Assembly: GCF_000154285.1 (NCBI RefSeq)
Contig: NZ_DS483463.1
Coordinates: 1-58,241 of the forward strand
Reading direction: 5' to 3'
From: Amedibacillus dolichus DSM 3991
GTDB lineage: Bacteria; Bacillota_I; Bacilli_A; Erysipelotrichales; Erysipelotrichaceae
DNA: 58,241 nucleotides
The notes beneath the pieces were generated by a model. That model made no database searches and had not been told where the DNA came from. It worked only from the letters and a program-made list of their open reading frames with translations. Below are positions 1 through 58,241 of the stretch, piece by piece; position 1 is the stretch's first letter, and each line of letters starts with the position of its first letter. The translations under genes and the position numbers were made by a program.

Positions 1-13
1 CCATGTGAATCTG

Positions 14-42
14 TTTATCTTCCTTTTCTATCGTGTTATAAT
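14..42 (+). promoter_or_regulatory. Putative promoter of the femX-tsaD operon
   Basis: TTTATC at 14-19, a 17-nt spacer, and TATAAT at 37-42 preceded by TG (extended -10). Transcription would start near 49, so the in-frame ATG at 46 could not serve as start and the ATG at 73 is favoured. Confidence 0.55.
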
Positions 43-72
43 AATATGCGTTTGATAAGAGAGGAAATCGTT

Positions 73-1341
73 ATGGAATTTGTTGTACTTACTAAAGAAG
101 AATACTCTTCCTTTTTCAATTCCTCCCATCTTCAAAATTTTTGGCAGTCTGTGGAAATGGCAAAAATGCGTGAAAGTCGCGGATGGGAAATACATTATGT
201 CGGAGTAAAAGAAAATGACATACTTTTATGCGCAGCTACTTTGCAATCCCTTCAGGTTTATCGCGGATATAAGCTTTTCATGGCTTTGAGGGGATTTCTA
301 GTTGATTATCATAATGAAGAACTTTTACGTTTTTTTATTCAAAATGTTAAAGCCTATGTGAATGATAATAAATGCTTATATATGAAAATTGATCCATATA
401 TTTCTTATCAGCCACATGATATTGACGGTAATGCGATGCCTAATGGGAAAAAGGAAGATGGATTGATTGCCTTATTTGAAGAATATGGATTTGTGCATCA
501 AGGGTTTCGAACATACCATGATGATGAATTTGAACCACGATGGATTTCTGTTTTAAATACAGCAAATACAACAGAAGAAGAAATATTGAAAAATATGCAC
601 TCGATGACAAAAAGAAATATTGCTTTTACGAAAAAGAATAATATTGAAGTTTGTACACTTGAACGAGATCAATTATCTATTTTAGATGATGTCATCAGAG
701 AAACTGGAGGTAGAAAAAACTTTCATTCGCAGAATTTAGCTTACTATACCTCCATGTACGATTGTTTCAAGGAACATTTTGAAGCAAAAGCTGCTTATAT
801 TTATTTTCCAACATATATTACGAAAACAGAAGGAGAAGTTCTTAATTTATCGGCACAAATTGATAAGCTTGAAATTGCATGCGCTCAAAATCCGGATGCT
901 AAAAAGAAAACGAATCAGCTAAAGGATTTAAAGAGACAGCAAGAAGTGCTTAAGAAGCGCTTATGCGAAGCCGCAGAGCTTCAAAGGGAGCATGGGGATA
1001 CTTTGTATCTAGCTGCTGCAATGTTTTTGAAATATGATAGTGAGATTTTATATTTATTCGGTGGAAGCTATGAAAAGTTTCACCAATTTAAGGGCTCTTA
1101 TGCAATTCAGTGGGATATGATTAAGGAATGTATAAATAGGAAAATTCCACGTTATAACTTTTATGGTATTAGTGGGAATTTCCATGAAGATGCGGAAGAT
1201 TATGGTGTTTATCTATTTAAAAAAGGATTCCATGCCGATGTGGTTGAATTGCTAGGAGATTTTATTTATATAGCTGATCCGAAACAGTATAAGCAATATC
1301 AGATGCTAAGAAAAATTAAACATAAGATTTTGCGTCGTTAA
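73..1341 (+). CDS. FemXAB-family peptidyltransferase (peptidoglycan cross-bridge)
   Basis: A 422-residue protein of the FemA/FemX/MurM family, which adds amino acids from aminoacyl-tRNA to the lysine side chain of the lipid-linked peptidoglycan precursor on the inner face of the membrane. The family pattern is visible: two GNAT-like halves (KIDPY near residue 110 and YNFYGISG near 370) with a charged, probably coiled-coil arm at about 245-305 (LSAQIDKLEIACAQNP and the LKDLKRQQEVLKKRL stretch), which resembles the tRNA-binding helical arm of FemA. I chose the ATG at 73, not the in-frame ATG at 46, because AGAGGAAAT lies just before it and the promoter -10 is at 37-42. The gene is followed after 24 nt by tsaE, so it probably heads an operon. 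The exact amino acid transferred cannot be read from sequence. Confidence 0.87.
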   Translation: MEFVVLTKEEYSSFFNSSHLQNFWQSVEMAKMRESRGWEIHYVGVKENDILLCAATLQSLQVYRGYKLFMALRGFLVDYHNEELLRFFIQNVKAYVNDNKCLYMKIDPYISYQPHDIDGNAMPNGKKEDGLIALFEEYGFVHQGFRTYHDDEFEPRWISVLNTANTTEEEILKNMHSMTKRNIAFTKKNNIEVCTLERDQLSILDDVIRETGGRKNFHSQNLAYYTSMYDCFKEHFEAKAAYIYFPTYITKTEGEVLNLSAQIDKLEIACAQNPDAKKKTNQLKDLKRQQEVLKKRLCEAAELQREHGDTLYLAAAMFLKYDSEILYLFGGSYEKFHQFKGSYAIQWDMIKECINRKIPRYNFYGISGNFHEDAEDYGVYLFKKGFHADVVELLGDFIYIADPKQYKQYQMLRKIKHKILRR

Positions 1342-1365
1342 TTAGGAAAGGATTTGTGTAATAGA

Positions 1366-1836
1366 ATGAAAAAATTAAGGATATCTTCTTTGGAGGAAAC
1401 TAAGCATTTAGCCGAAAAAATAGCTACTTACGCAAATGTTGGAACACTAATCACTTTAAAAGGTGATTTAGGTGCGGGAAAAACAACCTTCACAAAAGCA
1501 TTTGGTAAGGCACTTGGAATTCAAAAAACAATCAATTCACCAACCTTTACAATTTTAAAAATTTATCGTGATGGTCGCTTGCCGCTTTATCATATTGATG
1601 CCTATCGTTTGGAAGGTATTTCTCAAGATTTAGGTTTTAGCGATTATTATGAAGGTGATGGCGTCTGTATTGTGGAATGGCCGGATTTTGTAGAGGAAGA
1701 ATTACCGAAAGCACGCTTGGAATTATCGATATATCGCATGGACGAGCAGGAAGGACGCGAATTTGTCATAAATGGTATCGGAGAACATTACAAAGAAATA
1801 GAGGAGGCTGTGTATGAAAACATTATGCATGGATAG
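1366..1836 (+). CDS. tsaE: tRNA t6A biosynthesis ATPase TsaE
   Basis: A P-loop ATPase of 156 residues, close to the usual length of about 155. It works with TsaB and TsaD in making N6-threonylcarbamoyladenosine at position 37 of ANN-decoding tRNAs. The Walker A motif is visible as GDLGAGKTTFTKAFG near residue 32, followed by the family segment INSPTFTILK and the conserved VEWPD. The start is uncertain: AGGAAAGGA at 1344-1352 is 13 nt from the ATG at 1366, while an in-frame TTG at 1354 sits almost on top of it; I prefer the ATG. The 3' end overlaps tsaB by 23 bp, which points to translational coupling within the tsaE-tsaB-rimI-tsaD cluster typical of Firmicutes. Confidence 0.93.
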   Translation: MKKLRISSLEETKHLAEKIATYANVGTLITLKGDLGAGKTTFTKAFGKALGIQKTINSPTFTILKIYRDGRLPLYHIDAYRLEGISQDLGFSDYYEGDGVCIVEWPDFVEEELPKARLELSIYRMDEQEGREFVINGIGEHYKEIEEAVYENIMHG

Positions 1837-2416
1837 CTCACATAAATACTTGGTTTTGGGTTTATATGAGGATAATCAGCTAATAGCAGGATATGCAAAG
1901 GAATCTTGGAAGAATCAATCTGAAATGATTTTCCCGCAGTTGATTGCTTTATGTGAACAAGCTGGTTGGAAAAGTGATGATATTGATGAAGTCGTTATCA
2001 CAGATGGACCGGGGAGCTACACTGGAGTACGCATTGCGATGAGCATTGCTAAGGTGCTATGCACCATAAAGCATATTCCACTATATGTACTGTCAAGTTT
2101 GCAGCTGTTGGTAGGCAGTCATGCGCATGCTTTAGCAGTGATGGACGCACGTAGCAACAGAGCTTATTGTGCACGTTACAGTGAAGGGAAGCTAATTGGA
2201 AAAGAAGAAATTTTAACACTGGAGGAGTTAAAGCAAATTCAGAAAGATCATCAGTTTGCTGTATATGGTGATGCCGATTTGATTGATTGTCAGGCAGCAA
2301 AAACAGATTTTTTGCTAAATTTCTTAGAGCTACGTCCATTCGTACGTGAGGTAAAAAATATTCACACCCTTGTTCCACGCTATCTCAAGGAACAAGATGC
2401 TTATAAGGTAAAATAA
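1814..2416 (+). CDS. tsaB: tRNA t6A biosynthesis scaffold TsaB
   Basis: A 200-residue ASKHA-fold protein that pairs with TsaD and TsaE in the threonylcarbamoyl transferase complex. It begins with the family start MKTLCMDSSHKYLVLGLYED and carries ITDGPGSYTGVRIAMSIAK near residues 62-80, the conserved GPGSFTGLR-like loop. It is somewhat shorter than many TsaB proteins (about 225-235), mostly in the C-terminal subdomain. The start ATG is within the end of tsaE and preceded by GAGGAGGCTG. The stop codon TAA is immediately followed by the ATG of rimI with no spacer, so the genes are tightly coupled. Confidence 0.92.
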   Translation: MKTLCMDSSHKYLVLGLYEDNQLIAGYAKESWKNQSEMIFPQLIALCEQAGWKSDDIDEVVITDGPGSYTGVRIAMSIAKVLCTIKHIPLYVLSSLQLLVGSHAHALAVMDARSNRAYCARYSEGKLIGKEEILTLEELKQIQKDHQFAVYGDADLIDCQAAKTDFLLNFLELRPFVREVKNIHTLVPRYLKEQDAYKVK

Positions 2417-2866
2417 ATGCTGCGTAAAATGGAAGAAAGAGATATCCAAGCAGTCTTGGAAATCGAAGAGCTTTGCTTTACAAGCCGTTGGAGTGAAACG
2501 ATGCTGCGTTATGAGATGTCGGAAAATGAATTCGCTTCGTTTTATGTGTATGAAGCTGCTAACGAGATTGTGGGATTTATTGATTTTTGGATTACCTTTG
2601 AAGAATGTCAATTAGCTCAAATTGCAGTACACCCTTCGCATCGAAGAAAAGGAATTGCCGATTTGATGATGCAAAAAATGGAAAGTATTGCCAATCAAGA
2701 AGGCTGTGAGCGAATTACTTTAGAGGTAAGAGTAAGCAATACAGCAGCAAGAAGCTTATATGCGCACTATGATTATATGGAATTGAATATTCGCAAAGGC
2801 TATTATAGTGATAATGGAGAAGATGCACTTGTTATGTGCAAGGCATTAGGAGGTGGAAATGCATGA
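2417..2866 (+). CDS. rimI: Ribosomal protein alanine N-acetyltransferase RimI
   Basis: A single-domain GNAT acetyltransferase of 149 residues. RimI acetylates the N-terminal alanine of ribosomal protein bS18 using acetyl-CoA. The CoA-binding loop is visible as QIAVHPSHRRKGIADLMMQKM (about residues 71-91, Q/RxxGxA type), followed by LEVRVSNTAARSLYAHYDY and the C-terminal ALVMCKAL, all characteristic of RimI. The gene starts directly at the tsaB stop and its own stop overlaps the tsaD start as ATGA (2863-2866). Its position between tsaB and tsaD is the conserved Firmicutes order. Confidence 0.92.
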   Translation: MLRKMEERDIQAVLEIEELCFTSRWSETMLRYEMSENEFASFYVYEAANEIVGFIDFWITFEECQLAQIAVHPSHRRKGIADLMMQKMESIANQEGCERITLEVRVSNTAARSLYAHYDYMELNIRKGYYSDNGEDALVMCKALGGGNA

Positions 2867-3894
2867 AAGATATAAAAATACTAGCAGTAGAGTCCAGCTG
2901 CGATGAAACGGCAGTTGCAGTTGTAGAAAACGGGAATAAAATTCTTTCCAGTGTAGTTGCAACACAAATTGATGTGCATAAGGATTTTGGTGGTGTAATA
3001 CCGGAGGTTGCTAGTCGAATCCATGTGGAAAATATATCAATGGTGATTGAAGAAGCATTAAAAAGGGCCGAATTAGATATGCCGGATATTGATGCGGTAG
3101 CATTTACGCAAGGACCGGGCTTAGTTGGCTGCTTGCACATCGGTGTTCAAGCGGCGAAAACACTTGCTTGGGCATTTGATAAACCGCTTGTTCCGGTGCA
3201 TCATATTGCAGGACATATTTATGCCAATCGTTTTTTGACGGATTTAGCATTTCCTCTGCTTGCTCTTGTTGTTTCCGGAGGACATACGGAATTAGTGTAT
3301 ATGAAAGATGAATGGAGCTTTCAAATCCTCGGAACTACACAGGACGATGCAATCGGAGAAGCCGGAGATAAGGTAGGGCGAGTCCTTGGCTTACCATATC
3401 CGGGCGGTGTTTATGTAGATAAGCTGGCAAAGGAAGGAAAACCGATATATACCTTAAGCAAGCCTAAGACCGAGCAAGCACTTGATTTTTCATTCAGTGG
3501 ATTAAAAAGCAGTGTTTTGCAGTTTATCGATCGTCAAAAGCGTCAAGGATTGGAATTTAATGCAGCTGATCTAGCTGCCAGCTATCAAGAAACAGCCCTT
3601 GATGCATTGCTGTTGCGTGCAAGAAAGGCACTTACACAGTATCAGCCGAAGCAAATGCTTTTAGCGGGTGGTGTTGCGGCAAATTCACGCTTAAGAGAAA
3701 AAATACAGGAAGAGCTGGCAATCGAATATCCAACGATTGATTTTGTAATTCCGCCGCTTTCTTATTGTACGGATAATGCTGCTATGATAGGCGCGGCAGG
3801 TTATGTCGCTTATAAGCATGGAGTACGTGCAAGCTATGATTGCAGCGCCGATCCCGGCTTAGAACTGGAAAATGTAGAAGAAGCTTCTGTATAA
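2863..3894 (+). CDS. tsaD: tRNA N6-threonylcarbamoyladenosine transferase TsaD
   Basis: A 343-residue protein of the Kae1/TsaD family that transfers threonylcarbamoyl from threonylcarbamoyl-AMP to A37 of tRNA. The start reads ILAVESSCDETAVAVV; the metal-binding HxxxH motif is HHIAGH near residue 108, followed by VSGGHTELV; FSFSGLKSSV and LLAGGVAANSRLRE complete the family signature. The ATG at 2863 overlaps the rimI stop and has AGGAGG at 2849-2854, so the in-frame ATG at 2836 is not used. The transcript probably ends at the hairpin that straddles the stop codon. Confidence 0.95.
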   Translation: MKDIKILAVESSCDETAVAVVENGNKILSSVVATQIDVHKDFGGVIPEVASRIHVENISMVIEEALKRAELDMPDIDAVAFTQGPGLVGCLHIGVQAAKTLAWAFDKPLVPVHHIAGHIYANRFLTDLAFPLLALVVSGGHTELVYMKDEWSFQILGTTQDDAIGEAGDKVGRVLGLPYPGGVYVDKLAKEGKPIYTLSKPKTEQALDFSFSGLKSSVLQFIDRQKRQGLEFNAADLAASYQETALDALLLRARKALTQYQPKQMLLAGGVAANSRLREKIQEELAIEYPTIDFVIPPLSYCTDNAAMIGAAGYVAYKHGVRASYDCSADPGLELENVEEASV

Positions 3895-3911
3895 TGCAGA
3901 GGCTTTTCTAT
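3881..3911 (+). terminator. Hairpin overlapping the tsaD stop codon
   Basis: AAGCTTCTG (3881-3889) pairs with CAGAGGCTT (3897-3905) around a 7-nt loop holding the TAA stop, followed by a short T-rich tract. The T-tract is weak (TTCTATT), so some read-through into rex is possible. Confidence 0.45.
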
Positions 3912-3938
3912 TATATAAATGTTAAAAAAAAGGAAATA

Positions 3939-3967
3939 TTCACAAATAAGCAAAGCTGTGCTATACT
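3939..3967 (+). promoter_or_regulatory. Putative rex promoter
   Basis: TTCACA (3939-3944), 17-nt spacer, TATACT (3962-3967), ending 16 nt before the rex start codon. TTCACAA at the -35 equals one half of the known Rex operator (TTGTGAA-N4-TTCACAA), but the left half is not conserved here. Confidence 0.6.
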
Positions 3968-3983
3968 TGGTAGGGTGATAAAA

Positions 3984-4613
3984 ATGGCAGATAAAAATGT
4001 ACCACGTGCAACCTTACAGCGCTATCCGATTTATTTAAAAGCTTTAAGGAAGCTTAGCAATCATGGAGTTGAACGCATCATGTCAAAGGAGCTGGCAACG
4101 GTTGTCAATATTGAACCGACAACCATTCGTCGTGATTTCTCTTTCTTGGGGAATTTAGGTAAACAGGGATATGGATACAGTGTAAAAAATTTGATTGAAA
4201 TCTTTAATCAACAGCTTGGAATGGAGTTTGATGAAAAGATTATTTTGGTAGGTGCGGGGAATATGGGACGCGCATTGATGAAATATAATAAGTGGGATCA
4301 TGTTGTTGGTGAAATAACCTGTGCTTTTGATATCAATCCGGATCGTCAAGGGGTTCGCTTTGGTATTCCGGTATATGATATCAACCAAATGGAACAGAAA
4401 ATACCGGAAGGCTGTCGTATTGCGATCTTGGCTTTTTCCGATAATATCCAGCAAACCGTAGATCGTTTGATAGCTTGCGGCATTGTCGGATTTGTAGATT
4501 TTACTCACGAGCATATTCAAGTGCCAAAAGGGGTTGTCATAAAGAGTGTAGATGTGGTATCATCTATACAAGAGTTGGTGTTTGAGACAAACAACTTAAA
4601 TGCACAGCGTTGA
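3984..4613 (+). CDS. rex: Redox-sensing transcriptional repressor Rex
   Basis: A 209-residue Rex protein, the normal length. Rex binds operator DNA when the NADH/NAD+ ratio is low and releases it when NADH rises, controlling fermentation genes. The N-terminal winged helix shows PRATLQRYPIYLKALRKL and TTIRRDFSFLGNLGKQGYGY; the Rossmann nucleotide loop is VGAGNMGRAL near residue 90; the C-terminal swap helix ends in SSIQELVFETNN. I chose the ATG at 3984 because TAGGGTGAT precedes it and the promoter lies upstream; the longer frame back to 3840 runs through tsaD. The stop codon is 1 nt before the T-box leader of asnS, so the two genes may be cotranscribed. Confidence 0.95.
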   Translation: MADKNVPRATLQRYPIYLKALRKLSNHGVERIMSKELATVVNIEPTTIRRDFSFLGNLGKQGYGYSVKNLIEIFNQQLGMEFDEKIILVGAGNMGRALMKYNKWDHVVGEITCAFDINPDRQGVRFGIPVYDINQMEQKIPEGCRIAILAFSDNIQQTVDRLIACGIVGFVDFTHEHIQVPKGVVIKSVDVVSSIQELVFETNNLNAQR

Positions 4614-4614
4614 T

Positions 4615-4831
4615 ACGGAAACGCATGGGAAAAAGCATGGAGAAGCGAGCCGCGTTGGTGAAAGGCGGTACATGACTTACCGATGATGAACAGCCGTGGA
4701 GCTAAGCCGGAGAAAGTAAGTAGACGGCTTCGCAGGGAAAGCGTTATTTCCGTTAAGTGAGCTGCTCACTCGAAAGAGTGGGAATTAGGATGGCACCGCG
4801 TAAACATACGTTCCTAAGGGGACGTTTTTTT
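4615..4831 (+). promoter_or_regulatory. T-box riboswitch (asparagine type) controlling asnS
   Basis: Stem I closes by pairing ACGGAAACGC (4615-4624) with the region GCGTTATTTCCGT (4741-4753). The distal part holds the usual GGTGAAAGGCGG-type loop. The T-box proper reads AGGATGGCACCGCG at 4787-4800, a near-consensus match whose bulge pairs with the uncharged tRNA acceptor end. A terminator stem ACGTTCC/GGGGACGT (4808-4825) with a run of Ts to 4831 follows. The best specifier candidate is AAC at 4689-4691 (Asn), which agrees with the gene downstream. Uncharged tRNA-Asn would favour antitermination and raise AsnRS expression. Confidence 0.95.
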
Positions 4832-4855
4832 ATTTATCAAAATGGAGGGATTATG

Positions 4856-6238
4856 ATGTTTGAATTTATGACTATTCGTGAATTGTATGAAATCGTCATG
4901 AGCGGCTCTCATGTAGAGCTTGACAGCATGGAATATGTGCAGCTACAGGGGTGGATTCGTACCAATCGCTGCAGTGGTAAGCTTGGCTTTATCGAGTTGA
5001 ATGATGGAACCTATTTCCGCAATGCACAGCTTGTTTATATGCAAGAGCTGAAGAATTTTAGCGAAGTTGAAAAATATCCTACAGGTGCAGCGGTTACGAT
5101 AACCGGAAAACTAAAGTTGACACCACAAGGAAAGCAACCTTTTGAAATTGTAGTAACCGAGGCTGTGCTTGAGGGTGATTGCGATCGTGATTATCCGCTT
5201 CAAAAGAAACGCCACAGCTTTGAATATATGCGTGAGATTCCACATCTTCGTCCGCGTGCAAATACGTTTTATGCTATTTTCCGTTTGCGTTCGGTTTTAT
5301 CTATGGCGATTCATGAATTTTTCCAGGATCAAGGCTTTGTGTATGTGCATACACCGATCATTACCGGAAATGACGGAGAGGGTGCCGGAGAAATGTTTCG
5401 AGCTACGACCATTGATAACACTGAGTTCGAAAATGATTTCTTCGGTAAAGAAAGCTTCTTAACCGTTACAGGACAGCTGCATGTGGAAGCCTTTGCGATG
5501 GCTTTCCGCGACGTATATACCTTCGGTCCGGCATTTCGTGCGGAAAACTCCAACACCAGTCGTCATGCCAGTGAATTTTGGATGATCGAACCGGAGATTG
5601 CTTTTGCGGATTTGGAAGATAATATGAATCTAATCGAAGATATGATCAAATACTGTATTGATTATGTATTAGAAAATGCACCGGAAGAAATGAAATTCTT
5701 TAACAGTATGATCGATAAGGAATGTATCGCACGTATTGCCAAGGTACGTGATAGCGAGTTTAAACGTATGACCTATTCCGAAGCTATCGAACTTTTAAAG
5801 CAAGCTGATGTGAAGTTCGAAAACAAAGTGGAATGGGGCATGGATCTAAACAGTGAGCATGAGCGTTATATTTGTGAGAAAATCATTGATGGTCCGGTTT
5901 TCCTAACCGATTATCCAAAGGATATCAAAGCTTTCTATATGCGCTTAAACGATGATAACCAAACGGTTGCGGCTTGTGATCTATTAGTACCAGGAGTTGG
6001 AGAGTTAGTTGGCGGTTCGCAGCGTGAGGAACGCTATGATGTGCTGGATAAGCGCATGAGTGAAATGGGAATGACGAAGGATAATTTACAGTGGTATATG
6101 GATCTTCGTCGTTTCGGAGGCTGTCGTCATGCAGGCTTCGGTTTGGGCTTTGATCGCTTGTTGATGTATCTTACAGGTATGCAAAATATTCGTGATGTGG
6201 AGCCATTCCCACGTACCCCAAGAAATCTTGTATTCTAA
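4856..6238 (+). CDS. asnS: Asparaginyl-tRNA synthetase
   Basis: A class IIb aminoacyl-tRNA synthetase of 460 residues (family about 430-465) that charges tRNA-Asn. The N-terminal OB fold carries [24 protein letters not shown]; the catalytic core has motif 1 around [21 protein letters not shown], motif 2 [25 protein letters not shown] and motif 3 [15 protein letters not shown] near the C-terminus. AsnRS is distinguished from AspRS by the AENSNTSRH stretch. Of the two adjacent ATG codons at 4853 and 4856, the second has better spacing from GGAGG (4844-4848). Expression is controlled by the T-box leader directly upstream. Confidence 0.96.
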
Positions 6239-6243
6239 TAAAG

Positions 6244-6281
6244 AAAAGAACCTCTATCACAGTGATTAGAGGTTTTCTTTT
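6244..6281. terminator. Bidirectional terminator between asnS and the XRE gene
   Basis: AACCTCTA (6249-6256) pairs with TAGAGGTT (6267-6274), extended by flanking AAAAG and CTTTT, with T-runs on both strands. It serves asnS (plus) and the convergent regulator (minus), whose stop codon lies within it. Confidence 0.85.
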
Positions 6282-6598
6282 GAATTTTCATCATCAATAA
6301 CAATATTGATAACATCAAAAATGACTTTCTTTTCCATTAAGGAAAGCATATTCCATTTTGCTAGAAGCTGCTTGGTTTCTTCATCATTTGGAATTTCATC
6401 ACCCGGTTCATAAAAGAATTCGCTTAAAGAAATTCCCAATCCCGCACATAGTCCTTCCAAGGTGGGAATGGTAGGACAGTTTCCCTTGCGAAACAAAGAG
6501 GTAATGGTACTCAATGGAAGCCCGCTTTCCTGTGCAAGCTTATAGGTTGACATTTTCTTTTGTTTCATGAGCTGCTTCAAACGTGTGAGTGTATCCAT
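6266..6598 (-). CDS. XRE-family transcriptional regulator
   Basis: A 110-residue regulator with an N-terminal Cro/CI-type helix-turn-helix (TRLKQLMKQKKMSTYKLAQ, then SGLPLSTITSLFRKGNCPTIPTLEGLCAGLGISLSEFF, residues about 5-60) and a short acidic C-terminal tail (MLSLMEKKVIFDVINIVIDDE). The ATG at 6598 has GGAGGT just upstream; the longer frame back to 6829 would run through the promoter of licD. It diverges from licD with about 190 bp between, which holds at least one perfect palindrome, so autoregulation and control of licD are plausible. The ligand or signal is not visible. Confidence 0.88.
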   Translation of the reverse strand: MDTLTRLKQLMKQKKMSTYKLAQESGLPLSTITSLFRKGNCPTIPTLEGLCAGLGISLSEFFYEPGDEIPNDEETKQLLAKWNMLSLMEKKVIFDVINIVIDDENSKENL

Positions 6599-6662
6599 TG
6601 ATCGACCTCCATACATATTCTGTGTACTATCTATCATTGTAATACGTATTTTCGGCATATTT

Positions 6663-6720
6663 ATTACGCATAAGCGTAATGGTAGGATAAATAAACGAAA
6701 GATAGTACGTAAAAGCGTAA
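6663..6720. promoter_or_regulatory. Palindromic operator candidates between XRE gene and licD
   Basis: ATTACGC-ATAA-GCGTAAT is a perfect palindrome at 6663-6680. A related imperfect site GTACGTAAAAGCGTAA lies at 6705-6720, and ATACGTAT occurs near 6643-6650. The perfect site would overlap the -35 region of the minus-strand XRE promoter. Binding by the XRE protein is inference from position. Confidence 0.5.
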
Positions 6721-6746
6721 GAAATAAACAGATAATAGGAAAGGGA

Positions 6747-6775
6747 TTGTCTAAGGAGCGGTTTTCTTCTATAAT
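6747..6775 (+). promoter_or_regulatory. Putative licD promoter
   Basis: TTGTCT (6747-6752), 17-nt spacer, TATAAT (6770-6775), ending 16 nt before the licD start. Confidence 0.65.
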
Positions 6776-6791
6776 GATAATGGTGATTTTT

Positions 6792-7601
6792 ATGAAAGAA
6801 TATATCATAAAAGAGCATGAAGACGGCACAAAAGTAACGGTTCGTGAAGTGCAGCTTGTGCTTTTGGAAATGTTAAAGGATATTGATGCCCTTTGTCAAA
6901 AACATCATATTAACTATTGGCTGACCGGTGGAAGTGCTTTAGGGGCAGTACGTCATAAAGGCTTTATTCCATGGGACGATGATGCAGATATCGGTATGAT
7001 GCGTGAGGATTATGAACGCTTTGTGAAGGTTGTTCATGAACTTGGTGATGGATATGTAGCGCAGAACTTCGATATTGATGAGCGCTATAATGTTGTGGTT
7101 CCGATGAAGGTACGAAAAAAAGGAACCTATTGTGAAGAGGTAAACAGTCTTTTGAAAAACAAATGTACGGAGTGCGATGGATTGTTTATTGATATTTTTG
7201 TTTTAGACTATGTAAATGATTGCAAATGGAAGGATTTTATATGGAGAATGCGCAATGGCTTTTTAATGGTTGTGATTACCCTGTTGGAAAACTTGCATTT
7301 CAATCCAAAGGCTTTGAAACGTCGCTTTTTGCGTAATGCAAAGCGTTATGGACAACTTAATCAAGGAAATGCGATGATCGGATATGATTTGACATGGACC
7401 TTTAATTCGTTTTTCCACCCGGTTGTTTATCCGAAGGAAAGTGTGTTCCCTTTGCGATATGTACCTTTTGAGGATACGAAGTTACCGATACCGAAGGATC
7501 CTAAACCGATGCTGGATAATGAGGTATCTTGCAATTTTATGAGCTATCCGCCGCTTAAGGATCAACAGCCTAAGCATTTAAAAGATGCCAAACTTTCATA
7601 A
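6792..7601 (+). CDS. LicD-family nucleotidyl/phosphocholine transferase
   Basis: A 269-residue member of the LicD family, enzymes that transfer phosphocholine or related groups onto cell-surface glycans such as teichoic acids. The diagnostic block is visible near residues 17-65: VQLVLLEMLKDIDALCQKHHINYWLTGGSALGAVRHKGFIPWDDDADIGMMREDYERF, including the TGGSALGAVRHKGFIPWDDDxDI nucleotidyltransferase core. The start ATG at 6792 follows GGTGAT and a good promoter. The amidase gene follows after 12 nt, so the pair forms a cell-envelope operon. The acceptor and donor cannot be deduced; no choline uptake or licABC genes lie nearby. Confidence 0.85.
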   Translation: MKEYIIKEHEDGTKVTVREVQLVLLEMLKDIDALCQKHHINYWLTGGSALGAVRHKGFIPWDDDADIGMMREDYERFVKVVHELGDGYVAQNFDIDERYNVVVPMKVRKKGTYCEEVNSLLKNKCTECDGLFIDIFVLDYVNDCKWKDFIWRMRNGFLMVVITLLENLHFNPKALKRRFLRNAKRYGQLNQGNAMIGYDLTWTFNSFFHPVVYPKESVFPLRYVPFEDTKLPIPKDPKPMLDNEVSCNFMSYPPLKDQQPKHLKDAKLS

Positions 7602-7613
7602 GGAGGAATTGCT

Positions 7614-8900
7614 ATGGCTTATGCGCCGAAACAAAAAAGAAAAATACGCTGGAATCTGGTTATACCGCTTTTGCTTCTTATTGCGCTTATCCTATATGCA
7701 ATTGTTACTGTATTGCTTCCGGATACTGATGATGAGCACGGCTATACGATTTGCGGTTTGAATGAAGAAGAAAGCGCGAAACTATTAAATAAGCAAAATG
7801 CCCAAACCTATGAAATTCAAGATTACACATATTATGGGGAATCCCTTGGCTTATATACGGATACCTATGATACGGAAAGTAATGATGAGTTAGTAGGAAA
7901 AACCTTACAGCTACATAATTTATGCAATGATAAAGTCGCAACGATGACGATTGATGCCGATGTTGATTTAAAGATCTCCTTGAGTGATTTAGAGCCGGGA
8001 TTTTATGAAATTACAGTCATTGACGATTTGGTGGAAAAGCAGTTGGTTTATAAAGAAACTTTGGAAAGTGAACCGTTTACGACCATTCGACGCAATAAGC
8101 AGGTCAAACATGCGACCTTGATTGCCAATAAGGATTTGTTGAAGGATAAGGGCATTCATTGGAAGGAAAACTATTTGTATTTACAAGTAGAGAGTGGCAA
8201 ACCGGACGAAGATGTGGTCGATGTGTATTTAGATCCGTATGGTATGAATACCGATTTTCAATATGTACCTGATGAAGGAAGCAGCGGACATGGATTAAAG
8301 GAATATAAGGAAACTTATGAGGCTGCCCAAATAATCAAAAAGCAGTTGGAAAGCTATGGCTTAAAGGTGGCAATATCTCGCGCCGATGTAGATGAAACCG
8401 CTGCTCCGGCTTATGGTGAGGACGGTCGTTTTGCGCAAGCTTATGAGAGTGGTGCACGCTATTATATTTCCTTAAGAATGAATCAAAGTGAAATGAATCT
8501 TGGTGGTGTTGAGATATGGCATAGTGCGCATGCCAGCTCGGTTTTGGGACGGCAGATCATGTATGGATTGGAAAAAAATCTAGGTATGAAGGCAAGCACC
8601 TATGTCAATCCCGATGGCTCGGGAGTAGGCCAAAGCTATGTGGATAAACAGTATTTTGACAATAACATTTATTTGCGAGAAACCGGTGGACGTGCGACCT
8701 TTGCGGCAATGTATTCCGAATTATCCAGAGAAGAAAATGCTTCTTTTAAAGATGCGAATGGAATGCACGCCTTGGAAATTGATTTCGGTTATGTAACGAA
8801 TAGCGAAGATGCTGCTTTTTGGAAGGCACATAAAGAGGAAATCGCAAAGCAGGTCGCGGATTCTTTCGCAGAAGCAAGAGGGTTGAAAAAAGGAAAATAG
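7614..8900 (+). CDS. Membrane-anchored Amidase_3-like protein with degenerate active site
   Basis: A 428-residue protein with a basic N-terminus and one membrane anchor at about residues 14-36, then an extracytoplasmic region of about 160 residues of unclear fold, then a C-terminal domain (about 200-425) that aligns with N-acetylmuramoyl-L-alanine amidases of the Amidase_3 family. The frame of the family is clear (GLKEYKE, VAISRADVD, YYISLRMN, GGVEIW, YLRETGGRATF, FGYVTNSED). Key residues are replaced: the first zinc histidine motif DPGHGG reads DPYGMN (about residue 207), the second SIHxN reads SLRMN (about 287), and the catalytic Glu region reads LEIDFGYVTN with Asp at the aligned place. 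It is probably catalytically inactive, perhaps a peptidoglycan-binding or regulatory pseudoenzyme. Strong RBS AAGGAGG. Confidence 0.75.
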   Translation: MAYAPKQKRKIRWNLVIPLLLLIALILYAIVTVLLPDTDDEHGYTICGLNEEESAKLLNKQNAQTYEIQDYTYYGESLGLYTDTYDTESNDELVGKTLQLHNLCNDKVATMTIDADVDLKISLSDLEPGFYEITVIDDLVEKQLVYKETLESEPFTTIRRNKQVKHATLIANKDLLKDKGIHWKENYLYLQVESGKPDEDVVDVYLDPYGMNTDFQYVPDEGSSGHGLKEYKETYEAAQIIKKQLESYGLKVAISRADVDETAAPAYGEDGRFAQAYESGARYYISLRMNQSEMNLGGVEIWHSAHASSVLGRQIMYGLEKNLGMKASTYVNPDGSGVGQSYVDKQYFDNNIYLRETGGRATFAAMYSELSREENASFKDANGMHALEIDFGYVTNSEDAAFWKAHKEEIAKQVADSFAEARGLKKGK

Positions 8901-8915
8901 AAAGTGTGATAGAAA

Positions 8916-10766
8916 ATGATTTATCAAATTCATAATGGAACGAAAATGTATGGTGCCAATACGATTTTCGAGAATATTCAATTTGAAATTAAAAATACCG
9001 AAAAAATTGCTTTGGTCGGTCGTAACGGCTGTGGAAAAACAACATTATTAAAGGCGATTGCCGGTGTTGAAGAATTGGAGCGTGGAGAAATTCATAAAAT
9101 GAATGGTATTCGCATCGGTTATTTGGCACAGACAACGTTTGAACATGACGAAGCACTTGTCAAAGAAGAACTAGAGGCGGCTTTTTCGCATCTTAAGGAG
9201 ATGGAAAGAGAACTTGCAAAATTAACCGCTAAGATGGCAGAGGATCACAGCGAAGAAGTATTAAATGCTTATGCACGCTTACAGCAACGCTTTGAGGAAG
9301 CTGGTGGGTATATATATGAAAGTGAAATGATGAATGTCTTTACACGTTTTGGCTTTCAGGAAAGTGATTTAACACGTACGATCGGTTCGTTTTCCGGAGG
9401 ACAAAAGACAAGGTTGGCTTTTGTAAAGCTGTTATTAAGTAAACCGGATATTTTATTACTAGATGAGCCGACCAACCACTTGGACATTGATACGATCGAA
9501 TGGTTAGAAGGGTATGTGAAGCGTTATCCAAAGGCTGTTGTGATGGTAAGCCATGACCGTATGTTTTTAGATGATGTTGCCGATGTGGTGTATGAGCTAG
9601 AATATGGAGTAATGCGTCGCTATCCGGGAAACTATACTCATTATATCCATACGAAGAAAAGTGATTTGGAACAGCAAAAAAGTGCCTATGCTCGCCAACA
9701 AAAAGAAATTCAAAGAATGGAGGAGCTGATTGAAAAATTCCGCTATAAGAAAAATAAAGCGGCTTTTGCGCAATCGAAAATCAAATACTTAGATCGTATG
9801 GGGCGAGTTGAAGATCCGAAAAAAGAAGCCCGAAGTTTTCATGCACGTTTCGAACCTCGTGTGCGTGGCGGCAAACGGGTATTGGAAGTAGCTGATCTGG
9901 TGATTGGCTATGATCAGCCGCTTTGTACAGTAAATTTAGAGATAATGCAGAAGCAGCGCATTGCGATCATCGGTCCAAATGGGAAGGGAAAATCAACTTT
10001 TGTGAAAACCTTGATGAAAAGCATTCCTGCACTATCCGGAAGTTTTTTGCTCGGTCATCAGATTGAGGTCGGCTATTTTGATCAGGAGCTGGCGCAATTC
10101 GATACCACGAAAACCGTATTGGAGGAGGTTTGGGACGATTTCAGTGATTTGACACAAAGTGAGGTTCGAACTGCTCTTGGTTGCTTTTTATTTAGTGGAG
10201 AAGATGTGTTTAAAACAGTGGATTGTCTTTCCGGAGGAGAAAAGGTACGCTTAAGCCTTGTGAAGCTGATGCTGTCGCATCCGAATTTCTTAATTATGGA
10301 CGAACCGACGAATCATTTGGATCTGGCAGGCAAGGAGGCCTTGGAGGCTTCTTTACAGGATTATGAAGGAACGATGCTCTTTGTTTCTCACGATCGTTAT
10401 TTTATCAGTAAGCTGGCAACGGCAATACTTGTGATCGATGAGGGAAAAGCAACCTATTATCCGCTAACCTATGCAGAATACAGCAATAAAACACCGATAG
10501 AGACAGAAACGAAAGAAATAGAAACAACGAAACCTAAACCGACGAAGCCTATCAATTATGCTTCTAAAATTAAAAAACTGGAAGCTATGATTGCGAAAAA
10601 AGAAGAAGAGTTGGAGGCTTTGCGTGAGCTGCGTTTTGAACCGGAGTATTATCATGATTATCAAAAAATGAATGAACTGGATAGTAGGATTGATGATATT
10701 CATAATGAAATCGAGCATCTCATGACACAATGGGAGGAATACAGTGAGCAGCAGGAACGCTCATAA
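8916..10766 (+). CDS. ABC-F family ATPase
   Basis: A 616-residue soluble protein with two ABC ATPase domains and no membrane segment, the ABC-F layout. Members act on the ribosome as translation factors or antibiotic-protection proteins. Domain 1 has Walker A GRNGCGKTT (about 36), signature FSGGQKTRLAF and Walker B ILLLDEPTNHLDI; the inter-domain linker is rich in charged helices (about 245-300); domain 2 has GPNGKGKST, SGGEKVRLSL and FLIMDEPTNHLDL. A C-terminal coiled coil (about 540-610) is typical of the Uup/YdiF-like branch. The start follows GTGTGATAGAAA, a weak RBS. A housekeeping role is more likely than drug resistance, but I cannot distinguish them. Confidence 0.9.
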   Translation: MIYQIHNGTKMYGANTIFENIQFEIKNTEKIALVGRNGCGKTTLLKAIAGVEELERGEIHKMNGIRIGYLAQTTFEHDEALVKEELEAAFSHLKEMERELAKLTAKMAEDHSEEVLNAYARLQQRFEEAGGYIYESEMMNVFTRFGFQESDLTRTIGSFSGGQKTRLAFVKLLLSKPDILLLDEPTNHLDIDTIEWLEGYVKRYPKAVVMVSHDRMFLDDVADVVYELEYGVMRRYPGNYTHYIHTKKSDLEQQKSAYARQQKEIQRMEELIEKFRYKKNKAAFAQSKIKYLDRMGRVEDPKKEARSFHARFEPRVRGGKRVLEVADLVIGYDQPLCTVNLEIMQKQRIAIIGPNGKGKSTFVKTLMKSIPALSGSFLLGHQIEVGYFDQELAQFDTTKTVLEEVWDDFSDLTQSEVRTALGCFLFSGEDVFKTVDCLSGGEKVRLSLVKLMLSHPNFLIMDEPTNHLDLAGKEALEASLQDYEGTMLFVSHDRYFISKLATAILVIDEGKATYYPLTYAEYSNKTPIETETKEIETTKPKPTKPINYASKIKKLEAMIAKKEEELEALRELRFEPEYYHDYQKMNELDSRIDDIHNEIEHLMTQWEEYSEQQERS

Positions 10767-10820
10767 TTGAACTGCAATCGAGGAATGTAAAAATATGCCG
10801 CTATAAAAATTGCAGGATAT

Positions 10821-10920
10821 ACCTTGCTTATGGATTGGCTGTATATAAGAAATAGATCGTTGTTGATGATTGTTTTCTTATGTAAGTAGGTGCTATTCCA
10901 TCTGAAAGCAAGGTCTTTTT
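10821..10920 (+). terminator. Possible terminator with long loop after the ABC-F gene
   Basis: ACCTTGCTT (10821-10829) can pair with AAGCAAGGT (10906-10914), followed by five Ts. The loop is about 75 nt, so this may be a multibranched leader of the next gene instead. Nothing else is recognised between 10767 and 10955. Confidence 0.3.
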
Positions 10921-10965
10921 GTATAAAAGTGTTATATGCAGTTCATGCTACTACTAGGTGATTGC

Positions 10966-12387
10966 ATGAAAAAAGAATTCCAAAAACAGATTCAACAGTT
11001 TGAAGAAGCATTGCGGCTTCGACAAAGCTTCGATCTAGTAGTAAAACCATTATGTGTGCAAGGGATAAACATGCGCCTTTATTTCGTTGATGGTTTTGCA
11101 AAAGACGAAATTTTAGAAAAGATGCTGGAGTTTTTGATGAAAGCGGAATTGCGGGAATGTGTTGAAACGGAAGCTGCCAGCCGTTTTTGTGAACGCTATA
11201 TATCGTATTTGGAAACGGAAATCAGCAGGGATATCAAGCAGCAGGTAAATGCGGTATTGAGTGGAACGGTTTTATTATTGGTTGAGGGATATACGGAAGG
11301 TATTTTGATTGATGCGAGAACCTATCCGACCAGAAGCATGGAAGAGCCGGAAGATGATCGTGTGCTGCGTGGCAGTCGCGATGGTTTTGTGGAAACCTTG
11401 ATTTTTAATACGGCGTTAATTCGCAGAAGGATCCGCGATCCGCATTTGACGATGGAGTATCATAGTATCGGTTCGATGAGCAAAAGTGATATTGTGTTAT
11501 GCTATATGGAAGGTTTAGCTGAGCCTTCACTTGTTGATTATATTCGAACACGCTTGCAGCAGATTCATGTAGAAGCCTTGACGATGGCACATGAAAGTTT
11601 AGCCGAAGCACTTGTGCCACATAAATGGCTAAATCCCTTTCCGAAGGTACGTTATACCGAGCGTCCCGATACGGCAGCTAGCAATATCTTAGAAGGAAAA
11701 ATCCTTTTATTGATTGATAATTCACCGAGTGCCTTAATTTTACCAACAAGCTTTTTTGATTTTATTCAAGAAGCACAGGATTATTATTTGCCGCCGATTA
11801 CCGGAACCTATTTACGTATGATTCGCATAGCGGTCTTTTTCGTAACCCTATTGGTTACACCGATTTGGTATTATTTCAACTGTAACCCACAGCTCTGTCC
11901 CGATTGGTTCGCTTTTACTTTGATTGACAGTAAGGCACATATTCCTTTGATTGCTCAGCTTCTGTTATTAGAATTCGGTATCGATGCCTTAAAAATGGCA
12001 TCTTTGAATACGCCTAGCTCCTTGAATAGTACCTTTAGCATTATCGGAGCTTTAATCTTAGGTGAATTTGCGATCAATGCCGGTTGGCTATCGGAGGAAA
12101 TTATTTTATATATGGCATTTGTAGGCTTAGCTGATTTCACACAGCCTAGCTTTGAATTGGGCTATGCGATCAAATTTATGCGGGTAATGCTGTTGATCTT
12201 CACTGCGTTGATGCCCCGTGTCGGATTTTATGTTGGTCTTGCTTGCATGCTTTTTGTTATGCTATCCAATAAGACAGTAACGAAAACCAGCTATTTTTAT
12301 CCTTTATTTCCTTTTCAAGCCAAAGCGTTTAAACGGATCTTTATAAGAAAGAAGCTAGGCAATAAAGCTAGCATGCATTCTAAATAA
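10966..12387 (+). CDS. SpoVAF/GerA-family spore germination membrane protein
   Basis: A 473-residue GerA-family protein. In Bacillus, SpoVAF and GerAA-type proteins sit in the spore inner membrane and act in germinant response and ion or dipicolinate release. The family core is visible: TEGILIDARTYPTRSMEEPEDDRVLRGSRDGFVETLIFNTALIRRRIRDPHL at about residues 108-160, then SKSDIVLCYMEG; the C-terminal half is hydrophobic with about five membrane segments. The strongest resemblance is to SpoVAF. The ATG at 10966 follows AGGTGAT, preferred over the ATG at 10936. Neighbouring spoVA genes are absent. Its presence suggests the lineage can, or once could, form endospores. Confidence 0.85.
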   Translation: MKKEFQKQIQQFEEALRLRQSFDLVVKPLCVQGINMRLYFVDGFAKDEILEKMLEFLMKAELRECVETEAASRFCERYISYLETEISRDIKQQVNAVLSGTVLLLVEGYTEGILIDARTYPTRSMEEPEDDRVLRGSRDGFVETLIFNTALIRRRIRDPHLTMEYHSIGSMSKSDIVLCYMEGLAEPSLVDYIRTRLQQIHVEALTMAHESLAEALVPHKWLNPFPKVRYTERPDTAASNILEGKILLLIDNSPSALILPTSFFDFIQEAQDYYLPPITGTYLRMIRIAVFFVTLLVTPIWYYFNCNPQLCPDWFAFTLIDSKAHIPLIAQLLLLEFGIDALKMASLNTPSSLNSTFSIIGALILGEFAINAGWLSEEIILYMAFVGLADFTQPSFELGYAIKFMRVMLLIFTALMPRVGFYVGLACMLFVMLSNKTVTKTSYFYPLFPFQAKAFKRIFIRKKLGNKASMHSK

Positions 12388-12391
12388 ATCG

Positions 12392-12400
12392 TGTTATAAT
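12392..12400 (+). promoter_or_regulatory. Extended -10 promoter
   Basis: TGTTATAAT at 12392-12400 forms an extended -10; no convincing -35 is present. It would drive the small genes at 12418 and 12468. Confidence 0.4.
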
Positions 12401-12417
12401 AGTAATAGGTGATAGAA

Positions 12418-12468
12418 ATGGAGAATGCATATCGTAATATGATGCTTGCCCTGCATTGGAGGTACTAA
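12418..12468 (+). CDS. Possible 16-residue leader peptide
   Basis: A short frame encoding MENAYRNMMLALHWRY, preceded by AGGTGAT (12407-12413). Its TAA stop shares a base with the ATG of the next gene (TAATG), an arrangement typical of translational coupling, and the GGAGG of that gene lies inside this frame. It may be chance; there is no homology evidence. Confidence 0.3.
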   Translation: MENAYRNMMLALHWRY

Positions 12469-12767
12469 TGCTTCCGGTGTTCTATTGGGTATATGATGCA
12501 TACGGCTTCTTGTTTTGGTGCCTATTGTATGCAATGGACGTTTTTTTATATAAACGAATGGAATTGCTGGCACTGCTGAAAATGCAGGAAGATGAAAATC
12601 ATCGTAAAGAAATGTATCGGCTTTTCTTTGTTGAAGGTTTGTTTCTATTTGGTTTGCTGATTCTTTTGTTTTTGAACAGTGAGCTTGCCGGTATTTTATT
12701 TATCAACGATATCATTTTAGAGGGCATTTGCTTATTAAATGAGTTGAAGAAAAAAGATAATGAATAA
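12468..12767 (+). CDS. Small membrane protein of unknown function
   Basis: A 99-residue hydrophobic protein that I do not recognise. It has a hydrophobic N-terminal segment (FYWVYDAYGFLFWCLLYAMDVFLY, about residues 4-28), a charged amphipathic middle (KMQEDENHRKEMYRLFF) and a second hydrophobic hairpin (LFLFGLLILLFLNSELAGILF), ending in a charged tail LNELKKKDNE. The ATG at 12468 has GGAGG at 12458-12462 with normal spacing; the in-frame TTG at 12456 is too close to it. It follows the SpoVAF-like gene by 80 bp and may share a sporulation role, but its own extended -10 lies between them. Confidence 0.6.
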   Translation: MLPVFYWVYDAYGFLFWCLLYAMDVFLYKRMELLALLKMQEDENHRKEMYRLFFVEGLFLFGLLILLFLNSELAGILFINDIILEGICLLNELKKKDNE

Positions 12768-12813
12768 CGAAATTGTTGTTTTTTCGTTAAAAATTTCAAT
12801 TTTGTTACATTTT

Positions 12814-12836
12814 GGGCGTAAAAAACGCTCTTTTTT
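12814..12836 (+). terminator. Terminator before the opp operon
   Basis: GGGCG (12814-12818) pairs with CGCTC (12826-12830), with one G-T pair, around TAAAAAA, then six Ts. Confidence 0.6.
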
Positions 12837-12940
12837 ATTTTTTCAATAAATCAGAAATGGAAAGTATTGTAATCTATATTTAATACAGTTTAAATGAATT
12901 GTATGCGTATGAGAAACAATGTGAAAAAAAACTTTCTAAT

Positions 12941-13023
12941 TTGTAATTGAATTACAATATTTTCATAGATATGAAAACTTTTCAAAAATTTTTTGTAATT
13001 TTCATGGAATAATTATTGTAATT
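12941..13023. promoter_or_regulatory. Cluster of TTGTAATT operator-like repeats upstream of oppA
   Basis: TTGTAATT occurs at 12941-12948, 12993-13000 and 13016-13023. The first copy is half of a perfect palindrome TTGTAATT-G-AATTACAA (12941-12957), and the third contains the -35 of the oppA promoter. A second palindrome TTTTCAT-AGAT-ATGAAAA lies at 12960-12977. This 310-bp gap therefore looks like a control region; the regulator is unknown. Confidence 0.5.
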
Positions 13024-13044
13024 CTATGTGATGTGTATTATAAT
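13016..13044 (+). promoter_or_regulatory. Putative opp operon promoter
   Basis: TTGTAA (13016-13021), 17-nt spacer, TATAAT (13039-13044). The oppA RBS AGGAGG is at 13067-13072. Confidence 0.7.
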
Positions 13045-13078
13045 AATGTCATTATCAGGGATGATAGGAGGAAATTAG

Positions 13079-14905
13079 ATGAAAAAGTTTTTAACAGTTA
13101 TGGCAGCTGCTGCTTGTGCAGTATCGCTGACAGCTTGTGGCTCTAATGGTGGAAGCGACAATACAATTGTTGTTGGTGCTCAAGAGCTTACAGGAACATT
13201 CTCACCTCTGTATTATTCATCAGCATATGACGGATACGCTGTTGACCTAGTGTACAACAAATTGTATGAGTATGATGTGAATAACACATTGCAGCCAGCA
13301 TTGGCAGAAAGCTATGAAGTTAGCGAAGATGGAATGAGCTTGACATTCAAGTTGAAAAAGGGAATTAAATTCTCTAATGAACAAGAATTGCAGGCAGATG
13401 ACGTTGAGTTCACTTACAAGGTTATTTCTGACCCAAGCTACACCGGACGTTATGGTGCAACTTGCCAACACTTAGTAGGCTATGCTGAATATTCTCAGCA
13501 AGATTTGATGGGACAGATCAGCACTAAGGAAGCTGAGGTAGATGCTGCTAAAAAAGCTAAAGATAAAAATGCTCAAAAGGCTGCTCAGGACGAATTAGAC
13601 AAATTGAAAGAACAGTTGAAGGCTGTTGAGGAACCTGAATATCCAGGTATTGAAGTTATTGATGATTATACAATCAAGTTTAACTTTGATGAGTTGAGAA
13701 ATGATAACTTGTCTACATTGCTAAGTGTAAGTATTGTAAATAAAGACCAATTTGAAGGTTATGCTTATAAGAATACAAAACCGGTAGAAGAGTTGATTAA
13801 AGAACCAATTGGTACCGGACCTTACAAATTAGATAAATGGAGTTCAGGAGCAGGTGCATCTTTCTCTAAAAACGAGTTCTATTCTGCTGATCAGTTAGGT
13901 GAAGGCTATGCAATTGAAAATGTAATCATTAAGCCAGTTGCAATGGAAACTGAATTTGAAGAATTGAAGTCAGGAAGTATTGATTATTTGGCTGCACAGA
14001 TTGAACCTAAGAAAATCGGTCCTGCTACACAAAATGATGATCTAGAAGTTGTAAATTATGCACGTGGTGGTATGGGATATATCACATTCAACACTGCCGG
14101 TGGTGCAACTGCTGATAAAGCGGTACGTCAAGCGTTGATGTATGCATTTGACCGTCAGTCTTTCGTTGATTCTTATTATGAATGTGAAGACTGCAAAGGT
14201 TTAGATGAAGGCGTAGCAATCGGCTATGTTCCTACAACATATCAGAACCCACTTTCTAAATTATCAGGAGTTATTCAAGGTACTGAAAAATTAGAAGGTC
14301 TTGCAACTTATGAATATGATATAGAAAAAGCAAAAGCACTTCTTGATGAAGCAGGATGGACTGTTGGCGCAGATGGAAAACGTTCTAAGAACGGTGAGCC
14401 ATTAAAGGTTAATGTTATGTCTATTAAAGATCATGATATTCTTTCTAATTTGATTCCGATGTGGAAAAAATCATGGGAAAGTGAATTAGGAGTAACATTG
14501 AATGTTGCAGAAGTTGATTTCAACGCATTGCTTGATAAAATTTATTCAGATGCTGCACTAGAAGAATGGAATTTGTTCTTCTTAGCAACTGCTTACACAT
14601 CTGATGGTATGTCTGATATCTATACAACTTTCCATTCTGATTATGCAAGAGAAAATAACGATAACACTTCTCGTTTGAAAGATCCTGCACTAGATGCTGC
14701 AATGGATAAAGCAATGACAGAGCTTGATGAATCTAAAGTTCCTGCTGCATGGGCAGAAGCTGCTAAGATTATCAATGATGATGCTGCTGTAATGCCAGTA
14801 TATGGTAACCGATATTTTGACTTCTATAACAAGAAGATTAAAAATATGAAAGTTAATTCTCTATATAGTTGGGTTAAAGGTTTAAAAGACGCTACAATCG
14901 AATAA
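13079..14905 (+). CDS. oppA: Oligopeptide ABC transporter substrate-binding lipoprotein OppA
   Basis: A 608-residue extracellular solute-binding protein of family 5, tethered by lipid. The signal peptide MKKFLTVMAAAACAVSLTAC ends in a lipobox with the lipid-anchored Cys at residue 20. Family-5 blocks are visible: LVYNKLYEYD, LQPALAESYEVSEDGMSLTFKLKKGIKFSNEQELQADDVEFTYK and PIGTGPYKLDKW. An unusual Lys/Glu/Ala-rich helical insert lies at about residues 142-190 (STKEAEVDAAKKAKDKNAQ onward), which makes the protein longer than usual. Codon choice differs somewhat from the surrounding genes, consistent with high expression. It captures peptides for OppBCDF. Regulation is probably through the TTGTAATT cluster upstream. 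Confidence 0.92.
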   Translation: MKKFLTVMAAAACAVSLTACGSNGGSDNTIVVGAQELTGTFSPLYYSSAYDGYAVDLVYNKLYEYDVNNTLQPALAESYEVSEDGMSLTFKLKKGIKFSNEQELQADDVEFTYKVISDPSYTGRYGATCQHLVGYAEYSQQDLMGQISTKEAEVDAAKKAKDKNAQKAAQDELDKLKEQLKAVEEPEYPGIEVIDDYTIKFNFDELRNDNLSTLLSVSIVNKDQFEGYAYKNTKPVEELIKEPIGTGPYKLDKWSSGAGASFSKNEFYSADQLGEGYAIENVIIKPVAMETEFEELKSGSIDYLAAQIEPKKIGPATQNDDLEVVNYARGGMGYITFNTAGGATADKAVRQALMYAFDRQSFVDSYYECEDCKGLDEGVAIGYVPTTYQNPLSKLSGVIQGTEKLEGLATYEYDIEKAKALLDEAGWTVGADGKRSKNGEPLKVNVMSIKDHDILSNLIPMWKKSWESELGVTLNVAEVDFNALLDKIYSDAALEEWNLFFLATAYTSDGMSDIYTTFHSDYARENNDNTSRLKDPALDAAMDKAMTELDESKVPAAWAEAAKIINDDAAVMPVYGNRYFDFYNKKIKNMKVNSLYSWVKGLKDATIE

Positions 14906-14932
14906 TTGTAACGCAAAGTAACAAAGCGCTTT

Positions 14933-14961
14933 AATAAGGGCAAGGGTTCCTTGCTCTTATT
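14933..14961 (+). terminator. Intergenic hairpin between oppA and oppB
   Basis: A 13-bp stem with one G-T pair, 14933-14945 with 14949-14961, around a 3-nt loop, followed by a poor T-tract. It is likely a partial terminator or mRNA-stabilising end that keeps oppA expression above that of the permease genes. Confidence 0.6.
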
Positions 14962-14992
14962 TGCGTCTTGTTATTGCAATGGAGGTGACCTC

Positions 14993-15976
14993 ATGGTAAA
15001 GTATATTTTTAAAAGACTAATTAATCTAATTCCCGTAGTTTTTATCATTTCAGTCGTAATTTTTGGAACCGTCAAGGCAATGCCTGGCGATCCTGTCAAT
15101 GCTTATTTAGGTGCAGGTTCTCGTGCGACGGAAGCACAAAAAGATTCTATCCGTAGAGAATGGGGACTTGATCGTCCATTACCTGAGCAATATGTTACTT
15201 GGGTAAAAAATATGGTAACAAAAGGTGACTTAGGGCAGTCAACAAAATTTAAACAGCCTGTTGCCGATATTATCGGTGAATATGTTTGGAATACATTCCT
15301 GTTAAATGTAGTTGCATTAATTATTGGTATTGCATTATCTATACCGATTGGAATACGTCAAGCAGTGAAGAAATTCTCGAAATTTGATAATTTCTGGACG
15401 GTATTCTCGTTGTTGGGTGTTTCTGTTCCAACATTCTTCTTTGCGTTATTATTAGTATTCTATATTGCAATTCCAACAGGAGCATTGCCAGTTAGTGGTA
15501 TGCGTGATGCAAGTATGGCTCTGATTGGCTATGATAATATTTTCCAAGAAATTGCAGATGTGGCGGTACATATGATATTGCCAGTTACGGTATTGGCATT
15601 TAGTAATTTTGCAACCTTCTCTCGCTATGTAAGAAGTGCAATGATTGATGTTATTAACCAAGATTATGTTCGTACTGCTCGTGCAAAAGGTTTAAAAGAG
15701 AAAGTTGTTATTTATCGACATGCATTTAAGAATGCGATGATTCCATTAGTTACATTATTAGGATTATACATACCATCTTTGTTTAGTGGTGCAATGATAT
15801 TGGAAAGTGTATTTGCATGGCCGGGACTGGGTAAAATCTTAGTCGATGCAATTACGAACCAGGATCAAGCCATTATGCAGGCATGTCTATTGTTTTCAGC
15901 AATATTGATGGTGCTTGGCAACTTGTTATCTGATGTATTATATTCTGTGGTAGATCCACGTGTTAAGGTTGAATAG
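14993..15976 (+). CDS. oppB: Oligopeptide ABC transporter permease OppB
   Basis: A 327-residue inner-membrane permease of the BPD_transp_1 family with about six membrane segments. It opens with YIFKRLINLIPVVFIISVVIF, the usual OppB/DppB N-terminus, and carries the periplasmic loop LGLDRPLPEQY-like segment WGLDRPLPEQYVTW. The EAA cytoplasmic loop reads DYVRTARAKGLKEKVVIYRHAFKNAMIPL at about 220-250, which contacts the ATPases. I chose the ATG at 14993 (GGAGGTGA upstream) over the in-frame start at 14951, which falls in the oppA-oppB hairpin. The RBS of oppC lies in the 12-bp gap after it. Confidence 0.93.
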   Translation: MVKYIFKRLINLIPVVFIISVVIFGTVKAMPGDPVNAYLGAGSRATEAQKDSIRREWGLDRPLPEQYVTWVKNMVTKGDLGQSTKFKQPVADIIGEYVWNTFLLNVVALIIGIALSIPIGIRQAVKKFSKFDNFWTVFSLLGVSVPTFFFALLLVFYIAIPTGALPVSGMRDASMALIGYDNIFQEIADVAVHMILPVTVLAFSNFATFSRYVRSAMIDVINQDYVRTARAKGLKEKVVIYRHAFKNAMIPLVTLLGLYIPSLFSGAMILESVFAWPGLGKILVDAITNQDQAIMQACLLFSAILMVLGNLLSDVLYSVVDPRVKVE

Positions 15977-15988
15977 AGGTGATTTGTA

Positions 15989-16918
15989 ATGGCAAAAAAA
16001 GAAAAAGTAGTTGAAGTAAATAGCTCGAACCAAGTGGTTTTGGATAAGAGCGATACAATGGGACCATGGCAAATCGCTTGGAACCGTTTCCGCAAAAATA
16101 AAATTGCAATGGCAGGTTTAATTATTTTTGCGTTAATCGTATTGGCGGTTATTTTTGTTCCAATGCTTTCCGGAGTACATGTAAATGATTATGATTTTGC
16201 TGCTAAAAATCTTGCACCGAGTGCAGAGCATTGGTTAGGAACTGATGAACAGGGTCGTGATGTATTTTTCCGCTTGTTTCTAGGTGGACGAATTTCCATC
16301 TTAGTTGGTGTTTTTGCAGCCACTCTGACTGTTCTATTTGGTTGTGTGATTGGTGGTATTGCTGGATATTATGGTGGTTGGATTGATAATCTATTGATGC
16401 GCTTTGCAGAAATCGTTTACTCTCTTCCATTTACACCATTAATCTTGGTAATAGCTAGCATTATGATGTGGACACCATCAGAAATTAAGATGTATTTAGT
16501 CTCATTTCTAATTGGTATTTTATCTTGGCCGGGACTTGCACGTTTAGTACGTGGACAGATTTTATCTTTACGAGAACAAGAGTATATGCAGGCTTGCGAA
16601 GCTCTTGGTTTGAGTGATTTCTCTAAGATTTTCAAACATTTAATTCCTAACGTGCTTTCTATGATTATTGTAAATGCGACCTTATCAATGGCTAGTGCGA
16701 TCTTGACGGAGGCAGGTTTGTCATTCTTAGGTATGGGTGTTACACAGCCAACACCATCTTGGGGGAACCTTATGGAATTAGCCCGTACCTCTGTTGTTTT
16801 TCAAAATTATCCATGGCAATGGATGCCTGCAGGAATCATGTGTCTATTGACCGTTGTTTCCATCAACTTAATTGGAGAAGGTCTGCGTGATGCATTCGAT
16901 CCAAAGGATATACGATAG
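15989..16918 (+). CDS. oppC: Oligopeptide ABC transporter permease OppC
   Basis: A 309-residue second permease of the peptide importer. The N-terminal OppC segment GPWQIAWNRFRKNKIAMAGLIIFALIVLAVIFVPML is the first membrane region, followed by the family stretch HWLGTDEQGRDVFFRLFLGGRISILVGV and the EAA loop EYMQACEALGLSDFSKIFKHLIPNVLSMIIV. The C-terminal SWGNLMELAR motif is typical of this family. GAGGTGATTTGTA forms the RBS. It pairs with OppB as the transmembrane channel. Confidence 0.93.
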   Translation: MAKKEKVVEVNSSNQVVLDKSDTMGPWQIAWNRFRKNKIAMAGLIIFALIVLAVIFVPMLSGVHVNDYDFAAKNLAPSAEHWLGTDEQGRDVFFRLFLGGRISILVGVFAATLTVLFGCVIGGIAGYYGGWIDNLLMRFAEIVYSLPFTPLILVIASIMMWTPSEIKMYLVSFLIGILSWPGLARLVRGQILSLREQEYMQACEALGLSDFSKIFKHLIPNVLSMIIVNATLSMASAILTEAGLSFLGMGVTQPTPSWGNLMELARTSVVFQNYPWQWMPAGIMCLLTVVSINLIGEGLRDAFDPKDIR

Positions 16919-16930
16919 GAGTAGTGAGTT

Positions 16931-17929
16931 ATGGAACAAGTAAAAAATAAAAAAATCTTAGACGTTCAAGATTTGAAGGTATATTTCTACACACAAAGAG
17001 GTGTGTCAAAGGCAGTAGATGGAAATAATTTCCGCATGTATGAAAATGAAACCTTAGCTATTGTTGGTGAATCAGGATGTGGTAAAAGTGTTACTGCAAT
17101 GTCTATTCTAGGTTTAGTTGATGAACCGGGTAAAATTGTAGAAGGTAGTAAAATTATGTATGGTGATACGAACTTAGCTACGGTTAGTGATGATGAGATT
17201 CGTAAGATCCGTGGTAATGATATTTCTATGATATTCCAAGAACCGATGACTTCTTTAAATCCGGTGTTTACCGTAGGACGCCAGATTACGGAAAATATCT
17301 TATTACATGAAGATGTTTCCAAAGAAGAAGCAAATGAGCGTGCTGTTAAGTTATTAGAAATGGTTGGTATTGCTAGACCAGAAAAAATCGTAACAAACTA
17401 CCCACATCAGCTTTCTGGTGGTATGCGTCAGCGTGTTATGATTGCAATGGCTTTGGCATGTAATCCAAAGCTGTTGATTGCCGATGAGCCAACGACTGCA
17501 CTTGATGTTACAATTCAAGCTCAGATTTTGAAACTGATGAATGATTTGAAGGAGAAAACAGGTACTTCCATCATGTTGATTACACATGATTTGGGTGTTG
17601 TTGCGCAAATGGCAGACCATGTGAATGTAATGTATGCAGGTAAGGTTGTAGAAACCGCACCGGTTTTCGAAATCTTTAAAAATCCCAAGCACCCTTATAC
17701 AAAGGGTTTAATGGCAAGTATGCCATCTCTAAGTACAGGTGGAGAGCGTTTGGAAACCATTGAAGGTAATGTACCGAATCCAATCAATTTACCGGAAGGC
17801 TGCTATTTTGCTGATCGCTGCCCGAATTGCATGGAAAAATGTAAAAAGGCACAGCCTAAGGACGTTAAGGTAGCAAGTCGTCATCATGTTAGCTGTTTCT
17901 TATATGAAAATGAAGGAGGGAATGATTAG
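16931..17929 (+). CDS. oppD: Oligopeptide ABC transporter ATPase OppD
   Basis: A 332-residue ATPase. Walker A is [12 protein letters not shown] (about residue 41), the Q-loop is MIFQEPMTSLNPVFTVGRQ, the signature is LSGGMRQRVMIAMAL, and Walker B is LLIADEPTTALDVT. The C-terminal oligopeptide extension holds four cysteines (GCYFADRCPNCMEKC, then HHVSC), as in OppD/DppD proteins that carry an iron-sulfur cluster. It couples ATP hydrolysis to peptide import with OppF. The gene ends 2 bp before oppF. Confidence 0.94.
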   Translation: MEQVKNKKILDVQDLKVYFYTQRGVSKAVDGNNFRMYENETLAIVGESGCGKSVTAMSILGLVDEPGKIVEGSKIMYGDTNLATVSDDEIRKIRGNDISMIFQEPMTSLNPVFTVGRQITENILLHEDVSKEEANERAVKLLEMVGIARPEKIVTNYPHQLSGGMRQRVMIAMALACNPKLLIADEPTTALDVTIQAQILKLMNDLKEKTGTSIMLITHDLGVVAQMADHVNVMYAGKVVETAPVFEIFKNPKHPYTKGLMASMPSLSTGGERLETIEGNVPNPINLPEGCYFADRCPNCMEKCKKAQPKDVKVASRHHVSCFLYENEGGND

Positions 17930-17931
17930 TT

Positions 17932-18924
17932 ATGGAAGATAAGAAAGTTATATTAGAAGTAAAAGATCTAAAAAAGTATTTCCCTCTTGGAAAAGGTAAA
18001 TTAAACCGTAATAAAAAATATGTTAAGGCTGTTGATGGAGTTTCTTTCCAGCTTTATGAAGGAGAAACCTTAGGGCTTGTTGGTGAGTCTGGCTGTGGTA
18101 AATCTACCCTTGGACGTGCAATTTTGCGTTTGCATGAGCCAACAGAAGGTGAAGTTTATTTCAACGGTGAGAACATTCTTGAGAAAAGCCGTAAGGAAAT
18201 GCGTAAGCTACGTGAAGATATGCAGATTATTTTCCAGGATCCATATTCTTCTTTGAATCCACGTATGAATGTATATAACATTCTAAGTGAACCGCTTGTG
18301 GCGCATGGCTATTATAAAAAAGGTGATGAGCTGAAAAACTACGTACTTAAGTTAATGGAAGAATGCGGTCTTCCGCCATATTATTGCTATCGCTATCCTC
18401 ATCAATTTTCCGGTGGACAGCGTCAGCGTATCGGTATTGCGCGTTCATTAGCTTTAGAGCCGAGTTTTATCGTTTGCGATGAGCCAGTTTCTGCGCTAGA
18501 TGTGTCTATTCAATCACAGATCATAAACTTGATGATGGATATGCAGAAGGAAAAGAAAATTTCTTATATTTTTATTTCCCATGATTTAAGTGTTGTTAAG
18601 CATATTTCCAATCGTGTTGGTGTAATGTATTTGGGAAGCTTGGTAGAACTTGCGGATAAAGATGAAATCTTTAACAATCCTCAGCATCCATATACAAAAG
18701 CATTAATGGCGGCGATTCCAAAGCCAGATCCTACACAGCGCTCAAGTATGGAGGCAATTCAAGGAGAAATCCCAAGTAATGTAAATGTGCCAAGTGGATG
18801 TAAATTCCACCCTCGCTGTCCTTATGCAAAGGATATTTGTAAGGAAAAAGCACCAGAAAGTAAAGAAATCCGACCAGGTCATTTCACATTATGTCATTTT
18901 GGTGGGGAGTTTAATGAAAAGTAA
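17932..18924 (+). CDS. oppF: Oligopeptide ABC transporter ATPase OppF
   Basis: A 330-residue ATPase, partner of OppD. It shows the N-terminal OppF pattern [16 protein letters not shown], Walker [31 protein letters not shown], signature [17 protein letters not shown] and Walker [15 protein letters not shown]. The cysteine-containing C-terminal extension reads [15 protein letters not shown], with HFTLCHFGG at the end. The last 11 bases overlap the following small membrane protein gene, so that gene is part of the operon. Confidence 0.94.
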
Positions 18925-19183
18925 GCCAACACTTCGCAGTTTTTTTAAGAAAAAAGAAGTGGAGTATGGAAAAGAGACTAAGTTAGAAAAGAATGATTTT
19001 CTGGCACTCTTAATTGCGGCAGCATCGGTATTTGTACCAATCATTCTAGGCTTCGCAATTGCCTTAGGTGCATTTATTTGGTTATTCATTCAATTTGGAC
19101 CGGCAATTGCATTGCTGATTTCAATTATTGTAGTAATGGTAGTTACTTTCATTGTAAAATTTGTAAAAAAAGACGAAGAGTAA
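18914..19183 (+). CDS. Small membrane protein at the end of the opp operon
   Basis: An 89-residue protein with no family that I recognise. The N-terminal third is charged ([19 protein letters not shown]), then two strongly hydrophobic segments at about 30-55 (LLIAAASVFVPIILGFAIALGAFIW) and 60-82, and a basic/acidic end KFVKKDEE. Its ATG overlaps the oppF end by 11 bp and is preceded by GGTGGGGAG, so translation is probably coupled. The intrinsic terminator contains its stop codon. It could be a small accessory or stabilising subunit of the peptide transporter, which is inference from position only. Confidence 0.7.
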   Translation: MKSKPTLRSFFKKKEVEYGKETKLEKNDFLALLIAAASVFVPIILGFAIALGAFIWLFIQFGPAIALLISIIVVMVVTFIVKFVKKDEE

Positions 19184-19199
19184 TTTCGTCTTTTTTTTT
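19165..19199 (+). terminator. Opp operon terminator
   Basis: GACGAA (19172-19177) pairs with TTCGTC (19185-19190), extended by A-T pairs, around a loop that contains the stop codon, followed by nine Ts. Confidence 0.9.
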
Positions 19200-19303
19200 A
19201 ATATAAATCAGCATAAGGAATTTAACGAAATTCTTAGCTAGGTATATCTTGTTAAAGTAGTATGAAAAGGTTACCAAAAACATAAATGTAAAGGCATTCT
19301 TCA

Positions 19304-19332
19304 TTGATAATATGCATAAAAAATGTTATTAT
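19304..19332 (+). promoter_or_regulatory. Putative ptsI promoter
   Basis: TTGATA (19304-19309), 17-nt spacer, TATTAT (19327-19332) with TG one base upstream (extended -10). Confidence 0.6.
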
Positions 19333-19406
19333 TAACAATAGAGGTAGAAAATAAAAAGGATACTACCACTAAACAAAGTAAAAGTATGAATTAGGAGGAC
19401 ATGATT

Positions 19407-21110
19407 ATGTTAAAAGGTATTGCAGCATCTAGCGGTGTAGCAATTGCGAAGGTTTACAAGCTTGTTCAGCCAACGGTTGAAATTGTAAAAAAAGATGCTG
19501 ATCCAGCAGTTGAGGTAGAAAGCTTCAACAAGGCTCTTGAAAAAACAAAAGCGGATATTGAAATGATTAAGGAAAGAGCATCTGCACGTTTATCTGAAGA
19601 AGAATTGGCAGTTTTTGATGCTCACTTAATGATGGCAAGCGATCCGGATTTCGCCGGACAGATTATCGCCATGATCGAAAATGAAAAGGTAAATGCAGAA
19701 TATGCAGCTGATTGTGTTTCTAATCAGACCGTTGCAATGTTTGAGGCAATGGATAACGATTATTTCCGTGAAAGAGCGGCTGACGTAAAAGATGTTACCT
19801 ATCGTTTGAAATGTAATCTATTAGGATTGAATATTCCGGATCTTTCTTTGATGAGTGAAGATTCTATCGTTGTTGCACACGACTTAACACCATCAGATAC
19901 AGCGCAGTTAAACGAATATGCAAAAGGATTTGCGACAGCGATCGGCGGAAGAACATCTCATTCTGCAATTATGGCTAGAAGCTTGGAAGTTCCTGCTGTT
20001 GTAGGTTGTGCTGGTGTACTTGAAGCAGTGAATCATGGAGATATGTTGATTCTTGATGCGCTTGCAGGTGAAGTATTTGTAAATCCAGATGCAGAAACAA
20101 TTAAGAAATACGAAGAAAAAGCTAAAGCATACGCAGAAGAAAAAGCAGCACTTCAGATCTTAAAAAATGCGAAGTCAATTACAACCGATGGACATGAGGT
20201 TGAACTTGCCGGTAATATCGGAAATGCTAAAGACGTTGAGGGTGTATTGAACAACGGTGGTGAAGGTGTAGGCTTGTTCCGTACAGAATTCTTATATATG
20301 GACGCTGATCACTTCCCAACAGAAGATGAGCAATTTGCAGCTTATAAGGAAGTATTAGAAGGCATGGGCGGACGCAAGGTCGTTGTTCGTACATTGGATA
20401 TCGGTGGAGATAAGAAGCTTTCTTATTTCACTTTCCCAGAAGAAATGAATCCATTCCTCGGCTATCGTGCTATTCGTTTATGCTTAGATCGTACAGATAT
20501 CTTCCGTACACAGCTACGTGCATTGATTCGTGCCAGCATCTACGGTAGATTATGCATCATGTTCCCGATGATTGCGACCGTTGATGAATTCCGTCAAGCA
20601 AAGGCTATCTTTAATGAAGAAAAAGAAAACTTAATTAAAGAAGGCGTGCAGGTTGCTGATAACATTGAAGTCGGAATGATGGTAGAAATTCCTGCTGCTG
20701 CAGTGAATGCAGATAACTTTGCAAAGGAAGCAGATTTCTTCTCTATCGGAACGAATGACTTGATTCAGTACAGCATGGCAGCAGACCGAATGAGTGAAAA
20801 TGTTTCTTACTTGTATCAGCCATATAACCCATCAATCCTTCGTCTTGTTAATATGACGATTCAAGGTGCTCATAAGGAAGGAAAATGGGCAGGTATGTGC
20901 GGAGAAATGGCTGGAGAGCCATACGCTGTACCATTATTGCTAGGAATGGGATTAGATGAATTCTCTATGTCAGCTACTTCTATCCTTCCGGCACGTAAGA
21001 TGGTAAACAATCTAAGCAAAAAGGAAATGGAAAAGCTTGCAGAAGAAGCATTGAAGCTATCTACCGCAGAAGAAGTATTAGAGCTTGTTAAGAAAACTGT
21101 GGATAAATAG
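19407..21110 (+). CDS. ptsI: PTS enzyme I (phosphoenolpyruvate-protein phosphotransferase)
   Basis: A 567-residue cytoplasmic Enzyme I (family about 570) that takes phosphate from PEP and passes it to HPr, the first step of all PTS sugar uptake. The phospho-accepting His is in [21 protein letters not shown] (about residue 185); the PEP-binding barrel shows [42 protein letters not shown] and the catalytic Cys in [11 protein letters not shown]. The ATG at 19407 has an AGGAGG 8 nt upstream, better than the ATG at 19401. ptsH is not adjacent, unlike in many Firmicutes, so HPr must be encoded elsewhere. It stands as a single transcription unit between two terminators. Confidence 0.96.
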
Positions 21111-21141
21111 TTTTAGTTTTAGCGTTGAATAGTAATATACC

Positions 21142-21174
21142 AAACACTCCTTTATCATAAGGGAGTGTTTTTTT
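21142..21174 (+). terminator. ptsI terminator
   Basis: A 13-bp stem (21142-21154 with 21158-21170) around a 3-4 nt loop, followed by a T-run. Confidence 0.9.
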
Positions 21175-21202
21175 ATGGATAAGGACTTGGTAACTTTCTA
21201 TC

Positions 21203-21230
21203 GGTATATACCATTGGTATATCATTATTT
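21203..21230. promoter_or_regulatory. Distal GntR-type operator candidate
   Basis: GGTATATACC (21203-21212) followed by TTGGTATATC (21214-21223), similar to the palindrome at 21407-21420 next to the EIIB promoter. HutC-branch GntR repressors favour palindromes of the TGGTATATACCA type. Confidence 0.5.
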
Positions 21231-21369
21231 CGGAATATATGTAATCCTTAGAACATAATACTTATATTTATTTTAAAAATCATATTGTCATAAAGCCTTA
21301 GAAAGTAATCAAAGTTAATTTCATGAATCAAAATTTGGAAAATAATGGAAGAATAATAAATGAAAGTGC

Positions 21370-21420
21370 TTGCATTTTTAAACTCAGGTGGTATAATGTA
21401 ACCATAGTGGTATATACCAC
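21370..21420 (+). promoter_or_regulatory. Promoter and GntR-type operator of the PTS-mupG operon
   Basis: TTGCAT (21370-21375), 16-nt spacer, TATAAT (21392-21397). The 14-bp perfect palindrome GTGGTATATACCAC at 21407-21420 covers the expected transcription start, a classic repressor position. The likely repressor is the GntR protein encoded last in the operon. Confidence 0.7.
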
Positions 21421-21436
21421 AGAAAGGAACAATGTT

Positions 21437-21748
21437 ATGATCAATATTTTACTTGTTTGTTCTGCAGGCATGAGTACAAGTATGCTTATGCGTAAGATGC
21501 AGAACGAGGCTTCTGCTAGGGGAGTAGAAGCACACATCTGGGCGGTCGGTGGCGTAAATGCGCGAGAAGCTGTAGATGCTGCCGATGTAGTTTTGCTTGG
21601 GCCACAAATACGCTTTCAAAAAAGCAGTATCGAGGACATGGCGAAGGGGAAACCGGTTGCGGTAATCGACATGGAATCTTATGGCTGTATGAATGGGGCC
21701 AAGGTTTTAGATTTTGCTATTGAGCTGTATAACAATGTAGCACATTAA
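21437..21748 (+). CDS. PTS lactose/cellobiose-family EIIB component
   Basis: A 103-residue cytoplasmic EIIB domain protein. The phosphocysteine loop reads ILLVCSAGMSTSMLMRKM, with the active Cys at residue 8, and VVLLGPQIRFQ marks the rest of the Rossmann-like fold. It takes phosphate from EIIA and gives it to the sugar carried by EIIC. I chose the ATG at 21437, preceded by AGAAAGGA, because upstream codons to 21323 run through the promoter and operator. It is the first gene of an eight-gene operon. Confidence 0.93.
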   Translation: MINILLVCSAGMSTSMLMRKMQNEASARGVEAHIWAVGGVNAREAVDAADVVLLGPQIRFQKSSIEDMAKGKPVAVIDMESYGCMNGAKVLDFAIELYNNVAH

Positions 21749-21772
21749 AAAACAAATTAAAAGGAGACAATT

Positions 21773-23086
21773 ATGAACGGGTTTACAAATTGGATGGAAA
21801 AGCATTTCGTACCAATTGCGGCAAAAATTGGTTCACAGAAATTTTTGGTTGCGATTCGTGATGCTTTTATCGCTATCATGCCGATTACTATGGCAGGGGC
21901 ATTTTCAACATTATTGAATGTATTTTTTCGCGATCTACCAACGGAATGGGGCTGGACAGGCTTTGTTGAAGCTATGCAGCCGGTTATTACCGTAAATGGT
22001 AATGTTTGGTGGGGCACATTAGCTATTTTATCAATGTGCTTTGTATTTGCATTAGGCTATCAGCTATCAAAGGTATATCGTACACCGCCGTTAGCGGGAG
22101 GATTGATTGCTTTTGCATCATTTATTGCGGTTACACCACAATCTATTGAAGTAACAAGTGAAGCCGGAGAGGTTATCAGTGCTTGGGGAAATTTGAATTG
22201 GACATTGCTTGATGCACGAGGTTTGTTCACCGCATTGTTTATCGGCTTCTTCTCAACTATCATTTATGCGAAGCTGATGAATCGTAACATTACGATTAAA
22301 TTACCGGATACAGTGCCACCGGCTGTTTCTAAAGCCTTTGCGGCAATCATTCCCGGAATTGTAGCAATCTATTTAAGCGGTATTTTAGCCTTTATCGTTT
22401 CCAGCCTATCCGGCTTATCCATCGGTGAATTGATTTTGAAATATGTGCAAATGCCTTTCTTGGGATTATCACAAGGCTTAGTTGCCGTATTGATCATCGT
22501 ACTTGCCGTACAGCTGTTTTGGTTCTTTGGACTCCATGGAACCAATGTGCTAGGTCCGATTCTAGATGGTGTTTATCTTTCCGCAACAGCAGCTAACAAC
22601 TCCGCTTATGTGATGAAAGAAAGCTTTGAATATTTGTGGACAAGAGGATCTTTTGATGCTTATGTTTGGTTAGGTGGAGCAGGCTGTACGCTGGCTCTTA
22701 TCATTGCTATTCTCATCGTATCAAAACGTGAAGATTCCCGTGCGGTTGCGAAGTTAAGTTTACCGATGGGAGCCTTCAATATCAATGAACCGGTAGTGTT
22801 CGGCATGCCGATCGTATTAAATCCGATTTATTTTATACCTTGGATCATTGTGCCGATCATTTTAACATTGATTGCTTATGGAGCAACGGCTATCGGATTA
22901 ATTCCACCGGTATTCAATGCAGTGCCTTGGATTATGCCGCCGGTATTGTATGCCTTCTTTGCGACAGGTGGAAATCTTATCGCAGCCGGTGTGGCACTTT
23001 TAAACCTAGTGATAGCGATTTCTATTTGGTCTGTATTTGTTATCATTGCCAATAAGGTAGAGCTTAAGGAAGCATCGGGGGAGTGA
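21773..23086 (+). CDS. PTS cellobiose/oligosaccharide-type EIIC permease
   Basis: A 437-residue membrane EIIC of the lactose/N,N-diacetylchitobiose/cellobiose family, about 10 membrane segments. It begins with the family pattern NWMEKHFVPIAAKIGSQKFLVAIRDAFIAIMPITMAGAF; the substrate region contains FFGLHGTNVLGPILDGV and the conserved NINEPVVFGMPIVLNPIYFIPWI. It imports and phosphorylates a disaccharide together with the adjacent EIIA and EIIB. The sugar is not certain, but the MupG-like gene downstream suggests an amino-sugar disaccharide. RBS AAAAGGAGAC. Confidence 0.93.
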   Translation: MNGFTNWMEKHFVPIAAKIGSQKFLVAIRDAFIAIMPITMAGAFSTLLNVFFRDLPTEWGWTGFVEAMQPVITVNGNVWWGTLAILSMCFVFALGYQLSKVYRTPPLAGGLIAFASFIAVTPQSIEVTSEAGEVISAWGNLNWTLLDARGLFTALFIGFFSTIIYAKLMNRNITIKLPDTVPPAVSKAFAAIIPGIVAIYLSGILAFIVSSLSGLSIGELILKYVQMPFLGLSQGLVAVLIIVLAVQLFWFFGLHGTNVLGPILDGVYLSATAANNSAYVMKESFEYLWTRGSFDAYVWLGGAGCTLALIIAILIVSKREDSRAVAKLSLPMGAFNINEPVVFGMPIVLNPIYFIPWIIVPIILTLIAYGATAIGLIPPVFNAVPWIMPPVLYAFFATGGNLIAAGVALLNLVIAISIWSVFVIIANKVELKEASGE

Positions 23087-23092
23087 AGAATA

Positions 23093-23410
23093 GTGGAAGC
23101 GCTAGAACAAATTTGTTTTGAAATCATATCCAATGTAGGCGGTGCTCGTTCCAGCTATATCGAAGCTATTGATTTGGCTCGTAAGCGTGAATTTGAACAA
23201 GCACAGGCAAGCGTTAAGCAGGGGGAAGAATATTTTTTGGCAGGGCATCAAGCACATGCTCGCTTAATTCAAAAGGAAGCATCGAAAGAGGGGGTAAATG
23301 TTTCCTTATTACTGATGCATGCCGAGGATCAGCTGATGAGTGCGGAAACCTTCCGCATTCTCGCTGATTGCTTTATGGAACTGTATCAAGATTTAGAAAA
23401 GGTGGGGTAA
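23093..23410 (+). CDS. PTS lactose/cellobiose-family EIIA component
   Basis: A 105-residue helical EIIA protein that forms trimers and carries phosphate from HPr to EIIB. The family pattern is present: SNVGGARSSYIEAIDLAR near the start, the histidine-rich active segment FLAGHQAHARLIQKEAS at about 45-62, and the trimer-core Asp in LLLMHAEDQLMSAETFR. The start codon is GTG, chosen because it gives the normal family N-terminus and lies 6 bp after the EIIC stop; GGGGGAGTG upstream acts as RBS. Confidence 0.92.
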   Translation: MEALEQICFEIISNVGGARSSYIEAIDLARKREFEQAQASVKQGEEYFLAGHQAHARLIQKEASKEGVNVSLLLMHAEDQLMSAETFRILADCFMELYQDLEKVG

Positions 23411-23629
23411 ATGATGATTACGATAACATGTCCGATAAAGCAGGACTTCATTATTGAATTGCTTAACGATGTTACACTTGATGGAATCCATTATACATTT
23501 AAACAAAAAGATGGAATGAAGCTTTTGTTTGAGCATAGCGGAAGTGATCAAGAAGCTGCGATTCGTTTGGCAAAGGAACGTATCAAAGAAACAGAGATAG
23601 GACATGTTTTGTTCTTTCAGATAGCCTAG
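23411..23629 (+). CDS. Small protein of unknown function in the PTS operon
   Basis: A 72-residue soluble protein that I do not recognise. It looks like a small alpha/beta fold: hydrophobic strands (MITITCPIKQDFIIELL; MKLLFEHSG; IGHVLFFQIA) and one helix rich in charged residues (QEAAIRLAKERIKE). It begins one base after the EIIA stop, with a second ATG 3 nt later, and sits between EIIA and another small gene. Its tight spacing in the operon argues that it is a real gene, possibly an accessory factor for the PTS or the hydrolase. Confidence 0.65.
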   Translation: MMITITCPIKQDFIIELLNDVTLDGIHYTFKQKDGMKLLFEHSGSDQEAAIRLAKERIKETEIGHVLFFQIA

Positions 23630-23644
23630 AAAGGAAGGGATAGT

Positions 23645-23920
23645 ATGAGCTCAAAAAATGCTTGCTTCGTATTAAGCATTGGATCTTTATTTGTATTATT
23701 GGCATCGACCATGTCAAATTCCTTATATTTAATGCTTGGTGGGATTGCTTTCATGGTGTGGGGAGCAGTCTCCTTAATAAAGAGAAAGGGGCAAAGAAGC
23801 AATGAAAGCAACAAGAATCATGAATGCATCGTGCAAGCAGATACAACAGCTGATCCAAGAGAATGTTTTAGAAGATATTTATCAATCCACCGGAAAGCGT
23901 ATATCTGCCGACAAGCTTAG
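23645..23920 (+). CDS. Small membrane protein overlapping the DUF3284 gene
   Basis: A 91-residue frame with a good RBS (AAGGAAGGGATAGT before ATG). Residues 5-50 form two hydrophobic segments (ACFVLSIGSLFVLLAS and LYLMLGGIAFMVWGAVSLI) joined by a short turn, followed by KRKGQRS. The last 40 codons overlap the next gene by 119 bp in another frame and look like random coding (ECFRRYLSIHRKAYICRQA). A natural reading is a roughly 55-residue two-segment membrane protein whose original stop was lost, or which frameshifts; the sequence alone cannot decide. Confidence 0.5.
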   Translation: MSSKNACFVLSIGSLFVLLASTMSNSLYLMLGGIAFMVWGAVSLIKRKGQRSNESNKNHECIVQADTTADPRECFRRYLSIHRKAYICRQA

Positions 23921-24242
23921 CGCTCCTTTTGAATATCAAAAAACATTAAAGAACCGTATGGGAAAGATGGGAAAAGTGAAGGCAAGCATTGATGAGCTAA
24001 GTACCTATGCCTATCAAGCCTCCTTCTTTAGTGCACAGGGGAAAAATACCTTACGTTATACTTGGAAGGTGATAGATGAGGGGCATGTAGAGGTTATCTA
24101 TGAGGAAGCGTATGAGGCAAATACCAAAGCAAATGATTGGAATTTTCACCTCATGTCCTTTCTATATAAGCGTAATAATAAAAAGCGCATGCAGACAGTT
24201 CTTCAATATATGGAAGATGCATTGAAGCAACAAGCAGCATAA
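23802..24242 (+). CDS. DUF3284 family protein
   Basis: A 146-residue cytoplasmic protein of the DUF3284 type, often encoded in PTS operons of Firmicutes and lacking an assigned reaction. Visible are the start ATRIMNASCKQIQQLIQENVLEDIYQSTGKRI, the middle LSTYAYQASFFSAQGKNTLRYTWKVID, and a hydrophilic helical end LQYMEDALKQQ. The ATG at 23802 has AAAGGGGC 8-14 nt upstream. It ends 17 bp before the mupG-like gene. The family assignment is recall of pattern, not a search. Confidence 0.75.
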   Translation: MKATRIMNASCKQIQQLIQENVLEDIYQSTGKRISADKLSAPFEYQKTLKNRMGKMGKVKASIDELSTYAYQASFFSAQGKNTLRYTWKVIDEGHVEVIYEEAYEANTKANDWNFHLMSFLYKRNNKKRMQTVLQYMEDALKQQAA

Positions 24243-24259
24243 AGAAAGGTGGAGAAGCA

Positions 24260-25348
24260 ATGGCAAGACTAGGTATATCAATCTATCCGGAGCATGCAAG
24301 CTTAGAGGAAAATATAGGCTATATTCAAAAAGCAGCAAAGTGTGGCTTTACAAGAATATTCAGCTGCCTGTTAAGCTTGAAAGATAAGAGCGATGAAGAA
24401 ATTAAGAGTATGTTTTTAGCATTGTCTAAGGAGGCGCATACCTGTGGAATGGAAATCTTTGTCGATGTATCACCGGCAGTGTTCGCAAAGCTGCATATCA
24501 GCTATGAGGATCTAAGCTTTTTTGAAAGCATACAGGTAGATGGGATTCGATTAGATGAAGGGTTTGGTGGCTTAAAGGAAGCACAAATGACGCATAATCC
24601 ACAAAAGCTGATAATAGAGCTAAACGCATCATTACATAATGGTATGATTGCGAATGTGGTTTCGCATCAACCGGATAAAAGTCATTTAACAACCTGTCAT
24701 AATTTTTATCCGCAGCGATACAGTGGTTTATCATTAAAGCATTTTCAAAGCTGTAATGCCGATATCCGAAAGCTAGGTTTAAGGATTGCTGCCTTTGTAG
24801 GTTCCCAAAACCCGAATGCGTATGGACCTTGGCCGCTGACAAACGGTTTATGTACTTTGGAAATGCATCGCAATTTACCATTAGATGTACAGGTTCGTCA
24901 TCTCTTGGCAATGGGAGAGGTAGATGATATTATCATTGCAAATGCGATGGCGTATGATGAGGAGCTAGAGCAACTTGCACAGCTGAATGGTGGGGTGTTT
25001 AGCTTACGTATTGCATTGGAAAAGAAGCTTAGTGAAGTAGAATATAAAATCTTATATGAAAGCGAGCATTTTGTTCGAGGTGATGTAAGTGAATATATGT
25101 ATCGCTCTACCCAAACACGTGTAACTTATGCATCAGAAAAGCTACCAAGTGGAAATACACGCGCAATGAAAAGAGGGGATATTGTTATTGTGAATGAAGC
25201 GGATTCTCGCTATAAGGGGGAATTGCACATTGTGCTGCAGGATATGGAAAATGATGGTCGTAAAAATGTAGTAGGACATATTTTGGAAAATGAACTGTTT
25301 TTACTTGACTATTTACAGCCATGGCAAACTTTTCAATTTCTGAAATAA
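24260..25348 (+). CDS. mupG: MupG/DUF871 family TIM-barrel glycosidase (6-phospho-muramidase-like)
   Basis: A 362-residue protein of the DUF871 family, whose characterised member MupG of Staphylococcus aureus splits MurNAc-6-phosphate-GlcNAc into MurNAc-6P and GlcNAc. The TIM-barrel pattern is visible: LGISIYPEHASLEENIGYIQKAAKCGFTRIFSCLLS at the start, VDVSPAVFAKL, DGIRLDEGFGG, IIELNAS, HNFYPQRYSGLS, and FVGSQNPNAYGPWPLTNGLCTLEMHR; the C-terminal domain has a CPA-like beta barrel (TRAMKRGDIVIVNEADSRYKGELHIVLQD). Position after a disaccharide PTS fits cleavage of the imported 6-phospho-disaccharide. No murQ etherase is present in the operon, so the product may differ from MurNAc-6P. Confidence 0.85.
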   Translation: MARLGISIYPEHASLEENIGYIQKAAKCGFTRIFSCLLSLKDKSDEEIKSMFLALSKEAHTCGMEIFVDVSPAVFAKLHISYEDLSFFESIQVDGIRLDEGFGGLKEAQMTHNPQKLIIELNASLHNGMIANVVSHQPDKSHLTTCHNFYPQRYSGLSLKHFQSCNADIRKLGLRIAAFVGSQNPNAYGPWPLTNGLCTLEMHRNLPLDVQVRHLLAMGEVDDIIIANAMAYDEELEQLAQLNGGVFSLRIALEKKLSEVEYKILYESEHFVRGDVSEYMYRSTQTRVTYASEKLPSGNTRAMKRGDIVIVNEADSRYKGELHIVLQDMENDGRKNVVGHILENELFLLDYLQPWQTFQFLK

Positions 25349-25375
25349 ATAGATATGAATGCAAAGAGGTATTGT

Positions 25376-26053
25376 ATGGATATGAAAAAGCCGATTTATC
25401 AACAAATCAAAGAAGAATTGCAAGCATATATTGAAGGTTTAGCGGCGAATACGCCTATTCCGGGAGAGCGGGAGCTGGCAGCGCGATTTCATGTTTCACG
25501 TATGACCTTGCGTAAAGCGGTAGCTCAGCTGGAGCAGGAAGGGTATTTATATCGCGAGATGAATCGCGGAACCTTTGTAGCGGATAAGAAACTGCGTAAG
25601 CAGGCTAATATCGTTCCCAGCTTGGAAGCAGATCACTGCTATCGCTATAAAATTTTATATTTTGATATTAAGGAACGCAGTGAAAGTGATGTTCAATACA
25701 ATTTGGAAATTGCTTTCGATGAATATATACTACGTGTTGTACGCTTGGTATTAAATGAGAATATACCGGTGTGTATTGAAGAAATCTACTGTGCGCGTAA
25801 AAATATCAGTGATGAGCAATTGGGCAATTTAAATGCATTTTTAAACATGGATCAATATACGCAAAAAGGAAGTATCCGACAAACCTTTCTACCGATGATG
25901 ATACCCACACAATATGCAAGTCTTTTACATTTGAAAATCAATACCCCGATTATTCGTGTTGATTCTTTGATTCATAAAAAAGACGGTCGGCCGTTTATTT
26001 ATATTAAATCCTACAATCACCCGGAAATGAAACGAATTGAGATCACTATATAA
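25376..26053 (+). CDS. GntR (HutC branch) transcriptional repressor
   Basis: A 225-residue regulator with an N-terminal winged helix (YQQIKEELQAYIEGLAANTPIPGERELAARFHVSRMTLRKAVAQLEQEGYLYREMNRGTFVAD, about residues 7-70) and a C-terminal UTRA effector domain (RYKILYFDIKERSES, then RVVRLVLNENIPVCIEEIYCA, RVDSLIHKKDGRPFIYIKSYNHP). UTRA domains sense phosphosugars or related metabolites. The ATG at 25376 has AGAGGT just upstream and is preferred over 25355. As last gene of the operon, it probably binds the GTGGTATATACCAC palindrome at 21407-21420. Confidence 0.9.
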   Translation: MDMKKPIYQQIKEELQAYIEGLAANTPIPGERELAARFHVSRMTLRKAVAQLEQEGYLYREMNRGTFVADKKLRKQANIVPSLEADHCYRYKILYFDIKERSESDVQYNLEIAFDEYILRVVRLVLNENIPVCIEEIYCARKNISDEQLGNLNAFLNMDQYTQKGSIRQTFLPMMIPTQYASLLHLKINTPIIRVDSLIHKKDGRPFIYIKSYNHPEMKRIEITI

Positions 26054-26056
26054 AAT

Positions 26057-26086
26057 AAAAAGACCTCAGGGGGATTGAGGTCTTTT
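26057..26086 (+). terminator. PTS-mupG operon terminator
   Basis: AAAAGACCTCA (26058-26068) pairs with TGAGGTCTTTT (26076-26086), 11 bp, ending in Ts. Confidence 0.9.
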
Positions 26087-26384
26087 CGCTTCTAAAACGG
26101 GGGATTTTAGAAGTTATTTTATGTAAGAATAAACAATATACTTTGCGATAGTAGTGCTGTCCATAACCAAATTAAAAGGAGACAATTTGTTTTTATAAAT
26201 TTATAAACAGACAGCAGCTATTCTTCCTTGGAACAATGAAGATCACATATGCTTAGCAATATCTATTCTACATAAAATTCATGAGAATTATAAGGGATAA
26301 AAAAATGCTTGTCAAGCTATTTAAGATGTAAAAGTGTTGCTTTTTCTTTGAAATGTAGAAGAACAATAAAATATCGCAAAAAGA
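26087..26384. other. Non-coding gap with a copied RBS segment
   Basis: No gene is seen here. A 20-nt stretch (CAAATTAAAAGGAGACAATT, 26168-26187) is identical to the segment right before the EIIC start (21753-21772) but no open frame follows. It may be the remnant of an old duplication. Confidence 0.4.
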
Positions 26385-26404
26385 AAACGTGCACGGGCAC
26401 GTTT
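26385..26404. terminator. Terminator hairpin after pepF
   Basis: AAACGTGC (26385-26392) pairs with GCACGTTT (26397-26404), loop ACGG; T-runs on the plus strand (26401-26406) and A-rich flank for the minus strand gene. Confidence 0.7.
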
Positions 26405-26414
26405 TTATAAATAC

Positions 26415-28187
26415 TTAAGAGAGCTTGCTTTCCGTAGCGGCTAAGAAGCTTTCAATATCCGCTTTGCATGTTTCCAAAGCACTTCTCCAGAAGCTTACAT
26501 CTGTAAGATCAATATCGGCAATACGTGCGACATCTTCAACACTTGAAACCGTAGTAGCATTTAATAGCTTACGATATTTTTCCACAAAGCCATCACCTAG
26601 CTCTTTATATTTGACGATCAAACCTCTTGCGAATAAACCACCGAAGGCATAAGGGAAGTTGTAGAAGCTTAGGTGCGAAGAATAATAGTGAGATTTACAG
26701 ATCCACATATATGGGTGCATATAGTTTTCATCTAATCCATCACCATAGCCTTGCTTTTGTGCATCGAGCATAATTGCCTCTAATTCATCTGGGAACATAA
26801 AGCCGTTTCTCTTGCGATTGAATACCTCACTTTCAAATACATAGCGAGAATAAATATCACACATAATTTGAGCAAGATCCTGCAGCTGTGTTTCCATAAG
26901 AGCGATTTTTTCATCGCCTTCACTTTCTTCGATTAAAGCATTCATGATGATGTTTTCATTAAAGGTTGAAGCTGTTTCGGCAACCGGCATAGAGTAATCC
27001 CAGTTAAGCGGGCGATGATTCTCGCTCATCATACCATGATATGCATGTCCTAGCTCATGTGCCAATGTAACAATATCACCCAATCCACCATCAAAATTTG
27101 TTAAAATACGGCTTTGCTTAGCGAATTGCAGGTTGGCACAAAAGGCTCCTCCGACCTTTCCGTTTCGTGGAAAGAAATCGATCCATTTTTCATCAAAGGC
27201 TTTTTCCATCATATCTGCCATATCCGGAGCAAATGGACGGAAATGAGAAATCAGATATTGTTTAGCATCTTCCACACTAAACTTTTTGTTGCTGGTGCCA
27301 AATGGTAATGGTGCGAATAGATCATACCAAGGCAAGCCGTTCTTATGACCTAGCAGCTCTGCTTTACGGCGTAAGTATTTATGGAAGATCGGCATGTATT
27401 CCTTCATTGCGCAAAGCATTGCGTCAAGTGTAGCTTTCTGCATGCGGGATTGCTTTAGCGTCATATCCAATGGACTTTCATATCCACGTAAATCACATTC
27501 CGTAATGACCTGTGCTTTGATATTGTTTAGGGAAAAGGCGATGGCATCACGTATTTTTTGATAGCTGGCCAATTCCGCTTCGTAGGCACTTTTACGTACT
27601 TGTGCATCGCTGTCATAGGCAAGGTTGCGAATATGGGAAAGGTTGGTTTTTTCATTGTTGTAATCGACCTCAAGTGTACTTGTAAGATAGCTTTGAAGAT
27701 TTCCCCAAGCATTTCCTCCGCTGATGTCCATTTTCGTAAGTACTTCTTCTACTTCGTTGCTTAGCAAATAAGCACCGTCTCCTTTTAATTCGTGTAAATA
27801 GAAGCTATATTCCTTTAACAAATCATCAGCTTCAATGCAAGCATCTAGTTCTTTGGTTTCTGCGACAAAGCGATTCATGGCAGCCATGGCTTTTGAACCT
27901 CGACTTTGTAACTGCATAACCTTCTCCAATTCACTGGCGATATCAGCGTCCTTGGTGTTAGTGGATTGACGTAAGCTTAAATACTCACTTAGCTTATAGG
28001 CGCTTAGCAGCAAGCGCTCTTGCAATTCAATGATATGAACCAATGTTTCCTTTTCGTTTTCATGCGACATGCTATCGACAAAGTCATTCATTTCCGTAAG
28101 TGTTTTCTGCAATGTCTCCATATCATTTGCATAAGCGGGATCATCAAGTCCTTTATAAAGGACATCTAAAGACCATTCATTCATCAT
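26415..28187 (-). CDS. pepF: M3B family oligoendopeptidase F
   Basis: A 590-residue cytoplasmic zinc peptidase that degrades short peptides, likely those brought in by the Opp importer. The zinc motif is TLAHELGHAYHGMM (about residue 375) with the third ligand Glu in MPVAETASTFNENII; the N-terminal helical domain (NDFVDSMSHENEKETLVHI) and the C-terminal GGLFARGLIVKYKELGDGFVEKY are typical of the pepF/M3 branch. The ATG pair at the start follows GGAGGAATGTA. The gene follows an M42 aminopeptidase with a terminator between, so it is a separate or partly read-through unit. Confidence 0.95.
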   Translation of the reverse strand: MMNEWSLDVLYKGLDDPAYANDMETLQKTLTEMNDFVDSMSHENEKETLVHIIELQERLLLSAYKLSEYLSLRQSTNTKDADIASELEKVMQLQSRGSKAMAAMNRFVAETKELDACIEADDLLKEYSFYLHELKGDGAYLLSNEVEEVLTKMDISGGNAWGNLQSYLTSTLEVDYNNEKTNLSHIRNLAYDSDAQVRKSAYEAELASYQKIRDAIAFSLNNIKAQVITECDLRGYESPLDMTLKQSRMQKATLDAMLCAMKEYMPIFHKYLRRKAELLGHKNGLPWYDLFAPLPFGTSNKKFSVEDAKQYLISHFRPFAPDMADMMEKAFDEKWIDFFPRNGKVGGAFCANLQFAKQSRILTNFDGGLGDIVTLAHELGHAYHGMMSENHRPLNWDYSMPVAETASTFNENIIMNALIEESEGDEKIALMETQLQDLAQIMCDIYSRYVFESEVFNRKRNGFMFPDELEAIMLDAQKQGYGDGLDENYMHPYMWICKSHYYSSHLSFYNFPYAFGGLFARGLIVKYKELGDGFVEKYRKLLNATTVSSVEDVARIADIDLTDVSFWRSALETCKADIESFLAATESKLS

Positions 28188-28271
28188 TACATTCCTCCAT
28201 TCATGTCTGTATTATCTATTATAGCATAAAATAAAAGGCATCATGCGATAATCCTATAAAGATGAAAATGT

Positions 28272-28298
28272 AAAAAAACGAAGCACTAGGACTTCGTT
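28272..28298 (-). terminator. Terminator of the pyrR-M42 unit
   Basis: On the minus strand AACGAAG pairs with CTTCGTT (28292-28298 with 28277-28283) and is followed by a run of seven Ts. The M42 stop codon lies in the loop. Confidence 0.85.
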
Positions 28299-29323
28299 TC
28301 GTTGATAAGATAGGCTAAGATCAGCTTCATTGTTTGACATACTCCGTCAATATGTGTACGTTCCATGCCATGTGATGCATGAACGCCGGGACCGATCAAT
28401 GCTCCTTTGATATCATTTCCGCCGTTACGGGCAGCACTGACATCAGAACCATACATCGGATAAATATCCACTGCGTAGCTTAGCTCTGCTTTTTTTGCCA
28501 ATTCGATTAAACGAGTTGTAAATTCATAATCGTAAGGACCGCTGGAATCTTTGGCACATATACTGACATCGTATTCACTGCAAGCCAAATCTTCACCGAT
28601 ACAGCCCATATCGACAGCTAATAGCTCACTTATTTCTTTTGGAATATAGGCCATACCATGACCGACTTCTTCATAGGTACTCATCATGATGATCGTATCA
28701 TAAGCAGGTGTCAACTTTTGTTCATACAGCTCCTTAAGAACTCCGATAAGTGCGGATACACTGATTTTATCGTCTAAAAAGCGTGATTTGATAAATCCGC
28801 TATCGGTGATTTGAACCTTTGGATCAATGGCTACAAAATCTCCGTTTTGAATGCCTAGCTTTTGTGTATCCTCTTTTGATTTGACAACTTCATCAATGCG
28901 GACTTCCATATTGTCGATGGTTCTCTGTTTACTAGAAGCGTCTTTATATACATGGGCAGCCGGAGAAGTGGATAAGATCGTTCCACTATATGCTTTGCCA
29001 TCTCTTGTATAAATACGACAATATTCACCGTCAAGGGTTGGAATAAGTGGACCACCTAAATTGGTAAGCGCTAGTTTTCCATCTGCTTTAATAGAGCGTA
29101 CCATAAGTCCTAAGGTATCGCAATGGGCACAAAGTCCGACTGTTTTATCATGACTTTTCCCTTCTACATAAATGAGCAGATTTCCTTTATTGGTGCGCTT
29201 TGTACGATACCCCATGGATTGTACTTCCTGTTCTACAAAGGAAATTGCTTGTTGCGTATAACCGGTAGGAGAGTCGATGGATAATAACTCCTTGGCAAAT
29301 TGTAACACATATTCTTTCTGCAT
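28286..29323 (-). CDS. M42 family glutamyl/leucyl-type aminopeptidase
   Basis: A 345-residue metallo-aminopeptidase of the M42 family (FrvX/PepA/TET type), which trims N-terminal residues from peptides in large oligomers. Metal and catalytic motifs: VGLCAHCDTLG (about 62), SRFLDDKISV (Asp ligand, about 180), STYEEVGHGM (catalytic Glu pair, about 215), AVDMG (about 235) and GVHASHGMERTHIDG near the end (His ligand). The start ATG follows AAAGGAGGACATT. It lies 11 bp downstream of pyrR in the same direction and probably shares its transcript. Confidence 0.93.
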   Translation of the reverse strand: MQKEYVLQFAKELLSIDSPTGYTQQAISFVEQEVQSMGYRTKRTNKGNLLIYVEGKSHDKTVGLCAHCDTLGLMVRSIKADGKLALTNLGGPLIPTLDGEYCRIYTRDGKAYSGTILSTSPAAHVYKDASSKQRTIDNMEVRIDEVVKSKEDTQKLGIQNGDFVAIDPKVQITDSGFIKSRFLDDKISVSALIGVLKELYEQKLTPAYDTIIMMSTYEEVGHGMAYIPKEISELLAVDMGCIGEDLACSEYDVSICAKDSSGPYDYEFTTRLIELAKKAELSYAVDIYPMYGSDVSAARNGGNDIKGALIGPGVHASHGMERTHIDGVCQTMKLILAYLINETKS

Positions 29324-29334
29324 AATGTCCTCCT

Positions 29335-29844
29335 TTAATTTAAAATATATACACCATCACTGCCGTCGATTTCTTTAACCTTGACCTTGATGATTTCATC
29401 AATCGAGCTTGGAATGTTTTTTCCGATATAATCGGCGCGAATCGGTAATTCCCGATGCCCGCGATCTACCAAAACGGCGAGCTGAATTTCTTTGGCACGC
29501 CCGAAATACATGATCGCGTCCATGGCAGCTCGAACGGTTCTTCCTTTAAATAAAACGTCGTCTACTAGGATTACTTTTTTATCTTTTACGGGAAGCTTGG
29601 CTTTTGGCAGTGGAGATGGATTTACATGGTCGTCGCGCCAATGAAAAACATCAAGGGCGTAGCATTCGAGCTGCTTTCCTTCTACTTGGGCGATATGCTC
29701 GCATAAGCGCTTGGCTAATACCTCACCACGTGTTTTGATTCCGACCAATACAATATCCTCGATTCCTTTGTTGTGTTCGATAATTTCATGTGTAATACGG
29801 CGCAAAGAGCGCTGCATTCCTAAGGCATCTATGATTTCCTTCAA
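29335..29844 (-). CDS. pyrR: PyrR-type pyrimidine regulator / uracil phosphoribosyltransferase
   Basis: A 169-residue PyrR-family phosphoribosyltransferase. PyrR attenuates pyr operons by binding mRNA when UMP is abundant, and has weak UPRTase activity. The order of motifs matches: RRITHEIIEHNKGIEDIVLVGIKTRGEVLAKRLCEHIAQVEGK, the PRPP loop VILVDDVLFKGRTVRAAMDAI (about 95-115), and LAVLVDRGHRELPIRADYIGKNIPSS. The region after EGK differs from the usual ITLYRDD (here DVFHWRDDHV). The start is a TTG at 29844, which restores the family N-terminus; the RBS is poor. No pyrimidine biosynthesis genes or PyrR target hairpins are nearby. Confidence 0.88.
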   Translation of the reverse strand: MKEIIDALGMQRSLRRITHEIIEHNKGIEDIVLVGIKTRGEVLAKRLCEHIAQVEGKQLECYALDVFHWRDDHVNPSPLPKAKLPVKDKKVILVDDVLFKGRTVRAAMDAIMYFGRAKEIQLAVLVDRGHRELPIRADYIGKNIPSSIDEIIKVKVKEIDGSDGVYILN

Positions 29845-30156
29845 TTTTTAAAACCTGCCTTTCTTTCATTACTTTTAGTATAACGAATTGCCTGCTTTTC
29901 TGCAATCCTTTCCAAGAATATGAGAGTATTTTCGTTTGATAAGACAGTGCTTTTGATGGATTGATATGGATAAAACGATAGTTTTTTGATTGGAATGCTA
30001 AAAAAGTAGAGGATAGCGGTGGATATATGTTTTGCGGATATAGAAACATTTGATGGGGAATGGTATAATAGGCGTGTTGATGCAAAGAAAAATATCAAGG
30101 TATGAAATAATATAGATTTCATGAAAAATATTAAAAATGTGAGGAGTTATAGAAAT

Positions 30157-30615
30157 ATGATACATGTGCTTTTCGTATGTCATGGTAATATTTGCCGCAG
30201 TACCATGAGTCAGTTCGTGATGCAGTATTTAGTTGAAGCGCAGCAGCTGCAAGATCAATTTTATATTGATTCAGCAGCTACCAGTCGTGAAGAAATCGGC
30301 AATGATGTACACTATGGTACAAAGGCTAAATTAAGGGAAATGAATATACCGTTCACGCATCACGCTGCTCGCCAAATGACGAAAAAGGACTATACGGATT
30401 TCGATTATTTAATCGGTATGGACGAAGCCAATTTGCGCAATATGCAGCGTATTAGCGGTGGCGATCCACAGCATAAGATATATAGCTTGTTAAGCTTTGC
30501 TGGTCGCAGAGATAGTATTGCAGATCCATGGTATACCGGCAATTTTGATGCGACTTTTCAAGATGTATGGGAAGGCTGCAATGCATTATTGGAAACATTA
30601 AAAAAAGAGCTTTAG
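30157..30615 (+). CDS. Low-molecular-weight protein tyrosine phosphatase
   Basis: A 152-residue LMW-PTP. The catalytic P-loop VCHGNICRSTMSQF (C-x5-R, Cys at residue 8) opens the protein and the general-acid Asp lies in ADPWYTGNFDATF (about residue 127). The family dephosphorylates tyrosine (or arginine) on proteins and often regulates exopolysaccharide systems, which are not seen here. The ATG at 30157 has GAGGAG 10 nt upstream; the in-frame ATG at 30121 would add 12 residues not found in the family. It diverges from pyrR. Confidence 0.93.
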   Translation: MIHVLFVCHGNICRSTMSQFVMQYLVEAQQLQDQFYIDSAATSREEIGNDVHYGTKAKLREMNIPFTHHAARQMTKKDYTDFDYLIGMDEANLRNMQRISGGDPQHKIYSLLSFAGRRDSIADPWYTGNFDATFQDVWEGCNALLETLKKEL

Positions 30616-30645
30616 TATTGGTTATGATAAGTTAGGAATAAATAG

Positions 30646-30680
30646 AGGGAAGCAGATAGAAAATATCGGCTTCCCTTTTT
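30646..30680 (+). terminator. Terminator after the phosphatase gene
   Basis: AGGGAAGC (30646-30653) pairs with GCTTCCCT (30669-30676), followed by Ts. The rest of the gap to 30906 shows no gene. Confidence 0.8.
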
Positions 30681-30906
30681 ATCAAAAATATCAATATTTT
30701 TATAGTACGTAATTTCAATCATTTGCTAATTACATAATAGTAGTATTTATAGTAGCTTTATTTCTGACCTATACCTTTTAAGCTTTCGCATATCCTTAAC
30801 CAAATATGGCAATGTGATGTCCGGCATGTATGAAGTATATTTTCTATACGAAATCTGTTTTTACTACTCTCATTGTTTAAGCAACTGTTAAATCCATAAT
30901 ATATGG

Positions 30907-31497
30907 TTATTGATTGCCTTCATCGCTTTCGTTTGAATCCATTGCTGTTTCGTCCATTGCCGCATGAATCATTTTTTGTGTAATGGTAAATTCTGCTTTC
31001 TTACCGGAAGCTGCCTCAATCGTAAGGGTATAGGTGGCAGTGTTATCAGCATTGAGTAAAAAGTAGACGGTGAAGTCGCCTTTTTGAATGTCAATAGGAC
31101 CGACGTTTGTTGTTGCACCATCTGTTAGATAAATTTTACCGTTTTCATCTCCGCTGCAAGTTAAATCTAAACGCAGCATATCATCATCAAGAGAGGCCTC
31201 CAAGCCGGATAGTGTAGCATCATAATCACCTTTTCGCTCACTCTCCTTTACTATCTCTTTTTGGTTGGAGGGAGTGGAAGCGGTATTGTCTTTTTCCTTC
31301 TTTGCTTGATCCTGCTTTGCATCATTCTTTGAGGTAGCTTCCTGTTGTGATGTGGAGGTTTGCTGTGAAGATTTTTCGGGCTTAAGCTTTTCCTCCTTAC
31401 TACAACCTGCTAGTCCGAATACAAGTGCTGCGATAAAGCATACCACGAATAGTTTTTTCCATAATACAATTTGTTTTTTCATAGCTATCATAAGCAT
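30907..31497 (-). CDS. Lipoprotein of unknown function
   Basis: A 196-residue secreted lipoprotein. The signal peptide (KKLFVVCFIAALVFGLAGC) ends in a lipobox LAGC with Cys near residue 32. A low-complexity Ser/Gln/Lys/Glu linker follows (about 35-85), then a small beta-rich domain (about 90-180: YDATLSGLEASLDDDMLRL onwards, IYLTDGATTNVGPIDIQKG, YFLLNADNTATYTLTIEAASG). I do not recognise the domain. An alternative start is the Met at residue 6 (MKKQIVL). It is a single gene on the minus strand, diverging from the antiporter gene. Confidence 0.75.
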   Translation of the reverse strand: MLMIAMKKQIVLWKKLFVVCFIAALVFGLAGCSKEEKLKPEKSSQQTSTSQQEATSKNDAKQDQAKKEKDNTASTPSNQKEIVKESERKGDYDATLSGLEASLDDDMLRLDLTCSGDENGKIYLTDGATTNVGPIDIQKGDFTVYFLLNADNTATYTLTIEAASGKKAEFTITQKMIHAAMDETAMDSNESDEGNQ

Positions 31498-31688
31498 GGA
31501 ATCCCATACTTCTCCTTAGCTTTATTGTATCACGCTTTTCTTTAAAAACAATATATAAGAGTATTGCATAGCCATCAGAAATGCAAAAGACCTACTAGGA
31601 AAAAGCAGGTAAAAATTGTGAAAAAAATAACGAATATCGGAAATCGAAAATGCTTAACGCTTTCATATAAATTTATGTTTTAAATTTA

Positions 31689-31716
31689 TTGCTTTTATCG
31701 AAAATGCGAGTATAAT
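31689..31716 (+). promoter_or_regulatory. Putative antiporter promoter
   Basis: TTGCTT (31689-31694), 16-nt spacer, TATAAT (31711-31716). Confidence 0.6.
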
Positions 31717-31742
31717 AGGTTTTTGTTTTTGGAGGAAATACT

Positions 31743-33038
31743 ATGGATTCTTATGGTTTTTTATTAGACGTTGCGCTTATTTTGATAAGTACAAAGCTAT
31801 TTGGCTTAATAACAAAGCGTATTGAAATGCCTCAGGTTGTTGGGGCGTTGTTAGCCGGAATTATTTTAGGTCCGGGTATGTTAGGAATTCTGCATGAAAC
31901 AGAATTTATGAATCAGATTGCGGAGATCGGTGTTATCGTGCTGATGTTTTCCGCCGGTTTGGAAACGGATATGGAGGAGCTTAAAAAGACCGGAGGCTCC
32001 AGCTTCGTAATTGCGGTCATCGGTGTACTTGTACCTCTTGCCTTCGGTTATGTGCTGACTTCTTTCTATAATACCAGTCCAAATGCCTTTTTGGAAAATA
32101 TGTTTATCGGTATTATCTTAACAGCAACCTCCGTAAGTATTACAGTTGAAACCCTAAAGGAAATGGGCAAGCTGAATACAGCAAGTGGAAATGCAATTTT
32201 AGGAGCTGCCTTAATTGATGATATCTTGGGGATTATCGGATTAACTGTAATTACCGGAATGGCAGATACAAGTGTAAATCTTATGGCTGTATTGTTGAAA
32301 ATCGTATTGTTCTTTGTATTTAGTGGTGTGGTTGGCTTCTTTGCTAGAAAGCTTGTTAAGTATTGGTTTGATCGCCACGATAATACTTTGCGTAGATTTT
32401 CCGTATTATCATTTGCATTCTGCTTGATTTTCGCTTATGTTGCAGAGCACTTCTTTGGTGTAGCCGATATTACCGGAGCCTTTATTGCCGGTTTGATTAT
32501 TTCCAATACAAGTAAATGTACGTATGTAGCATCACGTATCGAAACTTTATCTTATATGCTGATTTCACCGGTTTTCTTTGCTAGCATCGGATTGAAGGTC
32601 GTATTACCAGAACTAAGTACACAAATCTTGATCTTCTCTATCTTGCTTTGCGTTGCTGCATTGTTATCGAAAATTATCGGTTGTGGTTTAGGAGCTCGTT
32701 GCTGCGGCTTTACAAATGTACAGAGCGTACGTATCGGTGTCGGTATGATTTCACGTGGTGAGGTTGCCTTAATTGTTGCGTCTAAAGGAATTGCATTGGG
32801 ACTTATGCAGGAGCAATTCTTCGGACCGGTTATCATCATGGTTGTATTCACTACGGTAATTACACCAGTATTATTGAAATTTGTCTTTAAGGAGCGTGCA
32901 AATGATCCGGATATTGCGGCTGTTCATAGTGAATTGCTTGAGCATTATGAAGAAGTAGAGGCTTACGAGGCTGCTTCTCAGGCGATGTTGGATCAGCATA
33001 TTCGTATGAAAGAAAACGAAGCAACTCAAGAAAGTTAG
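31743..33038 (+). CDS. CPA2-family cation:proton antiporter
   Basis: A 431-residue membrane protein of the Kef/NapA-like CPA2 family with about 12-13 membrane segments. It shows the opening LDVALILISTKLFGLITKRIEMPQVVGALLAGIILGPGMLG, the second block IGVIVLMFSAGLETDMEEL, the ion-binding region LGAALIDDILGIIGL (the key Asp pair near residue 160) and GMISRGEVALIVASKGI. There is no C-terminal TrkA-N nucleotide domain, so it is not a full Kef K+ efflux protein; Na+/H+ or K+/H+ exchange is likely. RBS GGAGGAAATACT. It is monocistronic, ending at a terminator. Confidence 0.9.
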   Translation: MDSYGFLLDVALILISTKLFGLITKRIEMPQVVGALLAGIILGPGMLGILHETEFMNQIAEIGVIVLMFSAGLETDMEELKKTGGSSFVIAVIGVLVPLAFGYVLTSFYNTSPNAFLENMFIGIILTATSVSITVETLKEMGKLNTASGNAILGAALIDDILGIIGLTVITGMADTSVNLMAVLLKIVLFFVFSGVVGFFARKLVKYWFDRHDNTLRRFSVLSFAFCLIFAYVAEHFFGVADITGAFIAGLIISNTSKCTYVASRIETLSYMLISPVFFASIGLKVVLPELSTQILIFSILLCVAALLSKIIGCGLGARCCGFTNVQSVRIGVGMISRGEVALIVASKGIALGLMQEQFFGPVIIMVVFTTVITPVLLKFVFKERANDPDIAAVHSELLEHYEEVEAYEAASQAMLDQHIRMKENEATQES

Positions 33039-33062
33039 ATGTCCGATTGCGACATCTTTTTC
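33037..33062 (+). terminator. Antiporter gene terminator
   Basis: AGATGTC (33037-33043) pairs with GACATCT (33051-33057), followed by TTTTTC. Confidence 0.85.
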
Positions 33063-33096
33063 TTTATGTGGAGAAATTATAAAATGTAAAAAATAG

Positions 33097-33126
33097 TTAC
33101 TTATTTTTCAAGTTCTATGGTAAAAT
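33097..33126 (+). promoter_or_regulatory. Putative promoter of the riboswitch-permease operon
   Basis: TTACTT (33097-33102), 18-nt spacer, TAAAAT (33121-33126) with TG one base upstream. Confidence 0.5.
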
Positions 33127-33133
33127 AGTAACG

Positions 33134-33257
33134 TTTCGTATATTTCTGCTAGTATGGTGCAGATGTTTCTACCCCAAGCCAGACACTTTGGGACTACGAA
33201 TCAGTTTTTGTAATGAATGCTGATTCTCGTAAATCTGGTTGCGAGAATTTTTATTTT
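33134..33257 (+). promoter_or_regulatory. Purine (guanine-class) riboswitch with terminator platform
   Basis: The aptamer spans about 33134-33201. P1 pairs TTCGTA (33135-33140) with TACGAA (33195-33200); the conserved junction segments TATA, ATGG, GTTTCTACC and GACTACG are all present. The C in GACTACG at the ligand-pairing site indicates guanine/hypoxanthine rather than adenine. The platform contains GAATCAG/CTGATTC (antiterminator-like) that competes with the terminator ATTCTCG (33223-33229)/CGAGAAT (33242-33248) and a T-run to 33257. Bound purine should turn the operon off. Confidence 0.93.
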
Positions 33258-33266
33258 GGAGGAAGT

Positions 33267-34601
33267 ATGGAAGAAAACAAAAAAGACACAATTTATCAAC
33301 TCGATGGTACCGTACCATTGAAAAAGGCGATTCCACTTGGAATCCAGCATATCTTAGCAATGTTCTTAGGGAACATTTCACCATTGATCATCATTTGCGG
33401 AATGCTGCAAATGAGTGGTGCATTGAAGATGACCTTGATTCAGAATGCGATGTTTGTTGCCGGTGTAGCGACTCTGATTCAACTTTATCCGATTTGGAAA
33501 GTTGGAGCACGCTTGCCAATCGTTATGGGAACAAGTTCCGGCTTTATCGGTACGGCAAAAGCAATCGGTGCATCGTTTGGATACGGTGCTTTGATGGGGG
33601 CAAGCTTTATCGGTGGTATTTTCGAGATGGTGCTGGGCTTCTTTATTAAGCCATTGCGCAAATTGTTTCCACCTGTTGTTACCAGTCTTGTAATCATTTC
33701 TATCGGTTTATCCTTATTGCCGGTTGGAATTAACTATTTCGGTGGTGGCAGCGGTGCAGCTGATTTCGGTGCACCGAATCACTTGTTGGTTGGTACTTTT
33801 GTTATTATCGTTATTTTGGTTGCTAAGCAATTTAAAGGAACGATCAATAATGCTTCGATCCTAATCGGTATCGTAGCCGGGTATCTTTTGGCAATCTGTC
33901 TTGGTATGGTAGATTTCACACAGGTTAAAGAAGCTAGTTGGATTGCTTTTCCACAGCTTATGCCGGTAGGATTTGAGTTTAATATGCAGGCAATTATCGC
34001 CATGGGAATTATGTTTGTTGCGACAACGGTAGAAACGATTGGAGATACCAGTGGAATCTGTAATGGTGGTTTGAATCGTGAGCCAAGTATTCGTGAATTG
34101 CAGGGATCTGTATTGGCAGATGGTTTTGGTTCTATTGTCGGTGCGCTTTTTGGGGTGCTGCCAAATACTTCCTTTTCTCAAAATGTCGGCTTGGTAACCG
34201 TAACTAAGGTCGTTAATCGCTTTGTCATTATGACCGGTGCCGTATTCCTATTGCTTTGTGGCTTCTGTCCGAAGCTGAGTGCATTATTTTCGGTAATGCC
34301 ACAGTCTGTGCTGGGGGGAGCTGCGGTTATTATGTTTGCGATGATTTTAGTAAGTGGTATTCAATCTCTTACCAGACAGCCACTAACAGAACGTGATGGC
34401 TTGATTGTTGCATTGGCAATCGGAATCGGAGTTGGAATCGGAAATGTACCTGCGGTGCTTGCTCAGCTTCCGGAATGGGTAAGCAATATCTTCGCTCAAA
34501 ACGGTATCATTATGACCTTTGTAATTGCAACGGTATTAAATTTGATTTTGCCAAAGCGTGCAGAGGATAAGGCGAAGGAAGTACAGCTAAGCGAGGAATA
34601 A
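33267..34601 (+). CDS. pbuX: NCS2-family xanthine/purine permease
   Basis: A 444-residue nucleobase:cation symporter-2 family permease with about 14 membrane segments. The opening reads LKKAIPLGIQHILAMFLGNISPLIII; the conserved LPIVMGTSSGFIGTAKAI and the motif VATTVETIGDTSGICNGGLNREPSIRELQGSVLADGFGSIVGALFGVLPNTSFSQNVGLV hold the substrate-binding Glu/Gln-Asn region. The closest group is xanthine or uric acid permeases. The ATG at 33267 follows GGAGGAAGT; earlier in-frame codons belong to the riboswitch. Purine riboswitch control and the xanthine dehydrogenase genes downstream support purine uptake. Confidence 0.92.
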   Translation: MEENKKDTIYQLDGTVPLKKAIPLGIQHILAMFLGNISPLIIICGMLQMSGALKMTLIQNAMFVAGVATLIQLYPIWKVGARLPIVMGTSSGFIGTAKAIGASFGYGALMGASFIGGIFEMVLGFFIKPLRKLFPPVVTSLVIISIGLSLLPVGINYFGGGSGAADFGAPNHLLVGTFVIIVILVAKQFKGTINNASILIGIVAGYLLAICLGMVDFTQVKEASWIAFPQLMPVGFEFNMQAIIAMGIMFVATTVETIGDTSGICNGGLNREPSIRELQGSVLADGFGSIVGALFGVLPNTSFSQNVGLVTVTKVVNRFVIMTGAVFLLLCGFCPKLSALFSVMPQSVLGGAAVIMFAMILVSGIQSLTRQPLTERDGLIVALAIGIGVGIGNVPAVLAQLPEWVSNIFAQNGIIMTFVIATVLNLILPKRAEDKAKEVQLSEE

Positions 34602-34602
34602 G

Positions 34603-35100
34603 ATGAAGATTTTTCTAACCGGTGAAAAGGGAGTAGGAAAATCCACATGTATTCAAGAAATTATCAAGGAGTGTCAGATAAGCGTTTGTGGCTTTATGAC
34701 ACTTCCTTTTTATGAAGAAAATAAGCGTGTTGGCTTTATGTTGCATGCTCTAGTGGATAGAGAAATCAATGATGTACGTTTTTCAAAACAAAAAGAGGTA
34801 ATTCCCAATGTTTTCAATAGCTTTGGGGTTGAGGTGTTAAAGGAATGTTTACATTATCGGAATCGTTTTTTGATTTTAGATGAAATCGGCTTCTTAGAAC
34901 AAAATGAAACAGCATATTTAGCACAGCTTAAAGAAAATATTGATGCCTTTAATAACATTATTGGTGTTTTACGCAAATGTGATATACAATATATAGTAGA
35001 GATAAAAAAACGGAAAGATGTCTTGCTTTTGGATTTTGACAAGCTGTCAAAAAACGAGGTTAAGACCTTACTGAAAATGTATGTGGAGGATAGCTTATGA
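34603..35100 (+). CDS. THEP1-like nucleoside-triphosphatase
   Basis: A 165-residue P-loop protein of the THEP1/DUF265 NTPase type. Walker A is MKIFLTGEKGVGKSTCIQEII at the very start and Walker B is RFLILDEIGFLEQ (about residue 90). Family members hydrolyse NTPs in vitro, but their cellular role is not settled. It begins 1 bp after the permease stop and its end overlaps the next gene as ATGA. Its fixed place between a purine permease and a metal-type importer suggests a role in this pathway, for example cofactor or nucleotide handling; that is inference. MobB is an alternative P-loop family but the sequence fits THEP1 better. Confidence 0.8.
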   Translation: MKIFLTGEKGVGKSTCIQEIIKECQISVCGFMTLPFYEENKRVGFMLHALVDREINDVRFSKQKEVIPNVFNSFGVEVLKECLHYRNRFLILDEIGFLEQNETAYLAQLKENIDAFNNIIGVLRKCDIQYIVEIKKRKDVLLLDFDKLSKNEVKTLLKMYVEDSL

Positions 35101-36089
35101 AAAAAATGACGGCTTTCTGCCTTGCAGTCATGATGAGCCTTTCTTTGTTTGGTTGCAGCCAAGCGCAGCAGGTAGAAGGAATTACAATCGTTGATCAAGG
35201 TGGACGTAAGGTAACGTTGGAAAAACCGGCGGAAAAAGTTGCAAGCGGCTATTATATCGCTACAACAACGATCATCGGCTTAGGTGGAGAGGACATGCTT
35301 ACCGGTGTGGAAATGAAGGCGGAAACGCGCCCGATTTATAAAGCGGCAGCTTCGAAGCTCTTAGATTTGCCGGCTTTGGGAAATAAAAAGATGTTTCATG
35401 TGGAAGAATGTGCAAAAGCAGATCCGGACGTTGTTTTTTTGCCGGTAAGCTTAAAGGAATATGCAGCACAGCTTGAGGAATTGGGAATCGCAACGGTTTT
35501 ATTAAATCCGGAAACCCAGGAGCAGTATGACGAGGCGGTTCAAATCATTGCTAAGGTATGCGGTAAGGAAGAGGCTGCGGAAGATTATTTTGCTTATCGT
35601 AAGGAATTGTATGATACGTATTTGGATTTTGAGGCAGATGACAGTAAGCAAGTATATATGGCAGGACTTGATTTGCTTCAGGCTGCGGGTAAGGATATGT
35701 ATCAGGCAGAGGTGATTCATGATGCAAAAGGCATCAACGCTTATGCGCAGGAAGGTAATCGTGGCTGGCAAAGCATCAATGTGGAAACTCTATTATCCTT
35801 AAATCCGGCTTATATCCTACTTGAAAACGGAGGAATAACAAGCGAGGAAGTGTATGCGGATGAAAGTCTGCAAGAACTGAGGGCAGTTAAAAATAAACAG
35901 GTATATGTTTTTCCCAGTGCTTTGGAAACATGGGATACCCCAAACCTTTCCAGTTGTTTAGGAACATTATGGTGTGCTGCGATTCTTTATCCGCAAGAGG
36001 TTTCTATGGAGGCTGTGGAAAAAGAGGCAATAGACTTCTACAAGCAGTTTTATGATATTGATGTAACAGGAGAACAATTAGGTTTCTGA
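35097..36089 (+). CDS. Metal/oxyanion ABC transporter substrate-binding lipoprotein
   Basis: A 330-residue cluster-A type (BtuF/FepB-like, type II importer) binding protein. The signal MTAFCLAVMMSLSLFGC ends at a lipobox Cys near residue 20. Following this are TIVDQGGRKVTLEKPAEKVASGYYIATTTIIGLGGEDMLTGV and the domain VFLPVSLKEYAAQLEELGIATVLLNPE, the two-lobe pattern of the family. The ATG overlaps the end of the NTPase gene. Type II importers of this sort take up iron chelates, B12 or, in the MolBCA case, molybdate/tungstate. The next genes encode a molybdenum enzyme, so molybdate or tungstate is my preferred guess. Confidence 0.85.
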   Translation: MKKMTAFCLAVMMSLSLFGCSQAQQVEGITIVDQGGRKVTLEKPAEKVASGYYIATTTIIGLGGEDMLTGVEMKAETRPIYKAAASKLLDLPALGNKKMFHVEECAKADPDVVFLPVSLKEYAAQLEELGIATVLLNPETQEQYDEAVQIIAKVCGKEEAAEDYFAYRKELYDTYLDFEADDSKQVYMAGLDLLQAAGKDMYQAEVIHDAKGINAYAQEGNRGWQSINVETLLSLNPAYILLENGGITSEEVYADESLQELRAVKNKQVYVFPSALETWDTPNLSSCLGTLWCAAILYPQEVSMEAVEKEAIDFYKQFYDIDVTGEQLGF

Positions 36090-36090
36090 T

Positions 36091-37056
36091 ATGAAAAAGG
36101 GAATGATGGCAGCGCTCTTGTTTACAACAATGTTGGCGGCTTTATTTATAGGACGATATGGCAGCAGCATAGAGGAGGTTTTGCAGGCACTTATGCAGCA
36201 AGGAGATATGCTTACGCAAAGGCTAATATGGAACATACGTATGCCACGCATGCTGCTTGTGGTAATGAGTGGAGGAGCCCTTGCTGTTTCCGGCTATATC
36301 TTTCAAACGATTTTCAAAAATCCCTTAGCTAGCGGTGATGTTATTGGGGCAGCAAGTGGCTGTTCTTTAGGAGCGGCAATTGCCATTTTAACTGCCGGAG
36401 GTATGTTTGCCTTGCAGCTGTATTCCTTTCTTGGAGGAATGCTGGCAGTAGTATTAACGATGCTGTTGGCACATCGTATAAAAGGAAATCGTGTGTTGAA
36501 TCTCGTTGTAATCGGTATTGTTGTACAAGCAATCATGAGTGCTGCTTTGATGCTTTTAAAAATCAGTGCTGATCCAAACCAAGAGCTTGCCAGTATAGAA
36601 TATTGGTTGATGGGAGGCTTTTCCAATGCTACTTGGACAAGTGTCGGAATTGCGTTCATCTTGATTGCGGTTAGCTTTGCTTTGCTGTATCTTTTTCGTT
36701 GGCAAATACAAATGCTGGCTTTTGGTGAGGAAGCAAGAACCATGGGAATTTCCACACGAATGATAACTGTGATTGCTTTGCTGTTAGCCACTTTGCTTGT
36801 TTCCAGTGTGATAAGCTTTGCCGGTGTGGTAAGCTGGGTAGGTCTGCTGATTCCGCATATCGTACGTCAAATACATAAACAGATGGTTTCAAAAAGCCTG
36901 GGTTTTACCTTTTTATGTGGTGCTTGGTTTTTATTAGTCTGTGATATTCTTTCACGTTCGTTATTTGTAATCGAATTGCCGATCAGTATTTTAACAAGTT
37001 TTTTCGGGGCGGTATGTTTGCTTGTGCTTTTTGTGAAGGGAAGATTGCGATTATGA
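36091..37056 (+). CDS. FecCD-family ABC transporter permease
   Basis: A 321-residue type II importer permease with about 9-10 membrane segments. The family pattern appears as RLIWNIRMPRMLLVVMSGGALAVSGYIFQTIFKNPLASGDVIGAASGCSLGAA, then EYWLMGGFSNATWTSVGI, LLVSSVISFAGVVSWVGLLIPHIVR and the cytoplasmic loop. The gene starts 1 bp after the binding protein and its stop TGA overlaps the ATPase start as ATGA. It would act as a homodimer with the following ATPase. Confidence 0.92.
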   Translation: MKKGMMAALLFTTMLAALFIGRYGSSIEEVLQALMQQGDMLTQRLIWNIRMPRMLLVVMSGGALAVSGYIFQTIFKNPLASGDVIGAASGCSLGAAIAILTAGGMFALQLYSFLGGMLAVVLTMLLAHRIKGNRVLNLVVIGIVVQAIMSAALMLLKISADPNQELASIEYWLMGGFSNATWTSVGIAFILIAVSFALLYLFRWQIQMLAFGEEARTMGISTRMITVIALLLATLLVSSVISFAGVVSWVGLLIPHIVRQIHKQMVSKSLGFTFLCGAWFLLVCDILSRSLFVIELPISILTSFFGAVCLLVLFVKGRLRL

Positions 37057-37808
37057 TTCGGGTAAGACAATTATCACTTTGCTTGCAAAAGCAAAAAATA
37101 CTAGAAAGCATTAGCTTTACGCTTCATAAAGGACGCATGGTTATGCTGCTTGGAGAAAACGGAGCAGGTAAAACCAGCTTATTAAAAAGTATGTTGCGCT
37201 ATTATCCATTAAGTGGTGGACAAGTTTTATATTGTGGCATTGATTGTGCTGCCTTACGTGATAAAGAGCATGCGGCAATCTTTAGCTATGCTGCACAGAT
37301 GAAAGAGCTGGTTGAAGATATGCTTGTGGAGGACTGCATCGTAGCAGGACGTACACGTTGCTTATCCGTATTGGCAATGCCTAAGAAACAGGATTATGAA
37401 GCAGTGGACAGCTGGCTGAAAAAATTAAATATTGAGCATTTAAAGGGCAAGTATTTACATGAAATCAGTGGCGGTGAGCTACAGCTTGTATATTTAGCGA
37501 AGGCATTGATACAAGATGCACAGGTGATGCTGATGGACGAGCCCTGCACATATTTGGATATCCATAAGCAGCATGTCTTTATGGAAAAGATAAAGGAGCT
37601 GAAGGGAGAGGAGAAAAGCATTCTTATGAGCATGCACGATCCCCGTCTTGCCTTAGCTTATGGAGATGAAATTTTAATTTTACATGAAGGAAGTCTATAC
37701 GCCCATCTGCGTAAGGAAGATGGAAATATGAAAGAGCAGCTTTATGAAGCTTATAAGGAATTGTATGGCAGCAGCTTTGCTGTTGATACAAAGGAAGATC
37801 GAATATAA
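37053..37808 (+). CDS. FecE-family ABC transporter ATPase
   Basis: A 251-residue ATPase. Walker A is GENGAGKTSLLKSML (about residue 33), signature ISGGELQLVYLAKALI, Walker B VMLMDEPCTYLDIHKQ, and the H-loop in SILMSMHDPRLAL. It powers the FecCD-type permease. The start at 37053 (ATGA overlap) is preferred over the in-frame start at 37014. The following xdh gene starts 17 bp later with its own AAAGGAGAG, so importer and hydroxylase genes are cotranscribed. Confidence 0.92.
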   Translation: MIRVRQLSLCLQKQKILESISFTLHKGRMVMLLGENGAGKTSLLKSMLRYYPLSGGQVLYCGIDCAALRDKEHAAIFSYAAQMKELVEDMLVEDCIVAGRTRCLSVLAMPKKQDYEAVDSWLKKLNIEHLKGKYLHEISGGELQLVYLAKALIQDAQVMLMDEPCTYLDIHKQHVFMEKIKELKGEEKSILMSMHDPRLALAYGDEILILHEGSLYAHLRKEDGNMKEQLYEAYKELYGSSFAVDTKEDRI

Positions 37809-37824
37809 AAAAGGAGAGATACTT

Positions 37825-38598
37825 ATGCTGCGTATTCAACAATATGTTAAAGCACAATCGCTAGAGGAAGCTTATACATTGCTAACTAAAAACCGCAACA
37901 ATCAAATTCTTGGTGGTATGTGTTGGCTGAAAATGGAGGATCGCCTGATTCCCTGTGCGATTGATTTAGGTGATTTGGGATTGGACAAAATTGAAGAAAG
38001 TGAAGATGTATTTACCATCGGCGCAATGACAACATTGCGAACTTTAGAAACACATGCTTCCTTGAACGCATGGTGTGATCATATTATTCGTGATAGTGTA
38101 AAGGATATCGTTGGTGTACAGCTACGTAATTTAGCAACTCTTGGTGGCAGCCTGTATTCCCGCTTTGGCTTTTCTGATGTATTAACCGCTTTTTTATGCT
38201 TGGATTGTGATGTCGTGCTTTATCATGGCGGAGTCATACCATTAGCGAAATTCGTACAGATGCCATATATGCGAGATATCATTACCCATGTGATCGTACA
38301 TAAAAACAAAGAGCGAAAGGCATTTGCCTGCGTACGTAAAAGTGCAACGGATTTATCACTATTAAATATATCCGCAAGCACGTATGAAAAAGGCTATGTA
38401 ATTTGTGTTGGAGCACGACCATATAAGGCGGTACGTTTCGAGATTGAAAAGTTAGCAGTCGAAGAGGTTTGCCAAGTGGTAAGTGAGCAGGTAGAACTTG
38501 ATGATAATATGCGTGCTAGTAAGGAATATCGCCGAAAATTAGTAGGGGCTTTATGCAGACGAGTGTTAGAGCAATTGGAGGGAAAGGTATGCAAGTAA
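37825..38598 (+). CDS. FAD-binding subunit of xanthine-dehydrogenase-like hydroxylase
   Basis: A 257-residue medium subunit of the molybdenum hydroxylase family (XdhB/CoxM type). It binds FAD and passes electrons from the Fe-S subunit. Visible are ILGGMCWLKMEDRLIPCAIDLGDLGLDKIEES (the first FAD loop, with GGM in place of the usual AGGT), the second loop VKDIVGVQLRNLATLGGSLYSRFGFSDVLTAFLCLDCDVVL, and the C-terminal CO-dehydrogenase-flavoprotein-like tail. It is a little shorter than the usual 280-290. The ATG at 37825 has AAGGAGAG upstream, and its end overlaps the Fe-S subunit gene by 10 bp. Confidence 0.9.
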   Translation: MLRIQQYVKAQSLEEAYTLLTKNRNNQILGGMCWLKMEDRLIPCAIDLGDLGLDKIEESEDVFTIGAMTTLRTLETHASLNAWCDHIIRDSVKDIVGVQLRNLATLGGSLYSRFGFSDVLTAFLCLDCDVVLYHGGVIPLAKFVQMPYMRDIITHVIVHKNKERKAFACVRKSATDLSLLNISASTYEKGYVICVGARPYKAVRFEIEKLAVEEVCQVVSEQVELDDNMRASKEYRRKLVGALCRRVLEQLEGKVCK

Positions 38599-39047
38599 GT
38601 ATTCATGTAAACGGAACACTTATCAAAGATGATATTCAGCCGGATATGGTGCTGCTTGATTTTTTAAGAGCGCATGGCTATTTTAGTGTGAAGCGTGGTT
38701 GTGAAACAACAAACTGCGGACTTTGTACAGTGTGGGTAGATGAAAAGCCTATTCTTTCTTGTAGTATGTTAGCTGTTCGTGTAGATGGAAAAAAGGTTAC
38801 TACTTTAGAGGGATTAGAAAAGGAAGCACATGAATTCGCACAGTTTATGGCGAAGGAAGGTGCTGAACAATGCGGATATTGTTCTCCTGGCTTTATTATG
38901 AATGTGCTTGCTATGGAACGTGAGCTAAAGAATCCAACCCGTGAGGAAATTAATCATTACTTAGCAGGAAATTTATGCCGTTGCACTGGCTATATGGGAC
39001 AGATGCGAGCTTTGGAAAAGTATTTCGCACGTCATAAGGAGGCATAG
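38589..39047 (+). CDS. [2Fe-2S] subunit of xanthine-dehydrogenase-like hydroxylase
   Basis: A 152-residue small subunit with two [2Fe-2S] clusters. The plant-ferredoxin-like domain shows GCETTNCGLCTVWVDEKPILSC (about residues 36-58, four cysteines), and the helical second domain shows QCGYCSPGFIMN and NLCRCTGYMG, the other four cysteines. It carries electrons between the molybdenum site and FAD. Gene order FAD, Fe-S, Mo subunit is normal for bacterial XDHs. GGAGGGAAAGGT precedes the start. Confidence 0.94.
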   Translation: MQVSIHVNGTLIKDDIQPDMVLLDFLRAHGYFSVKRGCETTNCGLCTVWVDEKPILSCSMLAVRVDGKKVTTLEGLEKEAHEFAQFMAKEGAEQCGYCSPGFIMNVLAMERELKNPTREEINHYLAGNLCRCTGYMGQMRALEKYFARHKEA

Positions 39048-39051
39048 GATC

Positions 39052-41328
39052 ATGAAATATATCAACCAGCCTATCGTGAAAAAAGATGCGTATGCTCTAC
39101 TTAGTGGAAAACCGGTTTATTGCGATGATTTGGCATTAAAGGACTGCTTGATTATTAAGCTTTTACGCTCCCCTCATGCACATGCCAAAATTCGTAGCAT
39201 TGATACAACAAGCGCTTTGCGCATTCCCGGTATTGTAGCTATTTATACATATAAAGATGTACCATCATCTCGTTTTACCTTAGCAGGACAATCTTATCCA
39301 GAGCCTTCTCCATACGATCGTAAGATCTTAGATGAAATTGTGCGTTATGTAGGAGATGAAGTCGCGATTGTTGTAGGAACAGATGAGAGTTGCTGCGAAA
39401 AAGCGATGAAGCTTATCAAGGTTGATTATGAAGTATATGATGCGGTAATTGATTTTCGTCAGGCAATCGATCATTCGGTAGTCGTACATAAGGAAGATGA
39501 CTATAAAATGCTTTGTGAGATTGGAAATGAGCGTCAGCGTAATATCTGTTGCAGCGGAGCAAGTGTAATCGGTGATGTTGAGCGTGTTTTATCGGATTGT
39601 GATGTGGTGTTGGAACGAGTTTATCATACGAAGGCCAATGCACAGGCAATGATGGAAACCTTCCGCAGTTATGCATATATAGATGCCTATGAGCGCTTAA
39701 ATGTAGTAAGCTCTACACAGATTCCTTTCCATGTTCGCCGGATCTTATCCAATGCATTGGAAATTTCGAAAAGTAAGATTCGTGTTGTAAAGCCACGCAT
39801 CGGTGGTGGCTTTGGAGCTAAACAAACCGGCTGCTGTGAAATTTTTGCGGCTTTTGTAACATGGAAACTTAAAAAGCCAAGTAAAATTGTATATACACGC
39901 GAAGAGACCTTTACAGCCAGCAATTCACGTCATGAAATGCAGATGCGTGTGAAAATCGGTGCTGATAAAGAAGGTATCATCAAAGCGATTGATTTGTATA
40001 CCTTGTCCAATACCGGAGCGTATGGAGAGCATGCACCTACAACGGTCGGTTTATCCGGACATAAGTCTTTACCACTTTATAATCATGTGGAAGCAAGTCG
40101 TTTTACGTATGATGTAGTATATACCAATACGATGCAAGCAGGTGCTTATCGAGGCTATGGGGCAACGCAAGGTTTGTTTGCAATAGAATCCATTGTAAAT
40201 GAGTTGGCAGATGAACTGCAAATTGATCCATGTGAGCTGCGCTTGAAGAATATGGTTCGTGAAGGGGAAGTTATGGGGCAGTATTACAATGAAAAACTTC
40301 AAAGCTGTACATTGGATCGCTGTCTGTTAAAAGCGATGGAAATGATCGATTGGAAGAACAAGCCGTTAAAGCGTGATATGGGGGATAAGGTACGTGGTTT
40401 AGGTGTTGCACTTGCTATGCAGGGATCCGGTATTGCTAATATTGATATCGGTACTGTAGATATTAAATTACAAGATGATGGTTTTTATACGTTATCCATT
40501 GGCGCAACCGATATGGGAACAGGCTGTGATACGGTTTTAGCGCAAATAGCAGCTGAATGTTTAGAATGTGATATTGATCAAATCGTAACCCTTGGTGTAG
40601 ATACCGATGCTTCTCCTTATGATACGGGCTCCTACGCATCGGCAACAACCTATGTAACGGGTATGGCTGTGGTAAAGGCTTGCGAGGAATTAAAACAAAA
40701 AATGATTGTTGAAGCGAGTGTTTTTATGGAGGTTGATCCTTCGCATATCAGCTTTGATGGCAATATGATTTATGCCATTGAGGATCATAAAGAAATGAGC
40801 CTAAAGGATTTTGCAGATGCATGCTTTGGCGGACATAAAGGAATTGCGATGATAGCTAGTGCATCGCATGTTTCACCAACTTCACCGCCTCCGTTTATGG
40901 TAGGTATTGCCGAAGTTGATGTCGATAAGGCAACCGGTGAAATTATTTTACATGACTATGTTTCTGTTGTGGATTGTGGTACGATCATCAATAGTAATCT
41001 TGCTCGCATTCAAGCTGAGGGAGGCATTGCACAAGGAATCGGCATGGCTTTATATGAAGATGTTACATATTCTACGTCCGGTAAAATGCGTAATAATTCT
41101 TTTATGCAATATAAAATACCAACACGTATGGACGTTGGAAAGATTCGAGTTGATTTTGAAAGCAGCTATGAAAGCAGTGGACCATTTGGAGCAAAATCCA
41201 TCGGAGAGGTTGTTATCAATACACCGGCTCCAGCGATTGCCTCTGCTTGTGCACATGCAACCGGATTTCAAGTGCGTACCTTACCGATTACCGCTGAAAA
41301 GCTGCTGTTGAAAAAAGATGAAGATTGA
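39052..41328 (+). CDS. Molybdenum-binding subunit of xanthine-dehydrogenase-like hydroxylase
   Basis: A 758-residue large subunit (family about 750-780) that holds molybdopterin. Visible family landmarks: an N-terminal a/b hammerhead domain (DLALKDCLIIKLLRSPHAHAKIRSIDT), IGGGFGAKQTG (about residue 250), the substrate-site segment AGAYRGYGATQG (about 365) with its Arg, SYASATTYVTGMA, and the catalytic Glu in GPFGAKSIGEVV near the C-terminus. The likely substrate is a purine such as hypoxanthine or xanthine, given the riboswitch and permease upstream. The last 11 bp overlap the MocA-like gene. Selenium dependence, known for some anaerobes, is not testable here. Confidence 0.93.
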   Translation: MKYINQPIVKKDAYALLSGKPVYCDDLALKDCLIIKLLRSPHAHAKIRSIDTTSALRIPGIVAIYTYKDVPSSRFTLAGQSYPEPSPYDRKILDEIVRYVGDEVAIVVGTDESCCEKAMKLIKVDYEVYDAVIDFRQAIDHSVVVHKEDDYKMLCEIGNERQRNICCSGASVIGDVERVLSDCDVVLERVYHTKANAQAMMETFRSYAYIDAYERLNVVSSTQIPFHVRRILSNALEISKSKIRVVKPRIGGGFGAKQTGCCEIFAAFVTWKLKKPSKIVYTREETFTASNSRHEMQMRVKIGADKEGIIKAIDLYTLSNTGAYGEHAPTTVGLSGHKSLPLYNHVEASRFTYDVVYTNTMQAGAYRGYGATQGLFAIESIVNELADELQIDPCELRLKNMVREGEVMGQYYNEKLQSCTLDRCLLKAMEMIDWKNKPLKRDMGDKVRGLGVALAMQGSGIANIDIGTVDIKLQDDGFYTLSIGATDMGTGCDTVLAQIAAECLECDIDQIVTLGVDTDASPYDTGSYASATTYVTGMAVVKACEELKQKMIVEASVFMEVDPSHISFDGNMIYAIEDHKEMSLKDFADACFGGHKGIAMIASASHVSPTSPPPFMVGIAEVDVDKATGEIILHDYVSVVDCGTIINSNLARIQAEGGIAQGIGMALYEDVTYSTSGKMRNNSFMQYKIPTRMDVGKIRVDFESSYESSGPFGAKSIGEVVINTPAPAIASACAHATGFQVRTLPITAEKLLLKKDED

Positions 41329-41875
41329 TTTGATCATTCCGGCGGCTGGTTTTGCCAGTCGCTTTCCTGTAAATAAACTGCTTTACTCTTTGCATGGAAA
41401 ATGTATATTGGAGCATGTTTTAGATGTAGTAGAGCAATTGGATTTTCATGCTATTTATGTGGTTACGCAGTATCCAGAGATAAAGCAGCTGCTAAGCAAA
41501 CGAAAGGCTGTCTGTGTTTGGAATCCACAACCGCAAAAAGGCTTATCTTCTTCCTTGTTGGTGGGGTTGCAGGAATGTAAAGATGCAGATGCAGTAATGT
41601 TTTTGAATGGAGATATGCCATATATTAAGAAGGAAAGTCTTGTACGTATGATGGTGCTAGCAAGCGATGAGCATATTGTTTGTGGAAGATATCAAGGTAT
41701 GATTCAAAACCCGATGCTTTTTCCGATTTGTTATCGTGAGGAATTGGAGAGGCTGTCGGGTGATCGGGGGGCAAAAGGGATAGCGCTATATCATTTAGAA
41801 AGCTGTCGGTTTGTAGAGTTAAGTGAAAAAGAGGTATGTGATGTCGATACCTTAGCTGATATTTATGAAAATTAG
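41318..41875 (+). CDS. MocA-like molybdenum cofactor nucleotidyltransferase
   Basis: A 185-residue GT-A fold protein of the MobA/MocA family. It opens with LIIPAAGFASRFPVNKLLYSLHGKCILEHVLDVV, the nucleotide-binding loop (AAGxxSRF-xxNKLL), and has VMFLNGDMPYIKKESLVRMM (metal-binding Asp) and DVDTLADI at the end. MocA transfers CMP to molybdopterin to give the MCD cofactor used by xanthine-dehydrogenase-type enzymes, which fits its place directly after the Mo subunit, overlapping by 11 bp. There is no visible RBS, so it is probably translationally coupled. Confidence 0.88.
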   Translation: MKIDLIIPAAGFASRFPVNKLLYSLHGKCILEHVLDVVEQLDFHAIYVVTQYPEIKQLLSKRKAVCVWNPQPQKGLSSSLLVGLQECKDADAVMFLNGDMPYIKKESLVRMMVLASDEHIVCGRYQGMIQNPMLFPICYREELERLSGDRGAKGIALYHLESCRFVELSEKEVCDVDTLADIYEN

Positions 41876-41993
41876 CATACGGATTGCTTCATAATAGTTT
41901 GTGAAGGTAGAAAAAAAGTATAATTACATTTATCTCTTTAGGGGATTGTGGTAAACTAAAGGAGTAAAATACATACATAAGGAGAGTTTGAAA

Positions 41994-43286
41994 ATGAAAC
42001 AGGATATGATTGTTATTTTAGACTTAGGAAGCAGTGAGAATACGACACTTGCCAGAGAAATTCGTGCTCTTGGTGTTTACAGTGAGATTCACCCGCATGA
42101 TATTACGAAGGAAGAATTAAATCAATTGCCAAATGTTAAGGGTGTAATTTTGAATGGTGGAGAGCATCGTCATGTTGATGGTAAGGATATTGATGTTTTG
42201 CCGGAAATTTATGAAGCTGGCTATCCTGTGATTGCGATTGATCATGCTTTGGCATGCTGCGAGGTAAAATTAAGTGCTTATCCAACAGAAGAACAGCTGA
42301 AGGATTTTGTGTTTGCTACTTGTAAGGCAGAAGCGAATTGGAATATGAAGAACTTTGTTGCGGATCAAGTGGAACGCATTCGTTCGCAGGTTGGTGATAA
42401 AAAAGTATTGTTGGCATTATCCGGTGGAGTGGATTCTTCTGTTGTTGCGGCAATGCTGATCAAGGCTATTGGTAAGCAATTGGTGTGTGTGCATGTAAAT
42501 CATGGCTTGATGCGTAAGGGCGAGTCTGAAAGTGTTGTGGAAGTATTTAAAAATCAAATGGACGCAAATCTTGTTTATGTTGATGCAAGTGAACGTTTTT
42601 TGAAAAAGCTTGAAAATGTTGACGATCCCGAAGCAAAGCGCAAGATTATCGGTGCTGAGTTTATTCGCGTTTTTGAGGAAGAGGCTCGTAAATTGGAAGG
42701 AATTGATTTCTTAGCACAAGGAACGATTTATCCGGATATTGTGGAGAGTGGGACAAAGACTGCGAAGGTAGTTAAATCACATCATAATGTGGGCGGTCTT
42801 CCTGAAGATTTGGAATTTGAATTGGTAGAGCCATTGTATTATCTGTTTAAAGATGAAGTACGTGCATGTGGTGTGGAGCTAGGTTTACCTCATGATATGG
42901 TATATCGTCAGCCATTCCCGGGACCGGGCTTAGGTGTTCGCTGTCTTGGAGCGATTACAAGGGAACGTTTGGAGGCAGTTCGTGAATCTGATGCGATTCT
43001 TCGTGAAGAATTTGCGAAGAGTGGTTTGGATCAAAAGGTTTGGCAGTATTTTACCATTGTTCCTGATTTTAAATCCGTTGGTGTGAAGAATAATGCTAGG
43101 TGCTTTGAGTATCCGGTGATTCTGCGTGCGGTGAATACGATTGATGCGATGACGGCTTCTATTGAACAGATTGATTGGGCAATCTTGGAGAAGATTACAG
43201 ATCGTATTTTGAAAGAGGTACCGAATGTAAATCGTGTGTGCTATGATTTGACACCGAAACCATGCGGAACGATTGAGTGGGAATAG
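41994..43286 (+). CDS. guaA: GMP synthase with a truncated, glutaminase-dead N-terminal domain
   Basis: A 430-residue GuaA, against about 510-525 for the usual enzyme that converts XMP to GMP. The C-terminal ATP-pyrophosphatase and dimerisation parts are intact: ALSGGVDSSVVAAML (about residue 142), AQGTIYPDIVESG, KSHHNVGGLP, RQPFPGPGLGVR, and the end TPKPCGTIEWE. The N-terminal GATase domain starts normally (VILDLGSSENTTLAREIRALGVYSEI, VKGVILNGG) but the nucleophile motif GVCYG reads AIDHA, and about 80 residues that hold the His and Glu of the triad are missing. It should use free ammonia, or ammonia from a separate glutaminase. The ATG at 41994 follows AAGGAGAG; the TTG at 41988 is less likely. 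Confidence 0.93.
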   Translation: MKQDMIVILDLGSSENTTLAREIRALGVYSEIHPHDITKEELNQLPNVKGVILNGGEHRHVDGKDIDVLPEIYEAGYPVIAIDHALACCEVKLSAYPTEEQLKDFVFATCKAEANWNMKNFVADQVERIRSQVGDKKVLLALSGGVDSSVVAAMLIKAIGKQLVCVHVNHGLMRKGESESVVEVFKNQMDANLVYVDASERFLKKLENVDDPEAKRKIIGAEFIRVFEEEARKLEGIDFLAQGTIYPDIVESGTKTAKVVKSHHNVGGLPEDLEFELVEPLYYLFKDEVRACGVELGLPHDMVYRQPFPGPGLGVRCLGAITRERLEAVRESDAILREEFAKSGLDQKVWQYFTIVPDFKSVGVKNNARCFEYPVILRAVNTIDAMTASIEQIDWAILEKITDRILKEVPNVNRVCYDLTPKPCGTIEWE

Positions 43287-43312
43287 ACCGTCATAGTTTA
43301 TATTTTATAGTG

Positions 43313-43338
43313 AAAGCCCAAAATACTGGGCTTTTTTC
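43313..43338 (+). terminator. guaA terminator
   Basis: AAAGCCCA (43313-43320) pairs with TGGGCTTT (43327-43334), followed by Ts. Confidence 0.9.
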
Positions 43339-43410
43339 TTATGTTTGTGGGAGATACCTGTTATAAAGTATCTGATTTTAATGTAGATATCCCAAAAATT
43401 AAAGTGTTGT

Positions 43411-43450
43411 GAGTACAGGAAATGTACTCGTGATGTAAATGTGATGTAAA
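43411..43450. repeat. Hairpin and direct repeat at the island edge
   Basis: GAGTAC-N7-GTACTC (43411-43429) is followed by two copies of GTGATGTAAA (43430-43439, 43441-43450). Short direct repeats near an integrase-side end may be recombinase-binding sites; this is position-based inference. Confidence 0.3.
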
Positions 43451-43483
43451 AAATATTGATAGCCATGAGAATGGAGATAAAAA

Positions 43484-43510
43484 AGAAGAAAACCATGATG
43501 ATTTTCTTCT
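43484..43510 (-). terminator. Terminator of the zinc-ribbon gene
   Basis: A 9-bp stem AGAAGAAAA/TTTTCTTCT (43484-43492 with 43502-43510); on the minus strand it is followed by a T-run (43478-43484). Confidence 0.75.
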
Positions 43511-43542
43511 GACTTACAAATAATAATCCACCGAATTGGTGT

Positions 43543-43719
43543 TTATTTTTGGTTGCTTTCAACTATATGTGGATTTGGGAATCCATCAGTAAATATTCTA
43601 GTAAGTAATTCGTTACACTTTGGGCAATTTACATCTTCGAAATCTCGATTTCCTTCCCAAACAGATTTATCTTCATACTCCACGATGCATCCACAATTAG
43701 GACACTTAATTTTCTTCAT
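43543..43719 (-). CDS. Small zinc-ribbon protein
   Basis: A 58-residue protein with two CxxC knuckles, KCPNCGC (about residues 4-10) and NCPKCNELL (about 32-40), a treble-clef/zinc-ribbon type metal site, with an acidic stretch between (YEDKSVWEGNRDFEDV). The function is unknown; such proteins often bind nucleic acid or act as small adaptors. The ATG at 43719 has AAAGGAG upstream on the minus strand; in-frame ATGs at 43728 and 43746 are less well placed. It lies between guaA and the integrase, convergent with guaA. Confidence 0.75.
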   Translation of the reverse strand: MKKIKCPNCGCIVEYEDKSVWEGNRDFEDVNCPKCNELLTRIFTDGFPNPHIVESNQK

Positions 43720-43885
43720 TAATTTCATCTCCTTTTTACTTTTCATAAAATATGATTTATTTTTTAACTTTAATGAGTCGCCTATATTATATCAAATCTA
43801 ACTTATCATAGATACCACTGTGACAAAATTGATATATTAGAAATTAACAAACGAAAAAGAAGGCGGTTAAGCCTTTATAGATGCT

Positions 43886-45001
43886 CTATCTTGCCTGCTC
43901 AATTAAGAGTGGGGAAGTAGGTGGAGAATCGATTGCTTCTTGATCTTTAATCTGAATGATTTGATCAAGGTAATCTGCTAATTGATTTTGTTTATTAGGA
44001 TATAAATGCGAGTAAGTTTGAAGTGTTGTTTCAATCTTTTCGTGTCCTAATCTTTCTTGCACAAGATTTGGTTGCATACCTAATTCAATTAAATAACTGG
44101 CATGACTATGTCTTAAATCATGAACTCTGATATGTTTTACATTTGCTTTATCAGCATAATAATCAAGATCTCTTTTGAGTCTTTGTTTATTGGTCATGAA
44201 GACTTGTTCATTTTGATCGATGAAGTAAAACTTATCGATGTATTGTTTGATCATATCACTCAAGAATTTAGGCATAGTAACATGTCGTTTTGACTTTGGT
44301 GTTTTCGTATCGGTTACGATATATTGTCCATGCTCATATTGTGCTGATTTATTGACATCAATATATCGTTTGGCGAAATTTATATCTTTTAGTTGTAATG
44401 CAATGAGTTCGCCAACACGTAGTCCAGTATAGAATAAGACATTAAATTGGATGAAGCAGGATTCATCATCTACTACTTCGATAAATCGATCAAATTCTTC
44501 TTTTGTCCAAAAGTTGATGGCTTGTGGATTTTTTGTGCCAATCTTTTGTACTTTTCGTAAAGGGTTATTAGTTAATCCATAGAACTTTTCCGCATGGTTG
44601 AAGATGGCTCTTATTTGATTATAAATCGTTCTGACATAAGTAGGTGCTAATCCTAAACTTAAGATTTAGTTTTGCCATCGTATGATATCGGATACCAATA
44701 TTTTTGACATGATCTTATCGCCAAGTAAGGGCAAGATATATTTCTTACAAATAGCATCTTTTGTTTCTTTGGTATTATATCGAATGCGATGTTCTAAATC
44801 TTTGGAATAGATTTCATAAAATTGATTGATTGTCATATCAACATCATTTGTATGGTTAGCTAGAAAATCATTTTCCCAAGCTTTTGCTTCTTTCTTGGTC
44901 TTAAAACCACGCTTGGCTGTTCGTTTCTTTTCACCATAATAATCTTCATAGGTAAGGGTAACAATCCATGTACCTCGTTTTTCATCTTTATAAACCGACA
45001 T
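43886..45001 (-). pseudogene. int: Tyrosine integrase interrupted by one in-frame stop
   Basis: A phage/Tn916-type integrase of about 371 codons, in a single frame except for a TAA at 44668-44666 (after residue 111). The N-terminal part has the arm-type DNA-binding domain (TWIVTLTYEDYYGEKKRTAKRGFKTKKEAKAWENDFL) and the start of the core-binding domain. Reading on past the stop gives continuous integrase sequence (LAPTYVRTIYNQIRAIFNHA, FYTGLRVGELIAL with the first catalytic Arg, then HDLRHSHASYLIELG and LGHEKIETTLQTYSHL with the Tyr). The catalytic set is intact, so the damage is one base, probably recent, or a sequencing error. RBS GGAGG before the ATG at 45001. Confidence 0.88.
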
Positions 45002-45014
45002 AACATTACCTCCA

Positions 45015-45182
45015 TTAATTGCTGTTAATATAATAGTTTTCGAAGAAGAATTTTCTTGATGTTTTACCTCGAACTGTCATATAGCCTTTCTTTTCTAATT
45101 TGGTATTTAAGATAATGATAATGCGATATGCAGTTGCTTTACTGACACCTAGTAATTCCATAATTTCATATACAGTAATCAT
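45015..45182 (-). CDS. xis: Excisionase-like small HTH protein
   Basis: A 55-residue basic protein directly before the integrase, ending 13 bp before the integrase start. Residues 2-25 form a helix-turn-helix (ITVYEIMELLGVSKATAYRI), followed by a basic wing (NTKLEKKGYMTVRGKTSRKF). The size, position and HTH match excisionase or recombination directionality factors that bend the element ends during excision. A strong RBS (AGGAGGTTAAC) precedes the ATG at 45182. The symbol xis is by position and fold, not by proven homology. Confidence 0.75.
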   Translation of the reverse strand: MITVYEIMELLGVSKATAYRIIIILNTKLEKKGYMTVRGKTSRKFFFENYYINSN

Positions 45183-45214
45183 AATGTTAACCTCCTTTGT
45201 TACTGATACTAAAA

Positions 45215-45249
45215 AAGCACCAGCAAGAAAGAATCATTACTTGGTGCTT
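45215..45249 (-). terminator. Terminator at the end of the XRE repressor gene
   Basis: AAGCACCA (45242-45249, minus-strand sense) pairs with TGGTGCTT (45215-45222), followed on the minus strand by Ts (45210-45216). The stop codon lies in the loop. It would separate the repressor from xis-int. Confidence 0.7.
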
Positions 45250-45503
45250 AATTTACACTCTTTTACTAGTTCGCTGACAGAAATACCCAAAGCTCTTGCG
45301 ATTTTGCATAGAACATAAATGGTCATATTTCGTTTTCCAGTTTCCACATCAAACAAGTATTGAACATGTAGATCACATTGTCTTGCAAGTTCAGCTCTTG
45401 CCATATTCTTTTCGCTTCTTAATTTCGCAATGCGTATTCCTAAATCCTGTATTAGAGTCTTTTCTTCTTGGTCGAATACCATTTTATGCGATCTTGTCGT
45501 CAT
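45237..45503 (-). CDS. XRE-family element repressor
   Basis: An 88-residue Cro/CI-type regulator. The helix-turn-helix is at about 20-75: LGIRIAKLRSEKNMARAELARQCDLHVQYLFDVETGKRNMTIYVLCKIARALGISVSELV. It is probably the repressor that keeps the mobile element quiet, as with Orf9 of Tn916, although here it is encoded in the same direction as xis and int. The ATG at 45503 follows AAAGGTGATGACGAA; the longer frame to 45554 lacks an RBS. Confidence 0.85.
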   Translation of the reverse strand: MTTRSHKMVFDQEEKTLIQDLGIRIAKLRSEKNMARAELARQCDLHVQYLFDVETGKRNMTIYVLCKIARALGISVSELVKECKLSTK

Positions 45504-45554
45504 TTCGTCATCACCTTTCGTTACTATTGCCTTTGGCAATACAACATATACCAC

Positions 45555-46043
45555 AACACTTTGTATATATCTAGCGCAAAGAATTCAATAACTTACAAAG
45601 CAGGCAGAATCTATATAAACTCTGCCTGTTTAATCTGTTATCAAATCAAAATAATTGATTGCTTATCAATAATCGATATTTTTCGTGTCCCTCGATCTTG
45701 GGCATGACTAATCAATGATGGGTATCATTTCACTGGAATTACACCACTCCCGACCTAGGAGGCACTTTCGTGGAGTATCATTACTATAAGGTCATGGCGA
45801 AATAGATTACCAATCTATTTCATCGTCTTGTATGAATCGCTCGCTAATACTATTAGGTCTTGGCGTACAAACGAAAGTCGCTCTCTTATAACAGCTACGA
45901 ACTGTATGTAGTTAACCATGGCTATTCAAAATGTCAAAGAACCACACTCTTATTTCATTTGAAAGAAGAGAGGAGAGGGAGTAATGGGGAAATTCCCCCT
46001 CAAGTAGATAAGGAATTTCAAGACAAAGTGAGTACTTTTATTT
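45555..46043. other. Structured non-coding region inside the island
   Basis: No convincing gene in about 490 bp. It contains several strong inverted repeats: 45599-45608 with 45621-45630 (AGCAGGCAGA type), a perfect 10-bp arm hairpin GAAATAGATT-ACC-AATCTATTTC at 45799-45821, and GGGGA-AAT-TCCCC at 45986-45998. Frames on either strand are short or unlike proteins. It could carry a non-coding RNA, control region or transfer origin. Confidence 0.4.
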
Positions 46044-46463
46044 TCATATTTTTAATAACTTTCTTAATTTACGAAGTAATGCACGATGTCTTTTGCTGAT
46101 GGTTGTTTGTTTTTGGTTGGTCTTTCTAGCATATTCACGATCAGACATTCCATCATAATAAACAGCTTGAATGAGATTTCTTTCTTCATCAGATAAAGAA
46201 GCTAATTTATCTCTTAATTCTTCAATCATGATATTTTTCATAGCATTATCATGCGTTGGATCTAAATCTTTCACAGTTTCTAGTTCTACTGAATTTCTTT
46301 CATAGTCATCTAAAAGATGATCTAGATAGATGCAAGTGTTTTTGATTTGACGAATAAGATAGCGTTCATGTTCCACGCTTTTCCAATAGGCTTGATAAAC
46401 TTCTTTTGATACTTCAACTTTTTGCTTATTGACATAAATTGCATACTTTTTATTGTTTTCCAT
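46044..46463 (-). CDS. Sigma-70-like (region 4) regulator of the mobile element
   Basis: A 139-residue protein with a C-terminal sigma region 4 helix-turn-helix (LASLSDEERNLIQAVYYDGMSDREYARKTNQKQTTISKRHRALLRKLRKLLKI, about 88-139) and a mostly helical N-terminal part. Similar small sigma-like proteins are found in Tn916-type and other conjugative elements, where they control element genes. The start follows GGAGGTATAAAAA, and that RBS sits inside the end of a 24-residue leader frame whose TAA stop is 3 nt before the ATG. Confidence 0.85.
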   Translation of the reverse strand: MENNKKYAIYVNKQKVEVSKEVYQAYWKSVEHERYLIRQIKNTCIYLDHLLDDYERNSVELETVKDLDPTHDNAMKNIMIEELRDKLASLSDEERNLIQAVYYDGMSDREYARKTNQKQTTISKRHRALLRKLRKLLKI

Positions 46464-46466
46464 TTT

Positions 46467-46541
46467 TTATACCTCCGTTTCTGCAATCAATTTCTTGATT
46501 CGAAACAGAGGCGGAGAGCGTGCATGAGGCTTTAGAAACAT
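46467..46541 (-). CDS. 24-residue leader peptide of the sigma-like gene
   Basis: A short frame that starts MFLKPHARSPPLFRIKK and ends AETEV. GGAGG lies 8 nt before its ATG (46541-46539), an excellent RBS, and its stop codon is 3 nt from the sigma-like gene start, so the two are likely coupled. The peptide is basic and contains a Pro-Pro pair. Its RBS forms one strand of the terminator-like stem at 46545-46552, so folding would block its translation. It is either a regulatory leader peptide or a small functional protein. Confidence 0.6.
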   Translation of the reverse strand: MFLKPHARSPPLFRIKKLIAETEV

Positions 46542-46543
46542 AA

Positions 46544-46626
46544 AAAAGCCCTCCTATCTTAGAAACGCGTGTTAAAAATATACGAGTGTATATGATAAGT
46601 TGGTTTCTACTATATTTGGGCTTTTG
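46544..46626 (-). ncRNA. Nested-hairpin leader RNA upstream of the sigma-like gene
   Basis: Three stems are nested: AAAAGCCC/GGGCTTTT (outer, 46545-46552 with 46618-46625), AGAAAC/GTTTCT (46561-46566 with 46603-46608) and ATATAC/GTATAT around GAGT (innermost, about 46579-46594). On the minus strand the outer 3' arm is GGGCTTTTTT, so it also looks like an intrinsic terminator, and it overlaps the GGAGG of the leader peptide. This fits a leader that controls both transcription and translation by attenuation. Confidence 0.55.
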
Positions 46627-46745
46627 ATACTGTTTATATTTGATACAAGTAGCGATTTGTTACTGAATTTTAAACTCCTTTCACACCTTAATTTTAACAC
46701 ATTAAAAAACTAGGAGTTTTTGATATCTAGTGACAAAATAGTCAT

Positions 46746-46800
46746 ATTCACAGGATAGTGAATTTATAGTCTAGTTAGGCATATTTGAAACTGTTATAAT
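46746..46800 (+). promoter_or_regulatory. Putative promoter and inverted repeat before the HNH gene
   Basis: An extended -10 TGTTATAAT (46792-46800) lies 38 nt before the HNH start; no clear -35. Just upstream is ATTCAC-AGGATA-GTGAAT (46746-46763), a perfect inverted repeat, and TGAC-AAAATA-GTCA (46731-46744). Confidence 0.45.
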
Positions 46801-46837
46801 TGTAGTAACGATATTACATTCAAGGAGATTGAAATAG

Positions 46838-48364
46838 ATGATAAAGAGAGCATATTATGAGCAGGATTATGAAGATAAAGAGTATTATGAGTTAAATAAA
46901 CCTAGAATATCTTCGGTTGAAGATTGGAAAGCTATTTTGCGTAATGAATTAGCTTCCAATAAAAAGGGATTTGATTTTATCGGCAATGTTTTAGTAGAAA
47001 CATATTATTCGCCTAATAAAACAGTTTTTTGTCGTGATTTAGAAAAGAAAATTGGCTTAGGTGGAATTAATTTAAGGGTTGGTGATTTTAGGAATCGAAT
47101 TTGTAAATCTCATATAGTGGAATTTGAAGAACAAATTAGAGACGACTCAGGAACTGATCGCTCATGGAACATTCCTTTTTACTCTAACGAAAAATTAAAT
47201 AATCTTCCTGAAAATAAAGGGAAGTTCAGTTGGGTATTAAGAGATGAACTTGCTCAAGCTATGGAAGAACTAGGAATCGTAAGCAACAATGAAAGAGTGT
47301 TATTCTGCAATATCGCTTATATGAAGCACTATGATTGTTTGAATTATGAAGAAAAACCAATCAACGGTGGACAATATATTATCGATACTGGAGATGCTTT
47401 TGAAAAATATAATTTCCATAGATGTGAAGATGGCATGGTACGAGGTTTTGTTGAAACAAAATATGTTGGTGGTTATAAAAATGGAAACAGAACACCTAAA
47501 CAATTACATATAGAAAATATTGATCCTAGCTATAAAGAACAAGATGAGATTGATTATGTAACAGTTGTTTTCTGTGCGAAAAATCCTGATAAAAATATTG
47601 ATAAGACCGTAATTGTTGGATGGTATAAAAATGCAAAAGTATATCGTAATCGAAAAGAATATTTAGAGAGACCTTTTAATCTTGAAACGAAATATGAACA
47701 TGCCATCTTATTGTCTGAAGATGAAAGAACTTTTGAAATACCAAGAGCGAAATCGAATGATGATAATATCGGATTTGGTCAAGCAAATATATGGTACGCA
47801 AATAAAAACGAGCATAAAAGTTTTGTGGATGAAGTCTTAAAATATATTGATGCGTATACAAAAGAAAAATATGAAAAAGATGTTTCAAAAGAGAATTTAA
47901 CTCAAGATGATGAATTAAACGAAGAAATAACGAATCATAGATTTAATGGGGATGAAACATTTGAATATACAAAGGAAGTAGTTAAAAAGCAGGAACCTAA
48001 AATTTCATTTCATGGTGTTTTAATATATAAAAGAGAAAGAAAAAGAGCAAATAATGCCATCATTCATTCTAAACATCAGTGCGAAATTGATGCAAAGCAT
48101 ATTTCATTCAAGCGTAAAAATGATGGGTTTCCATATATGGAAGCACACCATCTAATTCCTATGTCAAAACAAGATTTATTCGAGTATTCACTTGATGTTG
48201 AAGAAAATATTGTTTCATTATGCAGTCAATGTCATAGAGAAATACATCATGGTGAAAATGCTGATGCATTAATAAAGAAATTATATAACGATAGAAAAAA
48301 ATTACTGAAGAATAAAAAAATAGGTGTTAGTTTAGATGAATTGTTATCATATTATGGGTTTTGA
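46838..48364 (+). CDS. HNH endonuclease, probable modification-dependent restriction enzyme
   Basis: A 508-residue protein with an HNH nuclease at the C-terminus (about 395-480): YMEAHHLIPMSKQDLFEYSLDVEENIVSLCSQCHREIHHG, with the HH, Asn and His of the catalytic motif and a CxxC zinc site. The middle (about 155-285) has a pattern seen before HNH nucleases in type IV-like systems: NIAYMKHYDCLNYEEKPINGGQYI, EKYNFHRCEDGMVRGFVE and TVIVGWYKNAKVYRN, which suggests a beta-barrel reader of modified DNA. The N-terminus (1-150) is unrecognised. The gene is separate from hsdR but in the same defence island. The start ATG follows AAGGAGATTGAAATAG. Confidence 0.8.
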   Translation: MIKRAYYEQDYEDKEYYELNKPRISSVEDWKAILRNELASNKKGFDFIGNVLVETYYSPNKTVFCRDLEKKIGLGGINLRVGDFRNRICKSHIVEFEEQIRDDSGTDRSWNIPFYSNEKLNNLPENKGKFSWVLRDELAQAMEELGIVSNNERVLFCNIAYMKHYDCLNYEEKPINGGQYIIDTGDAFEKYNFHRCEDGMVRGFVETKYVGGYKNGNRTPKQLHIENIDPSYKEQDEIDYVTVVFCAKNPDKNIDKTVIVGWYKNAKVYRNRKEYLERPFNLETKYEHAILLSEDERTFEIPRAKSNDDNIGFGQANIWYANKNEHKSFVDEVLKYIDAYTKEKYEKDVSKENLTQDDELNEEITNHRFNGDETFEYTKEVVKKQEPKISFHGVLIYKRERKRANNAIIHSKHQCEIDAKHISFKRKNDGFPYMEAHHLIPMSKQDLFEYSLDVEENIVSLCSQCHREIHHGENADALIKKLYNDRKKLLKNKKIGVSLDELLSYYGF

Positions 48365-48417
48365 TAGAAAAAACAATCAAAAAATGTAACATAACACTTG
48401 AATTTTAGTGTAGTATA

Positions 48418-48446
48418 TTCTTTTGAAAAGTTATAAATGTTATAAT
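48418..48446 (+). promoter_or_regulatory. Putative promoter upstream of hsdR
   Basis: TTCTTT (48418-48423), 17-nt spacer, TATAAT (48441-48446) with TG one base upstream. A 150-nt leader of unknown content follows. Confidence 0.5.
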
Positions 48447-48599
48447 ATTTATATTGAATCTTTGAACTATGTCATATGATTTGAAAAAATTGAATTGGGT
48501 ATGTGTGAATAAACTATTTTATGCACATAGTGGGAGAAGTGTTTTTTGAAGTTTCTAATAGTTTATTATGATTCATCGATCGTGTAAGAGGTGATTTAT

Positions 48600-50954
48600 A
48601 TGATACTAACTAAAAAACAAATGACCGAAGAAGATGTTAAGCGATTGTATATTACCCCTGTTCTTGAATCAAAATGGGATAAGAACAAAATCACAATGGA
48701 GTATAGAATCACAGATGGTCGAATTAATTTAAAAGGAAATGTAGTACGGCGAATGTCTCCGAAGAAAGCAGATTATGTCTTGTGGTTAAATAAGGGGAAA
48801 CCGATTGCGATTGTAGAAGCAAAAGATAATAATCACAGTATTTCGTATGGTATGCAACAGGCGAAAGAATATGCAAAAATGATGGATGTTCCTTTTGCAT
48901 ATAGTTCAAATGGAGATGGGTTTCAAGAATATGATTTTTTGTCAAACGAAGAAAGAACAATTGCATTAAATGAATTTCCAACTTCCGAAGAATTGCTAAA
49001 GCGATATAAAAGTGAATTAAATAAAGGAGCAGGAATATCGCGTGATGAAGAAACGGTTTTAGAGCAACCTTTCTATTCGAGTCAAAAATCATTTGATCCA
49101 AGATATTATCAGAGAAATGCAATTAATAGGACTTTAGAAGCGATCGCAAAAGGACAAGATCGTGTTTTGCTAGTTATGGCGACTGGTACTGGTAAAACAT
49201 ATACAGCATTTCAAATTGTATATCGCTTATTAAAAAGTGGGTTAAAAAGAAAAATATTATATTTGGCGGATAGAAATATTCTTGTGGATCAATCAATTGA
49301 TCAAGATTTTTCGCCTTTGAAGAGAGTAATTCATAAAATTAATTTCAATGAAGATGATCCAAATACAATAACATCATATCAGGTATATTTTTCACTTTAT
49401 CAACAACTAGCAGGAAATAGTGATGATAGTGATGACGAAGAAGTTACATCTAAACTTGCCAAATTATTTAAGAAGGACTTTTTTGATTTAATCATTGTCG
49501 ATGAATGTCATAGAGGTTCAGCAAAAAAGGAAAGTAACTGGAGAAAAATTTTAGAATATTTTTCGTCTGCAGCTCAAATTGGTATGACTGCTACTCCAAA
49601 AGAAACAAAAGAGATTTCCAATATCGATTACTTTGGTGAGCCAGTGTATACTTATAGTCTAAAAGAAGGTATTGAAGATGGTTTCCTTGCTCCATTTAAA
49701 GTTATTAACATTATGACAGACATTGCTGAAGGATGGAGACCACTCGCAGGTCAAACTGATATTAATGGAAATATCATAGAGGATAGAATTTATACAAACA
49801 GTGACTTTGATTACAATATCGTCATTGAAGATCGCATCAATTCTGTAGCAAGAGAAATAACAAATTATTTGAAAAGTACTGATCGGATGCAAAAGACAAT
49901 TGTATTCTGTGCGAATGAAGCTCATGCAGAACGGATGAGGATTGCACTTCATAATTTAAATAAAGATATGAATCATGATGACTATGTTGTTAGAATAACT
50001 GGCAGTGATGAATATGGAAAAAGTAAATTGAAATATTTTATCTCAACATCTCAAGAGTATCCTGTAATTGCGACAACATCCAAGCTTTTATCAACAGGTG
50101 CAGACTGTAAGATGACAAAACTGATAGTTTTAGATCAAATGATAGGATCTATGACAGAGTTTAAACAGATCATTGGTCGTGGTACGAGAATTAGAGAAAA
50201 AGATGGTAAAACACATTTTGTAGTAATGGACTTTAGAAATGTGACTAGACTATTTAGCGATCCTGAATGGGATGGACCGATTGAAGTAAACGAAGGTTAT
50301 ACAAATGAAGAAAAACCTGGACGACCAATAAAAGAAGTTGATGGAGATAATCCTAATGGTAAAGGTGAAGATATTATAAAAACAAAACCATTTATAGATG
50401 CGAATGGTTGTAAAGTAGAAATTATAAATAAAAAAGTTTCGGTTTATGATGCTGAAGGCAAGTTATTAAGAGTAGAAAATATTATAGATTATACAAAGAC
50501 CAATATCAAAGGGGAATTTGCATCTTTAGACAATTTTATTAACACTTGGACTTGCAATAAGAAAAAAGAAGAAATATCTAATTTATTGTTACAGCAAGGC
50601 ATTGACTTAAATGCATTAAAAGAAGAAAAGAATATGTCAGATGTAGATGATTTTGATTTTATTTGTCATATTGCTTTTGATCAAAAACCATTAACTAGAA
50701 AAGAAAGGGCAAATAGTGTTGAAAAATCAGACTTCTTTGGTAAGTATAGCGGAGTAGCTCGTGAAGTATTAGAAATACTTTTAGAAACATATAAAAATGA
50801 AGGCATTTATGAAATTGAAACTACGGAAGTATTGAAATTAGAACCATTCAAAAAGTATGGTACACCTTCAAAAATTGCGAGTTATTTTGGTGGGAAAACT
50901 GGCTATATAAATGCAGTTCAAAGTTTACAAAATGTTATATATGGAGTGATTTAA
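48600..50954 (+). CDS. hsdR: Type I restriction enzyme endonuclease/translocase subunit HsdR
   Basis: A 784-residue motor and nuclease subunit. The N-terminal PD-(D/E)xK nuclease reads ADYVLWLNKGKPIAIVEAKDNN (about residues 58-80); the helicase domains carry Walker A VMATGTGKTYTAF (about 195), the DEAH-type box IIVDECHRGS, motif III IGMTATP, and motif VI FKQIIGRGTRIRE (about 525). The C-terminal part (about 650-780) should bind HsdM. The size fits the shorter EcoEI/EcoAI-like branch. The ATG at 48600 follows AGAGGTGAT; an in-frame GTG at 48591 lies within that RBS. One base separates it from hsdM. Confidence 0.95.
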   Translation: MILTKKQMTEEDVKRLYITPVLESKWDKNKITMEYRITDGRINLKGNVVRRMSPKKADYVLWLNKGKPIAIVEAKDNNHSISYGMQQAKEYAKMMDVPFAYSSNGDGFQEYDFLSNEERTIALNEFPTSEELLKRYKSELNKGAGISRDEETVLEQPFYSSQKSFDPRYYQRNAINRTLEAIAKGQDRVLLVMATGTGKTYTAFQIVYRLLKSGLKRKILYLADRNILVDQSIDQDFSPLKRVIHKINFNEDDPNTITSYQVYFSLYQQLAGNSDDSDDEEVTSKLAKLFKKDFFDLIIVDECHRGSAKKESNWRKILEYFSSAAQIGMTATPKETKEISNIDYFGEPVYTYSLKEGIEDGFLAPFKVINIMTDIAEGWRPLAGQTDINGNIIEDRIYTNSDFDYNIVIEDRINSVAREITNYLKSTDRMQKTIVFCANEAHAERMRIALHNLNKDMNHDDYVVRITGSDEYGKSKLKYFISTSQEYPVIATTSKLLSTGADCKMTKLIVLDQMIGSMTEFKQIIGRGTRIREKDGKTHFVVMDFRNVTRLFSDPEWDGPIEVNEGYTNEEKPGRPIKEVDGDNPNGKGEDIIKTKPFIDANGCKVEIINKKVSVYDAEGKLLRVENIIDYTKTNIKGEFASLDNFINTWTCNKKKEEISNLLLQQGIDLNALKEEKNMSDVDDFDFICHIAFDQKPLTRKERANSVEKSDFFGKYSGVAREVLEILLETYKNEGIYEIETTEVLKLEPFKKYGTPSKIASYFGGKTGYINAVQSLQNVIYGVI

Positions 50955-50955
50955 T

Positions 50956-52440
50956 ATGAGTAATTTATCAGGATTTGTAAAAAGTATCCGAGATATTATG
51001 CGTAACGATGCAGGTATCAACGGCGATGCTCAAAGAATTGAACAAATTGCATGGATGCTATTTTTAAAGGTATATGATGCAAAAGAACAAGACTGGGAAA
51101 TGGATGAAGATGATTACATTTCTATTATTCCTGATCAATTCAAGTGGTCTAATTGGGCACATGATGATGGTTCAGGTAAGGCGATTACTGGTGATGAATT
51201 ACTAGATTTCGTTAATATTGAATTGTTCCCTGCATTAAAGAATCTTGAGGTTAATAAAGAAACACCAATCAAAAAATCGATTGTTAAAACTACTTTTGAA
51301 GATGCAAATAACTATATGAAAGATGGTGTTTTGCTTCGTCAAGTTATTAATGTAATTGATAAGCTGGATTTAGGAGATTATGAAGAAAGCCATGCATTTG
51401 GAGAAATATATGAATCTATTCTGAAAGAACTTCAAAGTGCAGGTTCTTCAGGTGAGTTTTATACACCTAGAGCAGTTACCGATTTTATGGCTAAAATGAT
51501 TGAACCTAAAATAGGAGAAACCATGGCAGATTTCGCCTGCGGGACAGGGGGATTTTTGACTAGCTGGATTAAAGAGTTAGAGAATAAAATACAAACAAAT
51601 GAAGATAGAAGAAAATTCGATTCTTCAATTTATGGAATTGAAAAAAAGCAATTTCCTTATATGTTATGTATAACAAACATGCTTTTGCATGGTATTGATA
51701 TCCCAAGAATCGAGCATGATAATTCTTTATTATATGATGTTTTAGATTATACAGATGATGACAAATTTGATGTAATTTTAATGAATCCACCCTATGGAGG
51801 AAATGAAAAAAGTGATGTGAAGAATCACTTTCCATCGGATTTAGCTAGCAGTGAAACAGCTGACTTATTTATGTCTGTGATTATGTATCGGTTGAAAGAA
51901 AATGGTAGAGTAGCAGTTATTTTACCTGATGGTTTCTTGTTTGGAACTGATAATGCAAAAGTTTCGATTAAAAAGAAATTATTGAATGAATTTAATTTGC
52001 ATACAATCGTAAGAATGCCACATAGTGTATTTTCACCATATACTTCAATAACAACTAACATTTTATTCTTTGATAAGACAGGAAAAACGAAAGAGACATG
52101 GTTCTATCGTTTGGACATGCCAGAAGGATATAAGAATTTTTCTAAAACAAAACCAATGAAACTTGAACATTTTGATCCTGCGATTAAATGGTGGAATAAT
52201 CGAGAAGAAATTTCAATTGATGGTTTTGACAAAGCAAAAAAATACTCAAAAGCTGAACTAGAAGAGAAAAATTACAATTTAGATTTATGTGGTTATCCTC
52301 ATGAGGAAGAAGAAATATTACCTCCTAAAGATTTGATTAAAGAGTATCAAGAAAAGAGAAAAAGTTTAAACGCTGATATAGATAGAATTTTAGGACAAAT
52401 TTCTGAAATCCTTGGTTTTGATTTTGAGGAGGAAGAGTAA
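50956..52440 (+). CDS. hsdM: Type I restriction-modification DNA methyltransferase HsdM
   Basis: A 494-residue N6-adenine methyltransferase. The N-terminal domain opens with NLSGFVKSIRDIMRNDAGINGDAQRIEQIAWMLFLKVYDAKEQDWE; the SAM-binding motif I is MADFACGTGGFLTSW (about 195) with STGEF-like SSGEFYTPRAV just before; the catalytic motif IV is NPPYGG (about 278). The C-terminal helix runs EYQEKRKSLNADIDRILGQISEILGFDFEEEE. The stop shares its last base with the hsdS ATG. From 51131 to its end the gene is repeated in inverted orientation at 56932-58241. Confidence 0.95.
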   Translation: MSNLSGFVKSIRDIMRNDAGINGDAQRIEQIAWMLFLKVYDAKEQDWEMDEDDYISIIPDQFKWSNWAHDDGSGKAITGDELLDFVNIELFPALKNLEVNKETPIKKSIVKTTFEDANNYMKDGVLLRQVINVIDKLDLGDYEESHAFGEIYESILKELQSAGSSGEFYTPRAVTDFMAKMIEPKIGETMADFACGTGGFLTSWIKELENKIQTNEDRRKFDSSIYGIEKKQFPYMLCITNMLLHGIDIPRIEHDNSLLYDVLDYTDDDKFDVILMNPPYGGNEKSDVKNHFPSDLASSETADLFMSVIMYRLKENGRVAVILPDGFLFGTDNAKVSIKKKLLNEFNLHTIVRMPHSVFSPYTSITTNILFFDKTGKTKETWFYRLDMPEGYKNFSKTKPMKLEHFDPAIKWWNNREEISIDGFDKAKKYSKAELEEKNYNLDLCGYPHEEEEILPPKDLIKEYQEKRKSLNADIDRILGQISEILGFDFEEEE

Positions 52441-52724
52441 TGGAAGATAGAATGACAGCCCAACAATTGAAAAATTCAATTCTTCAAATGGCTGTTCAGG
52501 GAAAACTTGTACCTCAAGATTTAAATGATGAGCCAGCATCAGTTTTACTTAGAAGAATAAAAAAAGAAAAAGAAGAACTAATTAAGGAAGGGAAGATTAA
52601 AAAAAGTAAAACAGAATCTTTCATCTTTCGTGGTGCCGATAATCTTCATTATGAGCAGATAGGTAAAGAGGTACGATGTATTGAGGATGAATTGCCTTTT
52701 GAGATACCTGATAATTGGGAATGG
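51131..52724 (+). repeat. Large inverted repeat, left arm (hsdM plus hsdS 5' end)
   Basis: The 1,594-bp segment is repeated in reverse at 56648-58241 with position relation x + y = 109372. The protein translations are identical over the whole stretch; identity ends exactly where TRD1 begins. The left limit is set by the window end, so the repeat may be longer. Confidence 0.9.
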
Positions 52725-53993
52725 GTACACATTAATGATATTGCAGAATCTTATTTAGGAAAAACACTAAATAAAACAAAAGATATTGGTGAATCTGTTC
52801 CATACTTATGTAGTATTAATATCCAATCAGATTACATTGATATGAATACTATCAAGATTGCAAAATTTAATGAGGCAGAAAAACAAAAATATTTGCTTCA
52901 AGATGGAGATTTATTAATTTGTGAAGGTGGAGATGCAGGAAGGTCAGCAGTGTGGAACAAAAATAAAACAATGTATTATCAAAATGCGTTACATCGTGTT
53001 CGCTTTTATGAAAAACTTAATCCAGTTTTTTATCAAAGAGTTCTATCTTTTTATAAAGTCTCCAAAATATTGGATAATTATTTTAAAGGTGTAACTATTA
53101 AGCATTTTGTACAAAAATCATTATTTTCAATTTATTTTCCTCTACCCCCACTCCAAGAACAACATCGAATAGTTGCAAAACTTCAAGAATTAGAACCGTT
53201 GATTGAAAAATACAGAATTGCTGAAGAACAATTACATGAACTAAATTCAAATATCAAGGATCAATTAAAGAAATCGATTCTTCAATATGCAATCGAAGGT
53301 AAACTAGTACCTCAAGATCCAAATGATGAACCTGCATCTGTATTATTAGAGCGTATTCGAGAAGAAAAACAACAACTTATCAAAGAAGGTAAAATCAAAA
53401 AAGATAAGAATGAATCCATCATTTTTAGAAGGGATAATTCTTATTATGAAAAGATAAACGGAATTGAGTATTGTATAGACAATGAAATCCCGTTTGAGAT
53501 ACCAAATTCATGGCAATGGGCAAGACTTAACAATATTGGGAATTGGGGAGCAGGCGCTACTCCTAGCAAATCAAATAACGAGTATTATTCGAATGGTACA
53601 ATACCTTGGTTATTAACTGGAGATTTGAATGACGGATATATCACAAATATTCCAAATCATATAACAGAATTAGCTTTAGAAAAAACTTCTGTTAAACTTA
53701 ATCCATCTGGTTCTGTTTTAATTGCGATGTATGGAGCAACAATTGGAAAGTTAGGAATACTGACTTTTCCAGCAACTACAAATCAAGCATGTTGCGCATG
53801 CTTAGTATACAAACCATTCTATTCAAAATACTTATTTTTCTATTTACTAGCTAATAAAAGAAACTTTGTCAAAAAAGGTGAAGGAGGGGCTCAACCTAAT
53901 ATTTCAAAAGAAAAAATCATAAAAACACTTATAGCAGTTCCGCCTCTCAAAGAACAAATAAGAATAGTAAATTTGTTAGGAAAAGTTATTTAA
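52440..53993 (+). CDS. hsdS: Type I specificity subunit HsdS (expressed copy)
   Basis: A 517-residue specificity protein with the classic layout: a conserved start (MTAQQLKNSILQMAVQGKLV), TRD1 (about residues 96-235), a central conserved helix region (LPPLQEQHRIVAKLQELEPLIEKYRIAEEQLHELNSNIKDQLKKSILQYAIEGKLVPQDPN), and TRD2 (about 340-510) closing with VPPLKEQIRIVNL. Each TRD reads half of a split DNA target. Its 5' part (to 52724) and central part (53145-53449) are copied in the inverted hsdS at 55418-56932, while the TRDs differ. A TAA at 53991-53993 separates it from more in-frame TRD sequence. Confidence 0.94.
   Translation: MEDRMTAQQLKNSILQMAVQGKLVPQDLNDEPASVLLRRIKKEKEELIKEGKIKKSKTESFIFRGADNLHYEQIGKEVRCIEDELPFEIPDNWEWVHINDIAESYLGKTLNKTKDIGESVPYLCSINIQSDYIDMNTIKIAKFNEAEKQKYLLQDGDLLICEGGDAGRSAVWNKNKTMYYQNALHRVRFYEKLNPVFYQRVLSFYKVSKILDNYFKGVTIKHFVQKSLFSIYFPLPPLQEQHRIVAKLQELEPLIEKYRIAEEQLHELNSNIKDQLKKSILQYAIEGKLVPQDPNDEPASVLLERIREEKQQLIKEGKIKKDKNESIIFRRDNSYYEKINGIEYCIDNEIPFEIPNSWQWARLNNIGNWGAGATPSKSNNEYYSNGTIPWLLTGDLNDGYITNIPNHITELALEKTSVKLNPSGSVLIAMYGATIGKLGILTFPATTNQACCACLVYKPFYSKYLFFYLLANKRNFVKKGEGGAQPNISKEKIIKTLIAVPPLKEQIRIVNLLGKVI
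53145..53449 (+). repeat. Second inverted repeat, left arm (central hsdS region)
   Basis: A 305-bp segment that repeats in reverse at 55917-56221 (x + y = 109366). It spans the conserved region between TRD1 and TRD2, so recombination here swaps only the second TRD. Confidence 0.9.
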
Positions 53994-54563
53994 CATTATT
54001 CTTATTATGAGAAGTTTGCCGAATTTACAAATAAAATTGATGATCTTATACCATTTGAAATTCCAAATACTTGGGAATGGATTAGATTAGGTACTGTAGG
54101 TGAATCAAATATTGGTTTAACATATAAATCGTCAGATATAACTAATTCAAAAGGAATTTTAGTTTTAAGATCAGGAAATATTCAAAATGGAAAAATGTCA
54201 TATTGCGATAACTTATATGTTTCATGTGAAGTGCCACAAAAAGCAATGATATATAAAAATGATCTACTTATTTGTGCTAGAAACGGAAGTCGTTCTTTAG
54301 TTGGAAAGTGTGCGATTGTAGATATTGAAAAAGCATCATTTGGGGCTTTTATGACTAAATTTAGTAGTAAATTTAATCCTTATATAAAAATATTTTTAGA
54401 TTCACCTACTTTTAGAAATCAATTAGATAATGTCAAAACAGAAACAATAAATCAAATCACGCAAAAAAATCTACAAAATCAATTACTTCCTTTACCTCCT
54501 TTTGAAGAACAAATTAAAATTGTTAATACGATCAACAAAATATACTCCATTCTAGATTGTTAG
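53994..54563 (+). pseudogene. Silent third TRD2 cassette (partial hsdS)
   Basis: A 570-bp stretch continuing in the same frame as hsdS directly after its TAA. It starts YSYYEKFAEFTNKIDDLIPFEIPNTWEWIRLG, the usual entry into a TRD, and ends LPLPPFEEQIKIVNTINKIYSILDC, the usual HsdS C-terminal close. The 21 bases at 53998-54018 are repeated in reverse at 55909-55929 in the other hsdS, right at the border of the central repeat. It has no start of its own, so it looks like a spare TRD2 that could be brought into use by recombination. Confidence 0.85.
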
Positions 54564-54579
54564 AATGGAGTATTGTTTT
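54542..54579. terminator. Terminator between the silent TRD and the recombinase
   Basis: A perfect 13-bp stem, 54542-54554 with 54561-54573, loop GATTGT, with TTTTT at 54576-54580 on the plus strand; likely bidirectional for the converging genes. Confidence 0.8.
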
Positions 54580-55379
54580 TACCAATCAATTAAATTATCA
54601 ACAAGTTCTTGTTGTTCTGTGGAAGTTTTTCTTAAATATATTCTTGTGGTTTCTATACTTTCATGTCCCATTAAATCTGCTAAAAAAGCAATATCATTGC
54701 ACTTTGCTAAAAAATTTTTTGCAAATCTATGGCGGAACGAATGCGGATATACCACATTAGGATTAATATCATATTTCAAAGCAAATTTTTTTAATTGCCC
54801 CGAAATTCCTCTGGTAGTAATTCTGTTCCCATATTTGTTTAAGAATATAAATCCTGTTTCCTGATTCCTAGATTTTAACCAAATCAATGCCTCTTTCTTT
54901 AATTTAACAGGAATATATATTCGTCTTAATTTACCACCTTTTGAATAAATATCGATATAGCCTAATTGCACATGTTCTACTTTTATTTGAATCAATTCAC
55001 TCACTCGAGCGCCTGTAGCAGCTAGAAATCTAACTACCATATACCAATCCAAATCATCTTTTTTCAAACAATTCTTTAAATAGTTATAGTCTGCTTCGCT
55101 AATAACATTTTCAAGATAAGTTTTTTGTTGAATTTTGATAAATGGTAATTTCAAACTTCCTTTACTTAAAAATTCTAGGTAACAATTAATAGCTCTTAAA
55201 CGAAGATTCACTGTTTTAGGCTTATAGTTTTCTATTAACCAAGTTTTATACTGTTTTAAATTTTTTTTATTTATATCCTCATACTGTATAAAATACTGAT
55301 CAACAGCAAATACATACGAATCAATCGTATTTTTTGAAAAATTTGTTTTTTCTAAATATTCTTTAAATTGTTTACTCAT
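54579..55379 (-). CDS. Tyrosine recombinase of the hsdS locus (specificity shuffler)
   Basis: A 266-residue Xer-like tyrosine recombinase. The N-terminal SAM-like domain spans about 1-85 (FKEYLEKTNFSKNTIDSYVFAVDQYF), and the catalytic residues are visible: Arg in AATGARVSELIQI, Lys in YSKGGKLRRIYIP, His-x-x-Arg in YPHSFRHRFAKNF, His in LMGHESIETTRIYLRKTS with the Tyr. Enzymes of this type sit between opposed hsdS genes and invert them through the inverted repeats, as in several Firmicutes and streptococcal loci. GGAGGATTGTT precedes the ATG. It is placed between the silent TRD2 and the inverted hsdS. Confidence 0.9.
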   Translation of the reverse strand: MSKQFKEYLEKTNFSKNTIDSYVFAVDQYFIQYEDINKKNLKQYKTWLIENYKPKTVNLRLRAINCYLEFLSKGSLKLPFIKIQQKTYLENVISEADYNYLKNCLKKDDLDWYMVVRFLAATGARVSELIQIKVEHVQLGYIDIYSKGGKLRRIYIPVKLKKEALIWLKSRNQETGFIFLNKYGNRITTRGISGQLKKFALKYDINPNVVYPHSFRHRFAKNFLAKCNDIAFLADLMGHESIETTRIYLRKTSTEQQELVDNLIDW

Positions 55380-55417
55380 AACAATCCTCCTTCGGAAGAA
55401 AATTATAAGTACAAATA

Positions 55418-56932
55418 TTAAAGTAAGTGTGTTATGAGATTAATTTTTTCTAAAATTCGTTGTTGTTCGGTTATTGGTGGCAAAAAGATAAGCGTATTAT
55501 TAAATAGTTCTTTATCTAAATGAGGTATTGCAGCGCCTTTTTTGTTATGTTTGTATTTAATTCTGTTGCATTGAAATATGATGTCTACATATTTTTCGTT
55601 AACAAAATTAGAAGTTTGTAATATTTTAAAAGTGCTTCCCATATACCCTCGGTATTTTATTTTCATTACTTCTCCCGAATTTTCACCATCAACTAAAATA
55701 ACATTAGTGCCACGGGTCACTATCACTCCACTATCTTTTGTTTCTGCTTCCTTATTTCCACGTAAAACTTTTACTTCTAAATAAGGAAGTATCTCACCTT
55801 TTGATAAATTCCCGTTATTAAGCCAACAAAGATTCTTTTGTCTTGTTAAAATCCAATTAATTGGAACGCTACATTTTATTTCATCATCAATACAGAACTC
55901 TGTATTTCCAAACTTCTCATAATAAGAATTATCCCTTCTAAAAATGATGGATTCATTCTTATCTTTTTTGATTTTACCTTCTTTGATAAGTTGTTGTTTT
56001 TCTTCTCGAATACGCTCTAATAATACAGATGCAGGTTCATCATTTGGATCTTGAGGTACTAGTTTACCTTCGATTGCATATTGAAGAATCGATTTCTTTA
56101 ATTGATCCTTGATATTTGAATTTAGTTCATGTAATTGTTCTTCAGCAATTCTGTATTTTTCAATCAACGGTTCTAATTCTTGAAGTTTTGCAACTATTCG
56201 ATGTTGTTCTTGGAGTGGGGGAATAGGCAGTATCATTTTTGAGAGTGTTTGTCCATTACAGTTAGGTTGGGCAGTTGCAATTGTTCCTTTTTTTAGTTGA
56301 CTCCAGTATAAAGAAGTTTCCATAAAATACTTAAGATATTTGGGATTAATTTCGTTATAGTTATAAACAGTTCTAATTAGATATCCTGCAAATACAGAGT
56401 CCTCGTTGATATTTTCTACCAGAAACGACTTACCAACTGTACCTCCCGTTCGAGCAAACAATATATCAAAATTATGTAGTAAATAATCAGGTATTTCATT
56501 TTCTTTAATATTACAAAAAGGAACACTATCCCATAAAACTTGATTATCCTGTATATCCGTAATTCTAACCATTTTGATTACTCCTGTATCTTTTGCAGGT
56601 GCATTATATCCATATTGGATTTTATACGAAACTTCTCCCCACGACTTCCATTCCCAATTATCAGGTATCTCAAATGGCAATTCATCTTCAATACATCGTA
56701 CTTCTTTACCTATCTGCTCATAATGAAGATTATCGGCACCACGAAAGATGAAAGATTCTGTTTTACTTTTTTTAATCTTCCCTTCCTTAATTAGTTCTTC
56801 TTTTTCTTTTTTTATTCTTCTAAGTAAAACTGATGCTGGCTCATCATTTAAATCTTGAGGTACAAGTTTTCCCTGAACAGCCATTTGAAGAATTGAATTT
56901 TTCAATTGTTGGGCTGTCATTCTATCTTCCAT
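55418..56932 (-). CDS. hsdS: Type I specificity subunit HsdS (second, inverted copy)
   Basis: A 504-residue second HsdS on the minus strand. Its first 95 residues and the central conserved region equal those of the other hsdS, while TRD1 (SWGEVSYKIQYGYNAPAKDT onward) and TRD2 (from FGNTEFCIDDEIKCSVPINW) are different. It closes with FLPPITEQQRILEKINLITHLL. It has its own ATG overlapping an hsdM stop, so as drawn it could be expressed; in normal inverting loci the second copy is silent. Together with the first copy and the spare TRD2 it gives two TRD1 and three TRD2 choices. Confidence 0.92.
   Translation of the reverse strand: MEDRMTAQQLKNSILQMAVQGKLVPQDLNDEPASVLLRRIKKEKEELIKEGKIKKSKTESFIFRGADNLHYEQIGKEVRCIEDELPFEIPDNWEWKSWGEVSYKIQYGYNAPAKDTGVIKMVRITDIQDNQVLWDSVPFCNIKENEIPDYLLHNFDILFARTGGTVGKSFLVENINEDSVFAGYLIRTVYNYNEINPKYLKYFMETSLYWSQLKKGTIATAQPNCNGQTLSKMILPIPPLQEQHRIVAKLQELEPLIEKYRIAEEQLHELNSNIKDQLKKSILQYAIEGKLVPQDPNDEPASVLLERIREEKQQLIKEGKIKKDKNESIIFRRDNSYYEKFGNTEFCIDDEIKCSVPINWILTRQKNLCWLNNGNLSKGEILPYLEVKVLRGNKEAETKDSGVIVTRGTNVILVDGENSGEVMKIKYRGYMGSTFKILQTSNFVNEKYVDIIFQCNRIKYKHNKKGAAIPHLDKELFNNTLIFLPPITEQQRILEKINLITHLL
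55917..56221 (-). repeat. Second inverted repeat, right arm
   Basis: Reverse complement of 53145-53449 (305 bp). Adjacent to it, 21 bases at 55909-55929 also match 53998-54018 at the start of the spare TRD2. Confidence 0.9.
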
Positions 56933-58241
56933 TACTCTTCCTCCTCAAAATCAAAACCAAGGATTTCAGAAATTTGTCCTAAAATTCTATCTATATCAGC
57001 GTTTAAACTTTTTCTCTTTTCTTGATACTCTTTAATCAAATCTTTAGGAGGTAATATTTCTTCTTCCTCATGAGGATAACCACATAAATCTAAATTGTAA
57101 TTTTTCTCTTCTAGTTCAGCTTTTGAGTATTTTTTTGCTTTGTCAAAACCATCAATTGAAATTTCTTCTCGATTATTCCACCATTTAATCGCAGGATCAA
57201 AATGTTCAAGTTTCATTGGTTTTGTTTTAGAAAAATTCTTATATCCTTCTGGCATGTCCAAACGATAGAACCATGTCTCTTTCGTTTTTCCTGTCTTATC
57301 AAAGAATAAAATGTTAGTTGTTATTGAAGTATATGGTGAAAATACACTATGTGGCATTCTTACGATTGTATGCAAATTAAATTCATTCAATAATTTCTTT
57401 TTAATCGAAACTTTTGCATTATCAGTTCCAAACAAGAAACCATCAGGTAAAATAACTGCTACTCTACCATTTTCTTTCAACCGATACATAATCACAGACA
57501 TAAATAAGTCAGCTGTTTCACTGCTAGCTAAATCCGATGGAAAGTGATTCTTCACATCACTTTTTTCATTTCCTCCATAGGGTGGATTCATTAAAATTAC
57601 ATCAAATTTGTCATCATCTGTATAATCTAAAACATCATATAATAAAGAATTATCATGCTCGATTCTTGGGATATCAATACCATGCAAAAGCATGTTTGTT
57701 ATACATAACATATAAGGAAATTGCTTTTTTTCAATTCCATAAATTGAAGAATCGAATTTTCTTCTATCTTCATTTGTTTGTATTTTATTCTCTAACTCTT
57801 TAATCCAGCTAGTCAAAAATCCCCCTGTCCCGCAGGCGAAATCTGCCATGGTTTCTCCTATTTTAGGTTCAATCATTTTAGCCATAAAATCGGTAACTGC
57901 TCTAGGTGTATAAAACTCACCTGAAGAACCTGCACTTTGAAGTTCTTTCAGAATAGATTCATATATTTCTCCAAATGCATGGCTTTCTTCATAATCTCCT
58001 AAATCCAGCTTATCAATTACATTAATAACTTGACGAAGCAAAACACCATCTTTCATATAGTTATTTGCATCTTCAAAAGTAGTTTTAACAATCGATTTTT
58101 TGATTGGTGTTTCTTTATTAACCTCAAGATTCTTTAATGCAGGGAACAATTCAATATTAACGAAATCTAGTAATTCATCACCAGTAATCGCCTTACCTGA
58201 ACCATCATCATGTGCCCAATTAGACCACTTGAATTGATCAG
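56648..58241 (-). repeat. Large inverted repeat, right arm (runs off window)
   Basis: Reverse complement of 51131-52724 (1,594 bp). It reaches the very last base of the window, still inside hsdM. Confidence 0.9.
56932..58241 (-). CDS. hsdM: HsdM, second inverted copy, cut by the window edge
   Basis: The minus-strand frame from the window end to 56932 translates to the same HsdM sequence as the plus-strand gene, covering its last 435 or so residues, including motif I (FACGTGGF) and NPPYGG. The true start would lie about 175 bp beyond the window; the TTG-initiated MFPALKN is only an internal codon. The copy is identical to the other over all visible bases as far as I can read. It may be a genuine duplicate or an assembly product of hsdS inversion. 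Confidence 0.7.
   Translation of the reverse strand, partial: DQFKWSNWAHDDGSGKAITGDELLDFVNIELFPALKNLEVNKETPIKKSIVKTTFEDANNYMKDGVLLRQVINVIDKLDLGDYEESHAFGEIYESILKELQSAGSSGEFYTPRAVTDFMAKMIEPKIGETMADFACGTGGFLTSWIKELENKIQTNEDRRKFDSSIYGIEKKQFPYMLCITNMLLHGIDIPRIEHDNSLLYDVLDYTDDDKFDVILMNPPYGGNEKSDVKNHFPSDLASSETADLFMSVIMYRLKENGRVAVILPDGFLFGTDNAKVSIKKKLLNEFNLHTIVRMPHSVFSPYTSITTNILFFDKTGKTKETWFYRLDMPEGYKNFSKTKPMKLEHFDPAIKWWNNREEISIDGFDKAKKYSKAELEEKNYNLDLCGYPHEEEEILPPKDLIKEYQEKRKSLNADIDRILGQISEILGFDFEEEE

What the first reader, a model, noticed from the sequence alone, without database searches (positions are those of the whole stretch)
46467..46626. Leader RNA and 24-residue leader peptide controlling a sigma-like gene in the island
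On the minus strand three nested stems end in a GGGCTTTTTT terminator-like arm that also holds the GGAGG of a 24-codon frame; that frame ends 3 nt before the sigma-like gene. This is a layered design: transcription attenuation, RBS masking and translational coupling. Comparable leaders control tet(M) in Tn916-type elements, but this one is not a copy that I recognise.
Basis: partly seen in the sequence, partly recalled or inferred. Interest (0 to 1): 0.6.

Follow-up and report, generated by a model that had tools for sequence, protein, structure and literature searches.

The report
Ribosome-stalling leader of element's sigma gene
In front of a small sigma-factor-like gene of a decayed mobile element lies a tiny peptide gene carrying Arg-Ser-Pro-Pro, a motif of the kind known to jam ribosomes, placed so that a jammed ribosome would uncover the start site of the sigma gene; the same arrangement recurs in dozens of related elements.

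Summary
On the minus strand a terminator-like hairpin (46544-46625; z -5.6) holds the Shine-Dalgarno (SD) sequence of a 24-codon frame (46541-46467) that ends 3 nt before a 139-aa sigma-region-4 gene. A second hairpin (46472-46511), supported by covariation, hides the SD of the sigma gene, and its 5' arm lies inside the frame. And the frame encodes Arg-Ser-Pro-Pro exactly there. Regions upstream of sigma homologues, collected by protein search, carry R-[S/G/A/D]-P-P 48-68 nt before the gene in 33 of 39 distinct cases (shuffle expectation 0.11; 0 of 88 control genes), with all six Ser and five of six Arg codons in use. S, G, A and D are residues published as arrest-permissive in RAPP-type arrest peptides (PMC12992588). 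In folding models a ribosome stalled there frees the sigma SD (median 0.02 to 0.65). Best explanation: a RAPP-like arrest peptide working as a translational attenuator that switches on the regulator of a mobile element. It is not a tet(M) leader, and stop-start coupling is not conserved. Stalling itself and the inducing signal are untested. No earlier report was found in the papers held.

The parts
46691..46699 (-). possible extended -10 promoter element TGTTAAAAT of the leader RNA
   Evidence: Read directly; the same 9-mer occurs 4 times on this strand and no clear -35 is present, so this is weak.
46542..46625 (-). terminator-like hairpin with nested stems and a U run; its 3' arm contains the leader SD
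   Evidence: z -5.56. Equivalent hairpins precede the leader start in L039, L044, L045, L027 and L040 with different sequences.
46550..46554 (-). SD (GGAGG) of the leader frame, inside the 3' side of the hairpin
   Evidence: Sequence; 8 nt before ATG 46541.
46467..46541 (-). leader frame, 24 codons: MFLKPHARSPPLFRIKKLIAETEV
   Evidence: Only the RSPP part is conserved in relatives.
46509..46520 (-). RSPP codons CGC TCT CCG CCT, the RAPP-like arrest motif (predicted stall: first Pro in the P site, second Pro in the A site)
   Evidence: 33 of 39 upstream regions carry R[SGAD]PP; 33 of the 35 Pro-Pro pairs in any sense frame near these genes follow R[SGAD].
46472..46511 (-). SD-masking hairpin; 5' arm 46511-46502 inside the leader frame, 3' arm 46481-46472
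   Evidence: covariation.
46472..46476 (-). SD (GGAGG) of the sigma-like gene, paired in the free RNA
   Evidence: P(unpaired) 0.00 free, 0.81 with a ribosome stalled at RSPP (row L008, which is the window copy).
46044..46463 (-). sigma-70 region-4-like regulator, 139 aa
   Evidence: Pfam Sigma70_r4 E 2e-06, TIGR02937 E 7.2e-11; forms a supported clade with five genes of Erysipelotrichaceae elements.
45237..45554 (-). XRE-type repressor-like gene downstream of the sigma gene
   Evidence: HTH_3 E 1.7e-10; same position in L088, L094, L095, L096.
44666..45001 (-). N-terminal fragment of the element's tyrosine integrase (broken)
   Evidence: Arm-DNA-bind_4 and Phage_int_SAM_3; intact 373-aa homologues in L088, L094-L096.
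43886..44275 (-). C-terminal fragment of the same integrase, next to guaA (41988-43286)
   Evidence: Phage_integrase E 1.6e-15.

Best explanation
The leader is a translational attenuator built on a RAPP-like arrest peptide. Shown by sequence analysis: the sigma SD is paired with codons of a short upstream frame, and that frame carries a selected R-[S/G/A/D]-P-P motif whose Pro-Pro codons lie on or just before the pairing arm. Inferred: in the resting state the SD is hidden and little sigma protein is made. When a ribosome translates the leader it slows or stalls with Arg-Ser-Pro in the P site and Pro in the A site; its footprint keeps the 5' arm unpaired, the sigma SD is exposed, and a second ribosome makes the regulator. 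The upstream hairpin that contains the leader SD sets a low rate of leader RNA synthesis and/or leader initiation. The regulator probably acts on the recombination module (XRE, integrase) just downstream. In this copy the integrase is broken, so the element itself is decayed, but leader and sigma gene are intact. What modulates the stall (a ribosome-targeting drug, elongation-factor supply, general translation stress) is unknown. Ser at position 2 predicts a weak, tunable stall rather than a hard arrest.
For: Homologues were fetched by protein, blind to the leader, and 33 of 39 distinct upstream regions hold R[SGAD]PP within 110 nt (expected 0.11 from dinucleotide shuffles; 0 of 88 other SD-preceded genes in the same loci). 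Counting every Pro-Pro in any sense frame there, 33 of 35 follow R[SGAD]. Arg is encoded by AGG, AGA, CGT, CGG and CGC, and Ser by all six codons; within the six-member window clade (support 99/97) Arg uses five codons and position 2 is S or A. A, G, S and D are arrest-permissive at that position and Arg is irreplaceable in ApdA/ApdP mutagenesis (PMC12992588); a minimal RxPP can be enough to stall (PMC10951233). The SD-masking hairpin covaries. The modelled SD is closed in free RNA and with a ribosome at the usual start position (medians 0.02 and 0.00), open with a ribosome at RxPP (0.65). Pro-Pro is not just a by-product of the anti-SD: in L041, L024 and L037 the anti-SD lies wholly or mostly downstream of Pro-Pro, and the RAPP forms of the window clade use CCACC, a poor anti-SD. 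Tn916-type orf7 genes have an anti-SD-like stretch but no RxPP.
Against: No stalling or expression was measured. RSPP is only partly arrest-permissive in known peptides, and most natural RAPP-like sequences tested in E. coli and B. subtilis did not stall without a suitable N-terminal context (PMC10987492). The nascent chain before RxPP is very short here (7 residues in the window, usually 4 elsewhere). A canonical start codon with a good SD is not visible in several families (L012, L024, L028, L041, L042, L064), and others would need ACG, ATT or ATC. In the largest group, AGAAGTCCTCC is also the reverse complement of the leader SD region (a terminator-like palindrome), so RNA constraint alone could keep RSPP in that group. 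Many of the 33 are related, so they are not 33 independent cases. Two sigma homologues (L025, L079) have a different leader peptide. RNA modelling with a blocked footprint is crude.
Confidence: 0.7

Rival explanations
1. Plain translational coupling without arrest: ribosomes translating the leader open the SD-masking hairpin in passing, and RxPP is incidental or only slows them slightly.
For: The ribosome-position model opens the SD anywhere from about three codons before to six codons after the first Pro, so transit alone could expose it; arrest is unproven.
Against: It does not explain why Arg is kept in 33 of 33 motif-bearing leaders with five codons and position 2 is limited to S, G, A, D, nor why the leader stop codon wanders from -41 to +60.
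Confidence: 0.15
2. Drug- or cofactor-dependent arrest in the manner of erm leaders: RSPP by itself does not stall, but a ribosome-targeting antibiotic does so at this short nascent chain, inducing the element.
For: Very short leader peptides, as in macrolide-inducible erm leaders (erm scheme: PMC5118997 abstract); related elements carry tet(O)-type, tet(40) or mef(A) genes close by.
Against: No drug dependence could be tested; the conserved residues match intrinsic RAPP-type arrest rather than any drug-specific motif known to me; several related elements carry no recognised resistance gene near the leader.
Confidence: 0.3
3. RNA-only control: a transcription attenuator plus an SD hairpin, with RSPP merely a by-product of the anti-SD CCUCC and of the terminator palindrome.
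For: In the largest group AGAAGTCCTCC is the reverse complement of the leader SD region; Pro codons CCN supply the anti-SD.
Against: The motif persists in L041, L024 and L037, where the anti-SD lies elsewhere, and as CCACC in RAPP forms; Tn916-type orf7 leaders have an anti-SD-like stretch without RxPP; Arg codon use is fully synonymous.
Confidence: 0.1
4. Not functional: chance frame and chance fold in a decayed element.
For: The integrase of this element is broken.
Against: Fold z -5.06, covariation, recurrence in 33 of 39 regions.
Confidence: 0.02

Closest known systems
RAPP-like arrest peptides (ApdA, ApdP, ApcA, RQH family; SecM RAGP)
   Same: Arg-small-Pro-Pro motif with the permissive set A, G, S, D and an invariant Arg; upstream frame controlling translation of the next gene by keeping a hairpin open.
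   Different: The known ones are larger proteins with signal or membrane segments upstream of sec/yidC or other host genes, and RGPP/RAPP uORFs were reported absent from many Gram-positive groups including Bacillota (PMC12992588); here they are about 8-25-residue leaders in Bacillota mobile elements, mostly RSPP.
erm-type translational attenuators (own knowledge; PMC5118997 abstract)
   Same: Short leader peptide; stalled ribosome opens a hairpin that hides the SD of the next gene.
   Different: Downstream gene is a sigma-like regulator, not a methyltransferase; the motif is RxPP; drug dependence unknown.
tet(M) leader of Tn916 (own knowledge)
   Same: Terminator-like hairpin and short frame in a mobile-element leader.
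   Different: No match found; the control point here is an SD-masking hairpin with an arrest motif.
Tn916 orf7 leader
   Same: Sigma-like gene in front of the excision/integration genes; an anti-SD-like stretch upstream (L071).
   Different: Different sigma subfamily; no RxPP in any of the seven loci examined (L071-L076, L078).

Membership tests
RAPP-like arrest peptides | R-x-P-P with invariant Arg and a permissive second residue (A, G; weaker S, D, P) | tested here: met
   permissive set from PMC12992588.
RAPP-like arrest peptides | uORF just upstream of the regulated gene, stall site set to open a hairpin hiding the SD | tested here: met
   (in silico only).
RAPP-like arrest peptides | motif near the C-terminus of a small secretory or membrane protein | tested here: not met
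   Window peptide is 24 aa with no signal or membrane segment; RSPP is at residues 8-11.
RAPP-like arrest peptides | ribosome actually stalls at the motif | not testable with these tools
   Needs toeprinting or profiling.
erm-type translational attenuator | SD of the downstream gene sequestered by a hairpin that overlaps the stall site of a short leader | tested here: met
erm-type translational attenuator | stalling requires a macrolide or other drug | not testable with these tools
erm-type translational attenuator | downstream rRNA methyltransferase | tested here: not met
   Downstream gene is Sigma70_r4-like.
tet(M) leader attenuator | leader in front of a tet gene; similarity to the Tn916 leader | tested here: not met
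   No Rfam match at the leader, no similar DNA in plasmids, downstream gene is sigma-like.
intrinsic-terminator attenuator (hairpin 1) | stable hairpin followed directly by a U run | tested here: met
   z -5.56, U6; the consensus scan did not list it; no antiterminator identified and termination not measured.

The most novel reading that the evidence does not exclude
A widespread, so far undescribed class of very short RAPP-like arrest leaders (R[S/G/A/D]PP, often starting only four residues before the Arg and partly on non-AUG codons) lets Bacillota mobile elements read the state of the ribosome, for instance antibiotic exposure or translation-factor shortage, and so time production of their sigma-like activator. 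The same bases serve as Pro-Pro codons and as anti-SD.
Probability: 0.4. Interest if true: 0.85.

Novelty: new variant of a known kind. Interest (0 to 1): 0.68.

Why it matters
RAPP-like arrest peptides were described as long secretion monitors in front of host genes, and RGPP/RAPP uORFs as absent from many Gram-positive groups including Bacillota. Tiny leader frames are not annotated and would be missed by proteome surveys. If the reading is right, mobile elements of gut Bacillota, some of them carrying resistance genes, use ribosome stalling at RxPP to decide when to make the regulator that sits in front of their recombinase. That would give a concrete, testable link between the state of translation and element activation, and a compact design in which the arrest codons double as the anti-SD.

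Tried and rejected
Rfam search of the window: only a purine riboswitch elsewhere. DNA search of plasmids with the leader: none. Family-wide DNA search: only short chance matches to SD-like stretches. Viral contigs with window-type, L015-type and A2 queries: no relatives; with the L012 type, 11 loci, nearly all identical. Alignment A1 could not seed a collection scan. Tn916 orf7 as a possible member: examined and excluded, no RxPP. Motif-first scan of viral contigs with CRSPP DNA: 3 of 7 hits are leaders of the sigma gene, the other 4 lie in other DNA. An antiterminator or a second upstream peptide for hairpin 1 was looked for by eye without success. Literature searches for RSPP leaders or arrest peptides in integrative elements found nothing relevant; only open-licence papers are held.

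Full report
Observation. The minus-strand sequence 46626-46467 contains what was described. A hairpin 46625-46544 with three stacked stems ends in GGGCUUUUUU; GGAGG on its 3' side is the SD of a 24-codon frame 46541-46467; the frame ends 3 nt before a 139-aa gene 46463-46044. The fold is far better than shuffles (z -5.06 for the whole leader; -5.56 for the hairpin). The gene is a sigma-70 region-4-like protein (Pfam Sigma70_r4 E 2e-06; TIGR02937 E 7e-11).

A second hairpin, 46511-46472, pairs CCUCUGUUUC inside the leader frame with GAAACGGAGG, which contains the sigma SD. The leader frame reads MFLKPHA-RSPP-LFRIKKLIAETEV, and the Pro-Pro codons lie at the 5' arm of that hairpin.

Relatives. 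I collected sigma homologues by protein or profile search, without reference to the leader: in relatives and the family or order of the host genome, plasmids and phages, and one scan of species genomes. After removing duplicate upstream regions, 39 remained. Of these, 33 carry R-[S/G/A/D]-P-P in frame 48-68 nt before the sigma start: RSPP 23, RGPP 5, RAPP 4, RDPP 1. Dinucleotide shuffles predict 0.11 such regions, and none of 88 other SD-preceded genes in the same loci has one. Without conditioning on Arg, 33 of the 35 Pro-Pro pairs in any sense frame near the gene follow R[SGAD]. The six regions without the motif are truncated or rearranged copies (L026, L033, L047), a Tn916-type gene (L072) and two genes with another leader peptide (L025, L079).

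Peptide-level selection. Arg is written AGG, AGA, CGT, CGG and CGC; Ser is written with all six codons, including both the TCN and AGY families. In the six-member clade that holds the window gene (support 99/97) Arg alone uses five codons. Residues on either side vary: position +1 is F, L, C, S, I, D, G, A or V. Downstream of Pro-Pro, close relatives read the same conserved hairpin sequence CTGTTTC in three different frames (window CCT CTG TTT; L045 CCT GTT TCA; L039 CCC TGT TTC), and the leader stop codon lies anywhere from -41 to +60. So the rest of the peptide and the stop-start spacing are not conserved; the four codons are.

RNA-level selection. On the seven-sequence alignment of the window-type leaders, the SD-masking hairpin has 87.5% of cells paired, 8 pairs with changes on both sides and a covariation score of 0.352, against 0.178 in shuffles (0 of 500) and at most 0.197 when slid. 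The first hairpin recurs in L039, L044, L045, L027 and L040 (z -2.8 to -7.1), with unrelated arm sequence and with the leader SD in or directly after the 3' arm; all but L040 have a U run right after it.

Geometry. RAPP-type stalling occurs with the third codon in the P site and the fourth in the A site (PMC12992588). In free RNA the median probability that the sigma SD is unpaired is 0.02; with a ribosome at a start codon four codons before Arg it is 0.00; with a ribosome stalled at RxPP it is 0.65. For the window the values are 0.00, 0.00 and 0.81 (row L008). A scan of ribosome positions shows the SD closed up to five codons before the first Pro and open from about three codons before it to six after. 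In most families the SD pairs with the Pro-Pro codons themselves, so the same bases are anti-SD and arrest codons. In L041, L024 and L037 the anti-SD lies wholly or mostly downstream of Pro-Pro, and the RAPP forms of the window clade use CCACC, which pairs poorly with GGAGG; Pro-Pro is therefore not explained by pairing alone.

Link to published arrest peptides. Systematic mutagenesis of ApdA and ApdP found Arg irreplaceable, Gly as good as or better than Ala at position 2, and Ser, Asp and Pro partly active (PMC12992588). A genetic selection found RxPP stalling sequences, and minimal RxPP was reported sufficient (PMC10951233). RSPP and RDPP are among the most avoided tetrapeptides in bacterial proteomes. 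The same paper states that RGPP/RAPP uORFs were absent from many Gram-positive groups including Bacillota. The leaders found here are Bacillota frames too short for normal annotation. This match is an inference from sequence; stalling was not measured, and most RAPP-like sequences tested from E. coli and B. subtilis did not stall (PMC10987492).

Setting. The sigma gene lies upstream of the recombination module: in intact relatives (L088, L094, L095, L096) it is followed by about 0.5 kb without a gene, an XRE gene and a 373-aa tyrosine integrase, and in some of them guaA or a chaperonin operon lies just beyond. In the window the same order holds, XRE 45554-45237 and then integrase fragments beside guaA, but the integrase is broken. 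Other relatives have proteins that look like serine recombinases 0.9-1.3 kb downstream (L019, L080, L081, L092, L093). [quoted passage not shown] The Tn916 orf7 subfamily, however, has no RxPP, so the arrest leader is not a property of all such sigma genes.

Caveats. The 33 cases are related in part. In the largest group RSPP is also the reverse complement of the leader SD region, so RNA constraint alone could preserve it there. About a dozen leaders lack a convincing canonical start codon, and others would have to start at ACG, ATT or ATC. The signal is unknown.

Verdict. Observation confirmed; interpretation partly supported. Best explanation: an arrest-peptide translational attenuator (0.7), with plain coupling, drug-dependent arrest and RNA-only control as rivals. 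The drug-dependent rival overlaps the best explanation, since it differs only in what triggers the stall, so the stated confidences are not exclusive. A new variant of a known kind, unreported in the papers I could search.

Noticed in passing
L025 (G153:C2), L079 (MT838666.1), L114 (IMG/VR 3300029825_000697): A second conserved leader peptide, M-(K/R)-(R)-R-W-x-x-Y-I-A-(R/K)-Y-P-stop, sits upstream of other sigma-like genes, again with an arm that can pair with the SD; a Pro-stop end recalls TnaC. The exact pattern was absent from 295 genomes of the phylum.
   Followed up: partly
window 48951-58241 and contig to 60196 (L102): A type I restriction locus (R, M, S genes) is present twice in inverted orientation around a tyrosine recombinase (54579-55379), 97-99.8% identical in the aligned pieces, with further specificity-gene fragments: probably an invertible, phase-variable system.
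   Followed up: partly
L014, L022, L043, L048, L054 (ACG); L039, L044 (ATT); L040 (ATC): The codon at the expected leader start is not ATG/GTG/TTG although an SD is present at the right distance, which suggests weak or unusual initiation of these leaders.
   Followed up: partly
G000:C6:7444-7845 (L012, L085): The same genome has a second sigma gene with an RSPP leader about 2.6 kb downstream of the start of a tet(O)-like ribosome-protection gene; the identical upstream region is in plasmids and other genomes.
   Followed up: partly
window 45555-46043: About 490 nt without a gene between the sigma and XRE genes; a gap of similar size and place occurs in intact relatives. Purpose unknown (origin of transfer, integrase arm sites or an antitermination element).
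   Followed up: no
L064 / L098 (G174): Two sigma-like genes in tandem, each with its own RxPP leader (CRSPPS-stop and LSRAPPS).
   Followed up: no
window 33116-33216: Purine riboswitch aptamer on the plus strand (E 2.6e-08).
   Followed up: no
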